A stretch of DNA of 64,000 nt from NCBI GenBank assembly GCA_903896505.1, contig CAITXU010000246.1:1-64000 (forward strand), written 5' to 3'. The notes beneath the pieces are model-generated. The model did no database searches. It saw nothing but the letters and a program-made list of their open reading frames with translations, and was not told the DNA's origin. Positions within the stretch are counted from its first letter, which is position 1. Each line of letters begins with the position of its first letter. This DNA is from an uncultured Verrucomicrobiota bacterium. GTDB taxonomy: Bacteria > Verrucomicrobiota > Verrucomicrobiia > Limisphaerales > UBA9464. A program made the position numbers and the translations under genes. Below are positions 1 to 64,000 of this stretch, in pieces.

Positions 1-2
1 AT

Positions 3-377
3 CTAACCGAGGCGATGGCCCGGTATCGGTTGTGGGTGTTTGGAGAAGGGATGACCGAGGGGGTTCAGGGACCGGATGGCCCAGCCATTCGGGCGGGAAT
101 CTCACCGGAGAAGGTCCAGGAAGTGTTTGCGCAGAAGGGGAAACTGGGATGGGGGGACTATGTTCGGTGTCGGGTAAGGTACTTTACCGATGGAGCGGTG
201 ATTGGGAGTCGGGGCTGGGTGAATCAGGTATTTGAAGACCATCGTCAGCGGTTTGGTCCCAAGCGCAAGGATGGGGCCCGGCGGTTTAGGTTCCTCGCAG
301 AGACAGATATCTTTGGGTTGAGGGACCTGCGGGTGGAGCCGGTGGCGGTGGCGGGTGGTTCAGTCCCTTTCCAGTAA
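3..377 (+). CDS. REP-associated tyrosine (Y1/RAYT) transposase-like protein, 5'-truncated by window edge
   Basis: The reading frame is open to the left edge of the window; the first in-frame ATG is at 15 but codons upstream (Leu-Thr-Glu-Ala) keep the frame open, so this is the 3' end of a larger gene. The pattern RVRYFTDGAVIGSRGWVN, then QRFGPKRKDGARRF and a closing RDLRVEPV, is what I know from the C-terminal tail of IS200-like/RAYT transposases common in Verrucomicrobiota. The catalytic HUH and Tyr motifs would lie upstream of the window and cannot be checked. RAYTs are single-copy domesticated transposases thought to mobilise REP palindromes, which fits the many palindromic repeats in this window. 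Family assignment rests on the C-terminal pattern only. Confidence 0.7.
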   Translation, partial: LTEAMARYRLWVFGEGMTEGVQGPDGPAIRAGISPEKVQEVFAQKGKLGWGDYVRCRVRYFTDGAVIGSRGWVNQVFEDHRQRFGPKRKDGARRFRFLAETDIFGLRDLRVEPVAVAGGSVPFQ

Positions 378-449
378 CGACCCGATTGAGATTTTAGATG
401 GAGCTTTGCTGCGGTTGATACCGATTCATGAAAACGATAAACTGATTTC

Positions 450-1193
450 ATGGATGGAATCCAGTCCGTACAGAAGCATTACGATACTCATCTCGGAGCG
501 GTTTACTCCTGGACCATGGGTGATCTTGATTCGGCCTTTTTAAGATCAAACGATTTTCTAACCTCCCTTGACCTTCCGGTCGCCGATGGACAACTGGCTG
601 TCGACCTTGGCTGTGGCTTTGGTCTTCACGCAATTCCGCTTGCCCAGCGCGGATACCACGTTTTGGCCATTGATTTTTGCACGGAGCTGTTATCGGACCT
701 TCGTGCGAGGGCGAGGGAATTACCGGTAACTATTGTCGAAGCGGATTTGATGACGTTTGACTGGAATCTGCCGGAATCGCCAAATCTCATTCTTTGCCTC
801 GGAGACACCCTGACCCACCTCCCGAATCTCCAATCGGTTTATGAGGTGATCGAGAAAGCTTCGGCAAAGCTGGCTCCGGGCGGGAGAATTGTTCTCGGTT
901 TTCGCGACTATGTCGGTACCGAACTCATCGGTACGGATCGATTCATTCCTGTGCGAACCAGTGATGACCGCATATTTACCTGCTTTCTGGAGTACGCCCC
1001 GGGGCATATCACGGTCCACGACTTGGTTCAGGAACGCACAACGGCGAGCTGGAAACAAAAAATCAGCGCTTACCGGAAACTGCGGCTCGACCGCAACTCA
1101 GTGGCGGCGGAGCTGATGCGACAGGGACTCCGAATTGTCAGGAATGAACTCAAAAACGGTGTGGTTACTCTAGCAGGCCTCAAGGAGACGTGA
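450..1193 (+). CDS. Class I SAM-dependent methyltransferase
   Basis: 247 aa. Rossmann-type SAM-binding motif I is visible as VDLGCGFGLHAIPLA (about residues 52-66), followed by an acidic motif II (LAIDFC, about 73-78) and the motif III/IV region ILCLGDTLTHL. The N-terminus YDTHLGAVYSWTMGDLD precedes the fold, as in small-molecule methyltransferases of the Methyltransf_25/11 type. Its stop codon overlaps the GTG start of the alcohol dehydrogenase that follows (GTGA), so the two are probably translationally coupled with the transporter behind them. The substrate is unknown. The in-frame ATG at 450 is the first one after the RAYT remnant. Confidence 0.85.
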   Translation: MDGIQSVQKHYDTHLGAVYSWTMGDLDSAFLRSNDFLTSLDLPVADGQLAVDLGCGFGLHAIPLAQRGYHVLAIDFCTELLSDLRARARELPVTIVEADLMTFDWNLPESPNLILCLGDTLTHLPNLQSVYEVIEKASAKLAPGGRIVLGFRDYVGTELIGTDRFIPVRTSDDRIFTCFLEYAPGHITVHDLVQERTTASWKQKISAYRKLRLDRNSVAAELMRQGLRIVRNELKNGVVTLAGLKET

Positions 1194-2317
1194 CGAAGTA
1201 CCCCAGCGGTTCCATCACGGGAAGTTCACCGAGTCGGGCTGGCGGCCCGACCGGCGATTTGAGATTCTCGCCCATCGTGAATTCCGTCCGCCTCGCCGTA
1301 TTCTACGGGTCCGACCAGCCGATCCAAGTGATCGAAAGGCCGTTCCCCACGACATTGCGTGAAGGCGAAACACTGGTTGAAATCCTTCTGGCAACCATTT
1401 GTGGCTCGGACCTCCATACGCGGGATGGAAGAAGGAAAGAGCCCGTGCCGTCCGTGCTGGGTCACGAGGCTGTGGGGAGGATCGTGGCCTGTGGCCCGGG
1501 AGGTACCCATTTGATGCCGGGTGACCGCGTGACCTGGACGTCGGCGGCCAGCTGCGGAGTGTGTGCCCCCTGCCATGACTGGCGATTGCCGCAGAAGTGT
1601 ATGGAGCTGTTCAAGTATGGACACTCGCCCCTCGACGACGGCTCGGGATTGAATGGTTGTTATGCTTCCCACGTATTGCTTCGTCGCGGCACCTCGATTT
1701 TCCGAGTTTCAGACCGTTTGTCGGACTCTGTCGTTGCCCCGGTCAATTGTGCCCTTGCCACCATGGTCAGCGCGACTGAGGTCCTTCCCACTCCCTGTCG
1801 GACCGCGGTTGTCCAAGGCGCTGGATTGCTGGGCTTGTATGGCTGCGCTCTGTTGCGATCCAAGGGAGTATCCCGCGTATTGGTGGTCGACACGGAGGCC
1901 AATCGCCTTTCCCGGGTCGTCGCTTTTGGAGGCGAGCCCGTCCTGGCCAGCCTCCGGGGATGCATCCCGGCCGGACAAGTGGACGCCGTATTTGAAGTTG
2001 CAGGAAGTTCGAGCGTGGTGCCCGAAGGGGTGGAATCTTTGCGGCCTGGAGGCTCCTATATTTTCATTGGCATGGTCCTTCCAGGGACTCCCCTCGCATT
2101 GACGGGAGAGGCTATCATTCGGAAATGCCTGACCATCCGTGGAGTCCACAACTACGCTCCCCGTCACCTTGAATCCGCCGTGCGCTTTCTTGAAGAGAAT
2201 TTGGACCGGTACCCGTGGTCCGACTTGGTCTCTCCACCACACCCATTGGCCAATATCGAGACTGCCTTTGACGAGACGAGGCGCCGCACCTGGCCACGAG
2301 TAGCGGTCCTTCCATGA
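1190..2317 (+). CDS. Zinc-dependent alcohol dehydrogenase (MDR superfamily)
   Basis: 375 aa from a GTG start that overlaps the preceding stop; a second in-frame GTG at 1277 (VNSVRLAVFYG) would remove a 29-residue N-terminal extension and fits the usual family start better. Catalytic zinc ligands are seen in TICGSDLHTRDG and the GHEAVG motif; the structural-zinc cysteines lie in CGVCAPCHDWRLPQKC. The nucleotide-binding loop is GAGLLGLYG. The overall pattern resembles the subfamily annotated as phosphonate-catabolism-associated alcohol dehydrogenase (TIGR03366 type), which is an inference from residue pattern. The gene is coupled on both sides: GTGA to the methyltransferase and ATGA to the DUF5690 transporter. 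Confidence 0.87.
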   Translation: MTKYPSGSITGSSPSRAGGPTGDLRFSPIVNSVRLAVFYGSDQPIQVIERPFPTTLREGETLVEILLATICGSDLHTRDGRRKEPVPSVLGHEAVGRIVACGPGGTHLMPGDRVTWTSAASCGVCAPCHDWRLPQKCMELFKYGHSPLDDGSGLNGCYASHVLLRRGTSIFRVSDRLSDSVVAPVNCALATMVSATEVLPTPCRTAVVQGAGLLGLYGCALLRSKGVSRVLVVDTEANRLSRVVAFGGEPVLASLRGCIPAGQVDAVFEVAGSSSVVPEGVESLRPGGSYIFIGMVLPGTPLALTGEAIIRKCLTIRGVHNYAPRHLESAVRFLEENLDRYPWSDLVSPPHPLANIETAFDETRRRTWPRVAVLP

Positions 2318-3615
2318 ACACTGACGGGACAACCAGCGTGACAAACGGAACCAATAACCCATCGACCAACAACCGGTGGTCGTCCTGGTTTTCCAACCCT
2401 TTGTTCCTTTCAGTCTGGTGTACGGTGGCGGCCTTTGGAGCGTACGGATGCATGTATGCGTTTCGTAAACCATTCACCGCCGGACGCTATGTATCTCCCC
2501 CTTTCAACGAAGGGATCAAGACTTGGTTGGTTTTGGCTCAGGTCCTGGGTTACACAGCATCCAAGTTCATCGGAATCCGGATCATATCCGAAATGAAGCC
2601 TGCCCGACGCGGCAAAGTGCTCATCGGATTGGTTGGTCTAGCCCTACTGGCGTTGCTCTTATTTGCCCTGGTTCCAACGCCCTATAAGCCCGTCTGTCTC
2701 TTTCTAAACGGCCTGCCATTGGGATTAGTTTACGGACTAGTCCTTGGATTTCTGGAAGGGCGCCGACTGACCGAGGCCTTTGTGGCAGGACTTTGCGCCA
2801 GTTTCATTCTGGCGGATGGATTCACCAAGTCGATTGGCGCCAACCTTCTCCAACGAGGGGTGCCGGAAGCTTGGATGCCCTTTGCCAGTGGTCTCATCTT
2901 TCTGATGCCCCTGATCGGTTTTGTGCTGATGCTGCAGAAAATCCCGCCGCCGTCGGGAGCCGACATCGTTGCAAGAAGCGAGCGGACTCCGATGCGCTGG
3001 TTGGACCGCCGGGCATTTTTCATCCGCCACGCACCGGGCCTGGCCGGGCTATTGTTGATGTACTTGCTCGTCACCGTTCTGCGGAGTCTCAGGGCAGATT
3101 TTGCACCAGAGCTTTGGGCGGAACTCGGGATGCCGTCCACCCCCGCCCTGTTCACCCGATCCGAGTTGTGGGTGGCCATTGGAGTTCTGGTGCTTCATGC
3201 CTCTCTGGTCGGCGTCACCCACAATCGGAGGGCTTTTTTCGTTGGTATCGGCTTATCGTTGATCGGAATGACGACGCTCACCACCGCGTTGTTGCTCGTC
3301 TCGGCGGGGAGGGTTGGACCTTTTCCGTTCATGGTTCTAACTGGAATCGGGCTGTACCTTCCCTACGTCGCGGCGCACACGACTTTGTTTGAACGACTGA
3401 TGGCAATGACTCGGGACCGCGGAAACATTGGTTTCCTCATGTACCTCGCCGACGCCGTCGGTTATTTGGGATATGCTGGTGTGATGGTTGTCCACCAGTT
3501 TGGGCATATCCAGGGGGATGTGGTGGCATGGTTTGTCCACATAGGATGGGTCGTCGCCGCTGGTTCGATATCAGGTCTTGTCGGGACCTTCTTATTTTAT
3601 CGGCGACAGAAATGA
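2314..3615 (+). CDS. DUF5690 family MFS-like membrane transporter
   Basis: 433 aa, about 11-12 hydrophobic segments spread along the chain, beginning with the signature WCTVAAFGAYGCMYAFRKPF and LAQVLGYTASKFIGI. These match the DUF5690 family, an MFS-like group I associate with Bacteroidota and Verrucomicrobiota gene clusters containing phosphonate-catabolism enzymes. The ATG overlaps the stop of the dehydrogenase (ATGA), so it is the third gene of a coupled operon. A role in uptake of the substrate handled by the dehydrogenase is inference. No phosphonatase or PhnW gene is visible within the window, so the pathway cannot be confirmed. Confidence 0.82.
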   Translation: MNTDGTTSVTNGTNNPSTNNRWSSWFSNPLFLSVWCTVAAFGAYGCMYAFRKPFTAGRYVSPPFNEGIKTWLVLAQVLGYTASKFIGIRIISEMKPARRGKVLIGLVGLALLALLLFALVPTPYKPVCLFLNGLPLGLVYGLVLGFLEGRRLTEAFVAGLCASFILADGFTKSIGANLLQRGVPEAWMPFASGLIFLMPLIGFVLMLQKIPPPSGADIVARSERTPMRWLDRRAFFIRHAPGLAGLLLMYLLVTVLRSLRADFAPELWAELGMPSTPALFTRSELWVAIGVLVLHASLVGVTHNRRAFFVGIGLSLIGMTTLTTALLLVSAGRVGPFPFMVLTGIGLYLPYVAAHTTLFERLMAMTRDRGNIGFLMYLADAVGYLGYAGVMVVHQFGHIQGDVVAWFVHIGWVVAAGSISGLVGTFLFYRRQK

Positions 3616-3806
3616 AGTCCCGCCCCTCAGCGATTGGAAACGGGCTCGGAAAATCCACTCGCATTTCATTTCTTTAGAGAGGTAAATCGGCAACGTATGG
3701 CCGTGATAGGAACCCCGATGTTCTTCCTCTGCTGGATTCTGGTAAAGGAGAAGACGGGGGCAACATTGCGAGCCCATCCATTAACCGAAGGCATGTTGTC
3801 GACATT

Positions 3807-4748
3807 ATGATTCCCATTCTGATTGGTCTCTTGATTGGAGCCATCGCTGCCGTTATGAGCACCTTGCTCGTGGGCGTGTACACCATCGGACCGACCCAAC
3901 GGGGCGTTCTCACAACGTTTGGGCGTGCGGATCGACTGCAAGGATCCACCGGTGACGACCCACATTTGGGTGGCTTACTGACGGACGAGGAAAAAAAGCG
4001 GTATAACTACCCGAATATTCGGGTGATCCCTCCCGGCGGTCCTTATTTCAAATGGCCCTGGCAGCGGCTTTATCGGGTCGACATGACCATCCAGGCGGTC
4101 GATATCACCTGGGACCCGGACATTCAGCAATCGTTCATCGAGGCGGTAACCAGGGACAACCTGACGGTACTGATCTCCGGTCAAATCCGCTGGAAACCTT
4201 CCGAGCGAAATCTCTATGCCTACCTGTTCGGTGTCGCACATCCGGCCGCGCACGTGGTGGGCTACTTCATTTCGACCCTTCGAGATCGCGTCGCCACATT
4301 TCACGGAGAACGTGGGGAGGGGTCCGTGGAAGGGGTTTCGATCAATGATTTACGACGGAACCTGTCGCTGATCAACCGGCATATGGAAGACGCCTGCCGG
4401 AAGACATCGGCCCGGTATGGAATCGAGTTCGACGCAGCACTGATCACCAATATCGATCCGCCCTCCGACGTCGACGAAGCCCTGGCATCGATCAACACGA
4501 CTCAAAACCAAGTGGCCGCAGCCATCAGTCAGTCGCGAGCGGACGCCGAACAGAAACTTAAAATGGCGGAACAAGCCGTTCAGATTGCGCAGAACCGGGC
4601 TGAAGCCGAAGCCGCGCCATTGCAGGAGTTGGGCAAGACCCTGGGAGCCATGCATGCCCAGGGAGGCAAGCCCGCACTGGACAGCTATCTGCGAAATGCC
4701 GGCTTGCCGCTGCGCGAGCGGGCGGCTGAAACCGTCCTCAAAATCTGA
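3807..4748 (+). CDS. SPFH/Band 7 (prohibitin-like) membrane protein A
   Basis: 313 aa. One N-terminal transmembrane segment (about residues 2-26) is followed by YTIGPTQRGVLTTFGR, the typical entry into a Band 7/SPFH domain, which continues through LYRVDMTIQAVDITW and VTRDNLTVLISGQIRW. The C-terminal third (about 220-270) is an Ala/Gln/Glu-rich helix (QSRADAEQKLKMAEQAVQIA), the usual oligomerisation coiled coil. Proteins of this superfamily form membrane-bound rings and organise membrane microdomains or regulate proteases. A second, divergent SPFH protein follows 36 nt downstream, so the pair may form a hetero-oligomer like HflK/HflC. I do not recognise it as either of those. Confidence 0.85.
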   Translation: MIPILIGLLIGAIAAVMSTLLVGVYTIGPTQRGVLTTFGRADRLQGSTGDDPHLGGLLTDEEKKRYNYPNIRVIPPGGPYFKWPWQRLYRVDMTIQAVDITWDPDIQQSFIEAVTRDNLTVLISGQIRWKPSERNLYAYLFGVAHPAAHVVGYFISTLRDRVATFHGERGEGSVEGVSINDLRRNLSLINRHMEDACRKTSARYGIEFDAALITNIDPPSDVDEALASINTTQNQVAAAISQSRADAEQKLKMAEQAVQIAQNRAEAEAAPLQELGKTLGAMHAQGGKPALDSYLRNAGLPLRERAAETVLKI

Positions 4749-4784
4749 TCCGCCGCCCATCGAAACCTTCAACATCAAATCATT

Positions 4785-5699
4785 ATGAATTTTATCGCCG
4801 CAGTTATCGGAGGATTTTTTGGACTGTTGTTTGTGACCGGCCTGCTGGTCACCATCGGACAACTGTTTCAGCTTTGGCGGGTCGTTCCTGAGCGGACAGT
4901 CATCGTCTATACATTTTTTGGCAAGGTCGTTGGTCAGGTCGACGAGCCGGGACTATTTCTGCCTCTGTTTCGATTCGGTCCCCAGGCGCTCCTGTTTCCA
5001 CTTTTCGGCAGGACCTACACCGTTCCAACACTTCTGCATCAGTCCTACCTGCGCAATCAGTTGGTGAATTCGGAGGAGGGTGCGCCCATGGGGGTGGGTG
5101 TCTGGTTCGAAATGTTCGTCAATGACCCGGAGGCATATCTCTTTCGGAACTCGGACCCGATGGGGTCATTGAAAGCCAATGTGGCCACAGCCGTGGTCAA
5201 GCAACTCTCCAACCTGAAACTCGACGTGCTTCTCGAAGACCGGGATGCCCTGTCCCGCAAAGTCCGGGAGGAGGTTTCTCCGACATCGACCCAATGGGGA
5301 TTTGCGCTCGGTTCCACCTACATTCGAAAGGTGGCATTTCGCGACAAGGGCATGATCAACGAGATTCAGCGCAAGGTGGTCAACCGCCTTCGGCAGGTCA
5401 CAGCGGCCATGAAACAGGCCGGTGAAAATACAGTGGCCATCATCCATTCCGAGGCCGACAAGCAAGCTTCGCAGCGTCTGGGTCAGGCACAAGCCGTTCG
5501 ACCCGAGGTGGTGGGACGTGCCCTGGCGGAAATCCAGCGGGAGCCTGAAGTGGCGGAGGCCCTTTTCCGGTTGCTGGAAATCTCATCCACGCTCAAGAGC
5601 CCTGGTAAAGTGGTGTTGGCAGAATCGATTGGCTCGGGCTTGATTCTCAGCCTGCCCGCCAGCGGACCGACACCTCCTGCCCTTCGTCCTTCGGCATGA
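4785..5699 (+). CDS. SPFH/Band 7 (prohibitin-like) membrane protein B
   Basis: 304 aa. It has an N-terminal transmembrane segment (about 2-26) and then RVVPERTVIVYTFFGKVVGQ, a Band 7 entry motif, with the domain running to about residue 200 (SLKANVATAVVKQLSNLKLD). A C-terminal helical stretch contains the QKVVNRLRQVTAAMKQ-like region and an Ala/Glu-rich segment. It lies directly after the other SPFH gene in the same direction and probably in the same transcript. The two proteins differ strongly in the middle region, so this is an old pair and not a recent duplication. Function beyond membrane scaffolding is not deducible. Confidence 0.82.
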   Translation: MNFIAAVIGGFFGLLFVTGLLVTIGQLFQLWRVVPERTVIVYTFFGKVVGQVDEPGLFLPLFRFGPQALLFPLFGRTYTVPTLLHQSYLRNQLVNSEEGAPMGVGVWFEMFVNDPEAYLFRNSDPMGSLKANVATAVVKQLSNLKLDVLLEDRDALSRKVREEVSPTSTQWGFALGSTYIRKVAFRDKGMINEIQRKVVNRLRQVTAAMKQAGENTVAIIHSEADKQASQRLGQAQAVRPEVVGRALAEIQREPEVAEALFRLLEISSTLKSPGKVVLAESIGSGLILSLPASGPTPPALRPSA

Positions 5700-5796
5700 G
5701 GTGGTTTCGAGCACCCCTCCACCAATCCTTGGGAGACTGAGAAGGCGAGTGATGCACTTGATCCTCTGGTGCATCCCCTCCGTTCAGTTTTGTTCT

Positions 5797-6660
5797 CTAT
5801 TCCTTGTCGGGTCGGACGAAACGCCAAAGCGCCCAGGCTTTCAGTCGGTCTATCAAAGGCCGATGATCCGGAATGGTCCGTCCGCGGGAGCCGAAAAGAC
5901 ACCAACGGGCGATTTGGAATAGCTCACGGAGGGTGCCCAGCACACCGAGCCAGGCCACGGGCAATCCATGCCGGGCCGCCAACTGAAAGGTGATCAGGGC
6001 AAAGATGAAGTCCCGACGGCGGCCACCCCGTTGATAGCGGAAGGGGAAATTGAGCCGACGACAGACGTAACCGGCATGGACCTGTGCCACCGCCCAGGCA
6101 CCGTCCTCCATCGTCGGAATCGATTCGTCGAACGGAATTCTTTCCCAAAGTGTCCGGCGCAGCATCCCCATGCTGTTCGAGTAAATGGAACCGAACTTCA
6201 AACCCTTGGCCTGGAGTTCTTTCCAGTCAATGGTGTCGCTGAAAAAAGGGTCGGCGTCCCACTTTCCGCTGGCACACGCCGTTCGGGGGTCGTCGAAGAC
6301 CGCCACCAATTCCTGCAAGGCCGTGTCTGACTCGAATACCGTGTGCGAACTGAGCACCAGAACGAGGTCGGTCGCGCAATGACCCATGGCAAAGTTCAGG
6401 ACTTGGGGATGATGATAGGCAGCGGTCCAATCCACCACCCGGGCTCCAGTGGCCCGTAAGAGGTCCGGCGAGCCATCGGTGCTGCCGTTATTGACGCCTA
6501 AAATCAGGTCGGGTTGCTGAGTTTGCCGACCGAGAGCGGTCAGGACATGCGGCAGAGTGGCCGCGGAGTTCTTGAAACGAATGATGACTCCGACGGTAGA
6601 CCGATGGGCGGATGGGGTGGTTGGAGGGATGGGCATGTGTTGCGGGACCAACTTCGACAT
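5797..6660 (-). CDS. Glycosyltransferase family 2
   Basis: 287 aa. The GT-A fold is recognisable: GVIIRFKNSAATLPHVLTAL at about residues 24-43, the nucleotide-binding NNGSTDGS at about 57-64, and LVLSSHTVFESD in the place of the usual DXD strand. The acceptor-side element PTMEDGAWAVAQVHAGY (about 183-199) corresponds to the ED motif in GT2 enzymes. There is no obvious signal peptide or strong membrane anchor. The gene stands alone on the minus strand between the SPFH pair and the phosphatase-like gene; surface glycan or protein glycosylation is likely given the polysaccharide genes further on. The donor sugar is unknown. Confidence 0.85.
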   Translation of the reverse strand: MSKLVPQHMPIPPTTPSAHRSTVGVIIRFKNSAATLPHVLTALGRQTQQPDLILGVNNGSTDGSPDLLRATGARVVDWTAAYHHPQVLNFAMGHCATDLVLVLSSHTVFESDTALQELVAVFDDPRTACASGKWDADPFFSDTIDWKELQAKGLKFGSIYSNSMGMLRRTLWERIPFDESIPTMEDGAWAVAQVHAGYVCRRLNFPFRYQRGGRRRDFIFALITFQLAARHGLPVAWLGVLGTLRELFQIARWCLFGSRGRTIPDHRPLIDRLKAWALWRFVRPDKE

Positions 6661-6732
6661 CGGGGTTCAATCCAAGGGCAGAGATAACCTGGAAGGAACG
6701 CCAATGAAAAGGCGGATTTCAGGCCAGATTTA

Positions 6733-6759
6733 AAACAGATGACCTGTCCCTTTGTTTTA
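6733..6759 (+). repeat. Dispersed short repeat, copy 1 (ACAGNTGACCTGTCCCTTNGTT family)
   Basis: One of eight intergenic copies seen in this window of a motif with the core ACAGATGACCTGTCCCTT. It lies between the glycosyltransferase start and the terminator of the phosphatase-like gene. The first half (ACAGRTGACCTGT) is almost self-complementary. Confidence 0.8.
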
Positions 6760-6768
6760 ATCATACGC

Positions 6769-6800
6769 AAAAGGCCGGGAAGGTTGCCCTTCCCGGCCAA
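6769..6800 (-). terminator. Rho-independent terminator of the phosphodiesterase-like gene
   Basis: A perfect 11-bp stem (6773-6783 pairing with 6788-6798) with a 4-nt loop is followed on the minus strand by a short T run. It lies 28 nt past the stop of the minus-strand gene that ends at 6828. Confidence 0.75.
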
Positions 6801-6827
6801 GAAACCTATCCGGTGACCGAGAACCGA

Positions 6828-8987
6828 TTAGTGGAAGATAGGCAGGACCGTTCCATCGACGGTCGCGGCCGGGGTCACCCCAAAGAAGTGGGAGATGGTC
6901 GGGGCAATGTCGATGTTGCGGATGTTGTTGAGCGTGCCTGGGGTGATGTTAGGGCCGGCGGCGTAAAAGATGGCGCTCATGTTGACAAGGTTGGGGTCAT
7001 AGCCATGGGCACCGTAGAAGTTTGGCACCTGGAAGAGCGGGCTACCAGAGGCGGCATCTCCCAGCCGTTGGACCACCGGTGTTTGGTTGCCGTCGAAGTT
7101 GTAGCCAGCGGTCAGGAGGGCATAGACGTCGCCGGAGTCCTGGCCGATGAGGGAACTGCCGCCGGTGATCACGCCAAATCCGGGGTCATTGATGTTGGCG
7201 GGAACCGGGCGGGTGTAGATTTTGTCGAAGATGGGGACGCTGGCGGCTCCGAGGGTGTAGTTCGAGTTGGTGTCACGGAAGGCATGCAATGCATCCCGGA
7301 GTTGCTTCTGCAGCGTCAGGTATTGTGCTCGCGTCACGGTACCGTTCGATTCACGACCCTGGAGATTGATGTAAAAGTTAACCGCAGGCCCGGAGGTGTA
7401 AGCCCGGACCTGGGAGGTGTTGAATCCCCGTGAAGCGAGAAAGTTATTGATTCCGACGTAGGTGTGAAAGGTGTCGAAGCCGTGGTCGGAAGTGACCAAG
7501 ATATTGGCCCGGGGAATACCGTTGGCGTCCACACCCACGGAATCAATGATGCGCTGGACGGCGTTGTTGGCCTGTTGGTAGGCAAACTTCACGTAACCCT
7601 GGTAGCGTGCGACCTTGGCCGAGTCCTGATTCGCACCGATGGAGGTATTGTCCGTGGGATTGGTCGGCTGGCGAGGGTCCGTCAACAGGTATTGGTGGCA
7701 TGAACCGTCGGGCTGCTCGAAGTAGACCATGGTCAGGTCGGCGTTGGGATTGGCCGCCCGTGCGCGGAGAGCCAGGCGGACCTGATAATCAGTCCAGGTG
7801 GATATTTGGTCCTGGTAGACCGCTTCAAGTTCGCTGTCCGAGAAGGACGCAAGCCCTGGGTTGAGGCGCTCCGGAAACCGGAAATCGGGCTGAGGAGCCC
7901 AGAAGCCAACGTTATTGTTAACGTCGTCGACATTGGCGAGGACGGCCGGGTTCCTGGGAATGGAGTTGGCCGAGGAGCGGGTGATATGAACGGTGGACAG
8001 GTCCGGTGCCAGCACCGTGACATAATAGGCGAAACCGGCCTTGTTGCTGCTGCCCTCGAGGTAGAATTGGCTGGAATGATGGTCGCTGAACTTGACGTAA
8101 GCGGGGCCGGTGGAGGGAAGGGTGAAGGGCCCTGGTTGAATTCCGATGGTCGAATCAAAGAAGACCAGCGTGTCATAATTGACCGTCCCGTCATTGGTGG
8201 TGTCGAGTGCTGCAACTCGCATCGAATAGGAGACGCCGCCTGCCGTGAAGGTATCCATCGGCGAGGTCTTCTGCAGAACGGGACTGTAAGACAATTTCCC
8301 CGCAGCTGTCAGTTGATTGACAACGGTCGAGGGAGCCGCGCTGAAATCGGACGCGGTATAGGCAAAACCCTTACCCGAGACACCCGCAAATGCACCGAAC
8401 GGCACGGTATATGTCACGGTGCGTTCCGAGGCGGGTTGAACAATGGCGCTGCCCGGAAGACCGGGTATCTTGACGTCCACTCCGTCGCCACCTGGCCAGG
8501 TCGCACAGACTACTTTCTTTCCATTTGCCAGAAGCCCGGCCCAGAGCGGTTCGGCCGTTGGCAAAGGGCTTTCGGCTGGAGTTCCACCCAATCCGCACGA
8601 AACACAGTAGCCACCGATGGGTGCGCCGAATCCGCTGATGGAATTGGCAAGCGGGCTTGAAACCAAATGGAAGGTATTGGCCACGATGTCGTTGTGAGCC
8701 GCGATCGATCCCGTCGCGATGGCGATGTGGCCAACGGCAGTGAGCGATGGGGACACCGTTGTGTTCCGAACAGCGCGCACTCCTTTGGCGCGGAGCAGAC
8801 CCAGTCCCTTGTCGGACGGAAGGTCTCCACTCTGAAGGTATTGTTCGACGATTCGAGGGGTGGCACCGTCGAGCGAAATCAGGATAACCGGGGCAGGCGG
8901 GACGGAGACACCAGCGGTAGCCAGTGAAACCTGGGTCAACCCGGCGAGAATCCCGGTCGTAAGAATGGAGGGGGTGGAAAGTTTCAT
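6828..8987 (-). CDS. Secreted alkaline phosphatase/type I phosphodiesterase family protein
   Basis: 719 aa from the ATG at 8987; a TTG 30 nt upstream is possible but gives a less typical N-terminus. A Sec signal peptide is visible (MKLSTPSILTTGILAGLTQV, cleavage near ATAG). The mature part begins with PVILISLDGATPRIVEQYL, the metal-binding Asp region of the type I phosphodiesterase/nucleotide pyrophosphatase fold; TTVSPSLTAVGHIAIATGS carries the nucleophile Thr region and the first His, and ILVTSDHGFDTFHTYVG (middle of the protein) provides further metal ligands. GAHGYDPNLVNMSAIF near the C-terminus is the last ligand block. The predicted location is periplasmic or extracellular. It lies 51 nt downstream of the PEP-CTERM gene and may be cotranscribed. 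The substrate is unknown. Confidence 0.87.
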   Translation of the reverse strand: MKLSTPSILTTGILAGLTQVSLATAGVSVPPAPVILISLDGATPRIVEQYLQSGDLPSDKGLGLLRAKGVRAVRNTTVSPSLTAVGHIAIATGSIAAHNDIVANTFHLVSSPLANSISGFGAPIGGYCVSCGLGGTPAESPLPTAEPLWAGLLANGKKVVCATWPGGDGVDVKIPGLPGSAIVQPASERTVTYTVPFGAFAGVSGKGFAYTASDFSAAPSTVVNQLTAAGKLSYSPVLQKTSPMDTFTAGGVSYSMRVAALDTTNDGTVNYDTLVFFDSTIGIQPGPFTLPSTGPAYVKFSDHHSSQFYLEGSSNKAGFAYYVTVLAPDLSTVHITRSSANSIPRNPAVLANVDDVNNNVGFWAPQPDFRFPERLNPGLASFSDSELEAVYQDQISTWTDYQVRLALRARAANPNADLTMVYFEQPDGSCHQYLLTDPRQPTNPTDNTSIGANQDSAKVARYQGYVKFAYQQANNAVQRIIDSVGVDANGIPRANILVTSDHGFDTFHTYVGINNFLASRGFNTSQVRAYTSGPAVNFYINLQGRESNGTVTRAQYLTLQKQLRDALHAFRDTNSNYTLGAASVPIFDKIYTRPVPANINDPGFGVITGGSSLIGQDSGDVYALLTAGYNFDGNQTPVVQRLGDAASGSPLFQVPNFYGAHGYDPNLVNMSAIFYAAGPNITPGTLNNIRNIDIAPTISHFFGVTPAATVDGTVLPIFH

Positions 8988-9038
8988 GAAAAAAATGGGT
9001 GATTGATTCGAGTTCAAGTGAGGTCCAGGCAGGTGGGT

Positions 9039-9590
9039 TTAACGGTTCCGGCGACGTTGAAGGGCCCAAGCTCCCAAGGCGACACCGGCGATTGATCCCC
9101 AAGTCGCTGGCTCTGGAACCTGGGTGGCCTTGATGTTGTCAATAGTGTAATATGGGTCCGCTGAGGAGGATGTTCCGAAGGTGAAGCGAACCCAGGAAGC
9201 ATGCTGAAAACCAGCCCCAAAGGTCACCGTTCCAATCGTGCTCACTGTTTCCGAGGCTCCGGTCGAGGCGGTGACAAGAGCGGTGGTATCAGTGGCAAAT
9301 TCAGTAAAATCGACCGAATTGAGGTCGAACAGCGGCGTGTTGGCGGTCAACTGCAAGAGATCACCGTCATATTGATAGATGGTCGCCGCCGTGTTCCCGA
9401 TGACTCCCGAGGCATAAAACCGTTGAGTGCCGCCCGCAGTGGATGCCAGGGTCAGCCCGTTTTCGGTGTAGCTCGAGTAGTCCGAAAAGTCGGACGCCAA
9501 GAGGTCGAAGGTCATGGTCACGGGTGTTGCTGCCCATGCCGCTGTGGTCATGCCGAGTCCGAAGACAAGGCACGCGGAAAAATTTTTCAT
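9039..9590 (-). CDS. PEP-CTERM sorting domain protein
   Basis: 183 aa from the ATG at 9590, chosen because it begins a clean signal peptide (MKNFSACLVFGLGMTTAAWA). The middle is a beta-rich secreted domain with no motif I recognise. The C-terminus has the tripartite exosortase signal: VPEPATW, a hydrophobic helix (GSIAGVALGAWAL) and a basic tail (QRRRNR). By established knowledge (exosortase/PEP-CTERM system) it should be cleaved and processed at the inner membrane. An exosortase and EpsI lie at 23.4-25.2 kb, and a sigma-54 activator of the kind often linked to PEP-CTERM genes is divergently encoded at 9817. Confidence 0.85.
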   Translation of the reverse strand: MKNFSACLVFGLGMTTAAWAATPVTMTFDLLASDFSDYSSYTENGLTLASTAGGTQRFYASGVIGNTAATIYQYDGDLLQLTANTPLFDLNSVDFTEFATDTTALVTASTGASETVSTIGTVTFGAGFQHASWVRFTFGTSSSADPYYTIDNIKATQVPEPATWGSIAGVALGAWALQRRRNR

Positions 9591-9792
9591 TGAGGTGGGT
9601 GGTGTTCGTTCCATGCCCACCTCGGGAACCCAGTCATCAGCGACCATCGCGGGTGCGCCGAGTTCGAGGGGGCTTGGACACCTCTATGCTTTCATTCCCG
9701 AATGACTCTCCGGTCACTGTTCCGCTACGAAGAAGAAAACTTCCCAACATCAATTTCAGATCGGAGGTGGTGATTGCTTTTGAGACTCAGAT

Positions 9793-9808
9793 GCAACAGC
9801 CTCACCTT
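9793..9808 (-). promoter_or_regulatory. Candidate sigma-54 promoter upstream of the PEP-CTERM gene
   Basis: On the minus strand the sequence AGGTGAGGCTGTTGCA has GG and GC dinucleotides separated by 10 nt and a perfect TTGCA at the -12 side, the spacing of sigma-54 promoters. It points toward the PEP-CTERM gene about 200 nt away, which is a long leader. The -24 half is only a partial match. Confidence 0.25.
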
Positions 9809-9816
9809 GCATCTGC

Positions 9817-11205
9817 ATGATCAACGTTTTTCATCCTGCCGATTTTCGATTTGAGCCCGCAGCCCGATTGCAACGGTTGGGGCTGGTTCACCGGGTGTTC
9901 GAAGATGTCGATGTGATTGAGTTGACGACCGCGACGTGCGATCTGGTCTATCTGGTTCCGCTGGAGGTGATGGATGACCCGATTTGGTCGCGATTGCGGG
10001 TGCGGTTTGCGCGGGCGAACCGTCCGTACGTGGTCTGGATGGAAAAGGTGGAGACTCGGGAAGTGGCACGCGGAATGCGTGACGGCGCTCTCGATGTTGT
10101 TTCGACTTACGATTCTGATGAGCGTTGGAGGGAGGCTGTGAACCGGGTCACCGAACACCAGTCGGTCTGGCTGCAATTGTATGGAGGCCGACCCCTCAGC
10201 CCGGACGACGTGTTGATTGGAAAGTCAGCAGCCATCCAGCGACTACAGCAAACAATCGATCGCCTGGGACCGACGGACGTCTGCGTGTTGATCAATGGCG
10301 AGTCGGGCGTCGGCAAGGAGCGGGTGGCTTCGGCACTGCACAAGGCGGGAAGGGGCGGAAGTTTCGTCGCCCTGAACTGTGCAGCGATTCCGAAGGACCT
10401 TCTGGAAGCGGAGTTATTCGGTGTGGAAAAAGGGGCGTTCACCGGAGCGCACAAAGCCCGTCCAGGGCTGGTGGAGCAGGCGCACGGCGGATCACTATTT
10501 TTGGATGAAATTGGCGAAATGGAGATTGGAGTGCAGCCAAAGCTCCTTCGATTTCTGGAGACCCGCAAGGCCCGCCGGGTGGGGGGCGAAAGCGAATACA
10601 AGGTCAACGTGCGGGTCGTTTCAGCGACCAACCGGAATCTGGACACTGAGATTGCAGAAAACCGGTTTCGTGCAGACCTCTATTACCGGTTGGCTGAAAT
10701 CACTTTGCAGGTGCCACCCTTGAGGGCACGACCCGAGGACATCGCGGAACTGGCCATTGCCTTTCTAAAGAAGGCGAATGAACGATTTGGCAAGAATTTT
10801 GAGAACATCGAACCGGCGTTGATCACCCGGTTTCACGGGTATAGCTGGCCGGGCAATGTCCGGGAGCTGAAGAGCACCATCGATCGCATGGTGTTGTTGT
10901 TTGACGGGCCCGTACTTCGAGCTCCCTGGTGGGATCAGCCGGAAGAGCCGACCCGCCGGGTGCGCGCGGACGGTCCGGTTGGGTCCCATCCGATGGCGCA
11001 ACCGTTGCCCGAACCTTCGAATTCGTTCAGCGCCCCTTCAGGGCCTTCGAATCCCGGCACTCTGGTCCCCAACGTCAAACAACGGATTGCGCTGGCACGG
11101 AAGCTTCTCGCCGAAAGTGACAACAATTATACCTGGGTGGCCGGTCAGCTGGGCATCAACGCCTCGACACTCTGGCGTTGGCGAAAAGCGGGAAAGCTCG
11201 ACTGA
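9817..11205 (+). CDS. Sigma-54-dependent transcriptional regulator (PEP-CTERM/PrsR-like)
   Basis: 462 aa. Residues 1-120 form a receiver-like N-terminal domain without an obvious phospho-acceptor pattern. The AAA+ domain follows: Walker A GESGVGKE (161-168), the sigma-54-contacting GAFTGA loop (206-211), Walker B GSLFLDEIGEM (225-235), then the arginine-finger region ENRFRADLYYRL and the lid motif SWPGNVREL. A proline/serine-rich linker leads to a C-terminal helix-turn-helix (about 415-462, WVAGQLGINASTLWRWRK). It is divergent from the PEP-CTERM gene and 21 nt upstream of an O-antigen-ligase-like gene, so control of surface polysaccharide and PEP-CTERM genes is likely, as for PrsR-type regulators. 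That link is inference. Confidence 0.9.
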   Translation: MINVFHPADFRFEPAARLQRLGLVHRVFEDVDVIELTTATCDLVYLVPLEVMDDPIWSRLRVRFARANRPYVVWMEKVETREVARGMRDGALDVVSTYDSDERWREAVNRVTEHQSVWLQLYGGRPLSPDDVLIGKSAAIQRLQQTIDRLGPTDVCVLINGESGVGKERVASALHKAGRGGSFVALNCAAIPKDLLEAELFGVEKGAFTGAHKARPGLVEQAHGGSLFLDEIGEMEIGVQPKLLRFLETRKARRVGGESEYKVNVRVVSATNRNLDTEIAENRFRADLYYRLAEITLQVPPLRARPEDIAELAIAFLKKANERFGKNFENIEPALITRFHGYSWPGNVRELKSTIDRMVLLFDGPVLRAPWWDQPEEPTRRVRADGPVGSHPMAQPLPEPSNSFSAPSGPSNPGTLVPNVKQRIALARKLLAESDNNYTWVAGQLGINASTLWRWRKAGKLD

Positions 11206-11226
11206 GGTCCCCCTAGGATATTCGCC

Positions 11227-12630
11227 ATGATCAAGGAAATCATCAAACTCATCTATGTGGTGTTGCTGTATGTGGCAATCGCCCCGGCGTTGGGTTTGTT
11301 TTTTTCCAAAAATCGCACTGCGGAGCGAATCGCGCTGGCGATCATGGTTTCCATGCCCTCGTGGATACCTGGCAAGTTGACTCTGATGATCAATTCGGTC
11401 GAATTGTACCGCGGTCACACCAAAGGCTTCGAATTTTCGAATATTGTTGCCTTGGGTATCGCCCTGACGATGGCGGCCTATTTTCGCAAGGAACCTGGCG
11501 TCCGTTTATCCCCGCCCGGCCTTCGATTTTATCTCCTTTATTGCGCGGTCAGCAGCATCTCCATCCTGGCGGCCCCCAACAAACTGTATGTCTTGATGGC
11601 CATTTGGAAGTTCACCACGGCGGTCATGATCTTTGTCGGTGCCTTCCATGCCTTCAGGGACTCCACGGACCTGAAATGGGTCATGCGGTCGCTGTCCATC
11701 ACTCTGATTGTGCAAACCCTGGTCTGCCTCAAGTTGCGCTATTTGGAAGGGCGCTGGCAGGTTCACGGGTGGTTCGAACACCAGAATCCGATGGCGATTT
11801 GGGCCTATTTGTGCGCCCTGCCGATTCTGGCAGCTGCCTTCTGCCGTCAGGTGTCGCAGGGTGACATGGTCCTTTTTCTCGGAGGAACCGGAGCCACGGC
11901 TCTGATGATCCTGCTTTCGGTGTCCCGGGGTGGCCTCGGGGCGCTCTGTATCGGCGCGGTGGCGGTGACCGGCCTGGCCTATCTCCGGGGCCCATCGCTT
12001 CGAAAAATCACGATCACCGGGATGGGAGCGTGCGCGGCGGTTGCGGCGGGGATGCTGGCACTCGATTCAATCATGGCCCGGGTGGAGGAGGCGGGTTCGC
12101 ATGAAGGAATGGAAGACCTTCGCCCGGTGCTGAATCGGATGTCGAAGCACATGCTGCAGGACTCTCCCATCGGCATCGGTTGGAACAATTTCGGGGTTAT
12201 GAACAGCCTTCCATATGACCGGTATTGTCAGGTGCTGATGGATTGGGACGAGAGCCGTGGATTTCGCATCATTGATGAACTATACTTTGCCTGTCCACTC
12301 ACTGAGAGCCTCTATTGGCTCCTCTTGTCCGAAACCGGGTATGGAGGCTTCCTCACCTATGCCCTGTTCGAAGCCCTGACGCTGTGGTGGGCGTTCCGGG
12401 GTCTTCTCTATTTTTGGAAGGCACCCCTCGGTTATTTTCTTGGGGGCGTCCTGGTGGCCCTTTGCCTGACATATGCCCACGGATTGGTGGAACGGGTCCT
12501 CAGCCAGACCAAGAATCTTTCGGCCTGGCTCATATTCTGCGGCTTCATGGCCCGGGTGCAATACCTCCGCCAGCGTGGCCTTCCCACCTCGTTCGATCTG
12601 CCGCGAACCAAACGCCGCGCTCTGGCCTGA
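11227..12630 (+). CDS. O-antigen ligase/polymerase-like membrane protein (possibly exosortase-associated O-glycosylation ligase)
   Basis: 467 aa with about ten hydrophobic segments and a large periplasmic loop in the second half containing GIGWNNFGVMN. The pattern of an N-terminal FFSKNRTAERIALAIMVS, WFEHQNPMAIWAY and VSRGGLGALCIGAV (Arg in a short loop) is that of the Wzy_C/O-antigen ligase superfamily, and it resembles the exosortase-A-associated O-glycosylation ligase group. It starts with AGGA 12 nt before the ATG. The GT4 gene follows 13 nt downstream, giving a regulator-ligase-glycosyltransferase cluster. A polymerase and a ligase cannot be told apart from the sequence. Confidence 0.8.
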   Translation: MIKEIIKLIYVVLLYVAIAPALGLFFSKNRTAERIALAIMVSMPSWIPGKLTLMINSVELYRGHTKGFEFSNIVALGIALTMAAYFRKEPGVRLSPPGLRFYLLYCAVSSISILAAPNKLYVLMAIWKFTTAVMIFVGAFHAFRDSTDLKWVMRSLSITLIVQTLVCLKLRYLEGRWQVHGWFEHQNPMAIWAYLCALPILAAAFCRQVSQGDMVLFLGGTGATALMILLSVSRGGLGALCIGAVAVTGLAYLRGPSLRKITITGMGACAAVAAGMLALDSIMARVEEAGSHEGMEDLRPVLNRMSKHMLQDSPIGIGWNNFGVMNSLPYDRYCQVLMDWDESRGFRIIDELYFACPLTESLYWLLLSETGYGGFLTYALFEALTLWWAFRGLLYFWKAPLGYFLGGVLVALCLTYAHGLVERVLSQTKNLSAWLIFCGFMARVQYLRQRGLPTSFDLPRTKRRALA

Positions 12631-12643
12631 AACCTCCGCCACC

Positions 12644-13993
12644 ATGTCCCAATCCCCTGATCCGAGTTTGCAACGTCGTGGCTCTTCCAACGGACGCCCG
12701 CGCGTCCTGGTCGTGGCTGAGTCGGCGAACCCCGTCCTCACCAGTGTGTCGCTCATCGGGTGGAGCTTCAGTCGCGCCTTGTCCGAGGTGGCCGATGTCC
12801 ACCTGGCGGCAGAAATCCGGAATGAGAAGAATATCCGGGCGGCGGGCCTGGGGAGGATGGAATTCACGCCCATCAACAACCGCCGGTGGCAGGGTTTGGC
12901 GTGGAATGTGTCCAAGGTGCTGCGAGGCGGCACTGCTCTTGGATGGAGCACGTACTCCGCCCTGGCCACCCTGGCATACCCGGCTTTTGAGCGCCGGGTG
13001 TGGCGTGAATTTGGACCGCGCATCCGCGCAGGTGAATTCGATGTGGTCCACCGCATCGTGCCCAACGCACCGGTCACCCCCAGCCTCCTGGCCACCCGAT
13101 GCGCCCGGGCAGGTGCCCGATTTGTTTTGGGTCCTCTGAATGGAGGAGTTCCCTGGCCCAAGGAATTCGCCCATTTGCAGCGCGCCGAGCGGGAGTGGTT
13201 GGGACGTTTCCGAAACCTCCATCGGGTGCTTCCGGGATTTCATTCCACCCGACGGGATTCTGCGGCTTTGCTGATTGGCGCACGCATCGCCTGGAAGGAA
13301 ATGCCTGCCCAATACCATTCCAAGTGCGTGTTTGTGCCGGAAAACGCCATCGACTCAGCCAAATTCCCACGTCGCGAAGCCCGCCCTTTCGCCGAGCCGT
13401 TGCGGGTGGCTTTTGTTGGACGCCTGGTGCCACTCAAGGGCGTCGACATGCTGATTGAGGCGTCCGCCGAACTGGCCCGCGCGGGACGGCTTCGTCTGGA
13501 CATCATCGGCGACGGACCTGAGCTGCCAAAGCTGCGGAAACTGGTGTCCGATTTGGGCATCGCCGGGGCGGTTGAGTTTCCAGGTTGGGTGAAGCACGAT
13601 CAACTGGCGGACCGGCTCACCCGCTCCCATCTCTTCGGTTTTCCCAGCGTGCGCGAATTTGGCGGGGGCGTGGTGCTGGAAGCCATGGCACTGGGCCTGG
13701 TGCCCGTGGTGCTGGACTACGGAGGACCTGCGGAATTGGTTCCGCCGGGTTCCGGATGGTGCCTGCCCATGGGTCCAAGAGCGACCATCGTTCAAGATCT
13801 GGCGCGGGTATTCTCCGAATGCCTGTCCGATCCAACACGTTTAGTTGCCGCTGCGGTCCGAGCACAGGAACATGTCTTTAAATATTTCACCTGGGAGGCC
13901 AAAGCCCGTCAGGTGGTCGAGGTCTACGATTGGGTCTGCGGACGCCAGACAGATAAGCCAGACTGGGGAGTCCCCTTTGGCTTTCCCCGCTAA
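12644..13993 (+). CDS. Glycosyltransferase family 4
   Basis: 449 aa from the ATG at 12644, just after the upstream gene; the frame is open further upstream but that part overlaps the ligase gene. The C-terminal GT-B half is clear: RVAFVGRLVPLKGVDMLIEA (donor-domain entry), DIIGDGPELPKL, VEFPGWVKHDQLADRL, and the E-x7-E motif in REFGGGVVLEAMALGLVPV. The N-terminal half carries NGGVPWPKEFAHLQ, typical of the acceptor domain. It probably adds a sugar to a lipid-linked or extracellular glycan made with the adjacent ligase-like protein. The donor cannot be inferred. Confidence 0.9.
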   Translation: MSQSPDPSLQRRGSSNGRPRVLVVAESANPVLTSVSLIGWSFSRALSEVADVHLAAEIRNEKNIRAAGLGRMEFTPINNRRWQGLAWNVSKVLRGGTALGWSTYSALATLAYPAFERRVWREFGPRIRAGEFDVVHRIVPNAPVTPSLLATRCARAGARFVLGPLNGGVPWPKEFAHLQRAEREWLGRFRNLHRVLPGFHSTRRDSAALLIGARIAWKEMPAQYHSKCVFVPENAIDSAKFPRREARPFAEPLRVAFVGRLVPLKGVDMLIEASAELARAGRLRLDIIGDGPELPKLRKLVSDLGIAGAVEFPGWVKHDQLADRLTRSHLFGFPSVREFGGGVVLEAMALGLVPVVLDYGGPAELVPPGSGWCLPMGPRATIVQDLARVFSECLSDPTRLVAAAVRAQEHVFKYFTWEAKARQVVEVYDWVCGRQTDKPDWGVPFGFPR

Positions 13994-14045
13994 ACCGCAG
14001 TCATCCCCCTTTACGCATTCATCAGAATTTAGGAATTTCATTTCT

Positions 14046-14606
14046 ATGTATGGAATGGTTAATAAGGCAGTGGAAGAGTTGGTGTGTCTTCATCACGGTG
14101 AACACACTTGGCAAAAGATCAAGGAACGGTCCGACGTGGATGTCGACGTCTTCATTTCCAACGAAGCCTATCCGGATGACATCACGTATCGTTTGGTCGG
14201 AGCCGCCAGCGAGATTCTGGGGCAGCCTGCAGACGAAATCCTGATCGCCTTTGGAGAGCATTGGGTTTTGAACACCGCTCAAAAGGGCTACGGCCAAATG
14301 ATGCAGGCCGGAGGGCGGACGCTTCCAGAGTTCCTCATCAATTTGCCCAATTTCCACAGTCGCGTGGCCATGATTTTTCCGAAATTGCAACCACCGCGTT
14401 TCGAGTGCCGGGACATCACTCCCCACTCCCTCCGTCTTCATTACTATTCCCACCGCCCGGGACTTGCCTCTTTTGTCGTCGGCCTGATGCAGGGACTGGG
14501 AAAGATGTTCCACACTCCCGTGGTGGTCCGCCTGGCCATTCCGAAAGGGGATGCATCCGATCATGATGTCTTTGATGTCACGTGGCAGACGATGTCAGAA
14601 ACATGA
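14046..14606 (+). CDS. H-NOX haem-binding NO/O2 sensor protein
   Basis: 186 aa, the normal length for a stand-alone H-NOX domain, starting MYGMVNKAVEELV. The proximal haem ligand is His104 in NLPNFHSRVAMIFP, and the propionate-binding Y-x-S-x-R motif is Y133-Y-S-H-R137 in LHYYSHRPGL. These two features define the family. I see no evident distal Tyr, but its position cannot be fixed by eye; without it the protein would prefer NO over O2. AGGA lies 9 nt before the ATG. The stop codon overlaps the ATG of the hybrid kinase (ATGA), so the two are translationally coupled and should form an H-NOX/kinase signalling pair. Confidence 0.92.
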   Translation: MYGMVNKAVEELVCLHHGEHTWQKIKERSDVDVDVFISNEAYPDDITYRLVGAASEILGQPADEILIAFGEHWVLNTAQKGYGQMMQAGGRTLPEFLINLPNFHSRVAMIFPKLQPPRFECRDITPHSLRLHYYSHRPGLASFVVGLMQGLGKMFHTPVVVRLAIPKGDASDHDVFDVTWQTMSET

Positions 14607-17578
14607 GTCCGGATGATTCCCCACGGCAACCCTTGGGTCTTCCCCCGGAACAGTTTGCCGCCGCATTCCCATTCCATGTCGCCATTGGATCCAACCTGGA
14701 GGTACTTCAGGTCGGTTCGACGCTGGCTAGGCTTTGTCCTGATGTCCACGCCGGAACGGATTTTGCAGCGGCGTTTCATTCCCTGCGTCCACATGGGGAC
14801 CTGAGCTGGACATGGCTGAAAGAGAATCGTCGCTATTTTATTTTATTGGAGCACCGGTCCACCCGGCTCCAACTCCGGGGGGAATTCATGCCCCTGCCCG
14901 ACGGCAAGAGTGCCCTGTTCCTTGGTTCACCCTGGATTACCGATTCCCAGGAGTTCACGGCCCGCGGACTGAGTTTTGACGATTTTGCTGTCCACGATCC
15001 CGTGGTCGATTTGCTTCAAGTACTGCAATCGAGTCAGATAGCTTTGGATGATGCGAGGCGACTCAATGTCCGGCTCACGGGCCAGCGGGCCGAATTACGG
15101 GCGGCCAATGACCGGTTGCGAGCCCAGGAGTCCGAGGCACGGATGCTGGCCCTGGTGGCTGCCCGGACGGACAACAGTGTGATCCTCACGGATGCCCGCG
15201 GATTGACAGTGTGGGTGAACGAAGGGTTTACCCGCATGACGGGCTTCACTCTGGAGGACATGCACGGAAAGAAGCCGGGTGACCTTGTGCAAGGGTCTGC
15301 CACCGATCCCACAACGGTGCGGTGGATGCACCAATGCGTATCCCAGGGGCAGGGCTTTAGCGCTAATATATTGAACTATTCAAAGACTCTTCGTCCCTAC
15401 TGGATCAGTCTTGAAGTTCAACCCATTCATGATTCCTCAGGTCAACTGACTCATTTCATGGCCCTTCAGAGGGACATTACCGCCGAACGGGCGGCACAGC
15501 AGCGATTGACGCTCCAGTTTGAAGTCTCGAACGTGTTAACCCGGGCGGGCAATTTTGCGGTGGCCCTACCCGCGATGTTGAAAGCCGTGGTCGGAGAGAT
15601 GGGGTTGCAGCTCGGACAAATCTGGCGGGTCCGGGGTGACCGCCTCCGATTTGCCGAAGCGTGGCACCCCCCGGAGGTGCAGTTGGCCAGTTTTGTAGGT
15701 GCCAGCCGGAGACGTCTCTTCGCCCCGGGAGAAGGCCTTCCAGGCAGGGTGTGGGAAACGGCGCGACCGGAATGGATCCCTGACGTGGCACAGGCTGAAC
15801 CACACACCCGTGCAAGCGCGGCGCGGGAGAACGGGTTCACCACCGCCTATGCGTTTCCGGTTTTCGTTCGTGAAAACGTCTGGGGCGTTATGGAGTTCTT
15901 TGGGTCGTATTTGGAAAAGCCGGATGCTGCCCTTTCGCAAACCCTGGCGTCGCTTGCCGACCAATTGGGACAATTCATTGCCCGGCGGGAGGCAGAGGAA
16001 GGTCTCCGCCTCGCGAAAGTGGCGGCAGAGGCTGCCAACCAGGCCAAGAGCGATTTTCTGGCCATGATGAGCCATGAAATCCGCACCCCCTTGAATGCAG
16101 TCATCGGAATGACCGAATTGCTTCTCAAGAGTCAACTGAATGCCCGCCAGGCGGAATGCGCACGGATTGCCGCCGACGGAGGTGCGGCCTTGCTCGATCT
16201 CATCAATGACATCCTGGATTTCTCAAAGATCGAATCCGGAGAACAGTTCGAGCTGGAGTCCGACCAGTTTGATCTTGAGCGGGTCGTTTGTGGCGTCGCC
16301 GATTTACTCAGACCCCGTGCGACGGATAAGGGCCTGACGCTGGACATCCACTATCAGCCTGAAGTTCCAGTCTGGGCCATTGGTGATGCCGGACGCATTC
16401 GACAGGTGCTGATGAATCTCGTCGGTAATGCCATCAAATTCACGGAACAGGGTGGCATCCGTCTGCGCGTGATGCTTCAGGAGAGGGAATCTCAGTCTGT
16501 GCGGCTCCGGTTTGAGGTCGAGGACACCGGGGTGGGCATTGAAGCGGAGGACTTCCCACGCCTTTTTCAGGTGTTTTCTCAAGTGGACCGTGACGCACTG
16601 CGTCGCCGCGGCGGTACCGGCCTCGGATTGGCGATATCCAAGCGGCTGGTGGAATTGATGGGGGGCAAGATCGGAGTCACGAGCCTTGTCGGCGAAGGAT
16701 CCGTATTTTGGTTCGAACTCAAACTGGCCGTTGCCGACTGCGCTGAGTCCGTTGCGACCTCCGGGGGAATGTCGATCCTGGACTTCTCCCACCTCGGAAT
16801 TCGGATTCTGGCAGCCGACGACAACGAAGCGAATCGTCGGTTGATTGAATTCACGTTGGAAGAGATGGGTTTAAGGTCGGATTTCGTCCAAAATGGAATG
16901 GAAGCAGTGGATTACTGGCAACAGCATGATCCCGATGTCATTCTGATGGATTGTCAGATGCCTCTGCTGGATGGTTTCGAGGCCTCCCGCCTGATTCGGC
17001 GCCAGGAGGCGGAACGCGGGCCCTCTGGAAAGCACCGGGTTCGAATCGTTGCCTTGACGGCAAATGCATTGAAAGGGGTTGAGGAGCGGTGTATCGAGGC
17101 CGGTATGGATGCCTACCTGACCAAGCCGTTCACGGTTCAGCAGTTAAGTGCCGTGCTGGTTCCAACTTCCGAGTCCGATGTGACACCGATGGTGGCCGAC
17201 CACCCTCCGGTCGCTATCATCCCTGCATTTGACCCTTCGCTACCCGATCAACTGGCCACTGACCTCGGTGCGGACAGCGCAATTCCCTTGATGGAGGACT
17301 TTCTCGCGGAATTGCCCGGTCAATTGCTGGAACTCCAACGGCTTGCCACAGAAAGCCGTCGGGAGGAACTCTTCCGCCTGGCACATTCCCTGCAGGGAAT
17401 CGGTCTTTCCTTTGGCCTTGCGGGCATGGGGTCCAAGCTTCGCGATCTCGAAGCAATTGCCAAGACCTGCACCTTGGGCGAGGCAACCACATTGATCTCC
17501 CTGATTTCGTCCGAAGCCACACGGAGTGTGACCGGACTCCGCTCCTGGATTGCGGCTCATACGCCCGCTTCCAACTAA
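14603..17578 (+). CDS. Hybrid sensor histidine kinase with HNOBA-like, PAS, GAF, receiver and HPt domains
   Basis: 991 aa from the ATG that overlaps the H-NOX stop. Residues about 20-150 resemble the haem-NO-binding-associated (HNOBA) domain (FPFHVAIGSNLEVLQVG), followed by a coiled coil (about 145-175), a PAS domain (NSVILTDARGLTVWVNEGFT), a GAF-like domain (about 310-460), a dimerisation/phosphoacceptor domain with His491 (MMSHEIRTPLNAVIGM), an ATPase domain with N box MNLVGNAIKFTEQGG and G boxes DTGVGI and GTGLGLAISKRL, a receiver with Asp783 (VILMDCQMPLLDGFEA) and Lys in YLTKPF, and an HPt-like tail with His928 (AHSLQG). It is therefore a complete phosphorelay in one chain. Its input is probably the coupled H-NOX protein. 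No separate output regulator is visible nearby. Confidence 0.92.
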   Translation: MSPDDSPRQPLGLPPEQFAAAFPFHVAIGSNLEVLQVGSTLARLCPDVHAGTDFAAAFHSLRPHGDLSWTWLKENRRYFILLEHRSTRLQLRGEFMPLPDGKSALFLGSPWITDSQEFTARGLSFDDFAVHDPVVDLLQVLQSSQIALDDARRLNVRLTGQRAELRAANDRLRAQESEARMLALVAARTDNSVILTDARGLTVWVNEGFTRMTGFTLEDMHGKKPGDLVQGSATDPTTVRWMHQCVSQGQGFSANILNYSKTLRPYWISLEVQPIHDSSGQLTHFMALQRDITAERAAQQRLTLQFEVSNVLTRAGNFAVALPAMLKAVVGEMGLQLGQIWRVRGDRLRFAEAWHPPEVQLASFVGASRRRLFAPGEGLPGRVWETARPEWIPDVAQAEPHTRASAARENGFTTAYAFPVFVRENVWGVMEFFGSYLEKPDAALSQTLASLADQLGQFIARREAEEGLRLAKVAAEAANQAKSDFLAMMSHEIRTPLNAVIGMTELLLKSQLNARQAECARIAADGGAALLDLINDILDFSKIESGEQFELESDQFDLERVVCGVADLLRPRATDKGLTLDIHYQPEVPVWAIGDAGRIRQVLMNLVGNAIKFTEQGGIRLRVMLQERESQSVRLRFEVEDTGVGIEAEDFPRLFQVFSQVDRDALRRRGGTGLGLAISKRLVELMGGKIGVTSLVGEGSVFWFELKLAVADCAESVATSGGMSILDFSHLGIRILAADDNEANRRLIEFTLEEMGLRSDFVQNGMEAVDYWQQHDPDVILMDCQMPLLDGFEASRLIRRQEAERGPSGKHRVRIVALTANALKGVEERCIEAGMDAYLTKPFTVQQLSAVLVPTSESDVTPMVADHPPVAIIPAFDPSLPDQLATDLGADSAIPLMEDFLAELPGQLLELQRLATESRREELFRLAHSLQGIGLSFGLAGMGSKLRDLEAIAKTCTLGEATTLISLISSEATRSVTGLRSWIAAHTPASN

Positions 17579-17631
17579 TACCCCCCCGAGCCCGAGGGCC
17601 GCTGCACCCTGCACATTCTCCCGGTAATTGT

Positions 17632-17656
17632 TACAGATGACCTGTCCCTTAGTTTG
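17632..17656 (+). repeat. Dispersed short repeat, copy 2 (ACAGATGACCTGTCCCTTAGTT)
   Basis: An intergenic copy between the hybrid kinase and purN; it matches the copies at 45361, 57982, 58924 and 58963 over the core and the TTAGTTTG tail. Confidence 0.8.
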
Positions 17657-17685
17657 CAAATGCCTTGAATCCATCGATAGCCTAG

Positions 17686-17724
17686 CCTTACCAATGTAAT
17701 TGGAGTTCAATCAGTTATACCGAC
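17686..17724 (+). repeat. Degenerate tail of the GC-rich REP-like family
   Basis: The stretch TACCAATGTAATTGGAGTTC resembles the TACCGATGTGACTGTGATTC tail found at 37275 and 39550. Only the tail half is present; the GC-rich palindrome is missing. Confidence 0.4.
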
Positions 17725-17784
17725 AAATCATAAACGGCCTTCGATTGCACTTGCCTCCGGTCTGACAACTTGCGCTTCTTGGCC

Positions 17785-18420
17785 ATGGAACAGTTTCAAC
17801 CGCTACGGGTCGCCGTCCTCGGTTCCGGTCGTGGAACCAATTTTGTCGCACTCTCCGAGGCCATTCAGCGGGATGGGCTTCCAGTGGATGTCCGGCTGGT
17901 GATCAGCGATGTGGAGACCGCCCCCATTCTGGCGCACGCCCGGGAACGAGGCGATACCGCGCTTTATCTACCGCCGGGAGCGTTTCGCACCAAGCTGGAT
18001 GAAGTGGCGGAGGCTGCCTACCTGCAGGCATTGGACGAGGCCGGTGTCGAGTTTCTTGTCCTGGCCGGATTCATGCGGATTCTGAAGGGTCCATTGCTGC
18101 ATCGATTTTCCGGTCGCGTCGTGAACATCCACCCGTCGCTGCTTCCGGCTTTTCCAGGTCTGAATGCCTGGCAACAGGCTCTGGACTATGGAGTCAAAGT
18201 GACCGGCTGTACGGTTCATCTCGTGGACGAAGGAGTGGATACCGGACCCATTCTGGCCCAACGCGCAGTGCCCGTGCTGGATACGGACACTCCCGCCACC
18301 TTGCACGAACGCATTCAGGTGGCCGAGCGTGAACTCTATCCGTCCGTGATCGGCGCACTCGCCCGGCGGCAAATCCAGGTTCGTGGCCGCTTGACCCGTG
18401 GGTTTTCCGACGGAAGATAG
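17785..18420 (+). CDS. purN: Phosphoribosylglycinamide formyltransferase
   Basis: 211 aa from the ATG at 17785 (a TTG 15 nt upstream is in frame). It transfers a formyl group from 10-formyl-THF to GAR in purine synthesis. Visible family features are the N-terminal phosphate-binding RVAVLGSGRGTNF, the catalytic Asn/His block GRVVNIHPSLLPAFPG (Asn and His of the N-x-H motif), and the Asp in GCTVHLVDEGVDTGPILAQ. The length is normal. It stands before mqnD, 40 nt apart, with no obvious functional link. Confidence 0.93.
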   Translation: MEQFQPLRVAVLGSGRGTNFVALSEAIQRDGLPVDVRLVISDVETAPILAHARERGDTALYLPPGAFRTKLDEVAEAAYLQALDEAGVEFLVLAGFMRILKGPLLHRFSGRVVNIHPSLLPAFPGLNAWQQALDYGVKVTGCTVHLVDEGVDTGPILAQRAVPVLDTDTPATLHERIQVAERELYPSVIGALARRQIQVRGRLTRGFSDGR

Positions 18421-18460
18421 AGGCTCGGAGACGATCCTTCGGAGTTCCTCCGCATTATTC

Positions 18461-19318
18461 ATGAGTTCCCCCCTGACCTTGACCCTCGGCCATTCTCCCG
18501 ACCCCGACGACGCCTTCATGTTTTACGGTCTGGCCCGAGGGCTCATCTCCACCCCCGGTTACGAGTTCGAGCACATTCTTCAGGACATCCAGACGCTGAA
18601 CGAGCGGGCGACCCGGGGAGAGCTCGACATCAGTGCGATCAGCATTCATGCGTATGCCCATGTCAGCGAGACCTATGCCTTGCTGCCCAGTGGCGCGAGC
18701 ATGGGAGACGGGTATGGACCGATGTTGATTGCACGGGAGCGTTGGTCCCGCGACGAGGTAGCACGACGACGGATCGCAGTTCCTGGAACCATGACCAGCG
18801 CTTTTCTGGCACTCCAACTGTGGCTGGGACGGTCCGCCCAGGATTTCGACTACATCGTGGTTCCCTTCGACCAGATTTTCGCCGCCGTCCAATCGGGCAA
18901 AGCGGATGTCGGGCTCATCATCCATGAAGGCCAACTGACCTATGCCCAGGAGGGATTTGCGGTTTGCGAGGATTTGGGAGTCTGGTGGGGACGAGAGAAT
19001 GACGGTTTACCCCTGCCCCTGGGCGGCAACGTGATTCACAAGCGCCATTCGCCTGCAGTCCGCCGGGAAGTGGCCAACATCCTGGAGGCCAGCATCCGCT
19101 TCAGTCTGGAGCACCGGTCCGATGCCGTGGCACACTCCATGCAATGGGCGCGTGATTTGGGGGTCGATCTGACCGACCGCTTCGTGGGCATGTACGTGAA
19201 CCACTGGACGCTCGACTATGGCGAACGTGGACGCGAGAGCATCCGGCGGTTTCTGGCGCGCGGGCAAAAAATGGGGGTGGTACCTCAGGCACCACCCCTT
19301 GAATTCGTCTCGAATTGA
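18461..19318 (+). CDS. mqnD: 1,4-dihydroxy-6-naphthoate synthase (menaquinone, futalosine pathway)
   Basis: 285 aa from the ATG at 18461; the longer frame overlaps purN and is unlikely. The N-terminus LTLGHSPDPDDAFMFYGLAR is characteristic of MqnD, which converts cyclic de-hypoxanthine futalosine to 1,4-dihydroxy-6-naphthoate. Further matches are DISAISIHAYAHVSETYALLP, the TMTSAFLALQLWL segment that follows RRRIAVPG, and FDQIFAAVQSGKADVGLIIH. These are periplasmic-binding-protein-like folds with substrate contacts in the SIH and H-E-G regions. The other mqn genes are not in the window. Presence of MqnD shows the organism makes menaquinone by the futalosine route. Confidence 0.93.
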   Translation: MSSPLTLTLGHSPDPDDAFMFYGLARGLISTPGYEFEHILQDIQTLNERATRGELDISAISIHAYAHVSETYALLPSGASMGDGYGPMLIARERWSRDEVARRRIAVPGTMTSAFLALQLWLGRSAQDFDYIVVPFDQIFAAVQSGKADVGLIIHEGQLTYAQEGFAVCEDLGVWWGRENDGLPLPLGGNVIHKRHSPAVRREVANILEASIRFSLEHRSDAVAHSMQWARDLGVDLTDRFVGMYVNHWTLDYGERGRESIRRFLARGQKMGVVPQAPPLEFVSN

Positions 19319-19369
19319 GAGCCGCGTCATGGGTCTGAAGAGCTCTCCGACCCAATCCTGGCTGCAGTA

Positions 19370-20641
19370 CTACCGGGGAGGCAGGACCTTGTCGACGGGA
19401 ACCCGGCTCAGGGTCACGTAGTTGGGAAGGCCATTGAGGATGGGCAGCTTGGGTTCGCCGACGATCAATGGGGCCACGTACTCGATAAATTTCTCGTTCG
19501 GCAGGAATCCAGCGTCATCGATCCAGTCGCGGGGAACAAAGTGCTCCACATTGGCGATGTTTTCGAGGTTTTCCAATTCCACCGTCGTCTTGTAGGGCCT
19601 GCTGGACAGCCGGACGATTTTGGGCATAAAGCCGGACTTGCCGTTGACCGCTTCCCGTACCGCGATCACCCCGCATTGGAATGCTTCGTCGATATCGGTC
19701 TGACTTGCGAAATGGGCTGCGGCACGTTGCGCATATCCGAGCTTGACGGTGCGTGTCTTCAGGTTGAGTCGACCTTGGACAATCTGAGCCAGAGCATCGG
19801 CCGCACCCGATAGAACCGGATGGCCAAAGGCATCGAGACGGGATTTGTCGGCACCAATTTCCTCGCCGGCCTGGTTCTTCACCCCTTCGCCCGCCACCAC
19901 GATGCAGTACTTGTAGGCGGCAACCGTGGCCTTGACCTGTTCGAGGAACCGAGCTTCATCCAACGGAATCTCCGGCAACAGGATGATGTGCGGGGCAAGA
20001 GCGGGATTTCCCTGCTTGGCCAGAACCGTTCCGGCAGCAATCCAGCCAGCGGCACGGCCCATCACTTCGATAATGCAGCAAGAGCCGTCGTCCGTAGCCA
20101 TCGAACCGACATCCAGTCCGACCTCCATCACGGTGGTCGCGTTGTATTTGACCACCGAACCGTAACCCGGGCAGTGGTCGGTGCAGGGAAGGTCGTTGTC
20201 GATGGTCTTGGGGACTCCCATCACGCGCAGTTCGTATCCCCGTTTCAGGGCTTGCAGGTGAATCTTGTGGGCGGTGTCCTGCGAATCATTGCCCCCCGCA
20301 TAGAAAAAGTACCGGATGTTGTGGGCTTCGAACACCTGGAACAACCGGTCAATGTCTTTGGCCGCCTGCTCGGGCTTCTTGTCAAAATTGATTTTGTAGC
20401 GACACGTGCCCAAGGCGGCCGCCGGGGTATTCTTCAACCCCTCGATGGTCTTGGCCCGTTCGTCACCCAAATCGACCAGTTCCTCGTTCAAGATGCCCAG
20501 GATGCCGTTGAGACCCCCCAGAATGTTTTCGATGCCATCGTACCGTCCGGCCTCGGTGATGACCCCCGCGATGCTCGCGTTGATGACCGATGTCGGGCCG
20601 CCGGATTGGGCAACCAGCAAATTACCGTTAAGTTCCGCCAT
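19370..20641 (-). CDS. pfp: 6-phosphofructokinase, pyrophosphate-dependent type
   Basis: 423 aa from the ATG at 20641; an upstream in-frame start at 20719 gives an N-terminal extension with no family match. The phosphate-donor loop is LLVAQSGGPTSVINASIAG; the motif GGNDSQDT has Asp where ATP-type enzymes have Gly, and PKTIDNDLPCTDH has Lys where ATP enzymes have Gly. In this family those two residues mark PPi use in place of ATP. The fructose-6-phosphate side is seen in IEVMGRAAGWIAAGT and KLGYAQRAAAHF. It catalyses the reversible first committed step of glycolysis. The reading of donor specificity is from known residue rules and is not tested. Confidence 0.88.
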   Translation of the reverse strand: MAELNGNLLVAQSGGPTSVINASIAGVITEAGRYDGIENILGGLNGILGILNEELVDLGDERAKTIEGLKNTPAAALGTCRYKINFDKKPEQAAKDIDRLFQVFEAHNIRYFFYAGGNDSQDTAHKIHLQALKRGYELRVMGVPKTIDNDLPCTDHCPGYGSVVKYNATTVMEVGLDVGSMATDDGSCCIIEVMGRAAGWIAAGTVLAKQGNPALAPHIILLPEIPLDEARFLEQVKATVAAYKYCIVVAGEGVKNQAGEEIGADKSRLDAFGHPVLSGAADALAQIVQGRLNLKTRTVKLGYAQRAAAHFASQTDIDEAFQCGVIAVREAVNGKSGFMPKIVRLSSRPYKTTVELENLENIANVEHFVPRDWIDDAGFLPNEKFIEYVAPLIVGEPKLPILNGLPNYVTLSRVPVDKVLPPR

Positions 20642-20787
20642 AGAGATATGCGTTGAAAAAGCGGAGTACACCTTGCCCGCTCGACGATCAAGTAAGCAAG
20701 ACGCGAATGCCATTCCCATGGGTCGTGATGCAATCCGGCGCTTGAAATGGACACTCCAAGTCCACCCGATACATTCCCAACACGTTT

Positions 20788-22308
20788 ATGGCTACCGCTC
20801 CTGATTCCCGCATTCCCGTCACCGTCCTGACCGGCTTTCTGGGTGCCGGCAAGACCACACTGCTCAATCGCGTGCTGACGGAGAATCACGGCCAACGAAT
20901 TGCCGTGATCGAAAACGAGTTTGGGGAAATCGGTATCGATAACGAGTTGGTGGTCAATGCCGAAGAGGAAATCTTCGAGATGAACAACGGCTGCATTTGC
21001 TGCACCGTCCGTGGCGATCTCATCCGCATCCTCGGCCAGTTGCTCAAGCGCCGCGACCGCTTCGATTATGTCCTCATCGAAACCACCGGTCTCGCCGACC
21101 CGGGGCCTGTCGCCCAAACCTTTTTCAGCGATTCGGAAATGAAGGAACGATTCCGGCTCGACGGAATTGTCACCGTGGTCGACGCCAAACATCTTCATCT
21201 CCACCTCGACGACGCCCCCGAGGCGAAGGAGCAAATCGCTTTTGCCGACCGTATCCTGCTGAACAAGACCGATTTGGTCAGCAGTGCCGACGTCGACGCC
21301 CTCGAAGCCCGGATTCGCGGGATCAACCGGGTGGCCCAGGTCTTCCGCACCACCCAATCCAATTTGCCGGTCGATCAAGTCATCAACCTCCACGCCTTCG
21401 ACCTCGATCATAAACTCTCGCTCGACGGCGACTTCCTCCAACCACAACTCCCCTTCGAATGGAGCGGGGTCTTCCATCTCGACGCGGGCGACTATCAATT
21501 GGTACTCGAGGCAGGCCCCGACCCCGTCATGGGAGTGGTTCTGCTCCAACTGGAAACCCACGACGCACACGACCACGACCACGGGCATGAGCACAACCAC
21601 GAGCATGGCCACGACGGGGAGGAACATACCCACGCTCACGAACACAGCGAAGGGCAGCACGATAACCATGACCATGACCATGAACATGGACATGGGCATT
21701 CCCACGACCATTCCGGGCCGGTCCATGACGCCTTGCTCGAAGCGGAAAACCAGGCCACGCATTTATTCCAGCAGATCCCGGTGACCACGCGCTCGAGCGG
21801 GCTTCTCGTGCCAGGCCAGCATGTCTACAAGCTGGTGTTGGGCGAGGACACCTCGACTTTCCGGGTCCAAATTGCTGCCCATGGTCGGTACGCACTGTTT
21901 ACCCAGCATGGGCTGGACGAATTCGCCGGGAAATGGAAGCGGTCAGGGGCGGTCATCGAACCCGAACACGTGCACGAACATGGGGGGCATGCCCACGATC
22001 ATCAGCATGACGAAACCGTCACCAGCGTCGGCATTGAGGAAGCCCGGGAACTGGACCCCAAACGGCTCAACGCCTGGTTGAGCGACCTCCTTCAGACCAA
22101 AGGGCAGGACATTTTCCGGATGAAAGGCATCCTGAATCTCAAGGGAACGACCCAACGCTTTGTCTTTCAGGGGGTCCACATGGTGTTCGAAGGCAAGGCG
22201 GACCGGCCCTGGAAAACGGGCGAGCTCCGGCGAAGCCAACTGGTCTTCATTGGACGGAACCTGGACCGCGAAGCCCTCAATGCAGGCTTTCGGCGTTGTC
22301 TCGCCTAG
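20788..22308 (+). CDS. COG0523/CobW-family GTPase metallochaperone with His-rich linkers
   Basis: 506 aa, longer than the usual 320-400. The G-domain shows Walker [10 protein letters not shown] (16-24), the metal-binding CxCC in GCICCTV (Cys69, 71, 72), ETTGLADP and the NKTD specificity motif (159-162). Residues about 252-312 form a His/Asp-rich segment of roughly 60 residues, and a second His cluster (about 395-410) precedes the CobW C-terminal domain ([20 protein letters not shown]). Members deliver zinc, cobalt or other metals to target enzymes; the long His tract suggests zinc or nickel buffering. It is followed 33 nt later by a WD40 protein in the same direction, so the two probably work together. 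No Zur-like operator was seen by eye. Confidence 0.9.
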
Positions 22309-22341
22309 CCGTCGGTTTCAGCCACAGAGCCACCGGAGCAC

Positions 22342-23364
22342 ATGATTCCACAGCGTCCCCTCGACTGGACGGCCACCCTGGGTGAGCCCGTGGCCGAGCT
22401 AAGTTGGTCACCCGATGGGCAGTGGCTGGCGGTCGGAGGCGTGGAAGGGCGGGTGGTTTTGTATGAAGCCGCCACTGGCAAGCCCGTCCGCGACTGGCAG
22501 GCACATGCAGGCGGTCTCTTTCGATGCGCTTTTGCCCCCTCCACAGGGCTCCTGGCCACTTCCGGTCAGGACGGACATGTCCGGCTCTGGAATACCGTTT
22601 CCGGTGAGGCCGAGAAGGCCCTGCCGATGGGCGCAGCGTGGGTGGAACATCTGGCCTGGTCGTCCGACGGACAGTGGCTTGCGGCTGCTGCGGGACGAAA
22701 CCTTCGCCTCTGGCAGCCGTCCACTGGGCTGGTGCATGAAGCGCCGCCGGCTAAAACCACCTGGTCCGGACTGGCCTGGCATCATTCACGGCCCGAGATT
22801 GCTGTTGCCCGATTTGGCGGCGTCGACATTTGGAGTGCCCCGACAGCCCGATTGACCACCTCCCTGCCCTGGAAAACGTCGCTGATTTCAGTGGCGTGGT
22901 CGCCCGACGGACGTTGGATCGTGGCCGGTACTCAGGAACTCAGCGTCCAAATCTGGCAACTTCCATTCCGTCCCGAATCCGAGCTCGCCATGTCCGGCTA
23001 CGCGGCCAAGGTCCGCCAGTTGGCCTGGCATCCCTCCAGCCGTTATCTGGCCACCGGAGGCGGCATCGAGATCATGGTGTGGGATTGCGCTGGAAAAGGG
23101 CCTGAGGGCACTTCGCCGCGCATCCTGACCGGACACCTCGCCAAGGTGACCGCTCTAACCTACCAAAAGGCCGGGCATTTGCTTGCCAGCGGAGGTGAAG
23201 AGGGTCGGGTTTTACTCTGGAATGCTGGAAAATCCTCCGATGCCCTCCGACAGTATCAATTGGGAGCCTCCATCACTGCCGTAGCTTGGGACGCCCGGGA
23301 TACGCGCTTGGCCATTGGCACCCACACCGGTGAAGTGGCCCTGGGCAAATCGGTGACGGGGTAG
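22342..23364 (+). CDS. WD40 repeat beta-propeller protein
   Basis: 340 aa with about seven WD40-type blades, each recognisable by patterns such as ELSWSPDGQWLAVGG, TSGQDGHVRLWN, SVAWSPDGRWIVAG and ASGGEEGRVLLWN. There is no signal peptide, so it is cytoplasmic. GGAG precedes the ATG by 6 nt. It directly follows the COG0523 GTPase; propellers of this kind are protein-binding platforms and could dock the GTPase or its client. I infer a shared transcript from the 33-nt gap. No enzymatic domain is present. Confidence 0.85.
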   Translation: MIPQRPLDWTATLGEPVAELSWSPDGQWLAVGGVEGRVVLYEAATGKPVRDWQAHAGGLFRCAFAPSTGLLATSGQDGHVRLWNTVSGEAEKALPMGAAWVEHLAWSSDGQWLAAAAGRNLRLWQPSTGLVHEAPPAKTTWSGLAWHHSRPEIAVARFGGVDIWSAPTARLTTSLPWKTSLISVAWSPDGRWIVAGTQELSVQIWQLPFRPESELAMSGYAAKVRQLAWHPSSRYLATGGGIEIMVWDCAGKGPEGTSPRILTGHLAKVTALTYQKAGHLLASGGEEGRVLLWNAGKSSDALRQYQLGASITAVAWDARDTRLAIGTHTGEVALGKSVTG

Positions 23365-23448
23365 AGGCCCGGAGGTGACGGATCAGCTTGAGTCGGGTGG
23401 GGTCAACCCATACGGTCTGGTAAAACAACGCCTCTTTAGCCATTAGCC

Positions 23449-24423
23449 ATGAAGGAGCTGAAACAGTTATGGACCAGCCTGCCATTGAAAGGCCCTTTTG
23501 CCGTGCTTTTCGTGGCATGGTGCGCCGTGTTTCACTGGCTGGGTAATTCCGGCCTGGGCTATATCAAAACCGATTCGCTTTTTGAGTGGCTGAATGAGTG
23601 GTATCAAATGAAGTCGCCCGTGGAGACCGGCGACGAGCTTTGTCCGCTGGCTCCATTCGTTGTGGCCATGGTGGTTTACCTCAAACGCGAGGAATTCGCT
23701 GCCATTGCCAAGCGCCCGTGGCCACCGGCCTTGCTGATCTTGGGCGTTGGCGGAGCCCTTCACGTGCTCGGCTATCTCGCCCAGCAAACACGCGTTTCGG
23801 CTGGTGCATTTCTGGTTGGCGGCTTTGGGCTGATGGGCCTGACCTGGGGCGTGGCCTGGCTTCGCGCCACCGCATTTCCATGGTTCGTGATGACCTTCGC
23901 CATTCCGGTGGGAATCTATATGGATTCCCTAACGTTCAGCCTGCGGCTTTGGTCGACCATCCTGTCGACAGCCGTCTGCCGGGGACTTTTGGGGATCGAT
24001 CTCATCCGCAGCCAGACATCGGTGATGCTGGCAGGCACGGCACGGCATCCTGGTTTCCATTTTGAGGTAGCCGCGGCCTGCAGCGGGATGCGGAGCGTCA
24101 CCGCCGTCATCTTCATCAGCGTTATTTACGCCTACCTCAATTACCGGGCGCCATGGCGCCGGATTGCGATTGTCCTGATCGGCATTCCCCTGGCGCTGTT
24201 TGGCAACGTGGTCCGCCTCTGCTCTGTATTCATTGCAGGGGATGCGTTTGGAGAAAACGCCGGAAAGTTCATTGAGACCAAGATGGGCTTTCTGACCTGG
24301 ATCGTCGCCTTGATTGGGCTTTTCCAATTCGGACGCCTGCTGCGCGAAACCAGCCCCGGCGGGGGGCCACGGACGGAACCCGACGCGCCTTCCCTGAAAC
24401 CCGCAACCGGTCCGGCTCAATGA
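23449..24423 (+). CDS. Exosortase/archaeosortase family protein
   Basis: 324 aa, with about eight transmembrane segments. The catalytic Cys lies in AAACSGMRSVTAVIF (about residues 207-221), and the catalytic Arg in LFGNVVRLCSVFIAG about 45 residues later. The third conserved residue, a His usually found 20-25 residues after the Arg, is not seen: the segment reads GENAGKFIETKMGFLTW, with Glu or Lys at the likely position. Exosortases cut and transfer PEP-CTERM-type proteins at the inner membrane. The stop overlaps the EpsI start (ATGA). A PEP-CTERM substrate lies at 9039-9590. The lack of His could define a variant exosortase class or reduced activity. Confidence 0.87.
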   Translation: MKELKQLWTSLPLKGPFAVLFVAWCAVFHWLGNSGLGYIKTDSLFEWLNEWYQMKSPVETGDELCPLAPFVVAMVVYLKREEFAAIAKRPWPPALLILGVGGALHVLGYLAQQTRVSAGAFLVGGFGLMGLTWGVAWLRATAFPWFVMTFAIPVGIYMDSLTFSLRLWSTILSTAVCRGLLGIDLIRSQTSVMLAGTARHPGFHFEVAAACSGMRSVTAVIFISVIYAYLNYRAPWRRIAIVLIGIPLALFGNVVRLCSVFIAGDAFGENAGKFIETKMGFLTWIVALIGLFQFGRLLRETSPGGGPRTEPDAPSLKPATGPAQ

Positions 24424-25163
24424 CCCGCATTCATCACTATTCCATCGCTACCGCATTCGCGATCATCGCCCTCACCGCCCTTGCGGTTGTGCGCTTGCGA
24501 TTCAGCCAGCGACTCGGTGAACCCGCAGTACGGATGGTTGGGCTTCCTGTAGTGACGGAAAGCGGGAACGTGGCGCGGACCAATTCCGTTTTTCTCCCGC
24601 AGTCGACCCCGGGCTATGACGTCGCCGTAGCCCCAATGGACGATATCGAAATCTCCTTCCTGCCTCCAGACACCAGCTTTGGGCGCCGCCGGTTTACCTC
24701 CATTGACGGGAATTTATCCGTACAGACGACCGTCGTTCTGATGCGCTCGGATCGCACGAGCATGCACCGACCGGAGTTTTGCCTCTCCCGGTCTGGATGG
24801 AACATCAAGCGGCAGGTCACCGAGGCGGTGCGCCTCGCCGGGCAGCCGTCGCGCGACGTCGCCGTGCGCCGACTCGACGTGACCCAATTCGGCAAAGACG
24901 AAACGGGAAGATCGGTCCAGGCGGCAGGGGTGTATGCTTTCTTCTTTGTGGCACCGGGTTTGACAACAGCCAGCCCCCTCACGCGGACACTATGGATGAT
25001 GCGCAGTCTCTTCGAATCCAACGTGCTTCAACGCTGGGCTTATGTCTCGTATTTTGCCCGGTGTGAGCCGGGAGACGAAGAGGCGACGTTTCAAAAAATG
25101 GCAAACCTGATTGGGCAGACTGCCCCCGAATTCATTCAATTCGATCAGGGCGCACTGCCTTGA
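24420..25163 (+). CDS. Exosortase-associated EpsI family protein
   Basis: 247 aa. A single N-terminal transmembrane anchor (about residues 7-25) precedes a periplasmic domain with MHRPEFCLSRSGWNI, the hallmark of the EpsI/DUF3485 family, and ends with a region (RSLFESNVLQRWAYVSYFAR) typical of its C-terminus. EpsI domains accompany exosortases and are either fused to them or encoded next door, as here with an ATGA overlap. The biochemical role is not established; polysaccharide export assistance has been proposed. It is the last normal gene before the repeat field and the island. Confidence 0.87.
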   Translation: MTRIHHYSIATAFAIIALTALAVVRLRFSQRLGEPAVRMVGLPVVTESGNVARTNSVFLPQSTPGYDVAVAPMDDIEISFLPPDTSFGRRRFTSIDGNLSVQTTVVLMRSDRTSMHRPEFCLSRSGWNIKRQVTEAVRLAGQPSRDVAVRRLDVTQFGKDETGRSVQAAGVYAFFFVAPGLTTASPLTRTLWMMRSLFESNVLQRWAYVSYFARCEPGDEEATFQKMANLIGQTAPEFIQFDQGALP

Positions 25164-25257
25164 GGACCCCGTTCGGTTGGGCGGAGTCGAGTTTCCCACG
25201 GTCTTGCAGACGGCCACTTGGTTGGGCCCTTGCGGATGGCATGCTATTGGGACCGCC

Positions 25258-25655
25258 GCGGCTCCGCCGGACCGCGGCGGTCCGATCGACGCCCCAATCG
25301 CAAAGGCGAAGCCCATGGGCCGTCCGCAGGACCGCGGCTCGACAGGAGTCTCGCCGATGTGAGTCGGATTCAATAGGCTGGACTGATGATTTAGAAAGCC
25401 ATGGTAGGGCGAGGCTCCGCCGAGCCGCGGCGGTCCGTTCGACGCCCGATCGCAAAGGCGAAGCCCATGGGCCGTCCGCAGGACCGCGGCTCGACAGGAG
25501 TCTCGCCGATGTGACTCGGATTAAATAGGCTGGACTGATGATTTAGAAAGCCATGGTAGGGCGAGGCTCCGCCGAGCCGCGGCGGTCCGTTCGACGCCCC
25601 GATCGCAAGGGCGAAGCCCATGGGCCGTCCGCAGGACCGTCCGCAGGATCGATGC
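25258..25655. repeat. Tandem GC-rich palindromic (REP/BIME-like) repeat, about 152-bp period, 2.6 copies
   Basis: The block containing GGCTCCGCCGAGCCGCGGCGG begins at about 25261, 25411 and 25563 in successive copies, a spacing of 150-153 bp. Within each period the GC-rich palindrome occurs in both orientations: GGCGAGGCTCCGCC on one side and GACCGCGGCTCGACAGGAG followed by TCTCGCCGATGTGACTCGG on the other. That head-to-head arrangement is the layout of bacterial interspersed mosaic elements. Single copies of the same family occur at 37243 and 39518. Confidence 0.85.
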
Positions 25656-25734
25656 TTCCTCTTGGAGAGAGGCGCTGACGGGTGCCACTTTTTCCTGGGT
25701 GGAGTCGGGGAAACTCCAATGTCCACTGTTCGAA

Positions 25735-25762
25735 GCTGTTGGTGCCGACGGAGGGGGTCGAA
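25735..25762 (-). repeat. Distal attachment site: 28-bp copy of tRNA-Leu 3' end
   Basis: It is identical over 28 bp to 34308-34335, which is the 3' end of the tRNA-Leu gene plus 5 nt beyond. Distance between copies is 8573 bp. In a tRNA-targeted integrative element this is the displaced 3' fragment left at the far end of the insert. Confidence 0.85.
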
Positions 25763-25945
25763 TTCGGAAGCCTGATTTTGGGGAGATTCGATCAAAGTGC
25801 ATCAATAGCCTGTAAACAGGGCTCTAAATGCGTCCATTTAAATCACTCTCGGGTGCCTCGATTTTCGTTTGCCCGAAGGTTTTTACCGATTCCGTTGTCA
25901 CTAACTGTAATTAAAATCGACCCGGTGCGGGTGCAGACCCCGAAC

Positions 25946-26416
25946 CTAGACCTGGTAGCGCTTCAGGACCCGGCGAACGAGGTGATCCGGTAAAAAGATA
26001 TTGGTCTGCTTCAGTCTTTCAATTGCTTCCGACACGTCGAGCAAACCGCGACTGGCTGCTTCCTCAAGGATGCCAATCAAGCCTTGGACGGGAATCCCCG
26101 ACGAAACCGCTGCCGTGCGGCCCGCTGCATCATCCATCAGAATCAGCCGGGCACCGAGTTCGAGTCCCAAAGCGATTGCCTCACGTTCGCCTGGACCCAG
26201 CTCCGGGAAACTCAAGGCGAAGCGGGGCGTCGATACCTCCACCCATTCGGGAATGTTTGCGGCCCAAGACCGGACGATCAAAGGAGCTTTGGGGTGCAGT
26301 AGTTCAACATGCACCGCCGTTGGAAGCGTCAACGAGCCGTAGAGCTCGCGAAGGATCCCGACCTGTCCGATCAACAGGAGGTAATTCAGCGGGCCTGTAT
26401 CGGCGATGACGATCAC
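25946..26416 (-). CDS. PIN-domain toxin-like protein, DUF3368 family
   Basis: 156 aa. It begins MIVIADTGPLNYLLLI with the first PIN acidic residue in IADTGPL, and has FPELGPGEREAIALGLELGA (middle acidic Glu region) and ILMDDAAGRTAAVSSGIPV (two Asp). This order is the DUF3368 subgroup of PIN nucleases, usually toxins paired with UPF0175 antitoxins. The paired antitoxin gene lies immediately upstream on the same strand and overlaps it by 4 nt. It is an RNase by family knowledge. It is the gene nearest to the left island end. Confidence 0.85.
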   Translation of the reverse strand: MIVIADTGPLNYLLLIGQVGILRELYGSLTLPTAVHVELLHPKAPLIVRSWAANIPEWVEVSTPRFALSFPELGPGEREAIALGLELGARLILMDDAAGRTAAVSSGIPVQGLIGILEEAASRGLLDVSEAIERLKQTNIFLPDHLVRRVLKRYQV

Positions 26417-26673
26417 GCCGGGGTCGTGAGCCGGTCGTTGTCGAGGGAGTCGTCGATGCTGTCTTTGGCGGGGTATGGCACCCGGCAGGCAGTGAAGAGT
26501 TCTTCGGCCTCGTGAAATCCAATTCCGAGAAGTTCAGCCACCTTGCCTCGTGACAGGCGTCCGCGGGCGCATTCGTCGACCAGCAAGGCCTCAAAGAGCC
26601 GCCGTGGCAGGGCCGCTGAACCGTAGCCCAGGGTCCTGGCCAGCGACTCCGGGAAGTCGAGGGTGATTTCCAT
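26413..26673 (-). CDS. UPF0175 family antitoxin-like protein
   Basis: 86 aa. MEITLDFPESLARTLGY and LLVDECARGRLSRGKVAELLGI match UPF0175 proteins, small helix-turn-helix antitoxins of DUF3368 PIN toxins. Its stop overlaps the toxin start, giving the usual antitoxin-toxin order. The nucleotidyltransferase gene lies 48 nt upstream in the same direction. Confidence 0.85.
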   Translation of the reverse strand: MEITLDFPESLARTLGYGSAALPRRLFEALLVDECARGRLSRGKVAELLGIGFHEAEELFTACRVPYPAKDSIDDSLDNDRLTTPA

Positions 26674-26721
26674 ACGTTACAAACTGAAGGTCATCCGATG
26701 CCCGCATCCTTGCAACTCCGT

Positions 26722-27042
26722 TCACTCTGAAACCAATTGCTCATGAATGGGCACCGCTTCAGCGCGGATTTTGGCCTCAACAAAGCGATTCAGACGGGAA
26801 CAGAAGTCGACTTTGCGACCCAGGAGGGCGGACAGTTCTTCGTCGTAAAGGAAGTACCGGAAACCGACGTTCTGAAGAGCTACGGGTTCGAACTCGGCGA
26901 GGACATCGATGTCGCTCCGAGCAGGGTCGAAGTCGGCCCGGAGAACCGAGCCAAACAAGCTGAGCTTCCGGATGCCGCGTTCTTGGCAGAATTGCCCAAC
27001 TTTGGCCCGGTCGATCTCTATGGGGAGTCGTACCTCGTCCAT
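26722..27042 (-). CDS. Minimal nucleotidyltransferase (MNT/MntA-like)
   Basis: 106 aa. The core LFGSVLRADFDPARSDIDVLAEF carries GS-x2-R and the S-D-x-D metal site of the minimal nucleotidyltransferase family; a third acidic residue is in KVDFCS. In MNT-HEPN toxin-antitoxin systems such proteins AMPylate the HEPN RNase. No HEPN partner is found next to it: its neighbours are the UPF0175 antitoxin (downstream) and a divergent VapB-like gene. It may be an orphan antitoxin or a survivor of a decayed pair. Confidence 0.85.
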   Translation of the reverse strand: MDEVRLPIEIDRAKVGQFCQERGIRKLSLFGSVLRADFDPARSDIDVLAEFEPVALQNVGFRYFLYDEELSALLGRKVDFCSRLNRFVEAKIRAEAVPIHEQLVSE

Positions 27043-27127
27043 GCCTCAACTATTCACCGACTGACGGCAGGCGGCAATGCCTGAGGCTCGGCTTTACAGA
27101 CTAGTTGGTCCGTTCCAGCCTATTGCG

Positions 27128-27364
27128 GTGAAGCTTTATGAGACAACCGGACGGGTTGGGCCGGGCGGCGAACTGACGTTGACCGACTTGCCGTTTTCCA
27201 GCGGGGACGAGGTCAAGGTCCGGATCGAATCCGTTGCGGATTTGCCCATAGCTCGCACCCCGTTCGTCTTTGGACTCCACGCCGGACTGGTGACGGTGCA
27301 CGAGGACTTTGACGCTCCCCTGCCCGATTCTTTCTGGCTGGGGGAGGGTGAAATTCGTGCCTAA
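27128..27364 (+). CDS. VapB/DUF2281-like antitoxin, paralog 1
   Basis: 78 aa from the GTG at 27128, chosen because it aligns with the only possible GTG start of the paralog at 28708; an ATG at 27077 would add 17 residues. The N-terminal half (GRVGPGGELTLTDLPF) is AbrB-like, the C-terminal tail HEDFDAPLPDSFWLGE resembles the toxin-binding tail of VapB-type antitoxins (an acidic DDFDxPL motif). No toxin follows directly; a structured repeat follows and then a vapBC pair on the opposite strand. The family is my inference from the tail motif. Confidence 0.6.
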   Translation: MKLYETTGRVGPGGELTLTDLPFSSGDEVKVRIESVADLPIARTPFVFGLHAGLVTVHEDFDAPLPDSFWLGEGEIRA

Positions 27365-27370
27365 TGCCCG

Positions 27371-27520
27371 CCGTTTTAGCACCAACGGTGCGACCCGGTG
27401 ACAGCCCAGGGCATCGTCCTGGGTAAGCGGTGTCCAATAGTCCAAGCCCTGAAGGGGCGGATCAACCCATGCCATTCCCTTTTCCATCCAAGGGGAAGCA
27501 CCGTTACCCTCCACCGGCTG
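27371..27520. repeat. Structured repeat with multiple hairpins, copy 1
   Basis: It contains GCACCAACGGTGC (5-bp stem), CCCAGGGCATCGTCCTGGG (8-bp stem) and GCCCTGAAGGGGC in tandem, and is closely similar to 28955-29100. It follows the VapB-like gene directly in both copies. Confidence 0.75.
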
Positions 27521-27538
27521 ACAGCGGGCAGCAAAGGC

Positions 27539-27940
27539 TCACTCGATGAGGCGCACGTTGGGGAAATACGTCTTAAACCGGGATTTGTCACTGGTGGCGA
27601 CCGGGAAACCAGTGACTTCAGCGTGTGCACCGATGAAGAAGTCTGGAAGCGGCATTGCCCGGCGACGCTCACCTTTGACGGAAGACCGTGTCAGAAATCG
27701 TTTGAACGCGGTCGCAGCAACCGCACAGGAAGACCAAGGTAGATCGAGCCGGTGAACGTCCATCATGGCGAGTGCGGAGTCCAAGGTTTCAGAGGGCTGA
27801 CCCTGAAGCAGTTCCGCATAAATGATGGGGTTGATGCCCATGGCACCCGCATTCGATCTAAGCGTTGAAATCGCCCATTCGTGGGCCGGGGAGTCCGGGT
27901 CTTCCGCGTCGAAGAAGACGTTGGAATTAATGATCAGCAC
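27539..27940 (-). CDS. PIN-domain (VapC-like) toxin with Asp-to-Asn change at the first active-site position
   Basis: 133 aa from a GTG at 27940. The PIN fold is seen from IINSNVFFDAEDPDS at the N-terminus, NPIIYAELLQGQP (central Glu), and PLPDFFIGAHAEVTGFPVATSDKSRF (second Asp and closing S-D). The first motif in active VapC is usually hydrophobic-D-[ST]-N-hydrophobic; here the codon is AAT, giving Asn5, and a single base change from GAT explains it. This would weaken metal binding. It overlaps its antitoxin gene by 14 nt. Confidence 0.85.
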   Translation of the reverse strand: MLIINSNVFFDAEDPDSPAHEWAISTLRSNAGAMGINPIIYAELLQGQPSETLDSALAMMDVHRLDLPWSSCAVAATAFKRFLTRSSVKGERRRAMPLPDFFIGAHAEVTGFPVATSDKSRFKTYFPNVRLIE

Positions 27941-28163
27941 GGCGGGATTCCCGAACTTTTTTCACCATTGGACGGTCAAACTTCAGCATCCGCAGTCCGC
28001 TATCGAACGTGGCGACTGAACTCGCTTTCGCAATGATGAGTGGGGCTTGAGCCCGGATACACTGGCGGACAACCTCTGCTTTCGATGACTTGGCGGCTTT
28101 GGTTGCCTCATTCAGGAGCGCTAGCGTCTCCTCGTCGATCAACGTGGGCGGCAACTTCGGCAT
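27927..28163 (-). CDS. VapB-type ribbon-helix-helix antitoxin
   Basis: 78 aa from the ATG at 28163; a longer frame upstream has no family match. It shows a ribbon-helix-helix-like LIDEETLALLNEATKAA followed by KAEVVRQCIRAQAPL and a basic tail. It precedes and overlaps the PIN toxin by 14 nt, the standard order for antitoxin then toxin. Confidence 0.75.
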   Translation of the reverse strand: MPKLPPTLIDEETLALLNEATKAAKSSKAEVVRQCIRAQAPLIIAKASSVATFDSGLRMLKFDRPMVKKVRESRRADH

Positions 28164-28294
28164 ATCTAAAGCATATCTCGCTGGGTCACCCTGTAAAGTG
28201 TGACGAACAATCGGGCAGAGAACGGGGGCGACGGCACCTGACCAAGTTGGGATTGAGACCACCTTGAAGGAGCAGCGAGCCGAAGAGTGACAAA

Positions 28295-28355
28295 GGGAAG
28301 GGGGGCGGGGGGGTGCTCTGAAGCGGGGGAGGGCCTCGGGCGACATTGGTTAATG
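28295..28355. repeat. G-rich dispersed repeat ending GGGCGACATTGGTT, copy 1
   Basis: A run of GGGGGGCGGGGGGG followed by CTGAAGCGGGGGAGGGCCT and CGGGCGACATTGGTT. A second copy is at 29142-29193 with ACCCCGAAGCACGGAGGCCT and GGGCGACATTGGTT. Confidence 0.7.
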
Positions 28356-28429
28356 AGGGGGAGATTTTTGGACAAATTGCCGGTTCTTGATTCCCTTCTA
28401 AAAAAGGTCAACATTGACTGGATAGATTT

Positions 28430-28666
28430 ATGACCAACGCCACCCTGACCTTGACCTTACCCAGCGACGAGGTGGACTCGCTCAAATCCTTCGCCGTCGA
28501 TCATGGAATCACTGTGGCCGAATTGGTCGGTCGTTTTGCCCAGGGCCTTAAATCGGTGGGTCCTGTTTCGATTCATCCGGAGGTATTGGCCCTGACCGGT
28601 CTGGTTCCATCAAACTGGGATGTCGAGGCTGAACATCGACAGCACCTCGTCACCAAACATCGGTGA
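28430..28666 (+). CDS. Ribbon-helix-helix antitoxin-like protein (DUF6364-like)
   Basis: 78 aa. TLTLTLPSDEVDSLKSFAVD followed by HGITVAELVGRF has the beta-helix-helix pattern of small RHH antitoxins, and the C-terminus (HPEVLALTGLVPS) is like DUF6364 proteins that precede PIN toxins. No PIN toxin gene follows; the next gene is the second VapB-like paralog 41 nt downstream. It may be an orphan antitoxin. Confidence 0.65.
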   Translation: MTNATLTLTLPSDEVDSLKSFAVDHGITVAELVGRFAQGLKSVGPVSIHPEVLALTGLVPSNWDVEAEHRQHLVTKHR

Positions 28667-28707
28667 AGGATCTCTTTACAAACTAGTCGATCGGGTGGAA
28701 ACTTCTA

Positions 28708-28947
28708 GTGCAAAATCCGTATGAGATAGCTGAACGGGTTGGACCTGACGGCGTGCTGACGTTGAGCCACCTGCCATTTCCGATCGGACAGGAAGTCAAG
28801 GTCTGCATCGGATCCACTCCGGATGCCCCCACAGCTCTCGCCCCGTTCGCCTTTGGCCTGCACACCGGATTGATTACGGTGTGCGAGGACTTTGATGCTC
28901 CGCTGCCTGACCCTTTTTGGCTGGGCGAAGATGAGACTCCTTCCTGA
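28708..28947 (+). CDS. VapB/DUF2281-like antitoxin, paralog 2
   Basis: 79 aa from a GTG; no other in-frame start exists downstream of the stop at 28684. It is a close paralog of the gene at 27128, sharing RVGPDGVLTLSHLPF, FGLHTGLIT and the DFDAPLPDPFWLGE tail, and the similarity extends into upstream noncoding sequence (CTTTACARACTAGT). No partner toxin is next to it. Confidence 0.6.
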   Translation: MQNPYEIAERVGPDGVLTLSHLPFPIGQEVKVCIGSTPDAPTALAPFAFGLHTGLITVCEDFDAPLPDPFWLGEDETPS

Positions 28948-28954
28948 TGGCCTC

Positions 28955-29100
28955 CGTCTTAGCACCAACGGTGCGACCCGGTGACAGCCCAGGGCATCGC
29001 CCTGGGTAAACGGTATTTAATTTTCCAAGCCCTGAAGGGGCGGACCAACCCATCCCAGTTTCCATCCAAAGGGATGGACCGTTACCCCACAAGCGCCAAC
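28955..29100. repeat. Structured repeat with multiple hairpins, copy 2
   Basis: It aligns with 27371-27520: GCACCAACGGTGC, CCCAGGGCATCGCCCTGGG (perfect 8-bp stem) and GCCCTGAAGGGGC. The copies are about 1.58 kb apart. Confidence 0.75.
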
Positions 29101-29141
29101 CGTATCGGAGACGACGATCACGCCGGGCTCTTTATCAACCC

Positions 29142-29193
29142 AGGGGGGCGGGGGGGGACCCCGAAGCACGGAGGCCTTGGGCGACATTGGTTG
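29142..29193. repeat. G-rich dispersed repeat ending GGGCGACATTGGTT, copy 2
   Basis: It matches 28295-28355 in order and tail sequence; here it directly follows the structured repeat, whereas in copy 1 the vapBC pair lies in between. Confidence 0.7.
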
Positions 29194-29368
29194 GACGTTG
29201 CGCTTGTAGCGGATAGGTCGTTTATGGCGTTGATTTGTCCCTGGATGTCTCTTACTGTCCAACTACGTCTCTCATTGAAAATCGTGTGGATGGTTCGTTG
29301 CTGACCCCTGAGGAAAGGGCCGCATTGCAACCCCTGCTGGACTTGGGAGACGGAATCGACTGGCTAAA

Positions 29369-29908
29369 TCAACGAGCGGGCTCCGAATCCTCGATCCGGG
29401 GCAGGTAGTGAGATTGGCACCAGTGCGGCAACTTGTAGGATTGGCGCATCGGCATGTGATGGAGGAATTCCTCTAATGATTCCAGGGTCTCCCAATAATC
29501 GTTGTTTGGAATGATATAAAGAGACTGGAGAATGAGTATGACTGCATGATTATCATGCAGCACGTAGGGGATGAACTCCCCGTCAAACCATTTCTGCCAC
29601 GCGAGTGTCGGAGAAATCTTGTCCGCGGGAAAGAGCATCAACTGGTCGGTGTGGACTTCGCTGAGGTACCTTTGGCGGACGATTTCGTAGGCATCCAATA
29701 GCAAAACGGTATCCAGCGTTCCTCTCTTGGTGACTCTTTGGACGTTGTCATTGTCAACTTCCAGCAGCCAGGCGGCTTTGAGGTAGAGATCGCGACAGCG
29801 AAAGCCCAAATTGCAAATCAAGTCGACGGGTAACCGCCGGTGGAATGCTGCTTGTTCTTCTGGCGGCAATAATTCCGGATCGTCAACCCAGAGATTTACG
29901 AATGCCAC
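29369..29908 (-). CDS. Hypothetical protein, unknown function
   Basis: 179 aa; I recognise no family. It is a soluble, acidic, aromatic-rich protein (MAFVNLWVDDPELLPPEEQA at the start, many Trp, His and Tyr) with no signal peptide or transmembrane segment. A central block DTVLLLDAYEIVRQRYLSEV and a C-terminal HHMPMRQSYKLPHW are the most distinctive stretches. It lies within the tRNA-Leu island, 117 nt downstream of the helicase remnant on the same strand. It is a plausible cargo gene, but no function can be given. Confidence 0.6.
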   Translation of the reverse strand: MAFVNLWVDDPELLPPEEQAAFHRRLPVDLICNLGFRCRDLYLKAAWLLEVDNDNVQRVTKRGTLDTVLLLDAYEIVRQRYLSEVHTDQLMLFPADKISPTLAWQKWFDGEFIPYVLHDNHAVILILQSLYIIPNNDYWETLESLEEFLHHMPMRQSYKLPHWCQSHYLPRIEDSEPAR

Positions 29909-30025
29909 GGCAATAGTGTTGCTAGGGGTTGGAAGGAGGCAGGGGGCCTGTATGCCGAGACTGGCAATGGCGGAGTACGCCCCTTGCGGAATGAACTGGC
30001 TGAGAACTGGCAGCGGTAAACGGCG

Positions 30026-31138
30026 TCATGGCGTTGGAGCGGCCGCGGGTGGTAGGATGACCAGCCAAGTCACGAGGTCGAATTCGCTCTGGTGGGCGGT
30101 CGGTGTCTCCGCCGTCGTGGGGAGGACAGCACAGCGTGCGGTGGTAAGGTTTTTGGCCGCCTTGTCGGTAAACTCGACCGCGATGGAGTTCAGGGCAGCG
30201 GTGAGCAGGCCACTGTAGTGGGTCATGTCGGCTCCATCGTGGGTGCGCTGGTCGAACAGGTCGCACAAGTCACGGTAAGCTGAAGGCTGGCCTGCGGCGA
30301 GATTGCGAAGCAGGAGCATGGATTTTTTGGGCTGAGCGAAGCCCAGGCGCACGGTGCCATCGTCCTGGACCAGAATGAGGTAATAGGGTGCCAGGGGATT
30401 GAGCTGGGCGACGGAGGACAGGGGGGCCGGTCCCGCCTGCCCCGGGCTTCGAGCCGGGTGCTGTGTCGTGCCCCGATGGCGGAGGCAATAGAGGACTCCG
30501 GGGCGGGCGTCATCGAAATTGGCCTGGGCGGGAACAACGGCGTAGTGCCCCTCCCCGGCCTCTTCCAGAGTCTTGCGATTGGCGGCCAGGAACTGGAGGA
30601 GATCGAGCCGGAATTCGTCGAGGGAGAAATCGGTCAGCGATACGGAGTCGTCGAGGTCTTCCAGGTCGAGCACTTCGTCCCGCAGCCGCTTGAGCTGGCG
30701 GTCGCGGAAGAGGAGGTCTTCCTTGATCAGGTCGTCCAGCTGGGTGCGGTCGAGCAAATTATCGGTCTGGGTGGCGGTCAGGTCGACCAGTGCCATGCGG
30801 GACTCGACGCGGTGTTTGGCCGGACGCTTACGAACTTTGAGGTGCCCATTCAATTCGGCGGCATGAACCGCATCGGCAATATTGAGGCGGATTTCTTCGA
30901 TGTGAACTTTTGCTGACCTCAACTCTGCTTTATCTTGTAACGTGGAACCTCTACGTCTAGATTTCCTATATAAATGTCGCGTGTTATAGACACTTAACGC
31001 GAGGTAGCAATTGATATTTTCAGATGTAGAGGTCCCTCCGAGGATATTGGCGAATACATTGTATACAGGCCGCCAAGCATTTCTAACAGCTCCTGCGCCG
31101 ACTAGTAGAACTACCGGATTACCGAAGAGATTAGACAT
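30026..31138 (-). pseudogene. Chimeric frame: C-terminus of SNF2-type restriction/defence helicase joined to an unrelated N-terminus
   Basis: The frame is open for 370 aa but appears to be two genes joined. Residues from about 75 to the end resemble the C-terminal domain of large SNF2-like helicases encoded beside site-specific DNA methyltransferases: KHRVESRMALVDLTA, LDDLIKEDLLFRDRQLKRL, then LNPLAPYYLILVQDDG, AYRDLCDLFDQRT and FDLVTWLVI. The helicase ATPase motifs are absent. Residues 1-75 (VVLLVGAGAVRNAWRPVYNV) look like the nucleotide-binding start of a different protein, and this part of the DNA is visibly lower in GC. The assignment of the helicase part is from pattern memory. The product is probably non-functional. 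Confidence 0.6.
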
Positions 31139-31274
31139 AGAAACGACCTATAGATCACCCAGACTTCGACTTCTCGTATAGGCTTTTGGTCATGAACTCT
31201 ATCGCCAGAACAATGTGTTCGTGGTGCATAGGGTACAGCGTTCGAGCTGCATTCCAAGGAGACGAGTGCCCCAG

Positions 31275-31688
31275 CTAAGTTCTCAAAAGTAAATCGCACT
31301 GGCTGGCGATGATCGTGGCCTTCTCCTTTTGCTGTGCCTTGGTGAGCACGGGATCATGCTCAAACCGAGGCCACCCACGGATTGCAGCGTGACGATGAGG
31401 AGGCTCGGAAACAGCAAGGGTGAGGCCTGCTTCATGCGTTGCACTTGGGCGGAAGATGGCGGCTCCGTAAAACGGTCGCCCTACCAACGCCCCTGTCCCT
31501 ATCGTCCAAAGCTGATCCTCAGGTTTGGCTCCGTGCCGAAACACGGAGGTTTCCAAACTAGTAGTGCTCGGGAGAAAGGCGGACGGTTTAACCATCGTTG
31601 TGTTAAACTGGTTGCTCTGCGTCAGGAAACGACAGAGTTCCTCGCCATCAGAGATGACGTCTTCAAGCCCTGACGGAAGAACTCCCAT
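31275..31688 (-). CDS. Third protein of the TIGR04255 cassette (conserved hypothetical)
   Basis: 137 aa from the ATG at 31688, chosen because it starts GVLPSGLEDVISDGEELCRF and overlaps the preceding gene by 26 nt; the frame extends farther upstream without family-like sequence. Distinctive blocks are FLTQSNQFNTTMVKPSAFLP, ETSVFRHGAKPEDQLW and RHAAIRGWP, ending KAQQKEKATIIASQ. I recall these blocks from uncharacterised proteins that sit beside TIGR04255 genes. No catalytic motif is certain; the spaced His residues could bind a metal or nucleotide. It is cytoplasmic, with no signal peptide. Confidence 0.7.
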   Translation of the reverse strand: MGVLPSGLEDVISDGEELCRFLTQSNQFNTTMVKPSAFLPSTTSLETSVFRHGAKPEDQLWTIGTGALVGRPFYGAAIFRPSATHEAGLTLAVSEPPHRHAAIRGWPRFEHDPVLTKAQQKEKATIIASQCDLLLRT

Positions 31689-32172
31689 TGAGAAGGACTG
31701 ATCGGATGCCCTCCAAAACCATGGACGGAACTTCCCTTCCATCGAAAGAAGCCACGCCGTAACCTTTGTCCGAACCATTTAACCAAGAATATGCAAGGCG
31801 GTGAGTCTTGCCGACACTGAGGGAGAAAAGCCGGTTGCGCGATTGAATCCAATCGAGTGAGATCGACCCGTCGGGTTCTGGAGCAAATTCCGGGAAAGGA
31901 GCCCATCCAGGCAGGCAACGTAAAATTTGTTCCGCCGTTACTACTGCTGAAGGTTGCAGTCCAACAGCATCTTCCCCATCCCAACCGTTGCAGAAACATT
32001 CAGCGGCAAGAGCCCGCAATTCGGACTGAGCCTTTCGAAGGGGGCCAAAGCAAGCCTCCGATTTCTCGACATGAAATGCTACGACGCCCACTGCCTCGCG
32101 GCTTCTGGTTGCCACCTCCGAAACGGCGCTACTGTGGCGCACGTAACCACTCAGAAGAGCGTATGCGGTCAT
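31663..32172 (-). CDS. Second protein of the TIGR04255 cassette (GWDG/PEPDG conserved hypothetical)
   Basis: 169 aa from the ATG at 32172, which overlaps the TIGR04255 stop by 4 nt (ATGA); a start at 32199 is possible but less likely. Diagnostic stretches are CNGWDGEDAVGLQPSAVVTA, LPGWAPFPEFAPEPDGSI and SLDWIQSRNRLFSLSVG. This layout (GWDG, then PEPDG and a W-x-Q/Y-rich beta segment) recurs in proteins that accompany TIGR04255 genes, from my memory of such neighbourhoods. It has no signal peptide and no known enzyme motif. It is coupled on both sides to its neighbours. Confidence 0.72.
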   Translation of the reverse strand: MTAYALLSGYVRHSSAVSEVATRSREAVGVVAFHVEKSEACFGPLRKAQSELRALAAECFCNGWDGEDAVGLQPSAVVTAEQILRCLPGWAPFPEFAPEPDGSISLDWIQSRNRLFSLSVGKTHRLAYSWLNGSDKGYGVASFDGREVPSMVLEGIRSVLLNGSSSVRA

Positions 32173-32930
32173 TCCAAGGGGTGAAACAATTGCAGGCATT
32201 TTTCAGTTAGGCTTTTTAAGAATACCCGATTATTCAAACGCCGCAACGATTGAATTTGGCCCAATATCTGCTCCCACCCGTTAAGCTCTCTGGTGTTCAT
32301 GGAGACCGAGCTGATGTCCAGAATCACAGGCAAACGATCTCCTTCCAAACCTTGTGAAGCCATTACCCATTCGACGACCTCCCCAGTTTCCTTTTCCAAA
32401 GCTACCCTTTGGTCCAAAAATCGCAAAAAGCTGAGGGTATCTTTATCGGGAAGTAAGGGACTATGGACGAAGTAGTCGCTCAATTGCATCGGTAGCCCTT
32501 GCAAAACCGGCAACTGAAGCAGATTGATATAGCGGAGCCGAATGAGACGGATTTGGATCGGCAATGCCAAATCGACAAAAAGCCTCCATGCCCGCTCAAT
32601 TTCCGGAAGGCAGGCGTCTAATCCACTGTATGGGGCCAACCGATTGAACGAAAAGCCCTCCCGACGCACTTGAACGATTTGTTTCTCGTCTTCACTCACG
32701 TGCTGGTGAGCAGACACACCCAGTTCAGCGGAAGCATGCGTCGGTGTTCCCGCTTTCATCTCCAGGTGATGCGTGGCGATGATTGGTTTCCGAAGTTTGG
32801 GATAACCGGACAGAAAAGCCTTCTTGAAACGATCTTCCGACCTCGCCAGGTCGAAATCTGGCGGCAAATCACAGTCGATGTCCAAAACGACCTCAACGAC
32901 GGGCGAATTCCCAAGCTTCACTGGGTGCAC
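32169..32930 (-). CDS. TIGR04255 family protein
   Basis: 253 aa. It opens with a beta strand of the type NSPVVEVVLDIDCDLPPD, has RREGFSFNRLAPYSGLD (FS-x-NRL block) and IQIRLIRLRYINLLQLP (R-YIN block), the signature of TIGR04255 proteins, which occur sporadically across bacteria. Function of the family is not established. The gene begins 25 nt after the methyltransferase remnant and overlaps the second cassette gene (ATGA). This is the lead gene of a three-gene transcription unit inside the tRNA-Leu island. Confidence 0.8.
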   Translation of the reverse strand: MHPVKLGNSPVVEVVLDIDCDLPPDFDLARSEDRFKKAFLSGYPKLRKPIIATHHLEMKAGTPTHASAELGVSAHQHVSEDEKQIVQVRREGFSFNRLAPYSGLDACLPEIERAWRLFVDLALPIQIRLIRLRYINLLQLPVLQGLPMQLSDYFVHSPLLPDKDTLSFLRFLDQRVALEKETGEVVEWVMASQGLEGDRLPVILDISSVSMNTRELNGWEQILGQIQSLRRLNNRVFLKSLTEKCLQLFHPLE

Positions 32931-32955
32931 GTGATAGGCTTGCCGGACTTTTGAG

Positions 32956-34007
32956 TCAAATACGGAACACCTTCATGACTTCGTCGCCGAGGTGGTTGAT
33001 CACTTTGACGGCGATGCGTCCGGAGTTGGGTTTTGCGAAGGGGCGGGAGGTGTCGTAGTTGAACGCGCAGGCGATCAGGACATCAAAACCGCCGTCCCCA
33101 GCCTCGCGGGCGGCTGAAACCAAGTCGGCGCGCTGGACGGTTCCGAATTCCGGTCCGATAAAGATGGCGGCGCGTTTCTCGACATCCCCTTCCAGGTACC
33201 GGCCCTCGGCACATACCAGGTAGCCAGGCCACGGGACCAGCGGATTGAAGCTAATGCGCCCGGCCTTGTGCGCCTGCTGGACCCCGGCAGACCGCAGGTT
33301 CTCCAGAATCATCTCCGGGAAGGTCTTTCTGGCCCGGTAATCGGGACCCCTTTCGTCGGCAGTGTCGATCAGTTCATCGTTTTCATCGACGCCCAGGACG
33401 CGATGGGGGGAGAGACTTTCCACCGTGAAGGGACCCGCCACGCGGACCTTCCTTTTGTCCTCATACGGCTTGTCGTAGAGGTATTCGAATTCTGCCTTGG
33501 CGGCGATGGAGGCATCGATTTCCCGTTGGCGGGCGATGCTGGCTTCCCACCAGGCCGCGTGGAGCTTTCGTGCCGCCTCCGACCATTTGGCGTCGGCTTC
33601 CCGGGGAATCTCCCACTCCTGCCAACTACTCTTCACGGCGGCGTTGAACTGCTCGCGCAACGGTTCGAGCGTCTTTTGCCACGTCTCCCAAATGACGTCG
33701 ATTTCGGCGTTGTTGGAAATCGCCTCAAGCGTGATGTGGGGGACCCGCTCATAGACAAAGCCGTGACGCACGTTATACCGGAACGCGGTCCCGTTAGGCG
33801 CAAATGAGGAACCGTAGGCCTCGACCTTCTTCTTTGCGCCATCGGGACTGTCGGAAAGGAGGTAGAACGGGTAGCGAGCGCCCATGATCCGGGCTCGTGC
33901 TAAAGCCAGTGCAACCCGGGACGTATCAATGGTGATCCAACGGCGCCCCATTGCTCGGCAACGTACGCAGATGTACCTGACCCGCATGTTGGGTCGAGCA
34001 CCAGGTC
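32956..34007 (-). pseudogene. Site-specific DNA (adenine) methyltransferase remnant, N-terminus lost and frameshifted
   Basis: The C-terminal two thirds remain: [20 protein letters not shown] (SAM motif I) near 33950-34007, then [20 protein letters not shown] from 33945 on, and a long tail ending LGDEVMKVFRI. Between the Trp codon at 33948-33950 and the next Arg the frame shifts by one base at a GGGG run (33946-33949); adding one G restores the natural EQWGRRW reading. The DPPY catalytic region and everything before motif I are absent, replaced by an integrase fragment. The type is the large beta-subgroup methyltransferase found with SNF2-type helicases in restriction-like systems. It is inactive. 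Confidence 0.8.
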
Positions 34008-34250
34008 TTCGGCAAGCTCGGCGAAGCGTTTGTTGCCCTGCTTGCCGGTCACAGGGTCCGGGTATCGGACAAGGTAGGAGACGTAGTCCTTCCCATCGAC
34101 GGTGATGGGGTTGGCGTAAATCTTGCCGGTGACTCAACCGACTTTGACCGTGATCGGAGCGGTGCGGGTCTTGGCGGGAAGTGCGGGAGCGACGGTGCCG
34201 GAAGTGGTCGAATTCAGACCGGTCGACGTGGTAGGCGCGGGCTTAGTCAC
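34008..34250 (-). pseudogene. Tyrosine recombinase (integrase) N-terminal remnant with internal stop
   Basis: The minus-strand frame from the GTG at 34250 reads a Thr/Pro-rich start (MTKPAPTTSTGLNSTT), then RTAPITVKVG, a TGA stop (34134-34136), and continues in the same frame as [20 protein letters not shown] and [20 protein letters not shown]. This is the pattern of the N-terminal DNA-binding (arm) domain of verrucomicrobial phage-like integrases: a short basic tail, KVG-x-V, Y-V-x-Y-x-D-x-GKR. It then runs into methyltransferase sequence, so the catalytic domain has been deleted. The start is 63 nt from the tRNA, the usual integrase position. Confidence 0.65.
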
Positions 34251-34307
34251 AGGAACACTGTAACTAATCCGTAATTAAAAGTCAAACCGCCGTCGTAAGT
34301 GCTTGAT

Positions 34308-34335
34308 GCTGTTGGTGCCGACGGAGGGGGTCGAA
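34308..34335 (-). repeat. Proximal attachment site in tRNA-Leu 3' end
   Basis: A 28-bp segment identical to 25735-25762; it spans the last part of the T arm, the acceptor stem, CCA and 5 nt beyond. Confidence 0.85.
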
Positions 34336-34398
34336 CCCACACTCCCATAGGGAACCAGATTTTGAGTCTAGCGCGTCTGCCAATTCCGCCACGTCGGC
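34313..34398 (-). tRNA. tRNA-Leu (anticodon CAA)
   Basis: On the minus strand the acceptor arms GCCGACG and CGTCGGC pair (7 bp), the anticodon loop is CTCAAAA with CAA at the wobble position, the T loop is GTTCGAC, and there is a long variable arm as expected for a class II tRNA. The discriminator A is followed by a genome-encoded CCA. It is the integration target of the island to its left. Confidence 0.93.
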
Positions 34399-34575
34399 CC
34401 GAGCAGCTTCAAGTCACCTTGCGACAGGTATTCATGCCCGTCCACCCCACCCTTGGCAATGAAAAGTGTCCTCAAAAACTATTCCCACCGCTGCAAGTCA
34501 GTGCAAACCATCGCCGATCTATGTCAACCGACCGTTAGCGGATGATTGACGCAACCGCTAGAACAGGGGCGTTGC

Positions 34576-35433
34576 ATGAATTCAACCGCTTATCGTCAGG
34601 TCTCGATCCTCGCCGCCCTCTTCGCCACCGCCACTCTGCTCGCCCATGAGGAGCCTTTTGGATACTCCCGTGGTGCTCAAAGTGAAGCTCAAGGGGAATG
34701 GGAGCTGACCCAGTGGTCCACCGCCCGAACCGGAAAAGAATCCGGGCGCTATTGGGGTCTCGATCTCAATACCGAGCTGGAATATGGCGTCACGGACCGG
34801 TTTCAAACCGCCCTTTATCTGAACACGGCCTATCATTTACTCGAGAATTCCCACGGCAGCAGTGAGTCGTTCGAGGACCGCAACCAGTTCGGTATCAACG
34901 GGGCTAGCTTCGAATTGAAGTATCAATTGCTCAACCCCATCCATGACCAGTGGGGCTTTGCCGTTTATTTTGAACCAGGCTATGGCTCCATCGAGGGGGT
35001 GGATGGAAGTCGGCACGACGAGTATGAATTGGAAACCAAGCTCATCCTTCAAAAGAACTTCTTTGATGACCGGCTGATATCCGTCTTCAACTACACGCTG
35101 GAACCGGAATTTGAACGGGGTTCGGATTCCCCCTGGTCGACGCATCTCAAAATGGAGTGGACGGCGGGCACTTCGTGGAAGTTCAGCTCGCGCTGGCGGG
35201 TGGGTGTGGAAGCCCGACTGGCGACGGAATTCGAAGATGCCGATCTTCAGCGGGCCGAATACCTGGTTCTCTCCGCCGGGCCGACGGTTCATTACACCGG
35301 TGATCATTTCTTCGCGACCCTCACCGTCCTTCCGCAGGTGATCGGCTGGCCCGATGCCCGTGGCGTCGCCGGGCTGCATCTGGATGAAAAGGAAAAGATG
35401 GAGGTGCGCCTCAAGGTGGGTACGGAGTTTTAG
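34576..35433 (+). CDS. Outer-membrane/beta-barrel-like secreted protein (DUF6662-like)
   Basis: 285 aa from the ATG at 34576; the frame is open 30 nt further upstream. A signal peptide is visible (MNSTAYRQVSILAALFATAT, cleavage after LLA). The mature protein is rich in alternating aromatic strands (WELTQWSTARTGK, LDLNTELEYGVTDRFQTALY, ELETKLILQKNFF), typical of a small beta barrel with strong ends, and resembles proteins annotated DUF6662; I hold that name loosely. It begins 178 nt beyond tRNA-Leu, just outside the island, and is followed by a hairpin terminator. Confidence 0.8.
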   Translation: MNSTAYRQVSILAALFATATLLAHEEPFGYSRGAQSEAQGEWELTQWSTARTGKESGRYWGLDLNTELEYGVTDRFQTALYLNTAYHLLENSHGSSESFEDRNQFGINGASFELKYQLLNPIHDQWGFAVYFEPGYGSIEGVDGSRHDEYELETKLILQKNFFDDRLISVFNYTLEPEFERGSDSPWSTHLKMEWTAGTSWKFSSRWRVGVEARLATEFEDADLQRAEYLVLSAGPTVHYTGDHFFATLTVLPQVIGWPDARGVAGLHLDEKEKMEVRLKVGTEF

Positions 35434-35473
35434 GAGGCCTCGGTGGGGGACACGAGGAAGCTGATTGAAGGAA

Positions 35474-35501
35474 AGCGGCTGGAAGCCGCTCCCACTTTTT
35501 T
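35474..35501 (+). terminator. Hairpin terminator after the outer-membrane-like gene
   Basis: AGCGGCT-GGA-AGCCGCT (7-bp stem, 3-nt loop) followed a few bases later by six T residues. Confidence 0.55.
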
Positions 35502-35542
35502 GGCGTGCTGCCCTCCGTGAAGCTTTATCGACCAAGGGATAG

Positions 35543-35613
35543 GTCAATTGTCAGCCACCAAACGCGCCGGTTTGCCACCGGCTCGGAAGGTTTGGATATC
35601 TGCGGAACGGCAG
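35543..35613 (+). repeat. Dispersed repeat flanking the FGE-like gene, left copy
   Basis: It shares GTCAATTGT, then CCGGTTTGCCACCGGCTCGG, AGGTTTGGA and CTGCGGAACGGCAG with 37105-37182 on the other side of the gene. Confidence 0.65.
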
Positions 35614-35715
35614 GTAGAAGAAAAACCGCGCTGTCCATATATTTTTCCTCTTGCCGATACATATCTGGATTATGTTTCAACTTGATTCTCGTAAAATTCA
35701 GGGGAGCCTTCACAG

Positions 35716-36921
35716 ATGAACGTCATCAGAATAGCTTTGATTATTTGGGCCGCATGGTCTTTAGGAGCCAGTGGTGGTGATACCGCAACCGCCATCGCGC
35801 GTGTCCAAGCCGGATTTGTGTCCGGCATCACCGTGATTTCCGGTGGTTCCGGATATGTTTCTGTTCCGACAGTTACACTTTCCGGGGGTGGCGGAAGCGG
35901 GGCAACGGCGCAAGCAATCCTCGACGGGGATAAAGTATCCAGTATCATCGTATTGACCGCTGGCAATGGATATACCAGCCCTCCAGAAGTATCGGTCGCA
36001 GCGCCGCCAAGGGTCTTAAGTATGCAGGTCGATCCTGTGTATAAGATAACAGTCAATGGGGAACCGGGAAGTAACGCCTTGATTGAATGGGCAGACCACC
36101 CGTCGGGACCTTGGAATCCATGGCATGAAGTCGTCGTTAGAACGAACGGAACGGCGGAACTCGATAACCTTCCAGGCGCATCCACTAGATTCTATCGTGT
36201 TGTTCCCCTGACATCACCGAGGGGAAAATTTGGCTTTGTGTGGATTGCACCGGGGCTTCTTTGGATGGGTAGCCCTAACAGCGAGGTTGGTAGGGGTACG
36301 GACGAAGTTCAACATCTTGTTTTTTTGACTCAGGGATTCTGGCTCTCGGATCATGAAGTTACTCAGGGTGAGTATTCATCAATCACAGGAGCGAATCCCT
36401 CTTTTTTTCAGGGAGACACCAATCTCCCGGTGGAGTCCGTCACCTGGAACGACGCCGTTTCATTCTGTCAAAAATTGACAGACCGGGAGCGTGGGGCTGG
36501 TCGCATTTCCCAAAATCAGACGTATCGCCTACCAACCGAAGCGGAATGGGAGTACGCCGCCCGCGGAGGTCTGAAGGGAGCGACGTACGGGAATCTCGAC
36601 ACTATCGCATGGTGGTCCGAGAACTCAGGCTCCAAAAGTCACCCGGTGAAGCAGAAGTTACCGAATCCTCTGGGGTTGTACGACATGCTTGGAAACGTTG
36701 CGGAATGGTGCTCTGACTTGTACTACCCTTATGATATTAACGCGTCAGGATATATTGTTAATCCGTCAGGCGCAGCAGTGGGCGACAGTTTTGCCCACAT
36801 ACTTCGAGGAGGCAGCTTTTCATTGCCGAGAATCCCAGCTCGGTTCGCATGGCGTTCTTACGGGCTGTTTGATAAAGCGGACGCCTACATCGGTTTCCGG
36901 CTGGCTTTGAGTGATGAATAA
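35716..36921 (+). CDS. Formylglycine-generating-enzyme-like (SUMF1/FGE-sulfatase domain) secreted protein
   Basis: 401 aa. A short signal peptide-like start (MNVIRIALIIWAAWSLGASG) precedes glycine-rich beta repeats (about 35-105: TVISGGSGYVSVPTVTLSGG, then IIVLTAGNGYTSPPEVSVA), then an SUMF1-type domain (about 165-400) with GLLWMGSPNSE, DHEVTQGEYSSITG, WNDAVSFCQKL, RLPTEAEWEYAARGG, DMLGNVAEWCSDLYY, ILRGGSF and a C-terminal GFRLAL. The oxidase Cys pair of true FGE is not convincing, so it may be one of the many non-sulfatase paralogs. It is bracketed by direct repeats and its neighbours are unrelated. Confidence 0.8.
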   Translation: MNVIRIALIIWAAWSLGASGGDTATAIARVQAGFVSGITVISGGSGYVSVPTVTLSGGGGSGATAQAILDGDKVSSIIVLTAGNGYTSPPEVSVAAPPRVLSMQVDPVYKITVNGEPGSNALIEWADHPSGPWNPWHEVVVRTNGTAELDNLPGASTRFYRVVPLTSPRGKFGFVWIAPGLLWMGSPNSEVGRGTDEVQHLVFLTQGFWLSDHEVTQGEYSSITGANPSFFQGDTNLPVESVTWNDAVSFCQKLTDRERGAGRISQNQTYRLPTEAEWEYAARGGLKGATYGNLDTIAWWSENSGSKSHPVKQKLPNPLGLYDMLGNVAEWCSDLYYPYDINASGYIVNPSGAAVGDSFAHILRGGSFSLPRIPARFAWRSYGLFDKADAYIGFRLALSDE

Positions 36922-37104
36922 ATTCGACTCGACCACTCCGGGCATAGGCATTTTGACACCATATAGGGCCATTGTCTTTAAAGCGTAGGGTAAATGCATC
37001 GGGACATAGGAGGTCTCAGAAAAAGAACGAGCAGATCGAGTCGATGACACAGAATATTTGTTGGTAAGTCAGTTCCCGGTGCATCGTTGGCAGGCAAACG
37101 GGCC

Positions 37105-37182
37105 TGTCAATTGTTGACATTCAACCCGCAAACGCACCGATTTGCCGCCGACTCGGCAGGTTTGGAGGCCTGCGGAACGGCA
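37105..37182 (+). repeat. Dispersed repeat flanking the FGE-like gene, right copy
   Basis: Same family and orientation as 35543-35613, about 1.56 kb away. It includes AGGTTTGGAGGCCTGCGGAA, whose CAGG/CCTG parts can pair. Confidence 0.65.
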
Positions 37183-37242
37183 GCATCCCACCCGTGGCGC
37201 TCCGGGGTCAGGCCGGGGATAACTTGCGGGGCGGGCCTGGCA

Positions 37243-37305
37243 CGGACCGCCGCGGCTCGGCCGGAGCCTCGCCCTACCGATGTGACTGTGATTCATTAGG
37301 TTGCA
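37243..37305 (+). repeat. GC-rich REP-like repeat, single copy
   Basis: GGACCGCCGCGGCTCGGCCG then GAGCCTCGCCCTACCGATGT and GACTGTGATTC; the same family as the tandem array at 25258 and the copy at 39518. Confidence 0.75.
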
Positions 37306-37490
37306 GACGAATCAACTGTTGAGGTCAAAAGCTGTTGTTTGGAAGGTAGGAATACCCGCGCTGCGGGGGGCCGGGAGCCGTCGGTGCAATTCCTGTACCT
37401 GGGTGGGAAACGTACGACACACGGTGTCTTTTTCCGGCGGTCATTCATTTCATCCTTCAACCGGCGTCCATTCCGTTCTCTGATTTGTCC

Positions 37491-38516
37491 ATGCGCGCCC
37501 TTCAATTGGTTCAACCCGGGGAATTTCGCTACATTGATGTCGCTGAGCCGGCCCTGCCCGGTCCGGGTCAGGCCCTCATCCGGGTCCATCGGGTCGGGAT
37601 TTGCGGGACCGACTACGGTGGCTACCTCGGTAAGATGCCGTTTTACAGCTATCCGCGGATTCCGGGGCACGAGTTGGGAGTCGAGGTGGTGGCGGTGGGA
37701 GAGGGCGTTACCCAGGTTCAGCGCGGCGACCGTTGCTCGGTCGAGCCGTACATCAATTGTCAGACGTGTTCCTCCTGCCGACGCGGCTTTACCAATTGCT
37801 GCGAGAATCATCAGACCCTGGGCGTTCATTGCGACGGCGGGCTTCAACGGCATTTTCTTGTTCCGGCCCGAAAGCTTCATCCAGCGCCCGATTTGAGCTT
37901 CGATCAGGCGGCGTTGGTGGAAACACTGGCGATCGGGTGCCACGCCGTGCATCGCAGCGCCCTGAAGGCCGGTGAAACAGCGCTGGTGATAGGGGCCGGT
38001 CCCATCGGCCTGTCGGTGATTGAGTTTACGCGCCTGACCGGCGCTCGGACCCTGGTGATGGATACCAATCCCCAGCGACTAGCCTTTGTCCGGGAAAACC
38101 TCGGAGTCGAGGAGACGATCCTAAGCACGGGCGATGGGTCCGAGGGCAAACAATTGGAAACCCTGACCGACGGTGAACGCGCTCATGTGGTGGTCGATGC
38201 CACCGGCTCCAACCAGTCGATGAGCCATGCCCTCAACTACTGCGCTTTTGCCGGTCGCCTCGTCTATGTTGGGATCACCCAGAAGGAATTGTCGTTCCCC
38301 CATGCCCTAATGCACCGCCGCGAAATCTCGATATTGGCGAGCCGCAACGCCTTGTCAGCGGATTTCCCGCGGATCATCTCGTTGATCGGTTCAGGTCAAA
38401 TCGACACCCGTCCGTGGCTCACACACCAGGCGGATTTCGAGGAGTTGGCCGCCGTGTTTCCGACCTGGATGAACCCGGCCACGGGTGTCATCAAGGCGGT
38501 CGCCCACCTGCCATAG
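37491..38516 (+). CDS. Zinc-binding alcohol/sugar dehydrogenase (MDR, galactitol/sorbitol-type)
   Basis: 341 aa from the ATG at 37491 (a TTG two codons earlier is in frame). Catalytic zinc residues are in GICGTDYGG and GHELGVEV; structural-zinc cysteines in INCQTCSSCRRGFTNCCENH; the NAD-binding loop is VIGAGPIGLSVIEF. It is of the L-threonine/sorbitol dehydrogenase type acting on polyols or sugar acids. It precedes by 22 nt a fuconolactonase-like gene, and such dehydrogenases often oxidise L-fucose or a related sugar to the lactone the partner then hydrolyses. That pathway assignment is inference from the pairing. Confidence 0.87.
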   Translation: MRALQLVQPGEFRYIDVAEPALPGPGQALIRVHRVGICGTDYGGYLGKMPFYSYPRIPGHELGVEVVAVGEGVTQVQRGDRCSVEPYINCQTCSSCRRGFTNCCENHQTLGVHCDGGLQRHFLVPARKLHPAPDLSFDQAALVETLAIGCHAVHRSALKAGETALVIGAGPIGLSVIEFTRLTGARTLVMDTNPQRLAFVRENLGVEETILSTGDGSEGKQLETLTDGERAHVVVDATGSNQSMSHALNYCAFAGRLVYVGITQKELSFPHALMHRREISILASRNALSADFPRIISLIGSGQIDTRPWLTHQADFEELAAVFPTWMNPATGVIKAVAHLP

Positions 38517-38538
38517 ACGTTTTCAACCCACTCAATCC

Positions 38539-39366
38539 GTGAAACTCGATGCTCATCAACATTTCTGGCGTTACTCCGCGGAAGAATACCCGTGGATTCC
38601 GGTGGGCAGCGCCCTGCAGCGGGACTGGTTGCCTGCCGACCTCGAGGCTCTGCAGCGGCCATTGGGTTTCGACGGGTCCATCGCTGTCCAGGCCCGCCAA
38701 TCCGTTCAAGAATCCGGCTGGCTGCTCCAGCTCGCCGACGCCGATCCTCGCATTCACGGTGTTGTGGGTTGGGTCGACCTTCGGGATGAAGCGGTCGATG
38801 ACGTTTTGGCCGAGTTGGCCAGTCACCGGCGGTTCGTTGGGGTACGGCATGTGGTTCAGGATGAACCCGATGACCGGTTTCTGGTTCGACCGGAGTTTGT
38901 TCGTGGCCTACGGAAACTGGCGGCCCATCGGCTGACCTACGACCTGCTGATTTATCCGCATCAATTGCCAGCGGCGATTGAATTGGTCCGCCTGCTGCCG
39001 GAGCAGCCGTTCGTCCTCGACCATCTTGCCAAACCCCGAATCAAGGCCGGTGAGCTTTCTCCTTGGCGCGAACAAATCCGGGAGCTGGCTCAATCGCCCC
39101 ATGTCTGGTGCAAGGTCTCGGGCGTGGTGACCGAGGCGGACTGGCAGGCGTGGAAACCATCCGACTTCGCGCCCTATTTTGAAGTGGCTCTCGAGGCATT
39201 CGGACCCGGTCGACTGATGTTTGGCTCCGACTGGCCGGTCTGCCAATTGGCGGCTGATTATTCGGCGGTGCATGAACTGGCCTCATCGGCATGGAATGGC
39301 CTTTCCGCTGACGAATTGGCGGCCGTTTGGGGCGGCAATTGCGCAAGGTTTTACGGGTTGGCTTAG
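38539..39366 (+). CDS. Amidohydrolase 2 family, L-fuconolactonase-like
   Basis: 275 aa from the GTG at 38539; the start VKLDAHQHFWRY places the metal-binding H-x-H at residues 5-7, exactly as in COG3618 lactonases. Further motifs are VGVRHVVQDEPDDRFL, FVLDHLAKPRIK, WCKVSGVVTEAD and LMFGSDWPVCQLAADY, with the catalytic Asp in GSDWP. These enzymes open L-fucono- or related sugar lactones. It follows the sugar dehydrogenase and probably shares its transcript. The exact sugar is uncertain; L-fucose or L-rhamnose are the likely choices. Confidence 0.87.
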   Translation: MKLDAHQHFWRYSAEEYPWIPVGSALQRDWLPADLEALQRPLGFDGSIAVQARQSVQESGWLLQLADADPRIHGVVGWVDLRDEAVDDVLAELASHRRFVGVRHVVQDEPDDRFLVRPEFVRGLRKLAAHRLTYDLLIYPHQLPAAIELVRLLPEQPFVLDHLAKPRIKAGELSPWREQIRELAQSPHVWCKVSGVVTEADWQAWKPSDFAPYFEVALEAFGPGRLMFGSDWPVCQLAADYSAVHELASSAWNGLSADELAAVWGGNCARFYGLA

Positions 39367-39932
39367 TTTTTAGTCGATGGGAAACCGTGAGCGATGAGTC
39401 CTTGGGAACGGAATATGCAGATTATCCGCAGATTCACACAGATTTACGCAGATTTGGCGTACGTTGTGAAACGAGGAGACCGGTAAGTTGAGCGGAATCG
39501 TGCAGCGAGCGTGGTTCGGACCGCCGCGGCTCAGCAGGAGCTTCGCCCTACCGATGTCGTTCTGATTCAATTGGTTATATATCAGGTCTGCTAGTCAAGA
39601 ACGTCCGAGCTCAAGCTCAACAAAATTCCTCCTCCGGTGTGCGGTGGCAGGTTTGTGGCGACCGAAACGAAACGAAACGGTCACGGTCCTGCATCCGCTC
39701 CGAAAAGCCTTGCAGCGAAATGGGCACCGCCTAATCTAACGGTCCGCCTGGTGTCGCGTGTGCGATTCCGTATGAGGCTGAGAAAAAGTGTTCAACCAAC
39801 AACCTAACTTCAAACCACTGTCGCTTTTGGGCGGCACATTGGAGTAGGGCACGGAGCCTTCGCTCAAGGCCGCCTTACCTGCGGACCTTCTTCGATTCCC
39901 CCCGTCGCATTCACCCGTTAGTTTTGTTTTGT
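39367..39932. other. Intergenic stretch upstream of rpsA
   Basis: 39416-39460 shows 10-11 bp repeats of the AGATTNACNC kind (AGATTATCCGC, AGATTCACAC, AGATTTACGC). 39518-39577 is a REP-like copy. A CGAAA-type triplet repeat occurs at about 39663-39679. The leader of rpsA lies in 39780-39932, but I cannot fix a promoter. Confidence 0.55.
39518..39577 (+). repeat. GC-rich REP-like repeat, single copy
   Basis: GGACCGCCGCGGCTCAGCAG, then GAGCTTCGCCCTACCGATGT and TTCTGATTCAATTGGTT; same family as 37243 and 25258. Confidence 0.75.
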
Positions 39933-41609
39933 ATGGCAGTGACTACGCAGTCTTTCGCCGAGATGCTGAGGCAGTACGAGCGCCCGCTTCAGACCGGCCA
40001 AATCGTCAAAGGAACCATCATCGAAGTCCGACCCAAGGAAGTCCTTGTGGATATCGGCGGCAAATCCGAGGGAGTTGTTTCCGCTTCCGAATTTGAGGAT
40101 TTTGCCAACGTCAAACTCGGCGACCATGTCGATGTGCTGATCGAGCACGCCGAGGACAAGGAAGGAAACGTCCATCTTTCCAAGGAAAAAGCTGAATTTC
40201 AGCAGAACTGGGACCGTATCCAGACCATCTGCAACGAAGGCGGTACCGTGGTGGGTAAAGTCAAGGGAGTCGTCAAAGGCGGCTTGCTCATCAATATCGG
40301 CGTCGAGGCGTTCTGCCCTTCCAGTCAGGTCGATGTCACCCCGCCGAAGAACCTGCTGACGTACGTCGGCAATTCTTACGAGTTCAAGGTCGTCAAGCTG
40401 AACCCCGACCGTCAAAACGTCGTTCTCAGCCGCCGTGAATTGGTCGAAGCCGAGCGCACCGCCCGCCGTTCATCGCTCCTCTCGGAAATGGTCCCGGGCG
40501 ACATCCGCAAGGGCACGGTCAAGAACATCACCGACTTCGGTGCCTTCATCGACCTCAACGGGCTCGATGGTCTTCTCCATATCACCGATATGTCGTGGGG
40601 CCGCCTCAACCACCCGAGCGAACTGCTCAAGGTGGGTCAGGAACTCGACGTCGTCGTCCTGGATATCAATCGCGAAAAGGAACGGGTTTCCCTGGGCCTC
40701 AAGCAGAAGGAATCCAATCCATGGGACAACATCGAGGCCAAGTATCCCCTCGGCAACAAGGTTAAGGGCAAGGTCGTCAACCTGGTGCCGTACGGCGCGT
40801 TTGTCGAAATCGAGCCGGGTGTCGAGGGCCTCGTCCACGTCACCGAGCTCTCCTGGACCAAGCGCATCGCCAAGCCGAGCGACGTCCTCAAGGTGGGTCA
40901 GGACCTCGAAGCAGTCGTGTTGGGCATCAACCGTGAGGAACAGAAAATCTCCCTCGGTATCCGCCAGCTCGAGACCAATCCGTGGGACGTGGCTCACCAG
41001 AAGTACCCGCCGGGCACTTCCGTCAAGGGACCGATCCGCAACCTCACCAGCTACGGTGCCTTCATCGAACTGGAAGAAGGTCTGGATGGCATGATCCACG
41101 TGTCCGACATGAGTTGGACCCGCAAGATCAATCATCCGTCTGAAGTGGTGAAGAAAGGCGACGTCGTCGAAGGGGTCATCCTCGAAGTCGATAAGGCCAA
41201 TCAGCGCATCTCGGTCGGCATGAAGCAGCTCTCGACCGATCCTTGGGAACAGATCGAGCGCTTCTTCCGGGTCGGCGATCTGGTCACCGGCAAGGTCACC
41301 AAGCTCGCCAGCTTCGGTGCGTTCGTCGGTTTGCCTCACGACATTGACGGTCTGGTCCACATCTCGCAGGTCAGCGAGGAGCGGATCGACAAGATCAAGA
41401 ACGTGCTCAAGGTCGGGGACGACGTGAACGCGCGGGTCATCAAGATCGACCGTGGCGAACGCCGTATCGGTCTGTCGATCAAGGCGGCCAACTACAGCCC
41501 TGAGCAGCTCAAGGCCGAGCAGGCCGTGTTGGATTCGCTCAAGCCAGGTGAAGACCTGGTGGCCCTCGAGCACGCCTTTGCGCAGGCCGAGGAAAAAGCC
41601 AGCAAGTAA
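39933..41609 (+). CDS. rpsA: 30S ribosomal protein S1
   Basis: 558 aa from the ATG at 39933 (MAVTTQSF). Six S1/OB-fold repeats are visible, each with a GxV..I..FGAF(I/V) core such as GTVKNITDFGAFIDLNGLDG and GLLHITDMSWGRLNHPSELL, and later VKGPIRNLTSYGAFIELEEG. Typical S1 ends each repeat in a K-V-G-(Q/D)-x-x-x-V-x-V element. S1 binds mRNA leaders on the ribosome and helps start translation. The length is normal for S1. It has a strong terminator 20 nt after the stop. Confidence 0.96.
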   Translation: MAVTTQSFAEMLRQYERPLQTGQIVKGTIIEVRPKEVLVDIGGKSEGVVSASEFEDFANVKLGDHVDVLIEHAEDKEGNVHLSKEKAEFQQNWDRIQTICNEGGTVVGKVKGVVKGGLLINIGVEAFCPSSQVDVTPPKNLLTYVGNSYEFKVVKLNPDRQNVVLSRRELVEAERTARRSSLLSEMVPGDIRKGTVKNITDFGAFIDLNGLDGLLHITDMSWGRLNHPSELLKVGQELDVVVLDINREKERVSLGLKQKESNPWDNIEAKYPLGNKVKGKVVNLVPYGAFVEIEPGVEGLVHVTELSWTKRIAKPSDVLKVGQDLEAVVLGINREEQKISLGIRQLETNPWDVAHQKYPPGTSVKGPIRNLTSYGAFIELEEGLDGMIHVSDMSWTRKINHPSEVVKKGDVVEGVILEVDKANQRISVGMKQLSTDPWEQIERFFRVGDLVTGKVTKLASFGAFVGLPHDIDGLVHISQVSEERIDKIKNVLKVGDDVNARVIKIDRGERRIGLSIKAANYSPEQLKAEQAVLDSLKPGEDLVALEHAFAQAEEKASK

Positions 41610-41628
41610 TCTTCGGATTTTGCACCCA

Positions 41629-41659
41629 GGCGCGCCCTTCACCGGGGCGCGCCTTTTTT
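41629..41659 (+). terminator. Rho-independent terminator of rpsA
   Basis: A 9-bp GC stem (41629-41637 with 41645-41653), a 7-nt loop and six T residues directly after it. Confidence 0.9.
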
Positions 41660-41799
41660 GTTGGAGGTTTGGTCACAGTTCCGTGGCATTGTCCCGGAAT
41701 CCATTTTGACGCTTTCCTTTGCCCGCGCGCCCCGTAACCCTTTCCCGTTGTGGATCGGATACCTTTCCGGCCACGACATAGACCCAACCCATTCGCGCC

Positions 41800-43875
41800 A
41801 TGGCTGCTGATACGACACCCGTTGCCAAAGTTGAACTCCCACCTCTCCGTCCGCTTTCGGTTCGCTCGAAGCTGGCCCCTACTCCGCCGGGTCCACCGAA
41901 GTATTCGGTGGCATTGAAGGGGGCATCCGGACATCCGGTGATAGCCGCCGACCCCCGGGCCGTTCGCGCCTTGGTGGCTCTGATGGATGTCCATGCCGTG
42001 GTGGGTGGAGCTGCCTGTCACTGGGGTGGACCGGCCGCATTCGCCGAGGTCAGTTCCGCGGTCCACGCGGTGATGTTCAGCGAGACCGCACGGCCCTGGT
42101 ACGAGGCCTACAATTTCGTCAATGACGCCGGCCATTGTGAAAACGGTATTTATGCCACCCGGGCCCTGTACGGATTCGACGGCACCAACTTCGAGTCTCT
42201 CAAGGGATTCCGGAGCATTCATTCCAAGCTGACCGGTCACGGAGAATCGCATCTCAATCCCGAGGGCGTCCTCATTTCCAATGGTCCGCTGAGTTCATCG
42301 CTGCCGGTGGCTCAGGGGTTGGCCATAGCCGACAAAATTGCCGCCCGGGACCGGGTGACCATCTGCCTGTTGAGCGACGGAGCCGCGATGGAAGGCGAAG
42401 CCCGCGAGTCGTTCGCGGCGATACCGGGTCTTGCGGACAAAGGTCGGGTGAATCCGTTCCTGCTGGTGCTGTCCGACAACGACACCAAGCTTTCCGGCCG
42501 CATCACCAAGGATTCTTTCTCCATGCAACCCACCTTCGAGGCACTGGATGACCTTGGTTGGAATGTCATCCGGGTGCCGCATGGCAACCATCTTCCGGAC
42601 GTCTTCGAGGCAGTCGAGGCAGGTCTGACCGCCGCCCGGGCCAACCCCAACAAGCCCGTCTGCCTCTGGCTCAAGACGGTCAAGGGTTTCGGCATCAAGG
42701 CGACCGAGGAAAATTCCGCTGGCGGCCACGGTTTTCCGCTGGCCAATGGCGAAAAAATCCTCGATTGGCTGACCGAATTGTACACCGGCGATCAACCGCC
42801 GGCCGAGCTTGTCGCCTGGGGACAATCCCTTCGTGCCGAATGGGAGAAGAAGGAAGCCGATAAAAAGGCCAAGGCGGCCGCTGCTCCGGCGACCACTTTG
42901 TCCGCGCCAGCAGTTAAAAAGGACAAGGTCCAGGCTGGCCTGGCCAAGGGAGCGGTGCGTGCCGCACAGGAAGGGTTGCCCGTCTATTCTGTTTCTTCCG
43001 ACGTACAGGGCTCAACGGGTATCAGCCCGTTCCAAAAGGCCACCAATCGCTTTATCGAGGTGGGCATCGCCGAGGCCAACATGGTCAGCGTCGGCGCCGG
43101 CCTGAGCAAGGCGGGCTTCATTCCCATCGTCGACACCTTTGGCCAATTCGGCATCACCAAGGGAAATCTTCCACTGACCATGGCGGCCCTCTCTCAGGCG
43201 CCTGTCATTGCCATTTTCTCCCACGTCGGGTTTCAGGATGCTGCCGACGGTGCTTCCCACCAGGCCACCACCTACTTCGCGGCGATTAGTTCCATTCCGC
43301 ACACCATTGTGGTCTCCCCGAGTTGCTCGGACGAGGCGGAAGCCTTCATCCACGCGGCCATCCATCACATCGCGGACGAACGCACCGCGGGTCGCGACGG
43401 TGAGAGCTGCATCTTCTTTGTCGGTCGGGAAAACTACCCGTTGAGTTGGGTGGAAGGCAGCAAGTACGAGTGGCTGAAGGCTCAGGTGATTCAACAAGGC
43501 GAGGACGTGGTCCTGGTCGGTAGCGGCCCGCTCTTCAGCAAGTGTCTGGAGGCCGCCAAGATTTTGGCGGACCACGGCAAGTCAGCCACCGTGATCAATG
43601 CCCCGTTTGTGAATCGCCCCGATCTGGAAACCATCGGTCCCGCGTTGCGTCGTTCGGGTGGACGCCTCGTGACCATCGAGGACCACCAAATCGTTGGCGG
43701 GATGGGGGCGCAATTGAGTCACGCCCTTTCTCAGGCGGGTGAACCGCATCGGGTCTTGAGCCTCGGTATTCCCGGCGAATTCGGACAATCCGCCTATCTG
43801 GCCGAAGAGCTGTACCAGAAGTATGGCCTGACCGGCCCGAAGATGGCTGAAGCTGCCCTCCGATTGATCGGATAA
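41800..43875 (+). CDS. Transketolase-like thiamine-diphosphate enzyme
   Basis: 691 aa. The N-terminal half contains MDVHAVVGGAACHWGGPAAF (the GHPG-type block), LTGHGESHLNPEGVLISNGP and LSDGAAMEGEARESFAAIPG followed by LVLSDNDTKLSG, which together are the ThDP-binding region; the usual GDG is SDG here. The second half (from about 365) has a pyrimidine-domain GISPFQKATNRFIEVGIAEA and FSHVGFQDAADGASHQA, and ends with a C-terminal domain (VVLVGSGPLFSKCLEAAKIL). An Ala/Lys-rich linker (about 348-370) joins the halves. It moves two-carbon units in the pentose phosphate pathway. Substitutions in the ThDP and GHPG motifs set it apart from the standard enzyme. Confidence 0.88.
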   Translation: MAADTTPVAKVELPPLRPLSVRSKLAPTPPGPPKYSVALKGASGHPVIAADPRAVRALVALMDVHAVVGGAACHWGGPAAFAEVSSAVHAVMFSETARPWYEAYNFVNDAGHCENGIYATRALYGFDGTNFESLKGFRSIHSKLTGHGESHLNPEGVLISNGPLSSSLPVAQGLAIADKIAARDRVTICLLSDGAAMEGEARESFAAIPGLADKGRVNPFLLVLSDNDTKLSGRITKDSFSMQPTFEALDDLGWNVIRVPHGNHLPDVFEAVEAGLTAARANPNKPVCLWLKTVKGFGIKATEENSAGGHGFPLANGEKILDWLTELYTGDQPPAELVAWGQSLRAEWEKKEADKKAKAAAAPATTLSAPAVKKDKVQAGLAKGAVRAAQEGLPVYSVSSDVQGSTGISPFQKATNRFIEVGIAEANMVSVGAGLSKAGFIPIVDTFGQFGITKGNLPLTMAALSQAPVIAIFSHVGFQDAADGASHQATTYFAAISSIPHTIVVSPSCSDEAEAFIHAAIHHIADERTAGRDGESCIFFVGRENYPLSWVEGSKYEWLKAQVIQQGEDVVLVGSGPLFSKCLEAAKILADHGKSATVINAPFVNRPDLETIGPALRRSGGRLVTIEDHQIVGGMGAQLSHALSQAGEPHRVLSLGIPGEFGQSAYLAEELYQKYGLTGPKMAEAALRLIG

Positions 43876-43905
43876 GGGACGGACCAATTTATTATCGTTG
43901 AACCA

Positions 43906-43931
43906 CAGTAGGCCGCAGGCACGGCCTACTG
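43906..43931 (+). terminator. Hairpin terminator-like structure after the transketolase gene
   Basis: CAGTAGGCCG pairs with CGGCCTACTG (10 bp) across a 6-nt loop; TTTT follows about 8 nt later, so it is a weak intrinsic terminator. Confidence 0.5.
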
Positions 43932-43974
43932 CCGGTCACGTTTTGAAGGCCGGGTCTCCCAGTTACGACGGCTT

Positions 43975-44445
43975 TTAAGGGGCCTCGTTGCCGATGTCTG
44001 CGCTCAGGCGCCAACCACCGTCGCCGGACCGATGCCAAATAGTCAGGTACCGTCCGTGAGTGGGTGCCGACATGTCCCCGGGCGCTGGTCTAAATTCAAA
44101 GTCGCCCCAAGTCCACCCCAGGTCCCCACTGAGAGCCACATGCGCCTCACGCGGAATCCATGCCAGCACCGAGCCGGGTGGCATTTGTTGAAGAGCAATG
44201 CGGATTTGTTCGCCGCCCTGGACGAGGGGTCCACTGGCGGTGATGCGGATGGTGGAGGCATCACTGTACCGGGCAAAGGCCGTAGAAGCACCGGCTTGCT
44301 GGGCGAGTTGTGAGAAATCGCGGTCGGTTTGCAGCAGTTGAATCTCGGGGTCGCCCATTGTCACGATGGGTCTGCGCTTGGGTTGACTGGTAGCGCAGCC
44401 CACGCAGACGACCAGGAGGACAGGAAGCAGCCTTCGCAATTTCAT
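43975..44445 (-). CDS. Predicted lipoprotein with an NTF2/SnoaL-like domain (DUF4440-type)
   Basis: 156 aa from the ATG at 44445, where a signal sequence starts (MKLRRLLPVLLVVCVGCATS, probable lipid Cys in VGCA); the frame runs on upstream without one. The mature part reads like a DUF4440 cone: TDRDFSQLAQQAGASTAFAR, then SGPLVQGGEQIRIALQQMP and HGRYLTIWHRSGDGGWRLSA, with the terminal W-x-x-S-x-D-I-G. The function is not known. It is 146 nt from, and codirectional with, the Sel1-like gene upstream. Confidence 0.75.
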   Translation of the reverse strand: MKLRRLLPVLLVVCVGCATSQPKRRPIVTMGDPEIQLLQTDRDFSQLAQQAGASTAFARYSDASTIRITASGPLVQGGEQIRIALQQMPPGSVLAWIPREAHVALSGDLGWTWGDFEFRPAPGDMSAPTHGRYLTIWHRSGDGGWRLSADIGNEAP

Positions 44446-44591
44446 GGGTTCAAAATAGCCGGAGAGCTGACGCTGGCCAGTTTCGAGATCGGCAGGTAGG
44501 TCGCTGACTTTGAGCCCGAGACTTCGAGCGGTCGTTCTCGCCCATGGGGCTTCGTAGAGACCCGTCGGCAGTCTCTTGGACCCACCACCCC

Positions 44592-45071
44592 TCAATTTCC
44601 AGTGGGGGGCTGGCTCAATTGCTTGAGCAGGCGCTTGGAAGGCTCGTGGCCCTCAACGGACGCTTCCTGCAAGAGTCGCATGGCCCGGGCTTGGTCCTGC
44701 GTCACTCCCTGGCCCTGAAGGTGGCGTTCCGCCAAATCATACCGGGCGTCCAGACTCCCCTGCTCCACACGTTCCTGTAGAAACTTGACCACTCGGGCGT
44801 CAACGACCTTTGGGTCTTCCTTGGGCCGTGAATTCTCTGCAGCGACTATTGCTCGAATCTGGGCATCACGCCGGGCCTGGGCTTCAGCCTGAAGCCGTCG
44901 CGAAGTTTCGAGGTAGGCAGCGAAGGCCTTGGGGTCCACCTGCACGGGCGGAGGAGGATGCACCACCACAACGGGTGCCGGGACCACATGCCGATGAACC
45001 ACATGATGCCATCCTGCCCGGGCCGGAAGCACTCCCAGGAAGCCGCAAAGCACCCACATGCCTCGTTTCAT
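44592..45071 (-). CDS. Secreted Sel1/TPR-like repeat protein
   Basis: 159 aa. A signal-peptide-like start (MKRGMWVLCGFLGVLPARA) is followed by a His/Pro-rich segment (HHVVHRHVVPAPVVVVHPPP), a coiled-coil helix (SRRLQAEAQARRDAQIRAI), and one Sel1 repeat (ARYDLAERHLQGQGVTQDQA, then MRLLQEASVEGHEPSKRLL). Sel1 repeats form helical protein-binding surfaces. The gene may be cotranscribed with the lipoprotein gene downstream. No partner is known. Confidence 0.75.
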   Translation of the reverse strand: MKRGMWVLCGFLGVLPARAGWHHVVHRHVVPAPVVVVHPPPPVQVDPKAFAAYLETSRRLQAEAQARRDAQIRAIVAAENSRPKEDPKVVDARVVKFLQERVEQGSLDARYDLAERHLQGQGVTQDQARAMRLLQEASVEGHEPSKRLLKQLSQPPTGN

Positions 45072-45123
45072 GCCAGTAACTTAGTGCAAACCGTATGCCA
45101 GGCCAGGAATCTGAAATGTTCAT

Positions 45124-45145
45124 ACAGATGACCTGTCCCTTTGTT
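45124..45145 (+). repeat. Dispersed short repeat, copy 3
   Basis: ACAGATGACCTGTCCCTTTG; the core is identical to copy 1 at 6733 and the tail is TTTGTTG. Confidence 0.8.
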
Positions 45146-45321
45146 GTAGTTCCCGTTGATTTTCAGGCGTGTAGGGCCGACGAGCGGACTGAAAGGTAAC
45201 GGAACGTCCTAGAGCACTGCCGACAGGAAAGTCTGCGCTAGGTTGCCGGGGGGCTTGCAGGTGGAAAGTTGGTGACCATCCCCACTGGTCAGTTGGTTTC
45301 ATCAGGAAACGGACGGGTCAG

Positions 45322-45381
45322 ACTAAGGGACAGGTCATTTGTTTTTCCTTTGTCTTACTAATGACCTGTCCCTTAGTTTGA
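45322..45381. repeat. Dispersed short repeat, copies 4 and 5 as an inverted pair
   Basis: ACTAAGGGACAGGTCAT (45322-45338) and ATGACCTGTCCCTTAGT (45361-45377) are perfect 17-bp reverse complements with a 22-nt spacer, so the pair can fold into one long hairpin. The two-copy inverted layout is that of a BIME/REP doublet. Confidence 0.85.
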
Positions 45382-45425
45382 AGTGCGACTCACGGAGTCG
45401 GCCCGGGTTATCGCCTCTGAGCTTC

Positions 45426-45661
45426 TTAGGGCTGGCGATCAGACCGCTCGTTGAGCGACCAGTCGTAGTCCGTGTACCGCACCTTCAGGCCCGGCAGGTC
45501 CAAGGCTGCGGCATCTGCCGATGGCCAATAGGGTCGAATGGCGGAAAACGGGCTAGCAGGCGGGTCCACTGCCCATGCTGGGCATCAAAGTCCGCCGCCC
45601 TGACCAAAAAGGATCCAGCCAAGAGGCATGCCATTGCGACCGCCACCCGAAGTGCCTTCAT
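45426..45661 (-). pseudogene. DUF547 protein remnant (both ends, middle deleted)
   Basis: The ATG at 45661 starts a signal peptide (MKALRVAVAMACLLAGSFLV), then ADFDAQHGQWTRLLARF, which is the beginning of a DUF547 domain. About 40 codons in, the frame is lost; in another frame the C-terminus LPGLKVRYTDYDWSLNE, ending RSDRQP then a stop, is the typical DUF547 end. Normal members are about 250 residues, so roughly 180 have been deleted, with a frameshift at the joint. It is inactive. Confidence 0.75.
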
Positions 45662-45735
45662 ACGCAGATGTTCACCATTCCAGAGGTTGGCAGTCGCTCG
45701 GCCTACGGCAAGGACCCCCAACGGAGGGGCCGAAA

Positions 45736-46650
45736 CTATTGGGCCACCCGGAACTCGATGGTCCAGTCCAAACCGGAGGCCACATGGTTTCGGGCGGCAA
45801 AATTACCCTGATTGAGGGCGATCGATACGTTCAGAAGGGAATTGAGGAAGACCAGCGGTTTGCCGGGAGGGACCCGACCGAACGTTTCGGAGTAGGGTGC
45901 GGTTCCACTGCAGACGCTCTTTCCCGCGTGAAAAATCCTGTAGGTCAATGCGGTGCCGGGCTTTAGACCGAGTTGGTCAAACAGGGATTTGGGGATGTCG
46001 GACCAGACGTTGCCGTACTGTGGGTCGAGCACGGCAATGGTTCCTGTGAGAGCTCCGTCCTTAAAAGCGGGGGGCGTATGGTGAAGCCGGATGCAATCGC
46101 GTCCAAGGTCGGGCCCGACCTCTTCAAAGTGGATTTGGCCCGCAGCCAATTTGGCACCCACAAATGCGAAAATGTCTCGTCCGTGAAAGGTATAGCTTGC
46201 CTCGCTTCCCGGACGACGGTGGCGGGTGGTATCGATGACGCGGATGGCTTCGATACCCGGCTGTTCGGCCAGGAGAGTGAGAGAGCCATTGTCGGGGGAG
46301 ACAATGAAATGGCCGTCACGGGTCAGTGCCACCACCCCTTTGCGCTCAGTCCCCACACCGGGATCGACGACATTCACAAAGACGGTGCCCTTTGGCCAAT
46401 AAGGCACCGATTGCTTTAGACGGTAGGCGGCTTCCCAAATATTGAACGCCGGAATCTCGTGAGTCAGGTCGAACAGGGGAAGTTCCGGGCTGACCCCGAA
46501 GGCGACCCCCTTCATGGCGGAGACGGCACCGTCCTTGACGCCAAAATCGGTTTGAAAAACCAGCGCTGAGGGAGGGCCCCCCCAAGCGTGAAGAGGACCC
46601 GAAGCCGAAGCCAGAAAGAATACGACCCATGCGATAAACGTCCGACGCAT
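45736..46650 (-). CDS. Secreted SAM-hydroxide adenosyltransferase (DUF62/S-adenosylmethionine hydrolase family)
   Basis: 304 aa with a signal peptide (MRRTFIAWVVFFLASASGPL, cleavage after HA), unusual because most members are cytoplasmic. The family core is clear: LVFQTDFGVKDGAVSAMKGV, then NVVDPGVGTERKGVVALTRD, FIVSPDNGSLTLL, TFHGRDIFAFVGAKLA and IAVLDPQYGNVWSDIP. Those residues (D-F-G, P-D-N-G, F-H-G-R-D-I-F) form the SAM pocket and act in SAM hydrolysis to adenosine and methionine in characterised relatives. A C-terminal beta domain (about 210-300) completes the normal length. It lies alone, close to a DUF547 relic. Confidence 0.87.
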   Translation of the reverse strand: MRRTFIAWVVFFLASASGPLHAWGGPPSALVFQTDFGVKDGAVSAMKGVAFGVSPELPLFDLTHEIPAFNIWEAAYRLKQSVPYWPKGTVFVNVVDPGVGTERKGVVALTRDGHFIVSPDNGSLTLLAEQPGIEAIRVIDTTRHRRPGSEASYTFHGRDIFAFVGAKLAAGQIHFEEVGPDLGRDCIRLHHTPPAFKDGALTGTIAVLDPQYGNVWSDIPKSLFDQLGLKPGTALTYRIFHAGKSVCSGTAPYSETFGRVPPGKPLVFLNSLLNVSIALNQGNFAARNHVASGLDWTIEFRVAQ

Positions 46651-46698
46651 CGGGAACAGATAGAAAAGGAATTGCGCCTGGTCCAGTCCGGCTTACTC

Positions 46699-47163
46699 CT
46701 ATTCGAGCAGGGGACGGAGGTTTTCGTTCCGCAGCGCCATGGATCGAAGGCGGGGTTCAATTCGAAGTGATTTCCGAATCAACTGTTTTCCCGCCTCCTG
46801 ATTTCCCAAGAGGATTTCATAGCAGGCCAGGTGATAATTCCAAAGCCCGTGGTCACGGGCTGCCGGAGGTGCTGCCAGGAGGGCGGAGCGGCACTCGGCG
46901 TAGCGTCCGAGCTCGTAAAGGACGCAGCCCCAACCAATAAAGCGATCGATGGATGCATCCGGTGCCTGACAAAGTTCGGCATGAATGGAGGCGGCGTCCT
47001 CCCAACGTTCCAACTGTTGGAGAACAACGGCGCGCAATTCCAGGGATGGGGCCTCCCGCTGTTGGTCTGGGCTGAGGCTGTCCAATTCCTCAAGTGCCTC
47101 GCGGGCCATGCCAAGTTCAACGTAGCCGATGGCGGCTTCGAGCGTGCGTTGAAAGGACAGCAT
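46699..47163 (-). CDS. Tetratricopeptide-repeat-like protein
   Basis: 154 aa from the ATG at 47163; the frame extends to 47301 with no recognisable sequence and would run toward the start of the divergent lipoprotein gene. The helix pairs ALEAAIGYVELGMAREALEE-type, LERWEDAASIHAELCQA and LYELGRYAECRSALLAA read as three or four TPR units, ending ESLRIEPRLRSMALR-like. It is cytoplasmic and small, presumably a scaffold. It is divergent from the lipoprotein-ResB-CcsA operon. Confidence 0.7.
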   Translation of the reverse strand: MLSFQRTLEAAIGYVELGMAREALEELDSLSPDQQREAPSLELRAVVLQQLERWEDAASIHAELCQAPDASIDRFIGWGCVLYELGRYAECRSALLAAPPAARDHGLWNYHLACYEILLGNQEAGKQLIRKSLRIEPRLRSMALRNENLRPLLE

Positions 47164-47317
47164 GAGGGAACAGGGTGCCATGCATTCGACCGGGCACCAA
47201 ATTTTCACTTGGAGGTGTTGAAACTGAGGTTGAACTGGAACGGACCCGTCGGCGTCCATTCCCGGACCATGCGAAGGCTCACTTGCCGGAAGCGTCGCCA
47301 ATGGTTACTTAACACCG

Positions 47318-48442
47318 ATGGAAATCCGCCGTTTGCTTCCTCTGGCCTCGATTGCGCTGGCTTCCCTTGCCTGGCAGGGATGCAAGCGCGAGGAGGTACA
47401 GGTCTACCAGGCTCCGAAAGACCTGCCGCCTTCAAACCCTGCGGTGGCAGAGGCCCCACAACCCTCGAGGGCTCCGGCCTCCGGTCGACCGGCTGAGAGC
47501 CAATCGCCACCCTGGGTCACACCGGACGGGTGGATGGCGGTGCCCTCCACGGGAGGGATGCGGCTGGCCAGCTATGCCATTCAAGGCTCGGACGGACGAA
47601 CGGCGAGCGTTTCGGTGGTTCCCCTGGGGCCTGAAGCCAGCGGCGAGCTGGATAACGTGAATCGCTGGCGGCGCGAACTTCAACTGGCTCCCATCACCGA
47701 AGCGGAAGCCGTGGCCCTGCGGCAGCCGGTCAAGATTGGATCGCTGGACGCACGGATGTTTGAACTGGTGAGCGACCAGAACATCCTCGACGGAAAATTC
47801 AAAAGCCGAACCCTGGTCTCCATGCTGGCCGTCGAGCAGGCGACCATCTTTTTCAAACTCATGGGCGAGGATGCCCTGGTGGCGGAGAACAAACCCAAGT
47901 TTCTTGCCTGGCTGAAATCGGTCCAGGTGGGTTCCAACGAACGGTCGGATTCACCCCCACAGGCAGCGGCCGCCGGAGGCCCGTCCATGGCCGGACCCGT
48001 CGCTCCACCGCCCTCAACCGACCTTCCGAAATGGACGCCACCAGCCACCTGGAAGGCAGTGGCGGGTAATGGCATGCGGTTGGCCAGCTTTGTTGTCCCC
48101 GGGGAAGGCGGTGCCAACGGAGACCTTTCGGTGGTCGCCCTGGGTGCACAAGCCGGCGGTGTGGTGGCCAACGTCACCCGATGGCGTCGACAACTCGAAC
48201 TCCCCCCCATCGACGAAAATGAACTCTCGAGCAGCCTCAAAAGTCTCCCCATCGCCCAAGGTGAGAAGGCATTGCTTGTCGAACTGGAAGGCACCGCTGG
48301 TCATTCCGGCAGCAACCTTCTAGCCGCCATTGTGCAGCGCTCGGACCGCACCTGGTTTTACAAGCTTACCGGACCCAAGGCCCTGGTTACAGCCGAACGG
48401 GATAACTTCCAAAAATTCGTCCAGTCCGTAAATTACCCATGA
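47318..48442 (+). CDS. Putative lipoprotein with two tandem homologous domains, upstream of resB
   Basis: 374 aa. The N-terminus MEIRRLLPLASIALASLAWQ then GC is a lipoprotein-type signal. After a Pro-rich linker there are two repeated domains of about 130 residues: WVTPDGWMAVPSTGGMRLAS (first) and PKWTPPATWKAVAGNGMRLA (second), each continuing with a VSVVPLG/LSVVALGAQ strand, a (D)NVNRWRREL/NVTRWRRQLEL helix and a C-terminal SVQ/SVNYP end. I know no function for this domain. It overlaps resB by 4 nt (ATGA), so it belongs to the cytochrome c maturation operon and could present or protect apocytochrome or haem. Confidence 0.75.
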   Translation: MEIRRLLPLASIALASLAWQGCKREEVQVYQAPKDLPPSNPAVAEAPQPSRAPASGRPAESQSPPWVTPDGWMAVPSTGGMRLASYAIQGSDGRTASVSVVPLGPEASGELDNVNRWRRELQLAPITEAEAVALRQPVKIGSLDARMFELVSDQNILDGKFKSRTLVSMLAVEQATIFFKLMGEDALVAENKPKFLAWLKSVQVGSNERSDSPPQAAAAGGPSMAGPVAPPPSTDLPKWTPPATWKAVAGNGMRLASFVVPGEGGANGDLSVVALGAQAGGVVANVTRWRRQLELPPIDENELSSSLKSLPIAQGEKALLVELEGTAGHSGSNLLAAIVQRSDRTWFYKLTGPKALVTAERDNFQKFVQSVNYP

Positions 48443-49824
48443 GCACCCCGGTGAGCCCACCCCCACTGGTCGTCCCCCCTGCTGCAGGGCCTGTCCCGGT
48501 CGCCGGGTCTGCGGAGTCACGTCCGCTCTGGAAGCTGATTCTGTCTCCGTTGAGTTCCCTCCGGCTGACCGTGATCCTGCTGACCTTCAGCGTTCTGGTG
48601 GTCTTTTTCGGAACCCTGGCCCAGACCGACGATGGCCTTTATCTCGCGCAGAACCGTTATTTTCGCTCCTGGTTTTCCACCTGGTCGCCAATAACCGAGG
48701 GCTGGCGTTGGATCGTGATTCCACTTCCCGGAGGTTACCTGCTGGGGACTTTGCTCCTCGTCAATCTCGTGGCCGCCCATGCCACACGGTTCAAGTTCAC
48801 GTGGAAAAAGAGCGGCATTCTACTTTCCCACTTGGGAGTGGTCCTCCTGTTGGTGGGTCAATTGTTCACCGACATGCTCGCCCGGGAAAGCCGGATGACC
48901 TTCAGCGAGGGCGAGTGGCGCAATTATTCCGAGGATTTTGCCGCCTCGGAGCTGGCCATCCTTTCAGACGCCCCCGGGGACCAGATGACGGAAGTGGTGG
49001 CCATTCCGGAAGGACTCCTGCGCGCCGGCGGGGTGGTTCATCACGACCGACTCCCGTTTACGGTTAGAATCAGCCAGTGGATGCCCAACTCGGAACCCAT
49101 CTTCCGCGCCCCCCGGGCCACCAATGGACCACCCCAAGCGTCCAGCCCGGTGAGCAAACACTTCGATTTTCTATCGGTGGCTGAAACCCACAAGATGGAC
49201 GAAAAGAATATTCCAACCGTGGTAATCGAACTGACCGACAACGGCGGAAAGAGCCTCGGAATTTGGGCGCTGTCGGTGTGGTCGGGCGAGCCGGCGATGG
49301 CCAAGAGCGCCCGCACCTCCTGGTACAAGCGGTTCAACCGGGGAGACACTTCCGGGGACGACAGCCAGGCCCGCATGATGGCCGGGCAGCTCTATGCGTT
49401 TCTCACCGAGGCGCAAACCGTGACAGTGAACAACCGGGCCTACACGTTGACCCTCCGCCCCCGCCGGTACGATCAGCCCTTCACCCTCCAACTCCTCAAG
49501 ACCACCCACGAGATTTATCGGGGAACCGACATTCCCAAGAACTTCCAAAGCCGCGTTTTGATCGATCACCCGGCCCGTGGAGAACGACGTGAGGTCAACA
49601 TCTACATGAACAACCCGCTTCGGTATGGAGGATTGACCTATTTCCAATACCAAATGGGGCGCGACGAATTTTTCTCCACCCCCGTGGCCCACAGCGTCTT
49701 GCAGGTGGTCCAAAATCCGTCGTGGCTCACCCCTTACATTGGCTGTGCCCTGGTCGCCGGCGGGTTGCTGGTCCAGTTCGGAATTCATTTGGTTCTGTTT
49801 GTCCGCCGCCGGGTCGCCCCCTAG
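48439..49824 (+). CDS. resB: Cytochrome c biogenesis protein ResB/Ccs1-like
   Basis: 461 aa. Hydrophobic segments at about 33-55, 94-112, 126-146 and 430-452 flank a large periplasmic domain, the ResB topology. Family matches are SSLRLTVILLTFSVLVVFFG and ADDGLYLAQNRYF-like, LSHLGVVLLLVGQLFTDM, and YTLTLRPRRYDQPFTLQLLK then RYGGLTYFQYQMGRDEF near the end. ResB works with CcsA to carry haem across the membrane and ligate it to apocytochrome c (system II). It is coupled to the lipoprotein upstream and is 18 nt before ccsA. Confidence 0.85.
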   Translation: MSTPVSPPPLVVPPAAGPVPVAGSAESRPLWKLILSPLSSLRLTVILLTFSVLVVFFGTLAQTDDGLYLAQNRYFRSWFSTWSPITEGWRWIVIPLPGGYLLGTLLLVNLVAAHATRFKFTWKKSGILLSHLGVVLLLVGQLFTDMLARESRMTFSEGEWRNYSEDFAASELAILSDAPGDQMTEVVAIPEGLLRAGGVVHHDRLPFTVRISQWMPNSEPIFRAPRATNGPPQASSPVSKHFDFLSVAETHKMDEKNIPTVVIELTDNGGKSLGIWALSVWSGEPAMAKSARTSWYKRFNRGDTSGDDSQARMMAGQLYAFLTEAQTVTVNNRAYTLTLRPRRYDQPFTLQLLKTTHEIYRGTDIPKNFQSRVLIDHPARGERREVNIYMNNPLRYGGLTYFQYQMGRDEFFSTPVAHSVLQVVQNPSWLTPYIGCALVAGGLLVQFGIHLVLFVRRRVAP

Positions 49825-49842
49825 TTTTATCTTCTGAGTTCC

Positions 49843-51816
49843 ATGAAAAAATACCTTCCGTGGATCCTGTGCGCCGCCTTCGCCGCCTGGTTTTTGAGCA
49901 CCCTCCCGGCACCCGGTGACAAGGGATTGGCGTGGGGAGGCCTCGCCCAGGTGCCGGTCGTCAACGGCGGTCGTCATCAGCCGTTTGAATCACTGGCACG
50001 CAACGCCCTGGTGCAAATCCGGGACCGCTATTCCCACTATGATCTTGCAGAGGAACGCACCGTTCCAGCGGTGGAATGGCTGGCGGAGGTTCTTTTTGAC
50101 AGCGAACGGGCCAGTCGCCGGAAAGTCTTTCGCGTCGACCATCCAGACCTCATCTCGCTTTTGAAGCTTCCGCTGAAAAACGATTCCAAGGACCCGGCAC
50201 TCCGGGAGGATGGCAAGCACTACTCCTGGGGGCAAATTGTCACCGAAGAGAACGTCGCGTCGCTCCAGCGGGAATCGGAACGGGTGGCGGGAAAGGATGC
50301 CTCGCATCAAGACGCCTTTGACCAGGCGGTGCGAAAACTGAGCAGCGCCCTTTCGCTCTACAATGCCCTTCAAAGCACGGCCCGCCCGAGGGACGTCCGG
50401 GATTACGGTCAGTTTCTCTCCCAATTCTCGCGGTCGCTGGACAGTGGAGCTACGCTGCGGGAAACCCTCCGGGCGAAATACGCTGGTAAGGAAATACCAA
50501 AGGACAACAGTGACCCGCTGCTGCGGATTGGCGGACAGGTCCTGGTCGGTGCGGACCGGGAATCGGAGACTGGTGAACGGTCGACTCTAAAGATTCCATT
50601 GCTGCTCCCACCGGATGGCACCGAGGATTGGAGCCGGATTAACACCCGGCTGGTGGGCATCCGTGGCGGGGAGCCGCTTCCCCGGTCGTTACTGGCCTGG
50701 GCCCACCTGGGGGATGCCTTTGTCGCTCGCGATACCAATCGGTTCAATGCCGAACTGCGCGATTATCGGGACTGGATGCAGTCCACTTTCCCGTCCGAAT
50801 TGAGCCATGCCAACCATGAGGTCTTCTTTAACCGCATGGCCCCATTTTATGCGGCGATGACCATCTATGTGGTCGCACTGCTGCTGGCACTGGCGTACTG
50901 GTTCAGTTTTGATTCCTGGTTGCGGGAATCTTCATTTGCCCTGGTGGGACTGGCCTTCGCCATCCATACGGTCGGGTTGATTTATCGGATGGTTTTGCAG
51001 GGGCGCCCGCCGGTCACCAATTTGTACTCGTCGGCGATTTTCATCGGTTGGGGTGCCATCGTCCTCGGCATGGTGCTGGAGCGTTTCTGGCGGAATGCCA
51101 TCGGCCTTGTGGTCGGTAGTTTTCTCGGCTTCGTGACCCTCGTGATCGCCCACAATCTGGCACTTGACGGCGATACCATGGAAATGATGCGAGCGGTCCT
51201 GGACACCAACTTCTGGCTGGCCACCCACGTCGTGATTGTCACCCTCGGTTACGCCAGTACCTACGTGGCCGGCTTTCTGGCGATCGTCTACGTGGTTCGC
51301 GGCGTCTTCACCAAGGGGTTGGATTTGGCGACCCGGCGGGCGATGGCCCGCATGGTTTATGGCATCATCTGCTTTGCCACCTTGTTCAGCTTCACCGGCA
51401 CGGTGTTGGGGGGCATTTGGGCTGATCAATCCTGGGGCCGGTTCTGGGGTTGGGATGCCAAGGAAAACGGTGCTCTGATCATTGTTCTCTGGAATGCCCT
51501 CATCCTTCATGCGCGCTGGGGAGGGTTGGTGCGCGAGCGGGGCATCATGAATCTGGCCATCGCCGGTAACATCGTGACCTCGTGGTCGTGGTTTGGCGTC
51601 AATATGCTGGGAGTCGGGCTCCACAGCTATGGATTCCTCAATGGTGCCTTCCAAACGCTCCTGTACTTTGTCCTCAGCCAATTGGCCTTGATCGCTCTTG
51701 GTTGCCTCCCGCTGAAATGGTGGAGAAGCTTTGGAGAGCATTCCACCGACACCATCGCTCCAAATGCGCCCACTGCCGGTAAACCGCCCCTACGTCCAGT
51801 CAGGTCTGTGGCTTGA
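49843..51816 (+). CDS. ccsA: Cytochrome c biogenesis protein CcsA/ResC-like
   Basis: 657 aa. The last 350 residues hold about eight transmembrane segments and the haem-handling tryptophan-rich motif WGRFWGWDAKENGALI; flanking His residues for haem ligation are in FAIHTVGL, LATHVVIVTLGY and GLHSYG. The N-terminal 300 residues form a large periplasmic domain (PVVNGGRHQPFESLARNALV), which makes it longer than the basic CcsA. It completes the system II haem lyase with ResB. The stop is near the start of an unrelated sugar gene. Confidence 0.88.
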   Translation: MKKYLPWILCAAFAAWFLSTLPAPGDKGLAWGGLAQVPVVNGGRHQPFESLARNALVQIRDRYSHYDLAEERTVPAVEWLAEVLFDSERASRRKVFRVDHPDLISLLKLPLKNDSKDPALREDGKHYSWGQIVTEENVASLQRESERVAGKDASHQDAFDQAVRKLSSALSLYNALQSTARPRDVRDYGQFLSQFSRSLDSGATLRETLRAKYAGKEIPKDNSDPLLRIGGQVLVGADRESETGERSTLKIPLLLPPDGTEDWSRINTRLVGIRGGEPLPRSLLAWAHLGDAFVARDTNRFNAELRDYRDWMQSTFPSELSHANHEVFFNRMAPFYAAMTIYVVALLLALAYWFSFDSWLRESSFALVGLAFAIHTVGLIYRMVLQGRPPVTNLYSSAIFIGWGAIVLGMVLERFWRNAIGLVVGSFLGFVTLVIAHNLALDGDTMEMMRAVLDTNFWLATHVVIVTLGYASTYVAGFLAIVYVVRGVFTKGLDLATRRAMARMVYGIICFATLFSFTGTVLGGIWADQSWGRFWGWDAKENGALIIVLWNALILHARWGGLVRERGIMNLAIAGNIVTSWSWFGVNMLGVGLHSYGFLNGAFQTLLYFVLSQLALIALGCLPLKWWRSFGEHSTDTIAPNAPTAGKPPLRPVRSVA

Positions 51817-51842
51817 GGCCCAACGCTGACGTTCCGCACGGA

Positions 51843-53132
51843 ATGATCTCCATCGCCGTCATCGGTCTCGGATACGTCGGTTTGCCGCTCTCGCTGCAAT
51901 TTGCCCGCTCGGGAGTTCGGGTGATCGGGCTGGACCATGACCCGGTCAAGGTGCATTCCCTCAACTCGGGTCGTTCCTACATTCACCACATCCCCGCGGA
52001 ATCCGTCAGCGAACAGGTGGACTCCGGGCGCCTGACCGCCTCCACCGACCTGTCGCGGGTTGCCGAAGTGGAGGCCATTCTCATCTGCGTTCCCACGCCC
52101 CTCAACGCGCATCGCGAGCCGGACCTCTCGTACATCATCGACACAGCCACCGCGATGGCACCGCACCTCCAGAGAGGCGCATTGGTGGTTCTCGAGTCCA
52201 CCACGTATCCGGGCACCACGGAGGACGAATTGAAGGCTGTTCTCGAGGCCGGCTCCGGGATGAAGGCCGGCGTTGATTTTCATCTGGCCTATTCCCCGGA
52301 ACGGGAGGACCCGGGCAATCCCCAGAGCGGCGCGGCCACGATTCCCAAGGTGATCGGTGGACTCACCCCTGCATGCCTTGCCCGGGCGCAGGCTCTCTAT
52401 CAGCGGGCGATCCGCACCACGGTTCCCGTCTCTTCCTGCCGCACGGCGGAGGCCACCAAACTTCTGGAGAACATCTTTCGAAGCGTCAACATCGCCCTCG
52501 TGAATGAGTTAAAGGTGGTTTACGAAGCGATGGGTATCGATATCTGGGAGGTCATCCGGGCGGCCAAGACAAAACCGTTCGGATTCATGCCCTTTTATCC
52601 CGGGCCTGGACTGGGCGGGCACTGCATTCCCATCGATCCTTATTACCTCACCTGGAAGGCGCGCGAGTTCGGTCAGGCCACACGATTCATTGAGTTGGCC
52701 GGTGAAATCAACACGCGGATGCCCGAACGGGTGGTGCAGAGGGTCGGCGACGCCTTGAATGCCGTTCGCAAGCCGGTCCATGGGTCGCGCATTCTGCTCC
52801 TGGGTATCGCCTACAAACCCAATGTGGATGACGACCGCGAATCGCCGAGTTACGTCCTGATGGAGTTGCTCAAGCTGCGCGGGGCTGAAATCGCCTATCA
52901 CGATCCATATGTGCCGGTCATCCGTCCCACCCGGGAGCATCCGCAGTGGGCTGGAGTCTCCTCCATCACCTGGGACCAGAAGACGGTGAGCTCGTTTGAT
53001 TTGGTCCTGATCAGTACGGCCCACAGTTTGATGAATTGGGAGGAATTGGCCGCCTGGGCACCGCTGATTGTCGATACGCGGAACGCCATGGAAGGAAAAG
53101 CCGTTCGGGAGGGACAGGTATGGAAAGCCTGA
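51843..53132 (+). CDS. UDP-N-acetylglucosamine/mannosamine 6-dehydrogenase-like (nucleotide sugar dehydrogenase)
   Basis: 429 aa from the ATG at 51843. The NAD fold is AVIGLGYVGLPLSLQFARSG; ICVPTPLN, AYSPEREDPGNP and LGGHCIPIDPYYLTWKAREF (catalytic Cys) define the UDP-sugar 4-electron dehydrogenase family, with LLGIAYKPNVDDDRESPSY in the C-terminal domain. The sequence is of the WbpA/TviB group, which oxidises UDP-HexNAc to the uronic acid. It is coupled in layout with the next dehydratase gene, so it feeds capsule or O-antigen synthesis. Confidence 0.88.
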   Translation: MISIAVIGLGYVGLPLSLQFARSGVRVIGLDHDPVKVHSLNSGRSYIHHIPAESVSEQVDSGRLTASTDLSRVAEVEAILICVPTPLNAHREPDLSYIIDTATAMAPHLQRGALVVLESTTYPGTTEDELKAVLEAGSGMKAGVDFHLAYSPEREDPGNPQSGAATIPKVIGGLTPACLARAQALYQRAIRTTVPVSSCRTAEATKLLENIFRSVNIALVNELKVVYEAMGIDIWEVIRAAKTKPFGFMPFYPGPGLGGHCIPIDPYYLTWKAREFGQATRFIELAGEINTRMPERVVQRVGDALNAVRKPVHGSRILLLGIAYKPNVDDDRESPSYVLMELLKLRGAEIAYHDPYVPVIRPTREHPQWAGVSSITWDQKTVSSFDLVLISTAHSLMNWEELAAWAPLIVDTRNAMEGKAVREGQVWKA

Positions 53133-53190
53133 GACGGTACTGCTTGAGGACAATTTTGCCGCAGGATCGGGATGGATGGGAGGAACGTCG

Positions 53191-54258
53191 ATGAGACTGT
53201 TGGTCACGGGCGGCGCGGGGTTCATTGGTTCGAACCTGATTGAGCTCCTGCTGGATCAGCCCGAGGTGGAACAATTGGTCAACCTCGACTGCCTCACCTA
53301 CGCCGGGCATCTGGCCAATCTAAGAGCCGTCGAGCATCATCCCCACTATCGGTTCCTTCAGATCGATCTTCGGGATCGGGATGCCGTTCACCAGGCCTTG
53401 ATTGATTTTAGTATCACCCATGTGCTGCATCTGGCTGCGGAATCTCATGTCGATCGCTCGATTGCCGCGCCGGCTGACTTCATCACGACCAACATTGTCG
53501 GAACCTTTCACCTTCTCGAAGCCTGCCGTGGCGCATGGGCGAATATGCCGGACGGACGCCGGTTCCTCCATGTTTCCACCGATGAGGTCTACGGATCGCT
53601 GGGTGGAGAAGGGCGCTTTACCGAGTCAACTCCCTACGCCCCGAACTCCCCCTATTCCGCCAGCAAAGCCTCGAGCGACATGTTGGTGAGGGCCTACCAC
53701 CAGACCTACGGATTGCCGACGATCATCACCAATTGCTCCAATAATTATGGTCCGCGGCAATTTCCCGAAAAACTTATCCCGGTTCTTATCCAGCGATCCC
53801 TGGCGCGGCAGCCGCTTCCCATTTTTGGGGATGGTTTGCATGTGCGCGACTGGCTCCATGTCCGGGACCACTGTGATGCCCTCTGGCAGGTCCTGCACCG
53901 CGGTCGGTTGGGCGAGACCTACAATATCGGTGCAGAGAACGAATGGGCGAATCTTCGCCTGGCCGAGTGGGTCTGCGACTTGGTGGACGAACTGGCTCCC
54001 CAGTTGGGAGGCAACAGCCGTGAATTGATTTCGCACGTGGAAGACAGGCCAGGCAATGACCGTCGGTACGCCATCGATGCGACCAAAGTCCGAACCGAAC
54101 TCGGCTGGAAACCGGTAAAAGACTTCCGATCAGGACTGCGCGAAACCATCGCCTGGTACATTGACCATCAGGACTGGGTCCGGGAGGTCAGCCGCGGTCA
54201 TTTGCAGCCAATTCCGGTCGACGCCGTGCATCCGGTAGCATTGTCGCTACTTGGCTGA
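53191..54258 (+). CDS. rmlB: dTDP-glucose 4,6-dehydratase
   Basis: 355 aa from the ATG at 53191 with GGGAGGA in front; the longer frame upstream overlaps the preceding gene. The extended-SDR fold starts MRLLVTGGAGFIGSNLIELL; HLAAESHVDRSI, VSTDEVYGSLG (catalytic Thr-Asp-Glu), PYSASKASSDMLVRAY (Tyr-x3-Lys) and NYGPRQFPEKLIPVLI are RmlB hallmarks. It makes dTDP-4-keto-6-deoxyglucose for deoxysugars such as rhamnose. No other rml gene is in the window. It follows the UDP-sugar dehydrogenase by 58 nt. Confidence 0.92.
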   Translation: MRLLVTGGAGFIGSNLIELLLDQPEVEQLVNLDCLTYAGHLANLRAVEHHPHYRFLQIDLRDRDAVHQALIDFSITHVLHLAAESHVDRSIAAPADFITTNIVGTFHLLEACRGAWANMPDGRRFLHVSTDEVYGSLGGEGRFTESTPYAPNSPYSASKASSDMLVRAYHQTYGLPTIITNCSNNYGPRQFPEKLIPVLIQRSLARQPLPIFGDGLHVRDWLHVRDHCDALWQVLHRGRLGETYNIGAENEWANLRLAEWVCDLVDELAPQLGGNSRELISHVEDRPGNDRRYAIDATKVRTELGWKPVKDFRSGLRETIAWYIDHQDWVREVSRGHLQPIPVDAVHPVALSLLG

Positions 54259-54266
54259 ACCTCGGT

Positions 54267-55217
54267 TTATTTCGGGAGCCATTTCTCCCAATTCTTGGCG
54301 TAGGCATCCACGTTGGAGCGATCGACGGGCACCAGGGCACTGACTTCCTTGACCACCTTGGGATCACGCTTGAAGTGGACCTTGTCCAAAAGGAGTTCCA
54401 ACGAACGGTAGCCCCATTGGTAGCACTGCTGGGCCAGCAGCTTCTGGACATGACCCGAGCGGATGTAGTTGAGCTGGGCAGGCAGGGCATCGACGCTGAC
54501 GCACTTCACGGTGCCCGGTGCCCATTTCAAGGCACCTTCCGTGAAGAGAGGCCACCCACCAATCATGGCCCATCCGGTGATGTCGGGGTTGGCTTGCATG
54601 ACCTGCTCCACCCGGGCGGCCGCGTCCTGTGGCGTCTCGCGGTGGTAATAGGCGTCGCGAACGGACAATCCGGGAAAAGCCTTGGCCCCGGCGCGAACAC
54701 CGGCCACGCGTTTCTGGAGGTTGGGTGCATTGGGATTTCCAGCGAGAATGGCAATGACCCCTTTTCCATCCATGACCTTCGCCAATTCCTCAAGCACTTG
54801 ATGGCCGCAGAGGTCGTCATCCACTCCATAGTTGACGAAGCGTTTCGAAGCCGGGGCATCGCTGTCGAAGGTCGCCACGGGCACGCCAGCAGCCACCGCC
54901 CGGTTGATGGCATCGGTCACCTTGTTGGCGTCGCTGCAACTGATGGCGATGCCATCCGCCCCGGCCAGGACCAATTGTTCAAGGGCTTCAGCCTGCTTTT
55001 GGGCGTCCTCTTCATTGGGGGTTCGCCAGTCGAGTTCGATTTTCAGTCCATGACGGGCGCTCAATTCCCGCACGGCATCCTCCGCCCCAACCCGGGCCAC
55101 CTGGAAGACGGCATTGCCTTGGGATTTGGCAATCAGCCCAAAGCGGTACGATTTGGGGGCGGCCGTGGCCACGAAGGGTAGGACAGCGGCTCCGGCAAGG
55201 AAGGATCGGCGATTCAT
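54267..55217 (-). CDS. Periplasmic sugar-binding protein (ABC-type, LacI/RbsB fold) with Tat-like signal
   Basis: 316 aa. The start MNRRSFLAGAAVLPFVATAA has the RR-x-FL of a Tat signal. The mature part has the RbsB/type I periplasmic-binding pattern: YRFGLIAKSQGNAVFQVARV, ADGIAISCSDANKVTDAINR, VPVATFDSDAPASKRFVNYG and WAMIGGWPLFTEGAL. The ABC permease and ATPase are not next to it. It may be the secreted sensor or binding component of a sugar uptake system encoded elsewhere. The gene is convergent with rmlB, with an 8-nt gap. Confidence 0.82.
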   Translation of the reverse strand: MNRRSFLAGAAVLPFVATAAPKSYRFGLIAKSQGNAVFQVARVGAEDAVRELSARHGLKIELDWRTPNEEDAQKQAEALEQLVLAGADGIAISCSDANKVTDAINRAVAAGVPVATFDSDAPASKRFVNYGVDDDLCGHQVLEELAKVMDGKGVIAILAGNPNAPNLQKRVAGVRAGAKAFPGLSVRDAYYHRETPQDAAARVEQVMQANPDITGWAMIGGWPLFTEGALKWAPGTVKCVSVDALPAQLNYIRSGHVQKLLAQQCYQWGYRSLELLLDKVHFKRDPKVVKEVSALVPVDRSNVDAYAKNWEKWLPK

Positions 55218-55271
55218 AGGGGACTTATGGGAAGGAACCGGAAGAGTGACGCTGAGTCAAGGCAGGACCCA

Positions 55272-56132
55272 CTACTTCCCCGAGACACCCAAGAGGTACA
55301 TCAGGATTAACTCCGGCAAATCGAGGGAGTAGCCCCCCTCCAAAATGCTAAAGGTAGGAATACCCAGGCTCCGAACCTGCTGGCCGATCCAGTGGAAGTC
55401 CTCCTGCACGAGGGTTCCGTTGGCGAGCGGGTCTTCTGTATACGCATCAAATCCAGCGGATACCGCCAGCACCTGAGGCTGTGTGGCCTGCAATCGGTCC
55501 AGGGCGCGGCGCAGGATGTCCCGCCACTGTGCCCGGGGAGTCGCCGGAGCCACCGGGTAGTTGAAGCAATTGGGGCCTACGTCAGCACCTCCAGTGCCAG
55601 GATAGGCCGGGTATTGGTGCACCGAGGCAAACGCGACACCGTCGCATCCCGCCACGATGTTTTCCGTGCCGTTCCCGTGATGAACATCGAAATCGAAAAT
55701 GGCCGCTCGAAGGCCGCTAGCCTGGGCTTCCAGCGCGGCGATAGCGACAGACCCGAGATAACAAAATCCCATTGACCGGTTCCGCTCGGCATGATGCCCG
55801 GGCGGGCGCATCAGGCTAAAAGCCGGAGTTCCAGCGAGCGCCAGGTCCATGGCTTTCAATCCTGCCCCCACACTCCGCCGGGCGTGGGCTCCGATATCCG
55901 GATGCCAGGCGGTGTCGGCATCAAAGTCCTCCTCGACCTTCAACCGGGCCAGACAGGCAGCGGTGTGGGCCCGGAGTAGCTGTGCCTCGGTCGCCACACC
56001 CGGCTCGGCCCATTGGAGTGGCAACACCTTCTGGCTGCGCAACAATTCGACAGTGCGCTCAACCCGACTCGGCTTTTCCGGATGGCCCGGAGTGCGATAG
56101 CCCAGACACAAAGGGCTGTTGACGATGGTCAT
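55272..56132 (-). CDS. Histone-deacetylase-family (class II-like) deacetylase
   Basis: 286 aa from the ATG at 56132, which overlaps the Tm-1-like stop by 4 nt (ATGA); an upstream start at 56177 adds 15 residues inside the neighbour gene. The zinc deacetylase motifs are complete: LMRPPGHHAERNRSMGFCYL (charge relay), IFDFDVHHGNGTENIV (metal Asp and His), LAVSAGFDAYTEDPLANGTL (second metal Asp) and FSILEGGYSLD. Bacterial members act on acetylated polyamines, acetoin or small amides. The coupling to a Tm-1-like protein is uncommon and may point to one pathway. Confidence 0.88.
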   Translation of the reverse strand: MTIVNSPLCLGYRTPGHPEKPSRVERTVELLRSQKVLPLQWAEPGVATEAQLLRAHTAACLARLKVEEDFDADTAWHPDIGAHARRSVGAGLKAMDLALAGTPAFSLMRPPGHHAERNRSMGFCYLGSVAIAALEAQASGLRAAIFDFDVHHGNGTENIVAGCDGVAFASVHQYPAYPGTGGADVGPNCFNYPVAPATPRAQWRDILRRALDRLQATQPQVLAVSAGFDAYTEDPLANGTLVQEDFHWIGQQVRSLGIPTFSILEGGYSLDLPELILMYLLGVSGK

Positions 56133-57349
56133 GATGGTTTTGCGGACGGTATCAATTCCAGCAGCTGCGCCACACACAAGTCGGCAAAGGCAGGATCGTT
56201 GATATTGCCCGGATATTCGATAAAGGGAATTCCCGGTAGCAGTTGGGATCGCCAGCTATCCCGGAGGGCCGCGTCCGCCGCCGGATCATGGAACGGCTGG
56301 CCTGGGGAGCTGATGACGCTGATGCCGCTCATCGGAAACAGAACCGCCACCGGGCCTTTCGATCGGTTGCATTTCTCGGCCAGAATGCCACCCAGTCGGG
56401 CATTTTCCTCCGGGGTGGTCCGCATCAGGGTCACTTGGGGATTGTGATGATAGAAGCGCCGGTTTCGAAACTTTTCCGGCACCGAGGCGGGTTCCCCGAA
56501 ATTAACCATGTCCATACAACCGGGTGTCAGGATAGTCGGAACACCGTGAAGGGCAGCGGCCTCGCACCGGGTGGGACCCGCCGTCAGGACTCCACCGACC
56601 AATTCGTCCGCCCATTCGGTGGTGGTGATGTCCAGCACACCGGCGACAAGCCCGCTCTCAATGATCGACTCCATGGTGCGACCACCCGTGCCGGTGGCGG
56701 CAAACACCAGGACCTCATATCCGGCGGCCTCGAGAGCAGAGCGGGCGCGGGTAACGCAGGGGGTCGTGTTGCCAAACTGAGAGGCCACGATCATCGGTTT
56801 GGCGTTTTCAAGGTCAGGTGTCTTCGCCTCGACCATACCGCAAATCGCCCCCGCCGCCTGGGCCAGCAATAACCGTGAAAGGCGGTTGAGGCCGGCTACA
56901 TCGACAATGCTGGGCATCAGGGTGATGTCCTTGATTCCCACGTAGGGGGCAGTGTTACCACTGGCGAGCGTCGACACCATGAACTTCGGAATTCCAAGGG
57001 GAAGCGCCCGCATGGCGGCGGTGCAAATGGCCGTTCCACCACCTCCACCTAATGACAGAACCCCATGGATGCGCCCTTCCGCGTGGAGCCGTGCCAGAAT
57101 AATCGGGGCTCCCTTGGCCATCAGTGCCACGGCCTCGCCCCGGTCGCGGCGGGCCACCACCGATGCCAAGTCGATGCCAGCGGCTTGGGCAACCTCTTCA
57201 CGGGTGATATCCGGGCTCAGACGGGCGGGCTCGAGCGTCCCCACGTCGATACGTAGGGTTTGATGCCCGCGTGCCCTGACCAATTGATCGACATAGGCAT
57301 GTTCGTCTCCCTTGGTGTCGAAGGTCCCGAGAATCGCAATGGTGGCCAT
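56129..57349 (-). CDS. Tm-1-like ATP-binding protein (UPF0261 family)
   Basis: 406 aa. AILGTFDTKGDEHAYVDQLV at the start, GVLSLGGGGGTAICTAAMRA, GFVSTLASGNTAPYVGIKD-like, VFAATGTGGRTMESIIESG and DELVGGVLTAGPTRCEAAAL are UPF0261 hallmarks; the Gly-rich loops bind ATP in the plant Tm-1 relative. Bacterial function is not settled. It is the upstream partner of the deacetylase, coupled by ATGA. It is full length and shows no damage. Confidence 0.87.
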   Translation of the reverse strand: MATIAILGTFDTKGDEHAYVDQLVRARGHQTLRIDVGTLEPARLSPDITREEVAQAAGIDLASVVARRDRGEAVALMAKGAPIILARLHAEGRIHGVLSLGGGGGTAICTAAMRALPLGIPKFMVSTLASGNTAPYVGIKDITLMPSIVDVAGLNRLSRLLLAQAAGAICGMVEAKTPDLENAKPMIVASQFGNTTPCVTRARSALEAAGYEVLVFAATGTGGRTMESIIESGLVAGVLDITTTEWADELVGGVLTAGPTRCEAAALHGVPTILTPGCMDMVNFGEPASVPEKFRNRRFYHHNPQVTLMRTTPEENARLGGILAEKCNRSKGPVAVLFPMSGISVISSPGQPFHDPAADAALRDSWRSQLLPGIPFIEYPGNINDPAFADLCVAQLLELIPSAKPS

Positions 57350-57454
57350 GGATGGATTGAACGGCCTCAGGATACCAGTGCTTCCCCGAGGTCTGGCAAG
57401 CCCGGGTCGCCGGGCTCCGCTAATTTACCGGAACTCCCTGCCACCACCCGATTC

Positions 57455-57913
57455 CTACCTTTTCGATGAAGAACGTATCAACTCCTCAACGGCCTCCTTG
57501 GCCTCGGCCAATCCCAGGCCGGATTCCTCTTGGAAAAGTCGGATGGCTTCAATCTTCCGGGACGGATCGGCAGCCACTGTCCGGACTCGATCTGAAACCG
57601 AGTATGACCCCGCTGGCGTTGTCCCCTGACCACGCCCTGAACGGGAATGTTTCTTAAAACGGACGAACCAAATCGCCAGTTGAAGCCCGGCGCAAATACA
57701 AATGAGAACCAGTAAAGCGTCGCGGCTCAGGAAGCCCAGTAATTTGCTGGCGGCGAAGTTGAAGCCCGTCAACAGCAACAGGACAAGAACGAAGAGCAGG
57801 AGGTTCAGGGGCAAGTCCTTCCAACCAACGGGCGGATAGAGCCGAAACGACTTGACCCGGTTATCGAGCAGAAACGAACGGTCCTCCGTTGAGTCCGAAT
57901 TGAAACCTTCCAT
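57455..57913 (-). CDS. Membrane protein with C-terminal ribosomal L7/L12-like domain
   Basis: 152 aa. Two hydrophobic segments (about 34-52 and 63-83) are followed by a basic region (FKKHSRSGRGQG) and a C-terminal segment, RKIEAIRLFQEESGLGLAEA then KEAVEELI, that matches the L7/L12 C-terminal helix-turn region (K-x-x-AI-x-x-x-R-x-x-x-GL-x-LAEAK). The C-terminal domain of L7/L12 recruits translation factors. A membrane-anchored copy suggests a tether for a factor or a domain borrowed for protein binding. Function is unknown. Confidence 0.7.
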   Translation of the reverse strand: MEGFNSDSTEDRSFLLDNRVKSFRLYPPVGWKDLPLNLLLFVLVLLLLTGFNFAASKLLGFLSRDALLVLICICAGLQLAIWFVRFKKHSRSGRGQGTTPAGSYSVSDRVRTVAADPSRKIEAIRLFQEESGLGLAEAKEAVEELIRSSSKR

Positions 57914-57981
57914 TCTGCAATCATGAGCGGGTAGGCGGAACCGAGACGAGTGGAAAGCGCCGTTCTGATTCCATCGTCGTG

Positions 57982-58006
57982 ATAACTGACCTGTCCCTTA
58001 GTTTGA
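57982..58006 (+). repeat. Dispersed short repeat, copy 6
   Basis: AACTGACCTGTCCCTTAGTT in the intergenic gap before the Sel1 gene; the first bases of the core differ (AACTGACC for AGATGACC). Confidence 0.75.
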
Positions 58007-58071
58007 AGGCGACGAACGAACCCAGTCGACGGTGTCTGGCATTCCGTTGAAACTCAATCCACTCTCCCGCC

Positions 58072-58848
58072 GTGATTGTTCGCACGCGAAAGCTCCCACT
58101 GTTGGTCCAATTGCTGGTCCTCGGGGTCCTTATGCCATGGTCACTTTTCGGCCAACCTCGCGTTGCGGCTTCCTCAATACCTCAGCCACTTGTCCAGCCT
58201 GGAAAAACGAACGAATTGGCCAGACGTTTCGCCGAGGAATTTCCCGACCTGCGGGCCAAGGCCGAAAAGGGCGACGCCGCTGCGCAGAATCTAGTCGGGG
58301 AAGTCTACGGTGCCGGACGCTGGGTGAAGGCGGACCCGAACGAGGCGCTGCAGTGGTACCTCCGTTCCGCAAGAAAGGGGCACGCCCCAGGTCAATACAA
58401 CCTGGCGGTGGCTCTTGAAAATGGGGAGGGAACCCCAGTGAACCTTCCGGAGGCGCTTCATTGGTACAAAAAAGCGGCTGGGCAGGGATTTGCTCCGGCA
58501 GAATACAACCTCGGTTTAATGCTTTTGCGGGGACAAGTCGAAAAGCCCAAACCGACCGAGGGCGCGAAATGGATTCAAAAGGCGGCTGAACACAACGACC
58601 GACTGGCGCAGGTTGCGTTGGCCTCCCTCTATGCCGAGGGCAACGGAGTCCGTAAGGACCCGGGAGAAGCCTGGGCGTGGCTGAGTGTGGTCCTTGCCGA
58701 CGAGAAATTCCACTTCCAGACGGAATCCCTGAAATCCTCCCTGTCTCACCTGCAAACGATGCTGACCTCCTCGCAATTGGAAGCCGCCCGATCCAGGGCA
58801 AAGGTCTTAACCCGGCAATTGACGAAGGGATCAGAAACCGGAAGGTGA
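58072..58848 (+). CDS. Secreted Sel1-repeat protein
   Basis: 258 aa from a GTG at 58072, with a signal-peptide-like start (MIVRTRKLPLLVQLLVLGVL). At least four Sel1 repeats follow: AAQNLVGEVYGAGRWVKADP, APGQYNLAVALENGEGTPVN, APAEYNLGLMLLRGQVEKPK and AQVALASLYAEGNGVRKDPG. They form a helical solenoid for protein contacts. It is a periplasmic scaffold by location. There is no operon partner. Confidence 0.82.
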   Translation: MIVRTRKLPLLVQLLVLGVLMPWSLFGQPRVAASSIPQPLVQPGKTNELARRFAEEFPDLRAKAEKGDAAAQNLVGEVYGAGRWVKADPNEALQWYLRSARKGHAPGQYNLAVALENGEGTPVNLPEALHWYKKAAGQGFAPAEYNLGLMLLRGQVEKPKPTEGAKWIQKAAEHNDRLAQVALASLYAEGNGVRKDPGEAWAWLSVVLADEKFHFQTESLKSSLSHLQTMLTSSQLEAARSRAKVLTRQLTKGSETGR

Positions 58849-58923
58849 GTTTCAACGACATTCATTTTCGTCCGCAAATCCATCCAATTCCCCACCATTT
58901 TCTCATTCGGGAACCGCCAGACG

Positions 58924-58990
58924 ATATAACAGGTGACCTGTCCCTTAGTTATTGTCCCCCAATATAACAGGTGACCTGTCCCTTAGTTTT
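58924..58990 (+). repeat. Dispersed short repeat, copies 7 and 8, tandem
   Basis: Two copies of ATAACAGGTGACCTGTCCCTTAGTT-type sequence, starting at 58924 and 58963 (39-nt period). In both, ACAGGTGACCTGT is the clearest form of the near-palindrome seen in this window. Confidence 0.85.
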
Positions 58991-59065
58991 CGGTGGGGGT
59001 ATCTTTTCAGTTAACGCGATACGATTCCGTCTGGAACCGGGCGAGGCACCCAGGCGCCCGGTCAT

Positions 59066-59650
59066 CTATACCGATGCCAGGATTCGATTCCATTGCGGGC
59101 TCTGGAGGTCGGGGTTCCCTTCGTTCCAGACCACAAACTGGGAGAGCAACATCTTCTGTTCCGCGGGCCACTGGGCCTCGATGCGAGATCCGACTTCCTC
59201 CGCGCTCCAGCCACGAGCCGCAAGACGTCGCTTCTGTTCGGCCGCAGTGCAGGCCACGCAGACGGTCGCGTCGAAGGCCTTTTGGTAGCCCTTTTCGAAC
59301 AATAGCGGAATTACAACACAGCCAAACCTGGCGCCCATTTCCTCCCAATTGGCCGCAGCCTCTTTCCAACCGGCTTCAATGCGGGGATGAAGGATAACTT
59401 CGAGGGATTTCCTTGCGATCGGGTCGGAGAAGACCCGTCGGGCCAGAAGTGGGCGGTTTAACTTTCCGTGGAGATCAAGATAGTCCCCGCCAAACGTCTG
59501 GACTATTTCCGCCAATGCGGGAAACCCAGGCTGAACCAGATGACGGGCAAGGTCATCCGAATCGATGACCGGGACGGACATCCGTTGTAGGATGTCCGCT
59601 GCCGTTGACTTTCCCATCCCAATACCGCCCGTGATCCCCAACAACTTCAC
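59066..59650 (-). CDS. coaE: Dephospho-CoA kinase
   Basis: 194 aa from a GTG at 59650. It performs the last step of coenzyme A synthesis, phosphorylating dephospho-CoA. The P-loop is LLGITGGIGMGKSTAADILQ, and the CoA-binding block is VPVIDSDDLARHLVQPG; VIPLLFEKGYQKAFDATVCV is the LFE (lid/acceptor) region with typical acidic residue. The length is normal. It follows a large secreted protease gene 18 nt downstream of its stop. Confidence 0.93.
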   Translation of the reverse strand: MKLLGITGGIGMGKSTAADILQRMSVPVIDSDDLARHLVQPGFPALAEIVQTFGGDYLDLHGKLNRPLLARRVFSDPIARKSLEVILHPRIEAGWKEAAANWEEMGARFGCVVIPLLFEKGYQKAFDATVCVACTAAEQKRRLAARGWSAEEVGSRIEAQWPAEQKMLLSQFVVWNEGNPDLQSPQWNRILASV

Positions 59651-59668
59651 GGTTTGACCAAGGAGGAA

Positions 59669-62600
59669 TCAGGGTGCCACGATGGTCCGGTAGGTACGGA
59701 AGGTATTTGTTCCGACCGGGGCCTGGATAAGGAAGGATCCGAGGGAATTGACGTTGGTGCTGAGAGCTCCCCAGTGAACCAAATCGCGGGAATATTGGGT
59801 CAAATAGACTTGGTCCAATTGTCCGGTGACATAGATCTGAGCTTTTCCGGCGGCCACCTTCAGCAACTCATCGTGAGCCACAGAGCTGGAGTCGACGAGG
59901 GGGCGAATGTGAAGTTGGACGTTATCCAGCCAGGCGGTATCGGCACCGGATGAGCCGTTGGCGTCCTTCGAATAGCGCCACTCGTAGGTGTGAATGCCGC
60001 TGGGAACGTTAAAACCGAACGTCGCCCAACCCAGTTGACCCGACCATTGCTGGACCAGATTTCCATCGATATAGAACCCAAGGAAATCAAATCCAGCCTC
60101 AGAACTCACCTTGTAATCAAAGCTGCCATTGCCGCCATTGGAAGCAGTGGTTACCGAGAGCGACGTCAACTGGCCATCACCGATGGTTCCAGCCTGGGCG
60201 GCATGGGAATCGAGGGAAACGACGTTTGTCTGGACAAACCATTTTGTCGAACCGGAGGTCAACCACGGAAGCTTCTTAAAGTCACCTGTCTCGAAATCAT
60301 CGGAATAGTGGTCCTGGATAAAGCTGGCGTGGACATTGACCCCTGGAGTGACCGGGAAAGTCAGCGGGTTATCGAAGGAAATGATGGAACCGGTCCAACC
60401 GGCAAATTGATGACGGGCATTCGCCACCGCTTGAACCGTAAAGAGACTATTGCTCGGGTATAGACCGCTGATTCGGGTGATAACACCACCCTCCCCGGAC
60501 GACAGCGTCACCGGAAGCAAATTGACCGAATCAATTCGATAACCGAGCGAGAGGGAGCCAAAGGCACCACCGAACCCGTCGACCGCGATGCGAACCGGAA
60601 CACCCTGCGTCACGGCTACTTGAACGGAACTGTAACCAGAGCCGGCAATGGCATCATCGTTTGAGGCCAGCAACGTCAATGCGTTAACGAAATCTCCAGT
60701 ATAAACCGCCAGCAAGGTATCGAAGGTCGAGCCCTTCAAATTTACGGTGAGCAGGCCCGAAAACGGTGGATTGTAGACATACCACACCGAATGTCCCCCG
60801 TCGTTACCGGCATGGGCCGGCTCGCCCGGTTCCTTGGTGGAACCCACGTTGCTTCCGTTGAGGTTCCCGGAATTACCGGTCAAGACAGTTCCCAAGGCGA
60901 AGGCATCGTTGCTCTGAGTAGGAACACGATAATAGACGTTGTAGAGGGCCGCCTGTGAAACGTTACCAGCGTAATCGAAGGCGACGATGCTGATGGTATT
61001 GGCCCCAGGAGCGAGGCTCAGAGCGGAAGGCAGGGTCCAGTTGGTGGTGCCGGCAGCTGTCGCTGAAACGGAATTGTTGAGACTGATTTGGACCGATTTG
61101 ACACCGCTCGGGGACGGTTGCGGATCGATGGAAGTACCCGACAACGCCAGCTTGTTGGTTGTCACCAAAAGGCCATCGACCAACCCATTAACGCTGACAC
61201 GAGGGGGAAGATTGTCGATGCTGCCATTCGGTTGAAGCTCGAGACGAAAACGTCCGAGATTATCACTATTCACGCTGGCGACCGCAATTTTGTAGGAGAC
61301 GCCGGCGACGGCTTGAAAGATGAATTGAACACCCGTATTACCGCTGGAGGCCGCTGCCGAGGCGATTGGCTTCAGAGTTTTGAGCGATGATCCGGTGTAG
61401 ACGGCGACAACGGTCGGGACGTCACTGCGCAGGGTATCCACTAATACGGGGCCACTGGCCAAAGGTGAATAGGAGTACCACAGCGACGCAGCCACCGTGG
61501 AGACACCCGCGTGCGCGGGTTCGCCGGTCTGAACGGATGCCAACGTATTGGTCCCAAACAGGACAGCCCCGGTGGAGGCAATCTTCTGCGGTTGTAGGAA
61601 ATCGTCGTTAGCCGGTGGAGCCACCAAGTTGTAGGTATTCGTGAAGATGACGCCATTTTCCTTGGGGGCATTGACCACGAAAAGGAAACTGTAGGTTCCC
61701 ACATTGGTTCCGGAGAACGTGGCGGAATAAACATCGTCTCCCGACGTCAAGTCGGCTCCAGTCCCGTCATTGACAAAGACCAATGGCGCTGAGATCCCGG
61801 CCGGATCGGTCACCGTGCAATTGACGGTCGCGTTCGTGATTGGGAAGATGTCCGTCACCGTGACAAAGAAGGGAATATTGGTATTTCCAACGCGAAGGGT
61901 GGTCCCATTGGGAGGATTGACCGACACCTTGAGTGAGCCGCTGGGACCGGATGCCACCGCGTTGTAGGCATTGACACGGCCGCCGGTGGTGGTCAGCCCA
62001 TCCAAGGCGGGAATGGGAACAATTGAATTTAGCACCCGTTGGCGTAATTCGGCCATGGAGGCTTTGGGGTGCGCTGCCAGGGTGAGGGCCGCCACACCGG
62101 CTACGTGTGGAGATGCCATGCTGGTTCCCTGTTCCACCACGTAGTCGGTATCTCCCCCCGCAAACGTGGAATATATCTCCACACCAGGAGCACCCAAATT
62201 GACTGTCTTCAACCCGAAGCAGGAGAAACTGGCAAGTTGGTCTTTACGGTCCAAGGCAGCCACCGAAAGCATGCTGGGAAGCCCAAAACTAGCCGGAGCA
62301 AAGGGGATGATATCATCGTCCGTACCATTATTCCCAGCGGCTGCGACAAAAAGCATCCCTTTGGCTCCGGCTTGGTTGATAGCGTCGATCAGGGGTTGGT
62401 CTCCTTCGCCACCGGAAGGACCGCCCCAACTATTGTTGGAGATTCGTGCACCCATCTTGGAGGCATACTCGATACATTTGATGGCATCGCTACCCTGCCC
62501 GGATCCCGATGCAGAGAGGAATTTGCAGGCCATCAACGAAACGTTCCAACAAACGCCAACGTGGGGATACCCGTTGTTAGCCGCCGCACCCATGGTGCCC

Positions 62601-63325
62601 GATGTATGAGTTCCGTGGCCGTTGTCGTCAAAAGGGTTTCCGGAACCGGTGATTCCGTTAAAGCCATAGACGTCGTCCACAACGCCGTTGTTGTCATCAT
62701 CGATTCCATTTCCCGGAATCTCATTGGTATTGACCCACATGTTGGCTGCCAGATCCTTGTGGGTGTATCGGACGCCGGTATCAATGCTTGCGACAATCAC
62801 CGCGTTTGTTCCGGTGGTCAGCTGCCAAGCCGCAACCGCGTCAATATCGGCGCCAGGTTTACCACCATTTTGACCGGTATTCCGCAATCCCCAGAGAGTG
62901 CCATCGGAGAACTTGAGGTCGTCAGGTATCGCGTTGGCGTATTTCACCGCGTCGGAAGTCACATATTGGAACAGCCCTGAGGAGCGAAGGTAATCGATTC
63001 TATCCTGGAGTGCCTGTGCTTTTGCCTGAGGAGACGTGACCGCCGCGGCCGTCACATCGGGATGGTCGGAGTCAATAAGAAGCAATCCGGGAACCAACGT
63101 GTATTCATATTGGATGGCCAAACCCGCCGCCGCAAGGACGGCGACCGCCTGAGGACGGACTACAGCCAGATCGGATTCCTGACTGATGCGCAGCCTCCCG
63201 AGCACATGAGTGGGATGGACCGCGATTCCATTCAACTGGATGGATTCAGCGCCTGCCCGGCCCGTCAATAGGCCGCTCATTCCCGCCACCAAGGCGGCTA
63301 AAACGAAGATTCGCTTCCAAAACAT
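59669..63325 (-). CDS. Secreted subtilisin-family (S8) serine protease, multi-domain
   Basis: 1218 aa from the ATG at 63325 (MFWKRIFVLAALVAGMSGLL, a signal peptide); the longer frame upstream is in the neighbour gene. The S8 domain is at about 170-450: Asp182 (VASIDTGVRYTHKD), His237 (PFDDNGHGTHTSG), oxyanion Asn332 (AAAGNNG) and Ser402 (GTSMASPHVAG). An N-terminal inhibitor-like prodomain (about 45-130) precedes it. After it come Ig-like/bacterial beta domains (from about 470) with SIDNLPPRVSVNG and LNGSNVGSTKEPGEPAHAGN-type repeats, and a final jelly-roll-like region ending TFRTYRTIVAP. No PEP-CTERM is seen. Secreted protease of a large adhesin-like form. Confidence 0.9.
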   Translation of the reverse strand: MFWKRIFVLAALVAGMSGLLTGRAGAESIQLNGIAVHPTHVLGRLRISQESDLAVVRPQAVAVLAAAGLAIQYEYTLVPGLLLIDSDHPDVTAAAVTSPQAKAQALQDRIDYLRSSGLFQYVTSDAVKYANAIPDDLKFSDGTLWGLRNTGQNGGKPGADIDAVAAWQLTTGTNAVIVASIDTGVRYTHKDLAANMWVNTNEIPGNGIDDDNNGVVDDVYGFNGITGSGNPFDDNGHGTHTSGTMGAAANNGYPHVGVCWNVSLMACKFLSASGSGQGSDAIKCIEYASKMGARISNNSWGGPSGGEGDQPLIDAINQAGAKGMLFVAAAGNNGTDDDIIPFAPASFGLPSMLSVAALDRKDQLASFSCFGLKTVNLGAPGVEIYSTFAGGDTDYVVEQGTSMASPHVAGVAALTLAAHPKASMAELRQRVLNSIVPIPALDGLTTTGGRVNAYNAVASGPSGSLKVSVNPPNGTTLRVGNTNIPFFVTVTDIFPITNATVNCTVTDPAGISAPLVFVNDGTGADLTSGDDVYSATFSGTNVGTYSFLFVVNAPKENGVIFTNTYNLVAPPANDDFLQPQKIASTGAVLFGTNTLASVQTGEPAHAGVSTVAASLWYSYSPLASGPVLVDTLRSDVPTVVAVYTGSSLKTLKPIASAAASSGNTGVQFIFQAVAGVSYKIAVASVNSDNLGRFRLELQPNGSIDNLPPRVSVNGLVDGLLVTTNKLALSGTSIDPQPSPSGVKSVQISLNNSVSATAAGTTNWTLPSALSLAPGANTISIVAFDYAGNVSQAALYNVYYRVPTQSNDAFALGTVLTGNSGNLNGSNVGSTKEPGEPAHAGNDGGHSVWYVYNPPFSGLLTVNLKGSTFDTLLAVYTGDFVNALTLLASNDDAIAGSGYSSVQVAVTQGVPVRIAVDGFGGAFGSLSLGYRIDSVNLLPVTLSSGEGGVITRISGLYPSNSLFTVQAVANARHQFAGWTGSIISFDNPLTFPVTPGVNVHASFIQDHYSDDFETGDFKKLPWLTSGSTKWFVQTNVVSLDSHAAQAGTIGDGQLTSLSVTTASNGGNGSFDYKVSSEAGFDFLGFYIDGNLVQQWSGQLGWATFGFNVPSGIHTYEWRYSKDANGSSGADTAWLDNVQLHIRPLVDSSSVAHDELLKVAAGKAQIYVTGQLDQVYLTQYSRDLVHWGALSTNVNSLGSFLIQAPVGTNTFRTYRTIVAP

Positions 63326-63351
63326 AAGGTTGGTTGATGAACGGAGCTGAT

Positions 63352-64000
63352 TCAGGGCTGATAACTCACCCGATAGTAGCGGGTGGCACCACTTGAGCCG
63401 GCGGTATCGCGGAAGCTCAACGTCGTGGGAACCGAGAGGGTATTGGTCACGGAGCCAAGTGAAACCCATTTGACCGGCTTGATAGACTGGGAGTATTCGA
63501 CCGAATAGACGGCGTGGGCAGCGGCAGCCCAAGAGAGGGTGCTGACGAGCTTGGGCGACGGTGTGACAGTCACCGAAACCGGCGGTACATCAAACGGTGC
63601 CGGGTCGAGCGCATTGACAATTCCATTTCCATTGGAATCGATGTTGGGGCTGTTCAGAAGGTTACGGTTGACGACGATCACCTGACCCGTTTGCAAAGCC
63701 ACTTTAACCCCACCGTTGGGTCCGGCGAATTCTCCGACCCAGCGGATATGACCGTTGGCCAACCCATCCACCTGCTCCACAGGTACGTTGGCATCTGCAA
63801 AATAAAGGGTGAAATTGTCATCAAAGAGCAGAGAATCTGCTCCGGACGCCAAGAGACCTGGGTCCAGAACCACCTTGTCCACGTAAAGTGCATACGGTCC
63901 CGTACCACCTGGACCGCTGAACGTGATGACCCCTCCGTCGCCTACCTGGAGATAGAGACGACCTATGGCAGCGTTATCGACGTAGCCTTCGACCGTTGCC
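63352..64000 (-). CDS. Partial secreted/surface protein, N-terminus beyond the window
   Basis: The minus-strand frame is open to the right edge; the visible 3' part encodes at least 216 residues and lies 26 nt before the protease start. Visible stretches include AAIGRLYLQVGDGGVITFSG, YALYVDKVVLDPGLLASGAD, SPNIDSNGNGIVNALDPAPF (a dockerin-like or calcium-binding D-x-N-x-N motif) and a C-terminal SVEYSQSIKPVKWVSLGSVT ending RYYRVSYQP, the FnIII-like end common in verrucomicrobial secreted proteins. The family is unknown; it is probably part of a surface protein operon with the protease. Confidence 0.65.
   Translation of the reverse strand, partial: ATVEGYVDNAAIGRLYLQVGDGGVITFSGPGGTGPYALYVDKVVLDPGLLASGADSLLFDDNFTLYFADANVPVEQVDGLANGHIRWVGEFAGPNGGVKVALQTGQVIVVNRNLLNSPNIDSNGNGIVNALDPAPFDVPPVSVTVTPSPKLVSTLSWAAAAHAVYSVEYSQSIKPVKWVSLGSVTNTLSVPTTLSFRDTAGSSGATRYYRVSYQP

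What the first reader, a model, noticed from the sequence alone, without database searches (positions are those of the whole stretch)
31275..32930. Three-gene TIGR04255 cassette as a candidate undescribed system
Three genes on the minus strand form one tightly coupled unit: TIGR04255 protein, a GWDG/PEPDG protein (ATGA overlap) and a third small protein (26-nt overlap). None has an enzyme motif that I can name, yet all three carry strong conserved blocks, and I recall this trio recurring. It lies in a mobile island next to remnants of restriction genes and several toxin-antitoxin pairs, the setting where defence or stress modules cluster. It is the only intact multi-gene unit there besides the toxin pairs, which suggests selection keeps it.
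Basis: partly seen in the sequence, partly recalled or inferred. Interest (0 to 1): 0.78.

Follow-up and report, generated by a model that had tools for sequence, protein, structure and literature searches.

The report
Undescribed three-gene toxin-like defence cassette
Three overlapping small genes form a mobile cassette found in at least 14 bacterial phyla, repeatedly inserted into restriction-enzyme operons; it looks like an undescribed toxin-plus-guard system whose last gene folds like an ADP-ribosylating toxin, and the copy here is still intact inside the wreck of such an operon.

Summary
Three intact, overlapping minus-strand genes lie at 32930-31275: TIGR04255 (253 aa), a WDG/PEPDG protein (178 aa) and P3 (137 aa). 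A scan for TIGR04255 relatives returned 53 loci; 46 carry all three genes in the same order, in 14 named phyla, and three of the other seven are cut by contig ends. In about 18 of the 46 the trio sits in one operon: type III-like Res, Mod, [trio], RelE-UvrD helicase. A complete six-gene copy lies on an IMG/VR viral contig. Other trios sit in type I, type IIG or GmrSD loci, or alone beside gyrB, mutS or carB. The tree needs at least 6 moves into or out of the Res-Mod operon. The window copy sits behind a broken Mod and stays intact. P3 models confidently (pLDDT 95.5); 27 of its 28 best structural matches are ADP-ribosyltransferase-fold proteins, but top Z is only 6.9. Other TIGR04255 operons end in PIN or HEPN proteins. 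P3 always travels with the WDG protein. Best reading: a tripartite toxin-antitoxin/abortive-infection cassette, TIGR04255 being the constant partner, WDG the antitoxin and P3 an ART-fold effector. PADLOC has no model for it; no held paper names TIGR04255. Toxicity and anti-phage activity are inferred, not shown.

The parts
32169..32930 (-). Gene 1: TIGR04255 family protein, 253 aa (GTG start), predicted duplicated TBP-like fold; proposed constant sensor/neutraliser
   Evidence: ORF; TIGR04255, E 4.3e-25; model, pLDDT 93.2; SAMDC, TBP and guanidino-kinase type folds
31663..32199 (-). Gene 2: WDG/PEPDG protein, 178 aa, overlapping gene 1 by 31 nt; proposed antitoxin or adaptor
   Evidence: conserved WDG, PDG, W117, P158; P3 was never found without it in 388 genomes
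31275..31688 (-). Gene 3 (P3), 137 aa, overlapping gene 2 by 26 nt; ADP-ribosyltransferase-like fold; proposed toxin/effector
   Evidence: model, pLDDT 95.5, pTM 0.88; 27 of the top 28 rows are ART-fold proteins; R20 in 50/51, R51 in 48/51, H100-A101 in 51/51 sequences
32956..34137 (-). Remnant of a type III-like DNA methyltransferase (Mod), the gene that precedes the trio in relatives: 5' part missing and an in-frame 131-codon internal deletion relative to L081
   Evidence: PDLC03632, E 1.8e-154, profile 507-804 of 983; aligned blocks and deletion
30026..31138 (-). ORF with a C-terminal HKD+Snf2-like remnant where relatives carry the RelE-UvrD helicase; not part of the trio
   Evidence: PDLC01075, E 1.7e-10, profile 752-922 of 948; no credible UvrD remnant in the window
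34313..34398 (-). tRNA-Leu (CAA) directly upstream of the remnant; possible island boundary

Best explanation
The trio is a self-contained, horizontally mobile, tripartite toxin-antitoxin-like (abortive-infection) cassette. P3 is an effector with an ADP-ribosyltransferase-like fold that presumably uses NAD+ to modify a nucleic acid or protein, or to destroy NAD+. The WDG protein is its immediate antitoxin or folding partner. TIGR04255, a duplicated TBP-like protein, is the constant third partner that stabilises the complex or senses infection, the role CmdC plays in CmdTAC. The cassette is often carried in the cargo slot behind the Mod gene of a type III-like restriction system and before a RelE-UvrD helicase; there it probably acts as a fallback that fires when restriction is breached, as PrrC does beside EcoprrI. 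Shown: gene order, overlaps, co-occurrence, repeated moves in and out of the Res-Mod operon, intact reading frames under purifying selection, model folds, and PIN or HEPN genes in place of P3 beside other TIGR04255 genes. Inferred: toxicity, catalysis, antitoxin role, sensing and anti-phage function.
For: Complete trio in 46 of 53 relatives, 14 named phyla. P3 always has the WDG gene beside it (11 of 11 genomes), and two genomes have only WDG-P3 without TIGR04255: an antitoxin-toxin pattern. P3 model pLDDT 95.5; 27 of 28 top structural rows are ART-fold (Tpt1 Z 6.9, Tse2 6.2, HopF2 5.8, DarT 4.3, RES 3.6, ParT 3.1); the first clearly different fold is at Z 2.9. R20 and H100 stay conserved in very remote members. 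Other TIGR04255 operons end in a PIN domain (L040, E 2.8e-11) or HEPN (L100, E 4.2e-6; L027). RM context recurs independently: Res-Mod-[trio]-UvrD, type I, type IIG and GmrSD loci, with at least 6 context changes on the tree. Related Mod genes carry other cargo or none at the same slot. Precedents: CmdTAC (PMC11618068) and PrrC with a linked R-M enzyme (PMC2610378).
Against: The ART assignment is fold-only: Foldseek best E is 0.18, Z below 8 can be a common arrangement, there is no profile similarity to KptA, and no known ART catalytic motif was mapped. The WDG protein has no structure model. TIGR04255 is not recognisably a SecB chaperone or antitoxin. About half of the trios do not lie in the Res-Mod operon, and several stand beside housekeeping genes, so an RM guard role cannot be general. 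The HEPN proteins in L027 and L100 seem to lack the canonical RX4-6H motif (read by eye). No toxicity or phage data exist.
Confidence: 0.5

Rival explanations
1. The trio is an accessory part of restriction machinery: TIGR04255 is a TBP-like DNA-binding or assembly subunit and the small proteins regulate Mod, Res or the UvrD helicase, without a toxin.
For: Tight embedding, often with overlapping genes, between Mod and RelE-UvrD in about 18 loci and on a virus contig; TBP-like fold; also inside type I loci.
Against: Near-identical trios occur outside any RM operon (L064 beside gyrB against its sister L066 inside Res-Mod-UvrD), and the same Mod-UvrD pair exists without the trio (L124). TIGR04255 pairs with PIN or HEPN genes elsewhere.
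Confidence: 0.2
2. The trio is a plain addiction (plasmid or island maintenance) toxin-antitoxin module with no role in phage defence; its place in RM operons reflects selfish-element stacking.
For: TA-like gene arrangement, plasmid copies of TIGR04255 operons, neighbouring TA pairs in the window, retention after the Mod gene broke.
Against: Repeated independent association with RM loci and presence on a viral contig fit defence better; many copies sit in chromosomes beside housekeeping genes.
Confidence: 0.17
3. P3 is not a toxin but an NAD+-dependent RNA or DNA end-processing enzyme (Tpt1/KptA-like), so the trio is a nucleic-acid repair or counter-damage module.
For: The nearest structural matches are RNA 2'-phosphotransferases (Z 6.9).
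Against: No sequence-profile similarity to KptA; P3 matches only the ART half; the strict WDG partner and the alternative PIN/HEPN third genes point to effectors.
Confidence: 0.1

Closest known systems
CmdTAC toxin-antitoxin-chaperone system (PMC11618068)
   Same: Three small co-encoded proteins, one with an ART fold; a third partner besides toxin and antitoxin; phage-defence setting.
   Different: No SecB-like protein was recognised (TIGR04255 models as TBP-like), the gene families differ, and the trio is often embedded in restriction operons.
DarTG toxin-antitoxin system
   Same: ART-fold toxin with an adjacent partner; DarT appears among P3's structural matches (Z 4.3).
   Different: No macrodomain antitoxin: none of the three proteins has a significant Pfam hit; three genes rather than two.
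Type II toxin-antitoxin modules such as VapBC
   Same: Small overlapping genes with the presumed antitoxin before the toxin; one TIGR04255 operon ends in a PIN-domain gene.
   Different: A third constant partner (TIGR04255) precedes the pair, and the P3 family is not a recognised toxin family.
PrrC anticodon nuclease linked to the EcoprrI type I R-M locus (PMC2610378)
   Same: An effector carried inside a restriction operon and plausibly released when restriction fails.
   Different: PrrC is a single ABC-ATPase-like nuclease; the trio mainly joins type III-like operons and also stands alone.
Tpt1/KptA RNA 2'-phosphotransferase
   Same: Best fold match of P3 (Z 6.9, 94 aligned residues).
   Different: 7% identity, no N-terminal lobe, no profile similarity, different conserved residues.

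Membership tests
TIGR04255 (NCBIfam sporadTIGR04255) | Score above the curated cut-off over the full profile | tested here: met
   89 bits against a cut-off of 30, profile 3-251 of 252
ADP-ribosyltransferase superfamily (P3) | ART fold | tested here: inconclusive
   27 of the 28 best VIA rows are ART-fold proteins, but top Z is 6.9 and Foldseek E 0.18
ADP-ribosyltransferase superfamily (P3) | NAD+-binding/catalytic motif or sequence-profile similarity to a known ART family | tested here: inconclusive
   No Pfam hit; hhalign to a two-sequence KptA profile gives probability 0.1; candidate residues R20, R51, H100 could not be placed on a known motif
CmdTAC | SecB-like chaperone partner | tested here: inconclusive
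   The TIGR04255 model matched TBP, SAMDC and guanidino-kinase folds; SecB is not listed, and a missing row is no proof
DarTG | Macrodomain antitoxin (DarG) | tested here: not met
   No Pfam macrodomain match in any of the three proteins
Type II toxin-antitoxin | Toxic protein neutralised by an adjacent co-encoded protein | not testable with these tools
   Only the gene arrangement is TA-like
Type III-like restriction-modification operon | Intact Mod (DPPY, FxGxG-like motif) and Res (helicase plus PD-(D/E)xK) beside the trio in the window | tested here: not met
   The window Mod is a 5'-truncated, internally deleted remnant and a tblastn with a relative's Res found nothing in the window; in relatives the Mod motifs and the Res Walker A and PD...ExK motifs are intact
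Known anti-phage systems in PADLOC-DB 2.0.0 | Any system-specific HMM hit on the trio | tested here: not met
   0 hits for all three proteins at E <= 1

The most novel reading that the evidence does not exclude
TIGR04255 defines a new class of modular immunity cassette: a constant TBP-like sensor/neutraliser protein paired with interchangeable antitoxin-effector pairs (ART-like P3 with WDG, PIN, HEPN and an uncharacterised NTCD-motif protein). It moves between genomes on its own and docks in the cargo slot of restriction operons as a breach alarm.
Probability: 0.3. Interest if true: 0.85.

Novelty: new variant of a known kind. Interest (0 to 1): 0.68.

Why it matters
A broadly distributed protein family (TIGR04255) known only by number gets a concrete, testable role. 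If right, it adds an undescribed tripartite toxin-like defence module, with an ART-fold effector and swappable alternatives, to bacterial immunity. It would also give another clear case, besides PrrC, of suicide-type modules carried inside restriction operons, so the long-standing idea that abortive infection backs up failed restriction becomes testable across many phyla.

Tried and rejected
Pfam, NCBIfam and PADLOC searches of the two small proteins found nothing useful. Weak Pfam/NCBIfam names (DUF7392, TIGR03083, DUF7335) are far below cut-offs and were ignored. PDB sequence-profile searches gave only chance hits; the TIGR04255 hit 9hnh matches two repeated copies of one stretch and looks like a repeat protein, weak and rejected. 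Sequence similarity of P3 to KptA was tested and not found. No close relatives of the WDG protein were found in plasmids or virus contigs, nor of window TIGR04255 in phage records. 'Debris of one broken gene' is rejected by conservation of three separate families. 'A fixed subunit of the Res-Mod system' is disfavoured because the trio moves in and out of it. SecB was not among the TIGR04255 fold matches. Papers were searched for TIGR04255 and for the operon layout; none describes them, though subscription journals are not held. No neighbour-enrichment test against random loci was run; the recurrence of the same flanking genes and the tree test stand in for it.

Full report
OBSERVATION. Three ORFs lie head to tail on the minus strand: 32930-32169 (253 aa), 32199-31663 (178 aa) and 31688-31275 (137 aa). 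The first is a clear TIGR04255 protein. Gene 2 overlaps gene 1 by 31 nt if it starts at the conserved MPEP-like N-terminus rather than at the ATGA codon. The trio is present once in the 5.36-Mb genome.

CO-OCCURRENCE. A scan of 84,980 species genomes with a TIGR04255 alignment gave 53 loci. My HMMs find the complete trio, in order, in 46 of them; of the other seven, three are cut by contig ends (L054, L086, L090). Named phyla with complete trios: Verrucomicrobiota, Pseudomonadota, Methylomirabilota, Lentisphaerota, Kiritimatiellota, Thermodesulfobacteriota, Nitrospirota, Chloroflexota, Hydrogenedentota, Acidobacteriota, Planctomycetota, Gemmatimonadota, Armatimonadota and Spirochaetota. Searching from the other side with P3 in 388 genomes of the phylum gave 11 genomes: 8 with the full trio, 2 with only WDG+P3, 1 with WDG plus a P3 fragment. 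So P3 was never found there without the WDG gene, whereas the WDG gene occurs without P3 (L018, L020).

CONTEXT. In about 18 of the 46 loci the trio is sandwiched in one operon: a ~1020-1120 aa Res (Walker A, PD...ExK), a ~930 aa N6/N4 methyltransferase ([12 protein letters not shown]), the trio, then a ~700 aa protein with an N-terminal RelE/HigB-like segment and a UvrD helicase. Short contigs show only part of this. The RelE call is weak in Pfam (E 0.007) but the N-terminus is strongly conserved. The whole six-gene operon sits on a 55-kb IMG/VR contig (L123). Other trios sit in type I loci (L072, L078, L085), beside a type IIG enzyme (L080, the same place as L019), behind a GmrSD-like gene (L073), or alone beside gyrB (L052, L064), mutS (L059), carB (L079) or a PEP-utilising enzyme gene (L084). 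On a tree of concatenated trio proteins the Res-Mod label needs 11 changes, at least 6 forced by well-supported branches; sisters L064 and L066 are nearly identical but one is beside gyrB and the other inside Res-Mod-UvrD. Conversely, related Mod genes in the phylum carry other genes at that slot, or RelE-UvrD without the trio (L124). By eye these other genes include OLD/AAA-type ATPases and, in L152, a HigBA-like pair. The slot is a cargo site and the trio a mobile cargo.

THE WINDOW COPY. Its nearest relative (L081, about 77% aa identity) has an intact 935-aa Mod directly upstream. The window keeps only part of that Mod, with the 5' part lost and an in-frame 131-codon deletion, and no UvrD. 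L081's own UvrD gene is also broken. The trio is intact in both; pairwise dN/dS is 0.14, 0.17 and 0.19 (NG86; 0.21-0.24 by YN00). The dN/dS alone cannot date selection to after the Mod broke, but a relative-rate test shows no significant acceleration in the window lineage (23 vs 15, 23 vs 21, 21 vs 21, 23 vs 20 and 31 vs 20 unique changes with five outgroups, all chi-square below 2.4). The trio therefore looks retained without its host operon.

STRUCTURE. TIGR04255 (48-sequence alignment) models at pLDDT 93.2. Its element order reads as two TBP-like halves, and Foldseek/VIA list SAMDC, TBP and guanidino-kinase folds (E 1.3e-3; Z up to 8.7); this gives a shape, not a function. P3 models at pLDDT 95.5, pTM 0.88. 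Foldseek alone is weak (Tpt1, E 0.18), but VIA ranks Tpt1/KptA (6.9), Tse2 (6.2), HopF2 (5.8), a Tre toxin, DarT, RES, Arr-2, ParT and other ART-fold proteins in 27 of the top 28 rows, and the next fold falls to Z 2.9. Conserved across 51 sequences including remote ones: R20 (50), R51 (48), H100-A101 (51), W106 (49). No sequence-level link to KptA was found. I read P3 as ART-fold with about 75-80% confidence and as catalytically active with less.

OTHER PARTNERS OF TIGR04255. In other TIGR04255 operons the third gene is a PIN protein (L040, E 2.8e-11), a HEPN protein (L027; L100 on a Thermus plasmid, E 4.2e-6), or an uncharacterised protein with an NTCD motif (L031, L033, L099). Remote WDG and P3 homologues follow TIGR04255 in L042 and, weakly, L036. 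The constant-partner, variable-effector pattern resembles toxin-antitoxin-chaperone systems (PMC11618068).

MECHANISM. Most likely the WDG protein holds P3 inactive, TIGR04255 stabilises that complex or reads an infection signal, and release of P3 halts growth through an NAD+-dependent modification. In Res-Mod operons this would act as a second line when restriction fails, as PrrC does beside its R-M enzyme (PMC2610378). Anatomy, distribution, mobility and folds are shown; the functional steps are inference.

NOVELTY. No PADLOC model hits any of the three proteins, no held paper mentions TIGR04255, and searches for the operon layout found nothing. I file it as a new variant of tripartite TA/abortive-infection systems, not as a member of any named one.

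Noticed in passing
L052 1-2484; L064 1687-4968; L120 3893-7214: TIGR04255 cassettes sit directly downstream of gyrB in three genomes, including two different cassette types, which suggests the gyrB 3' end is a favoured insertion site.
   Followed up: partly
L124, L126, L128, L136, L138, L152 (downstream of Mod): The site behind this type III-like Mod gene carries different cargo in different genomes (apparent OLD/AAA ATPases, a MORC-like ATPase, an apparent HigBA pair), like a defence cargo slot; identities read by eye, not tested.
   Followed up: partly
L123 7681-9783; L066 8856-10964; L067 11685-13778: The ~700 aa UvrD helicase behind the trio has a conserved N-terminal RelE/HigB-like segment (Pfam E 0.007), apparently a toxin-domain-helicase fusion.
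   Followed up: partly
L031 2620-3243; L033 503-1057; L099 4692-5321: A TIGR04255-linked third-gene family with an invariant NTCD motif and no Pfam hit above its cut-off; function unknown.
   Followed up: partly
window 33049-33069: In-frame 131-codon deletion in the Mod remnant relative to L081, with a short shared sequence (about 6-7 nt) at the junction, as expected for microhomology-mediated deletion.
   Followed up: partly
window 26673-25946 and 28346-27539: Two toxin-antitoxin-like pairs (UPF0175/DUF3368 and RHH/PIN) on the same strand as the trio.
   Followed up: partly
L018 9373-9840; L020 6718-6999: WDG proteins without TIGR04255 or P3 next to other defence genes (GmrSD-AlbA; a Hachiman-like helicase), so the WDG domain has wider use.
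   Followed up: no
window 30026-31138: ORF of 370 aa with a weak HKD+Snf2 C-terminal match, probably a remnant of another defence helicase.
   Followed up: no
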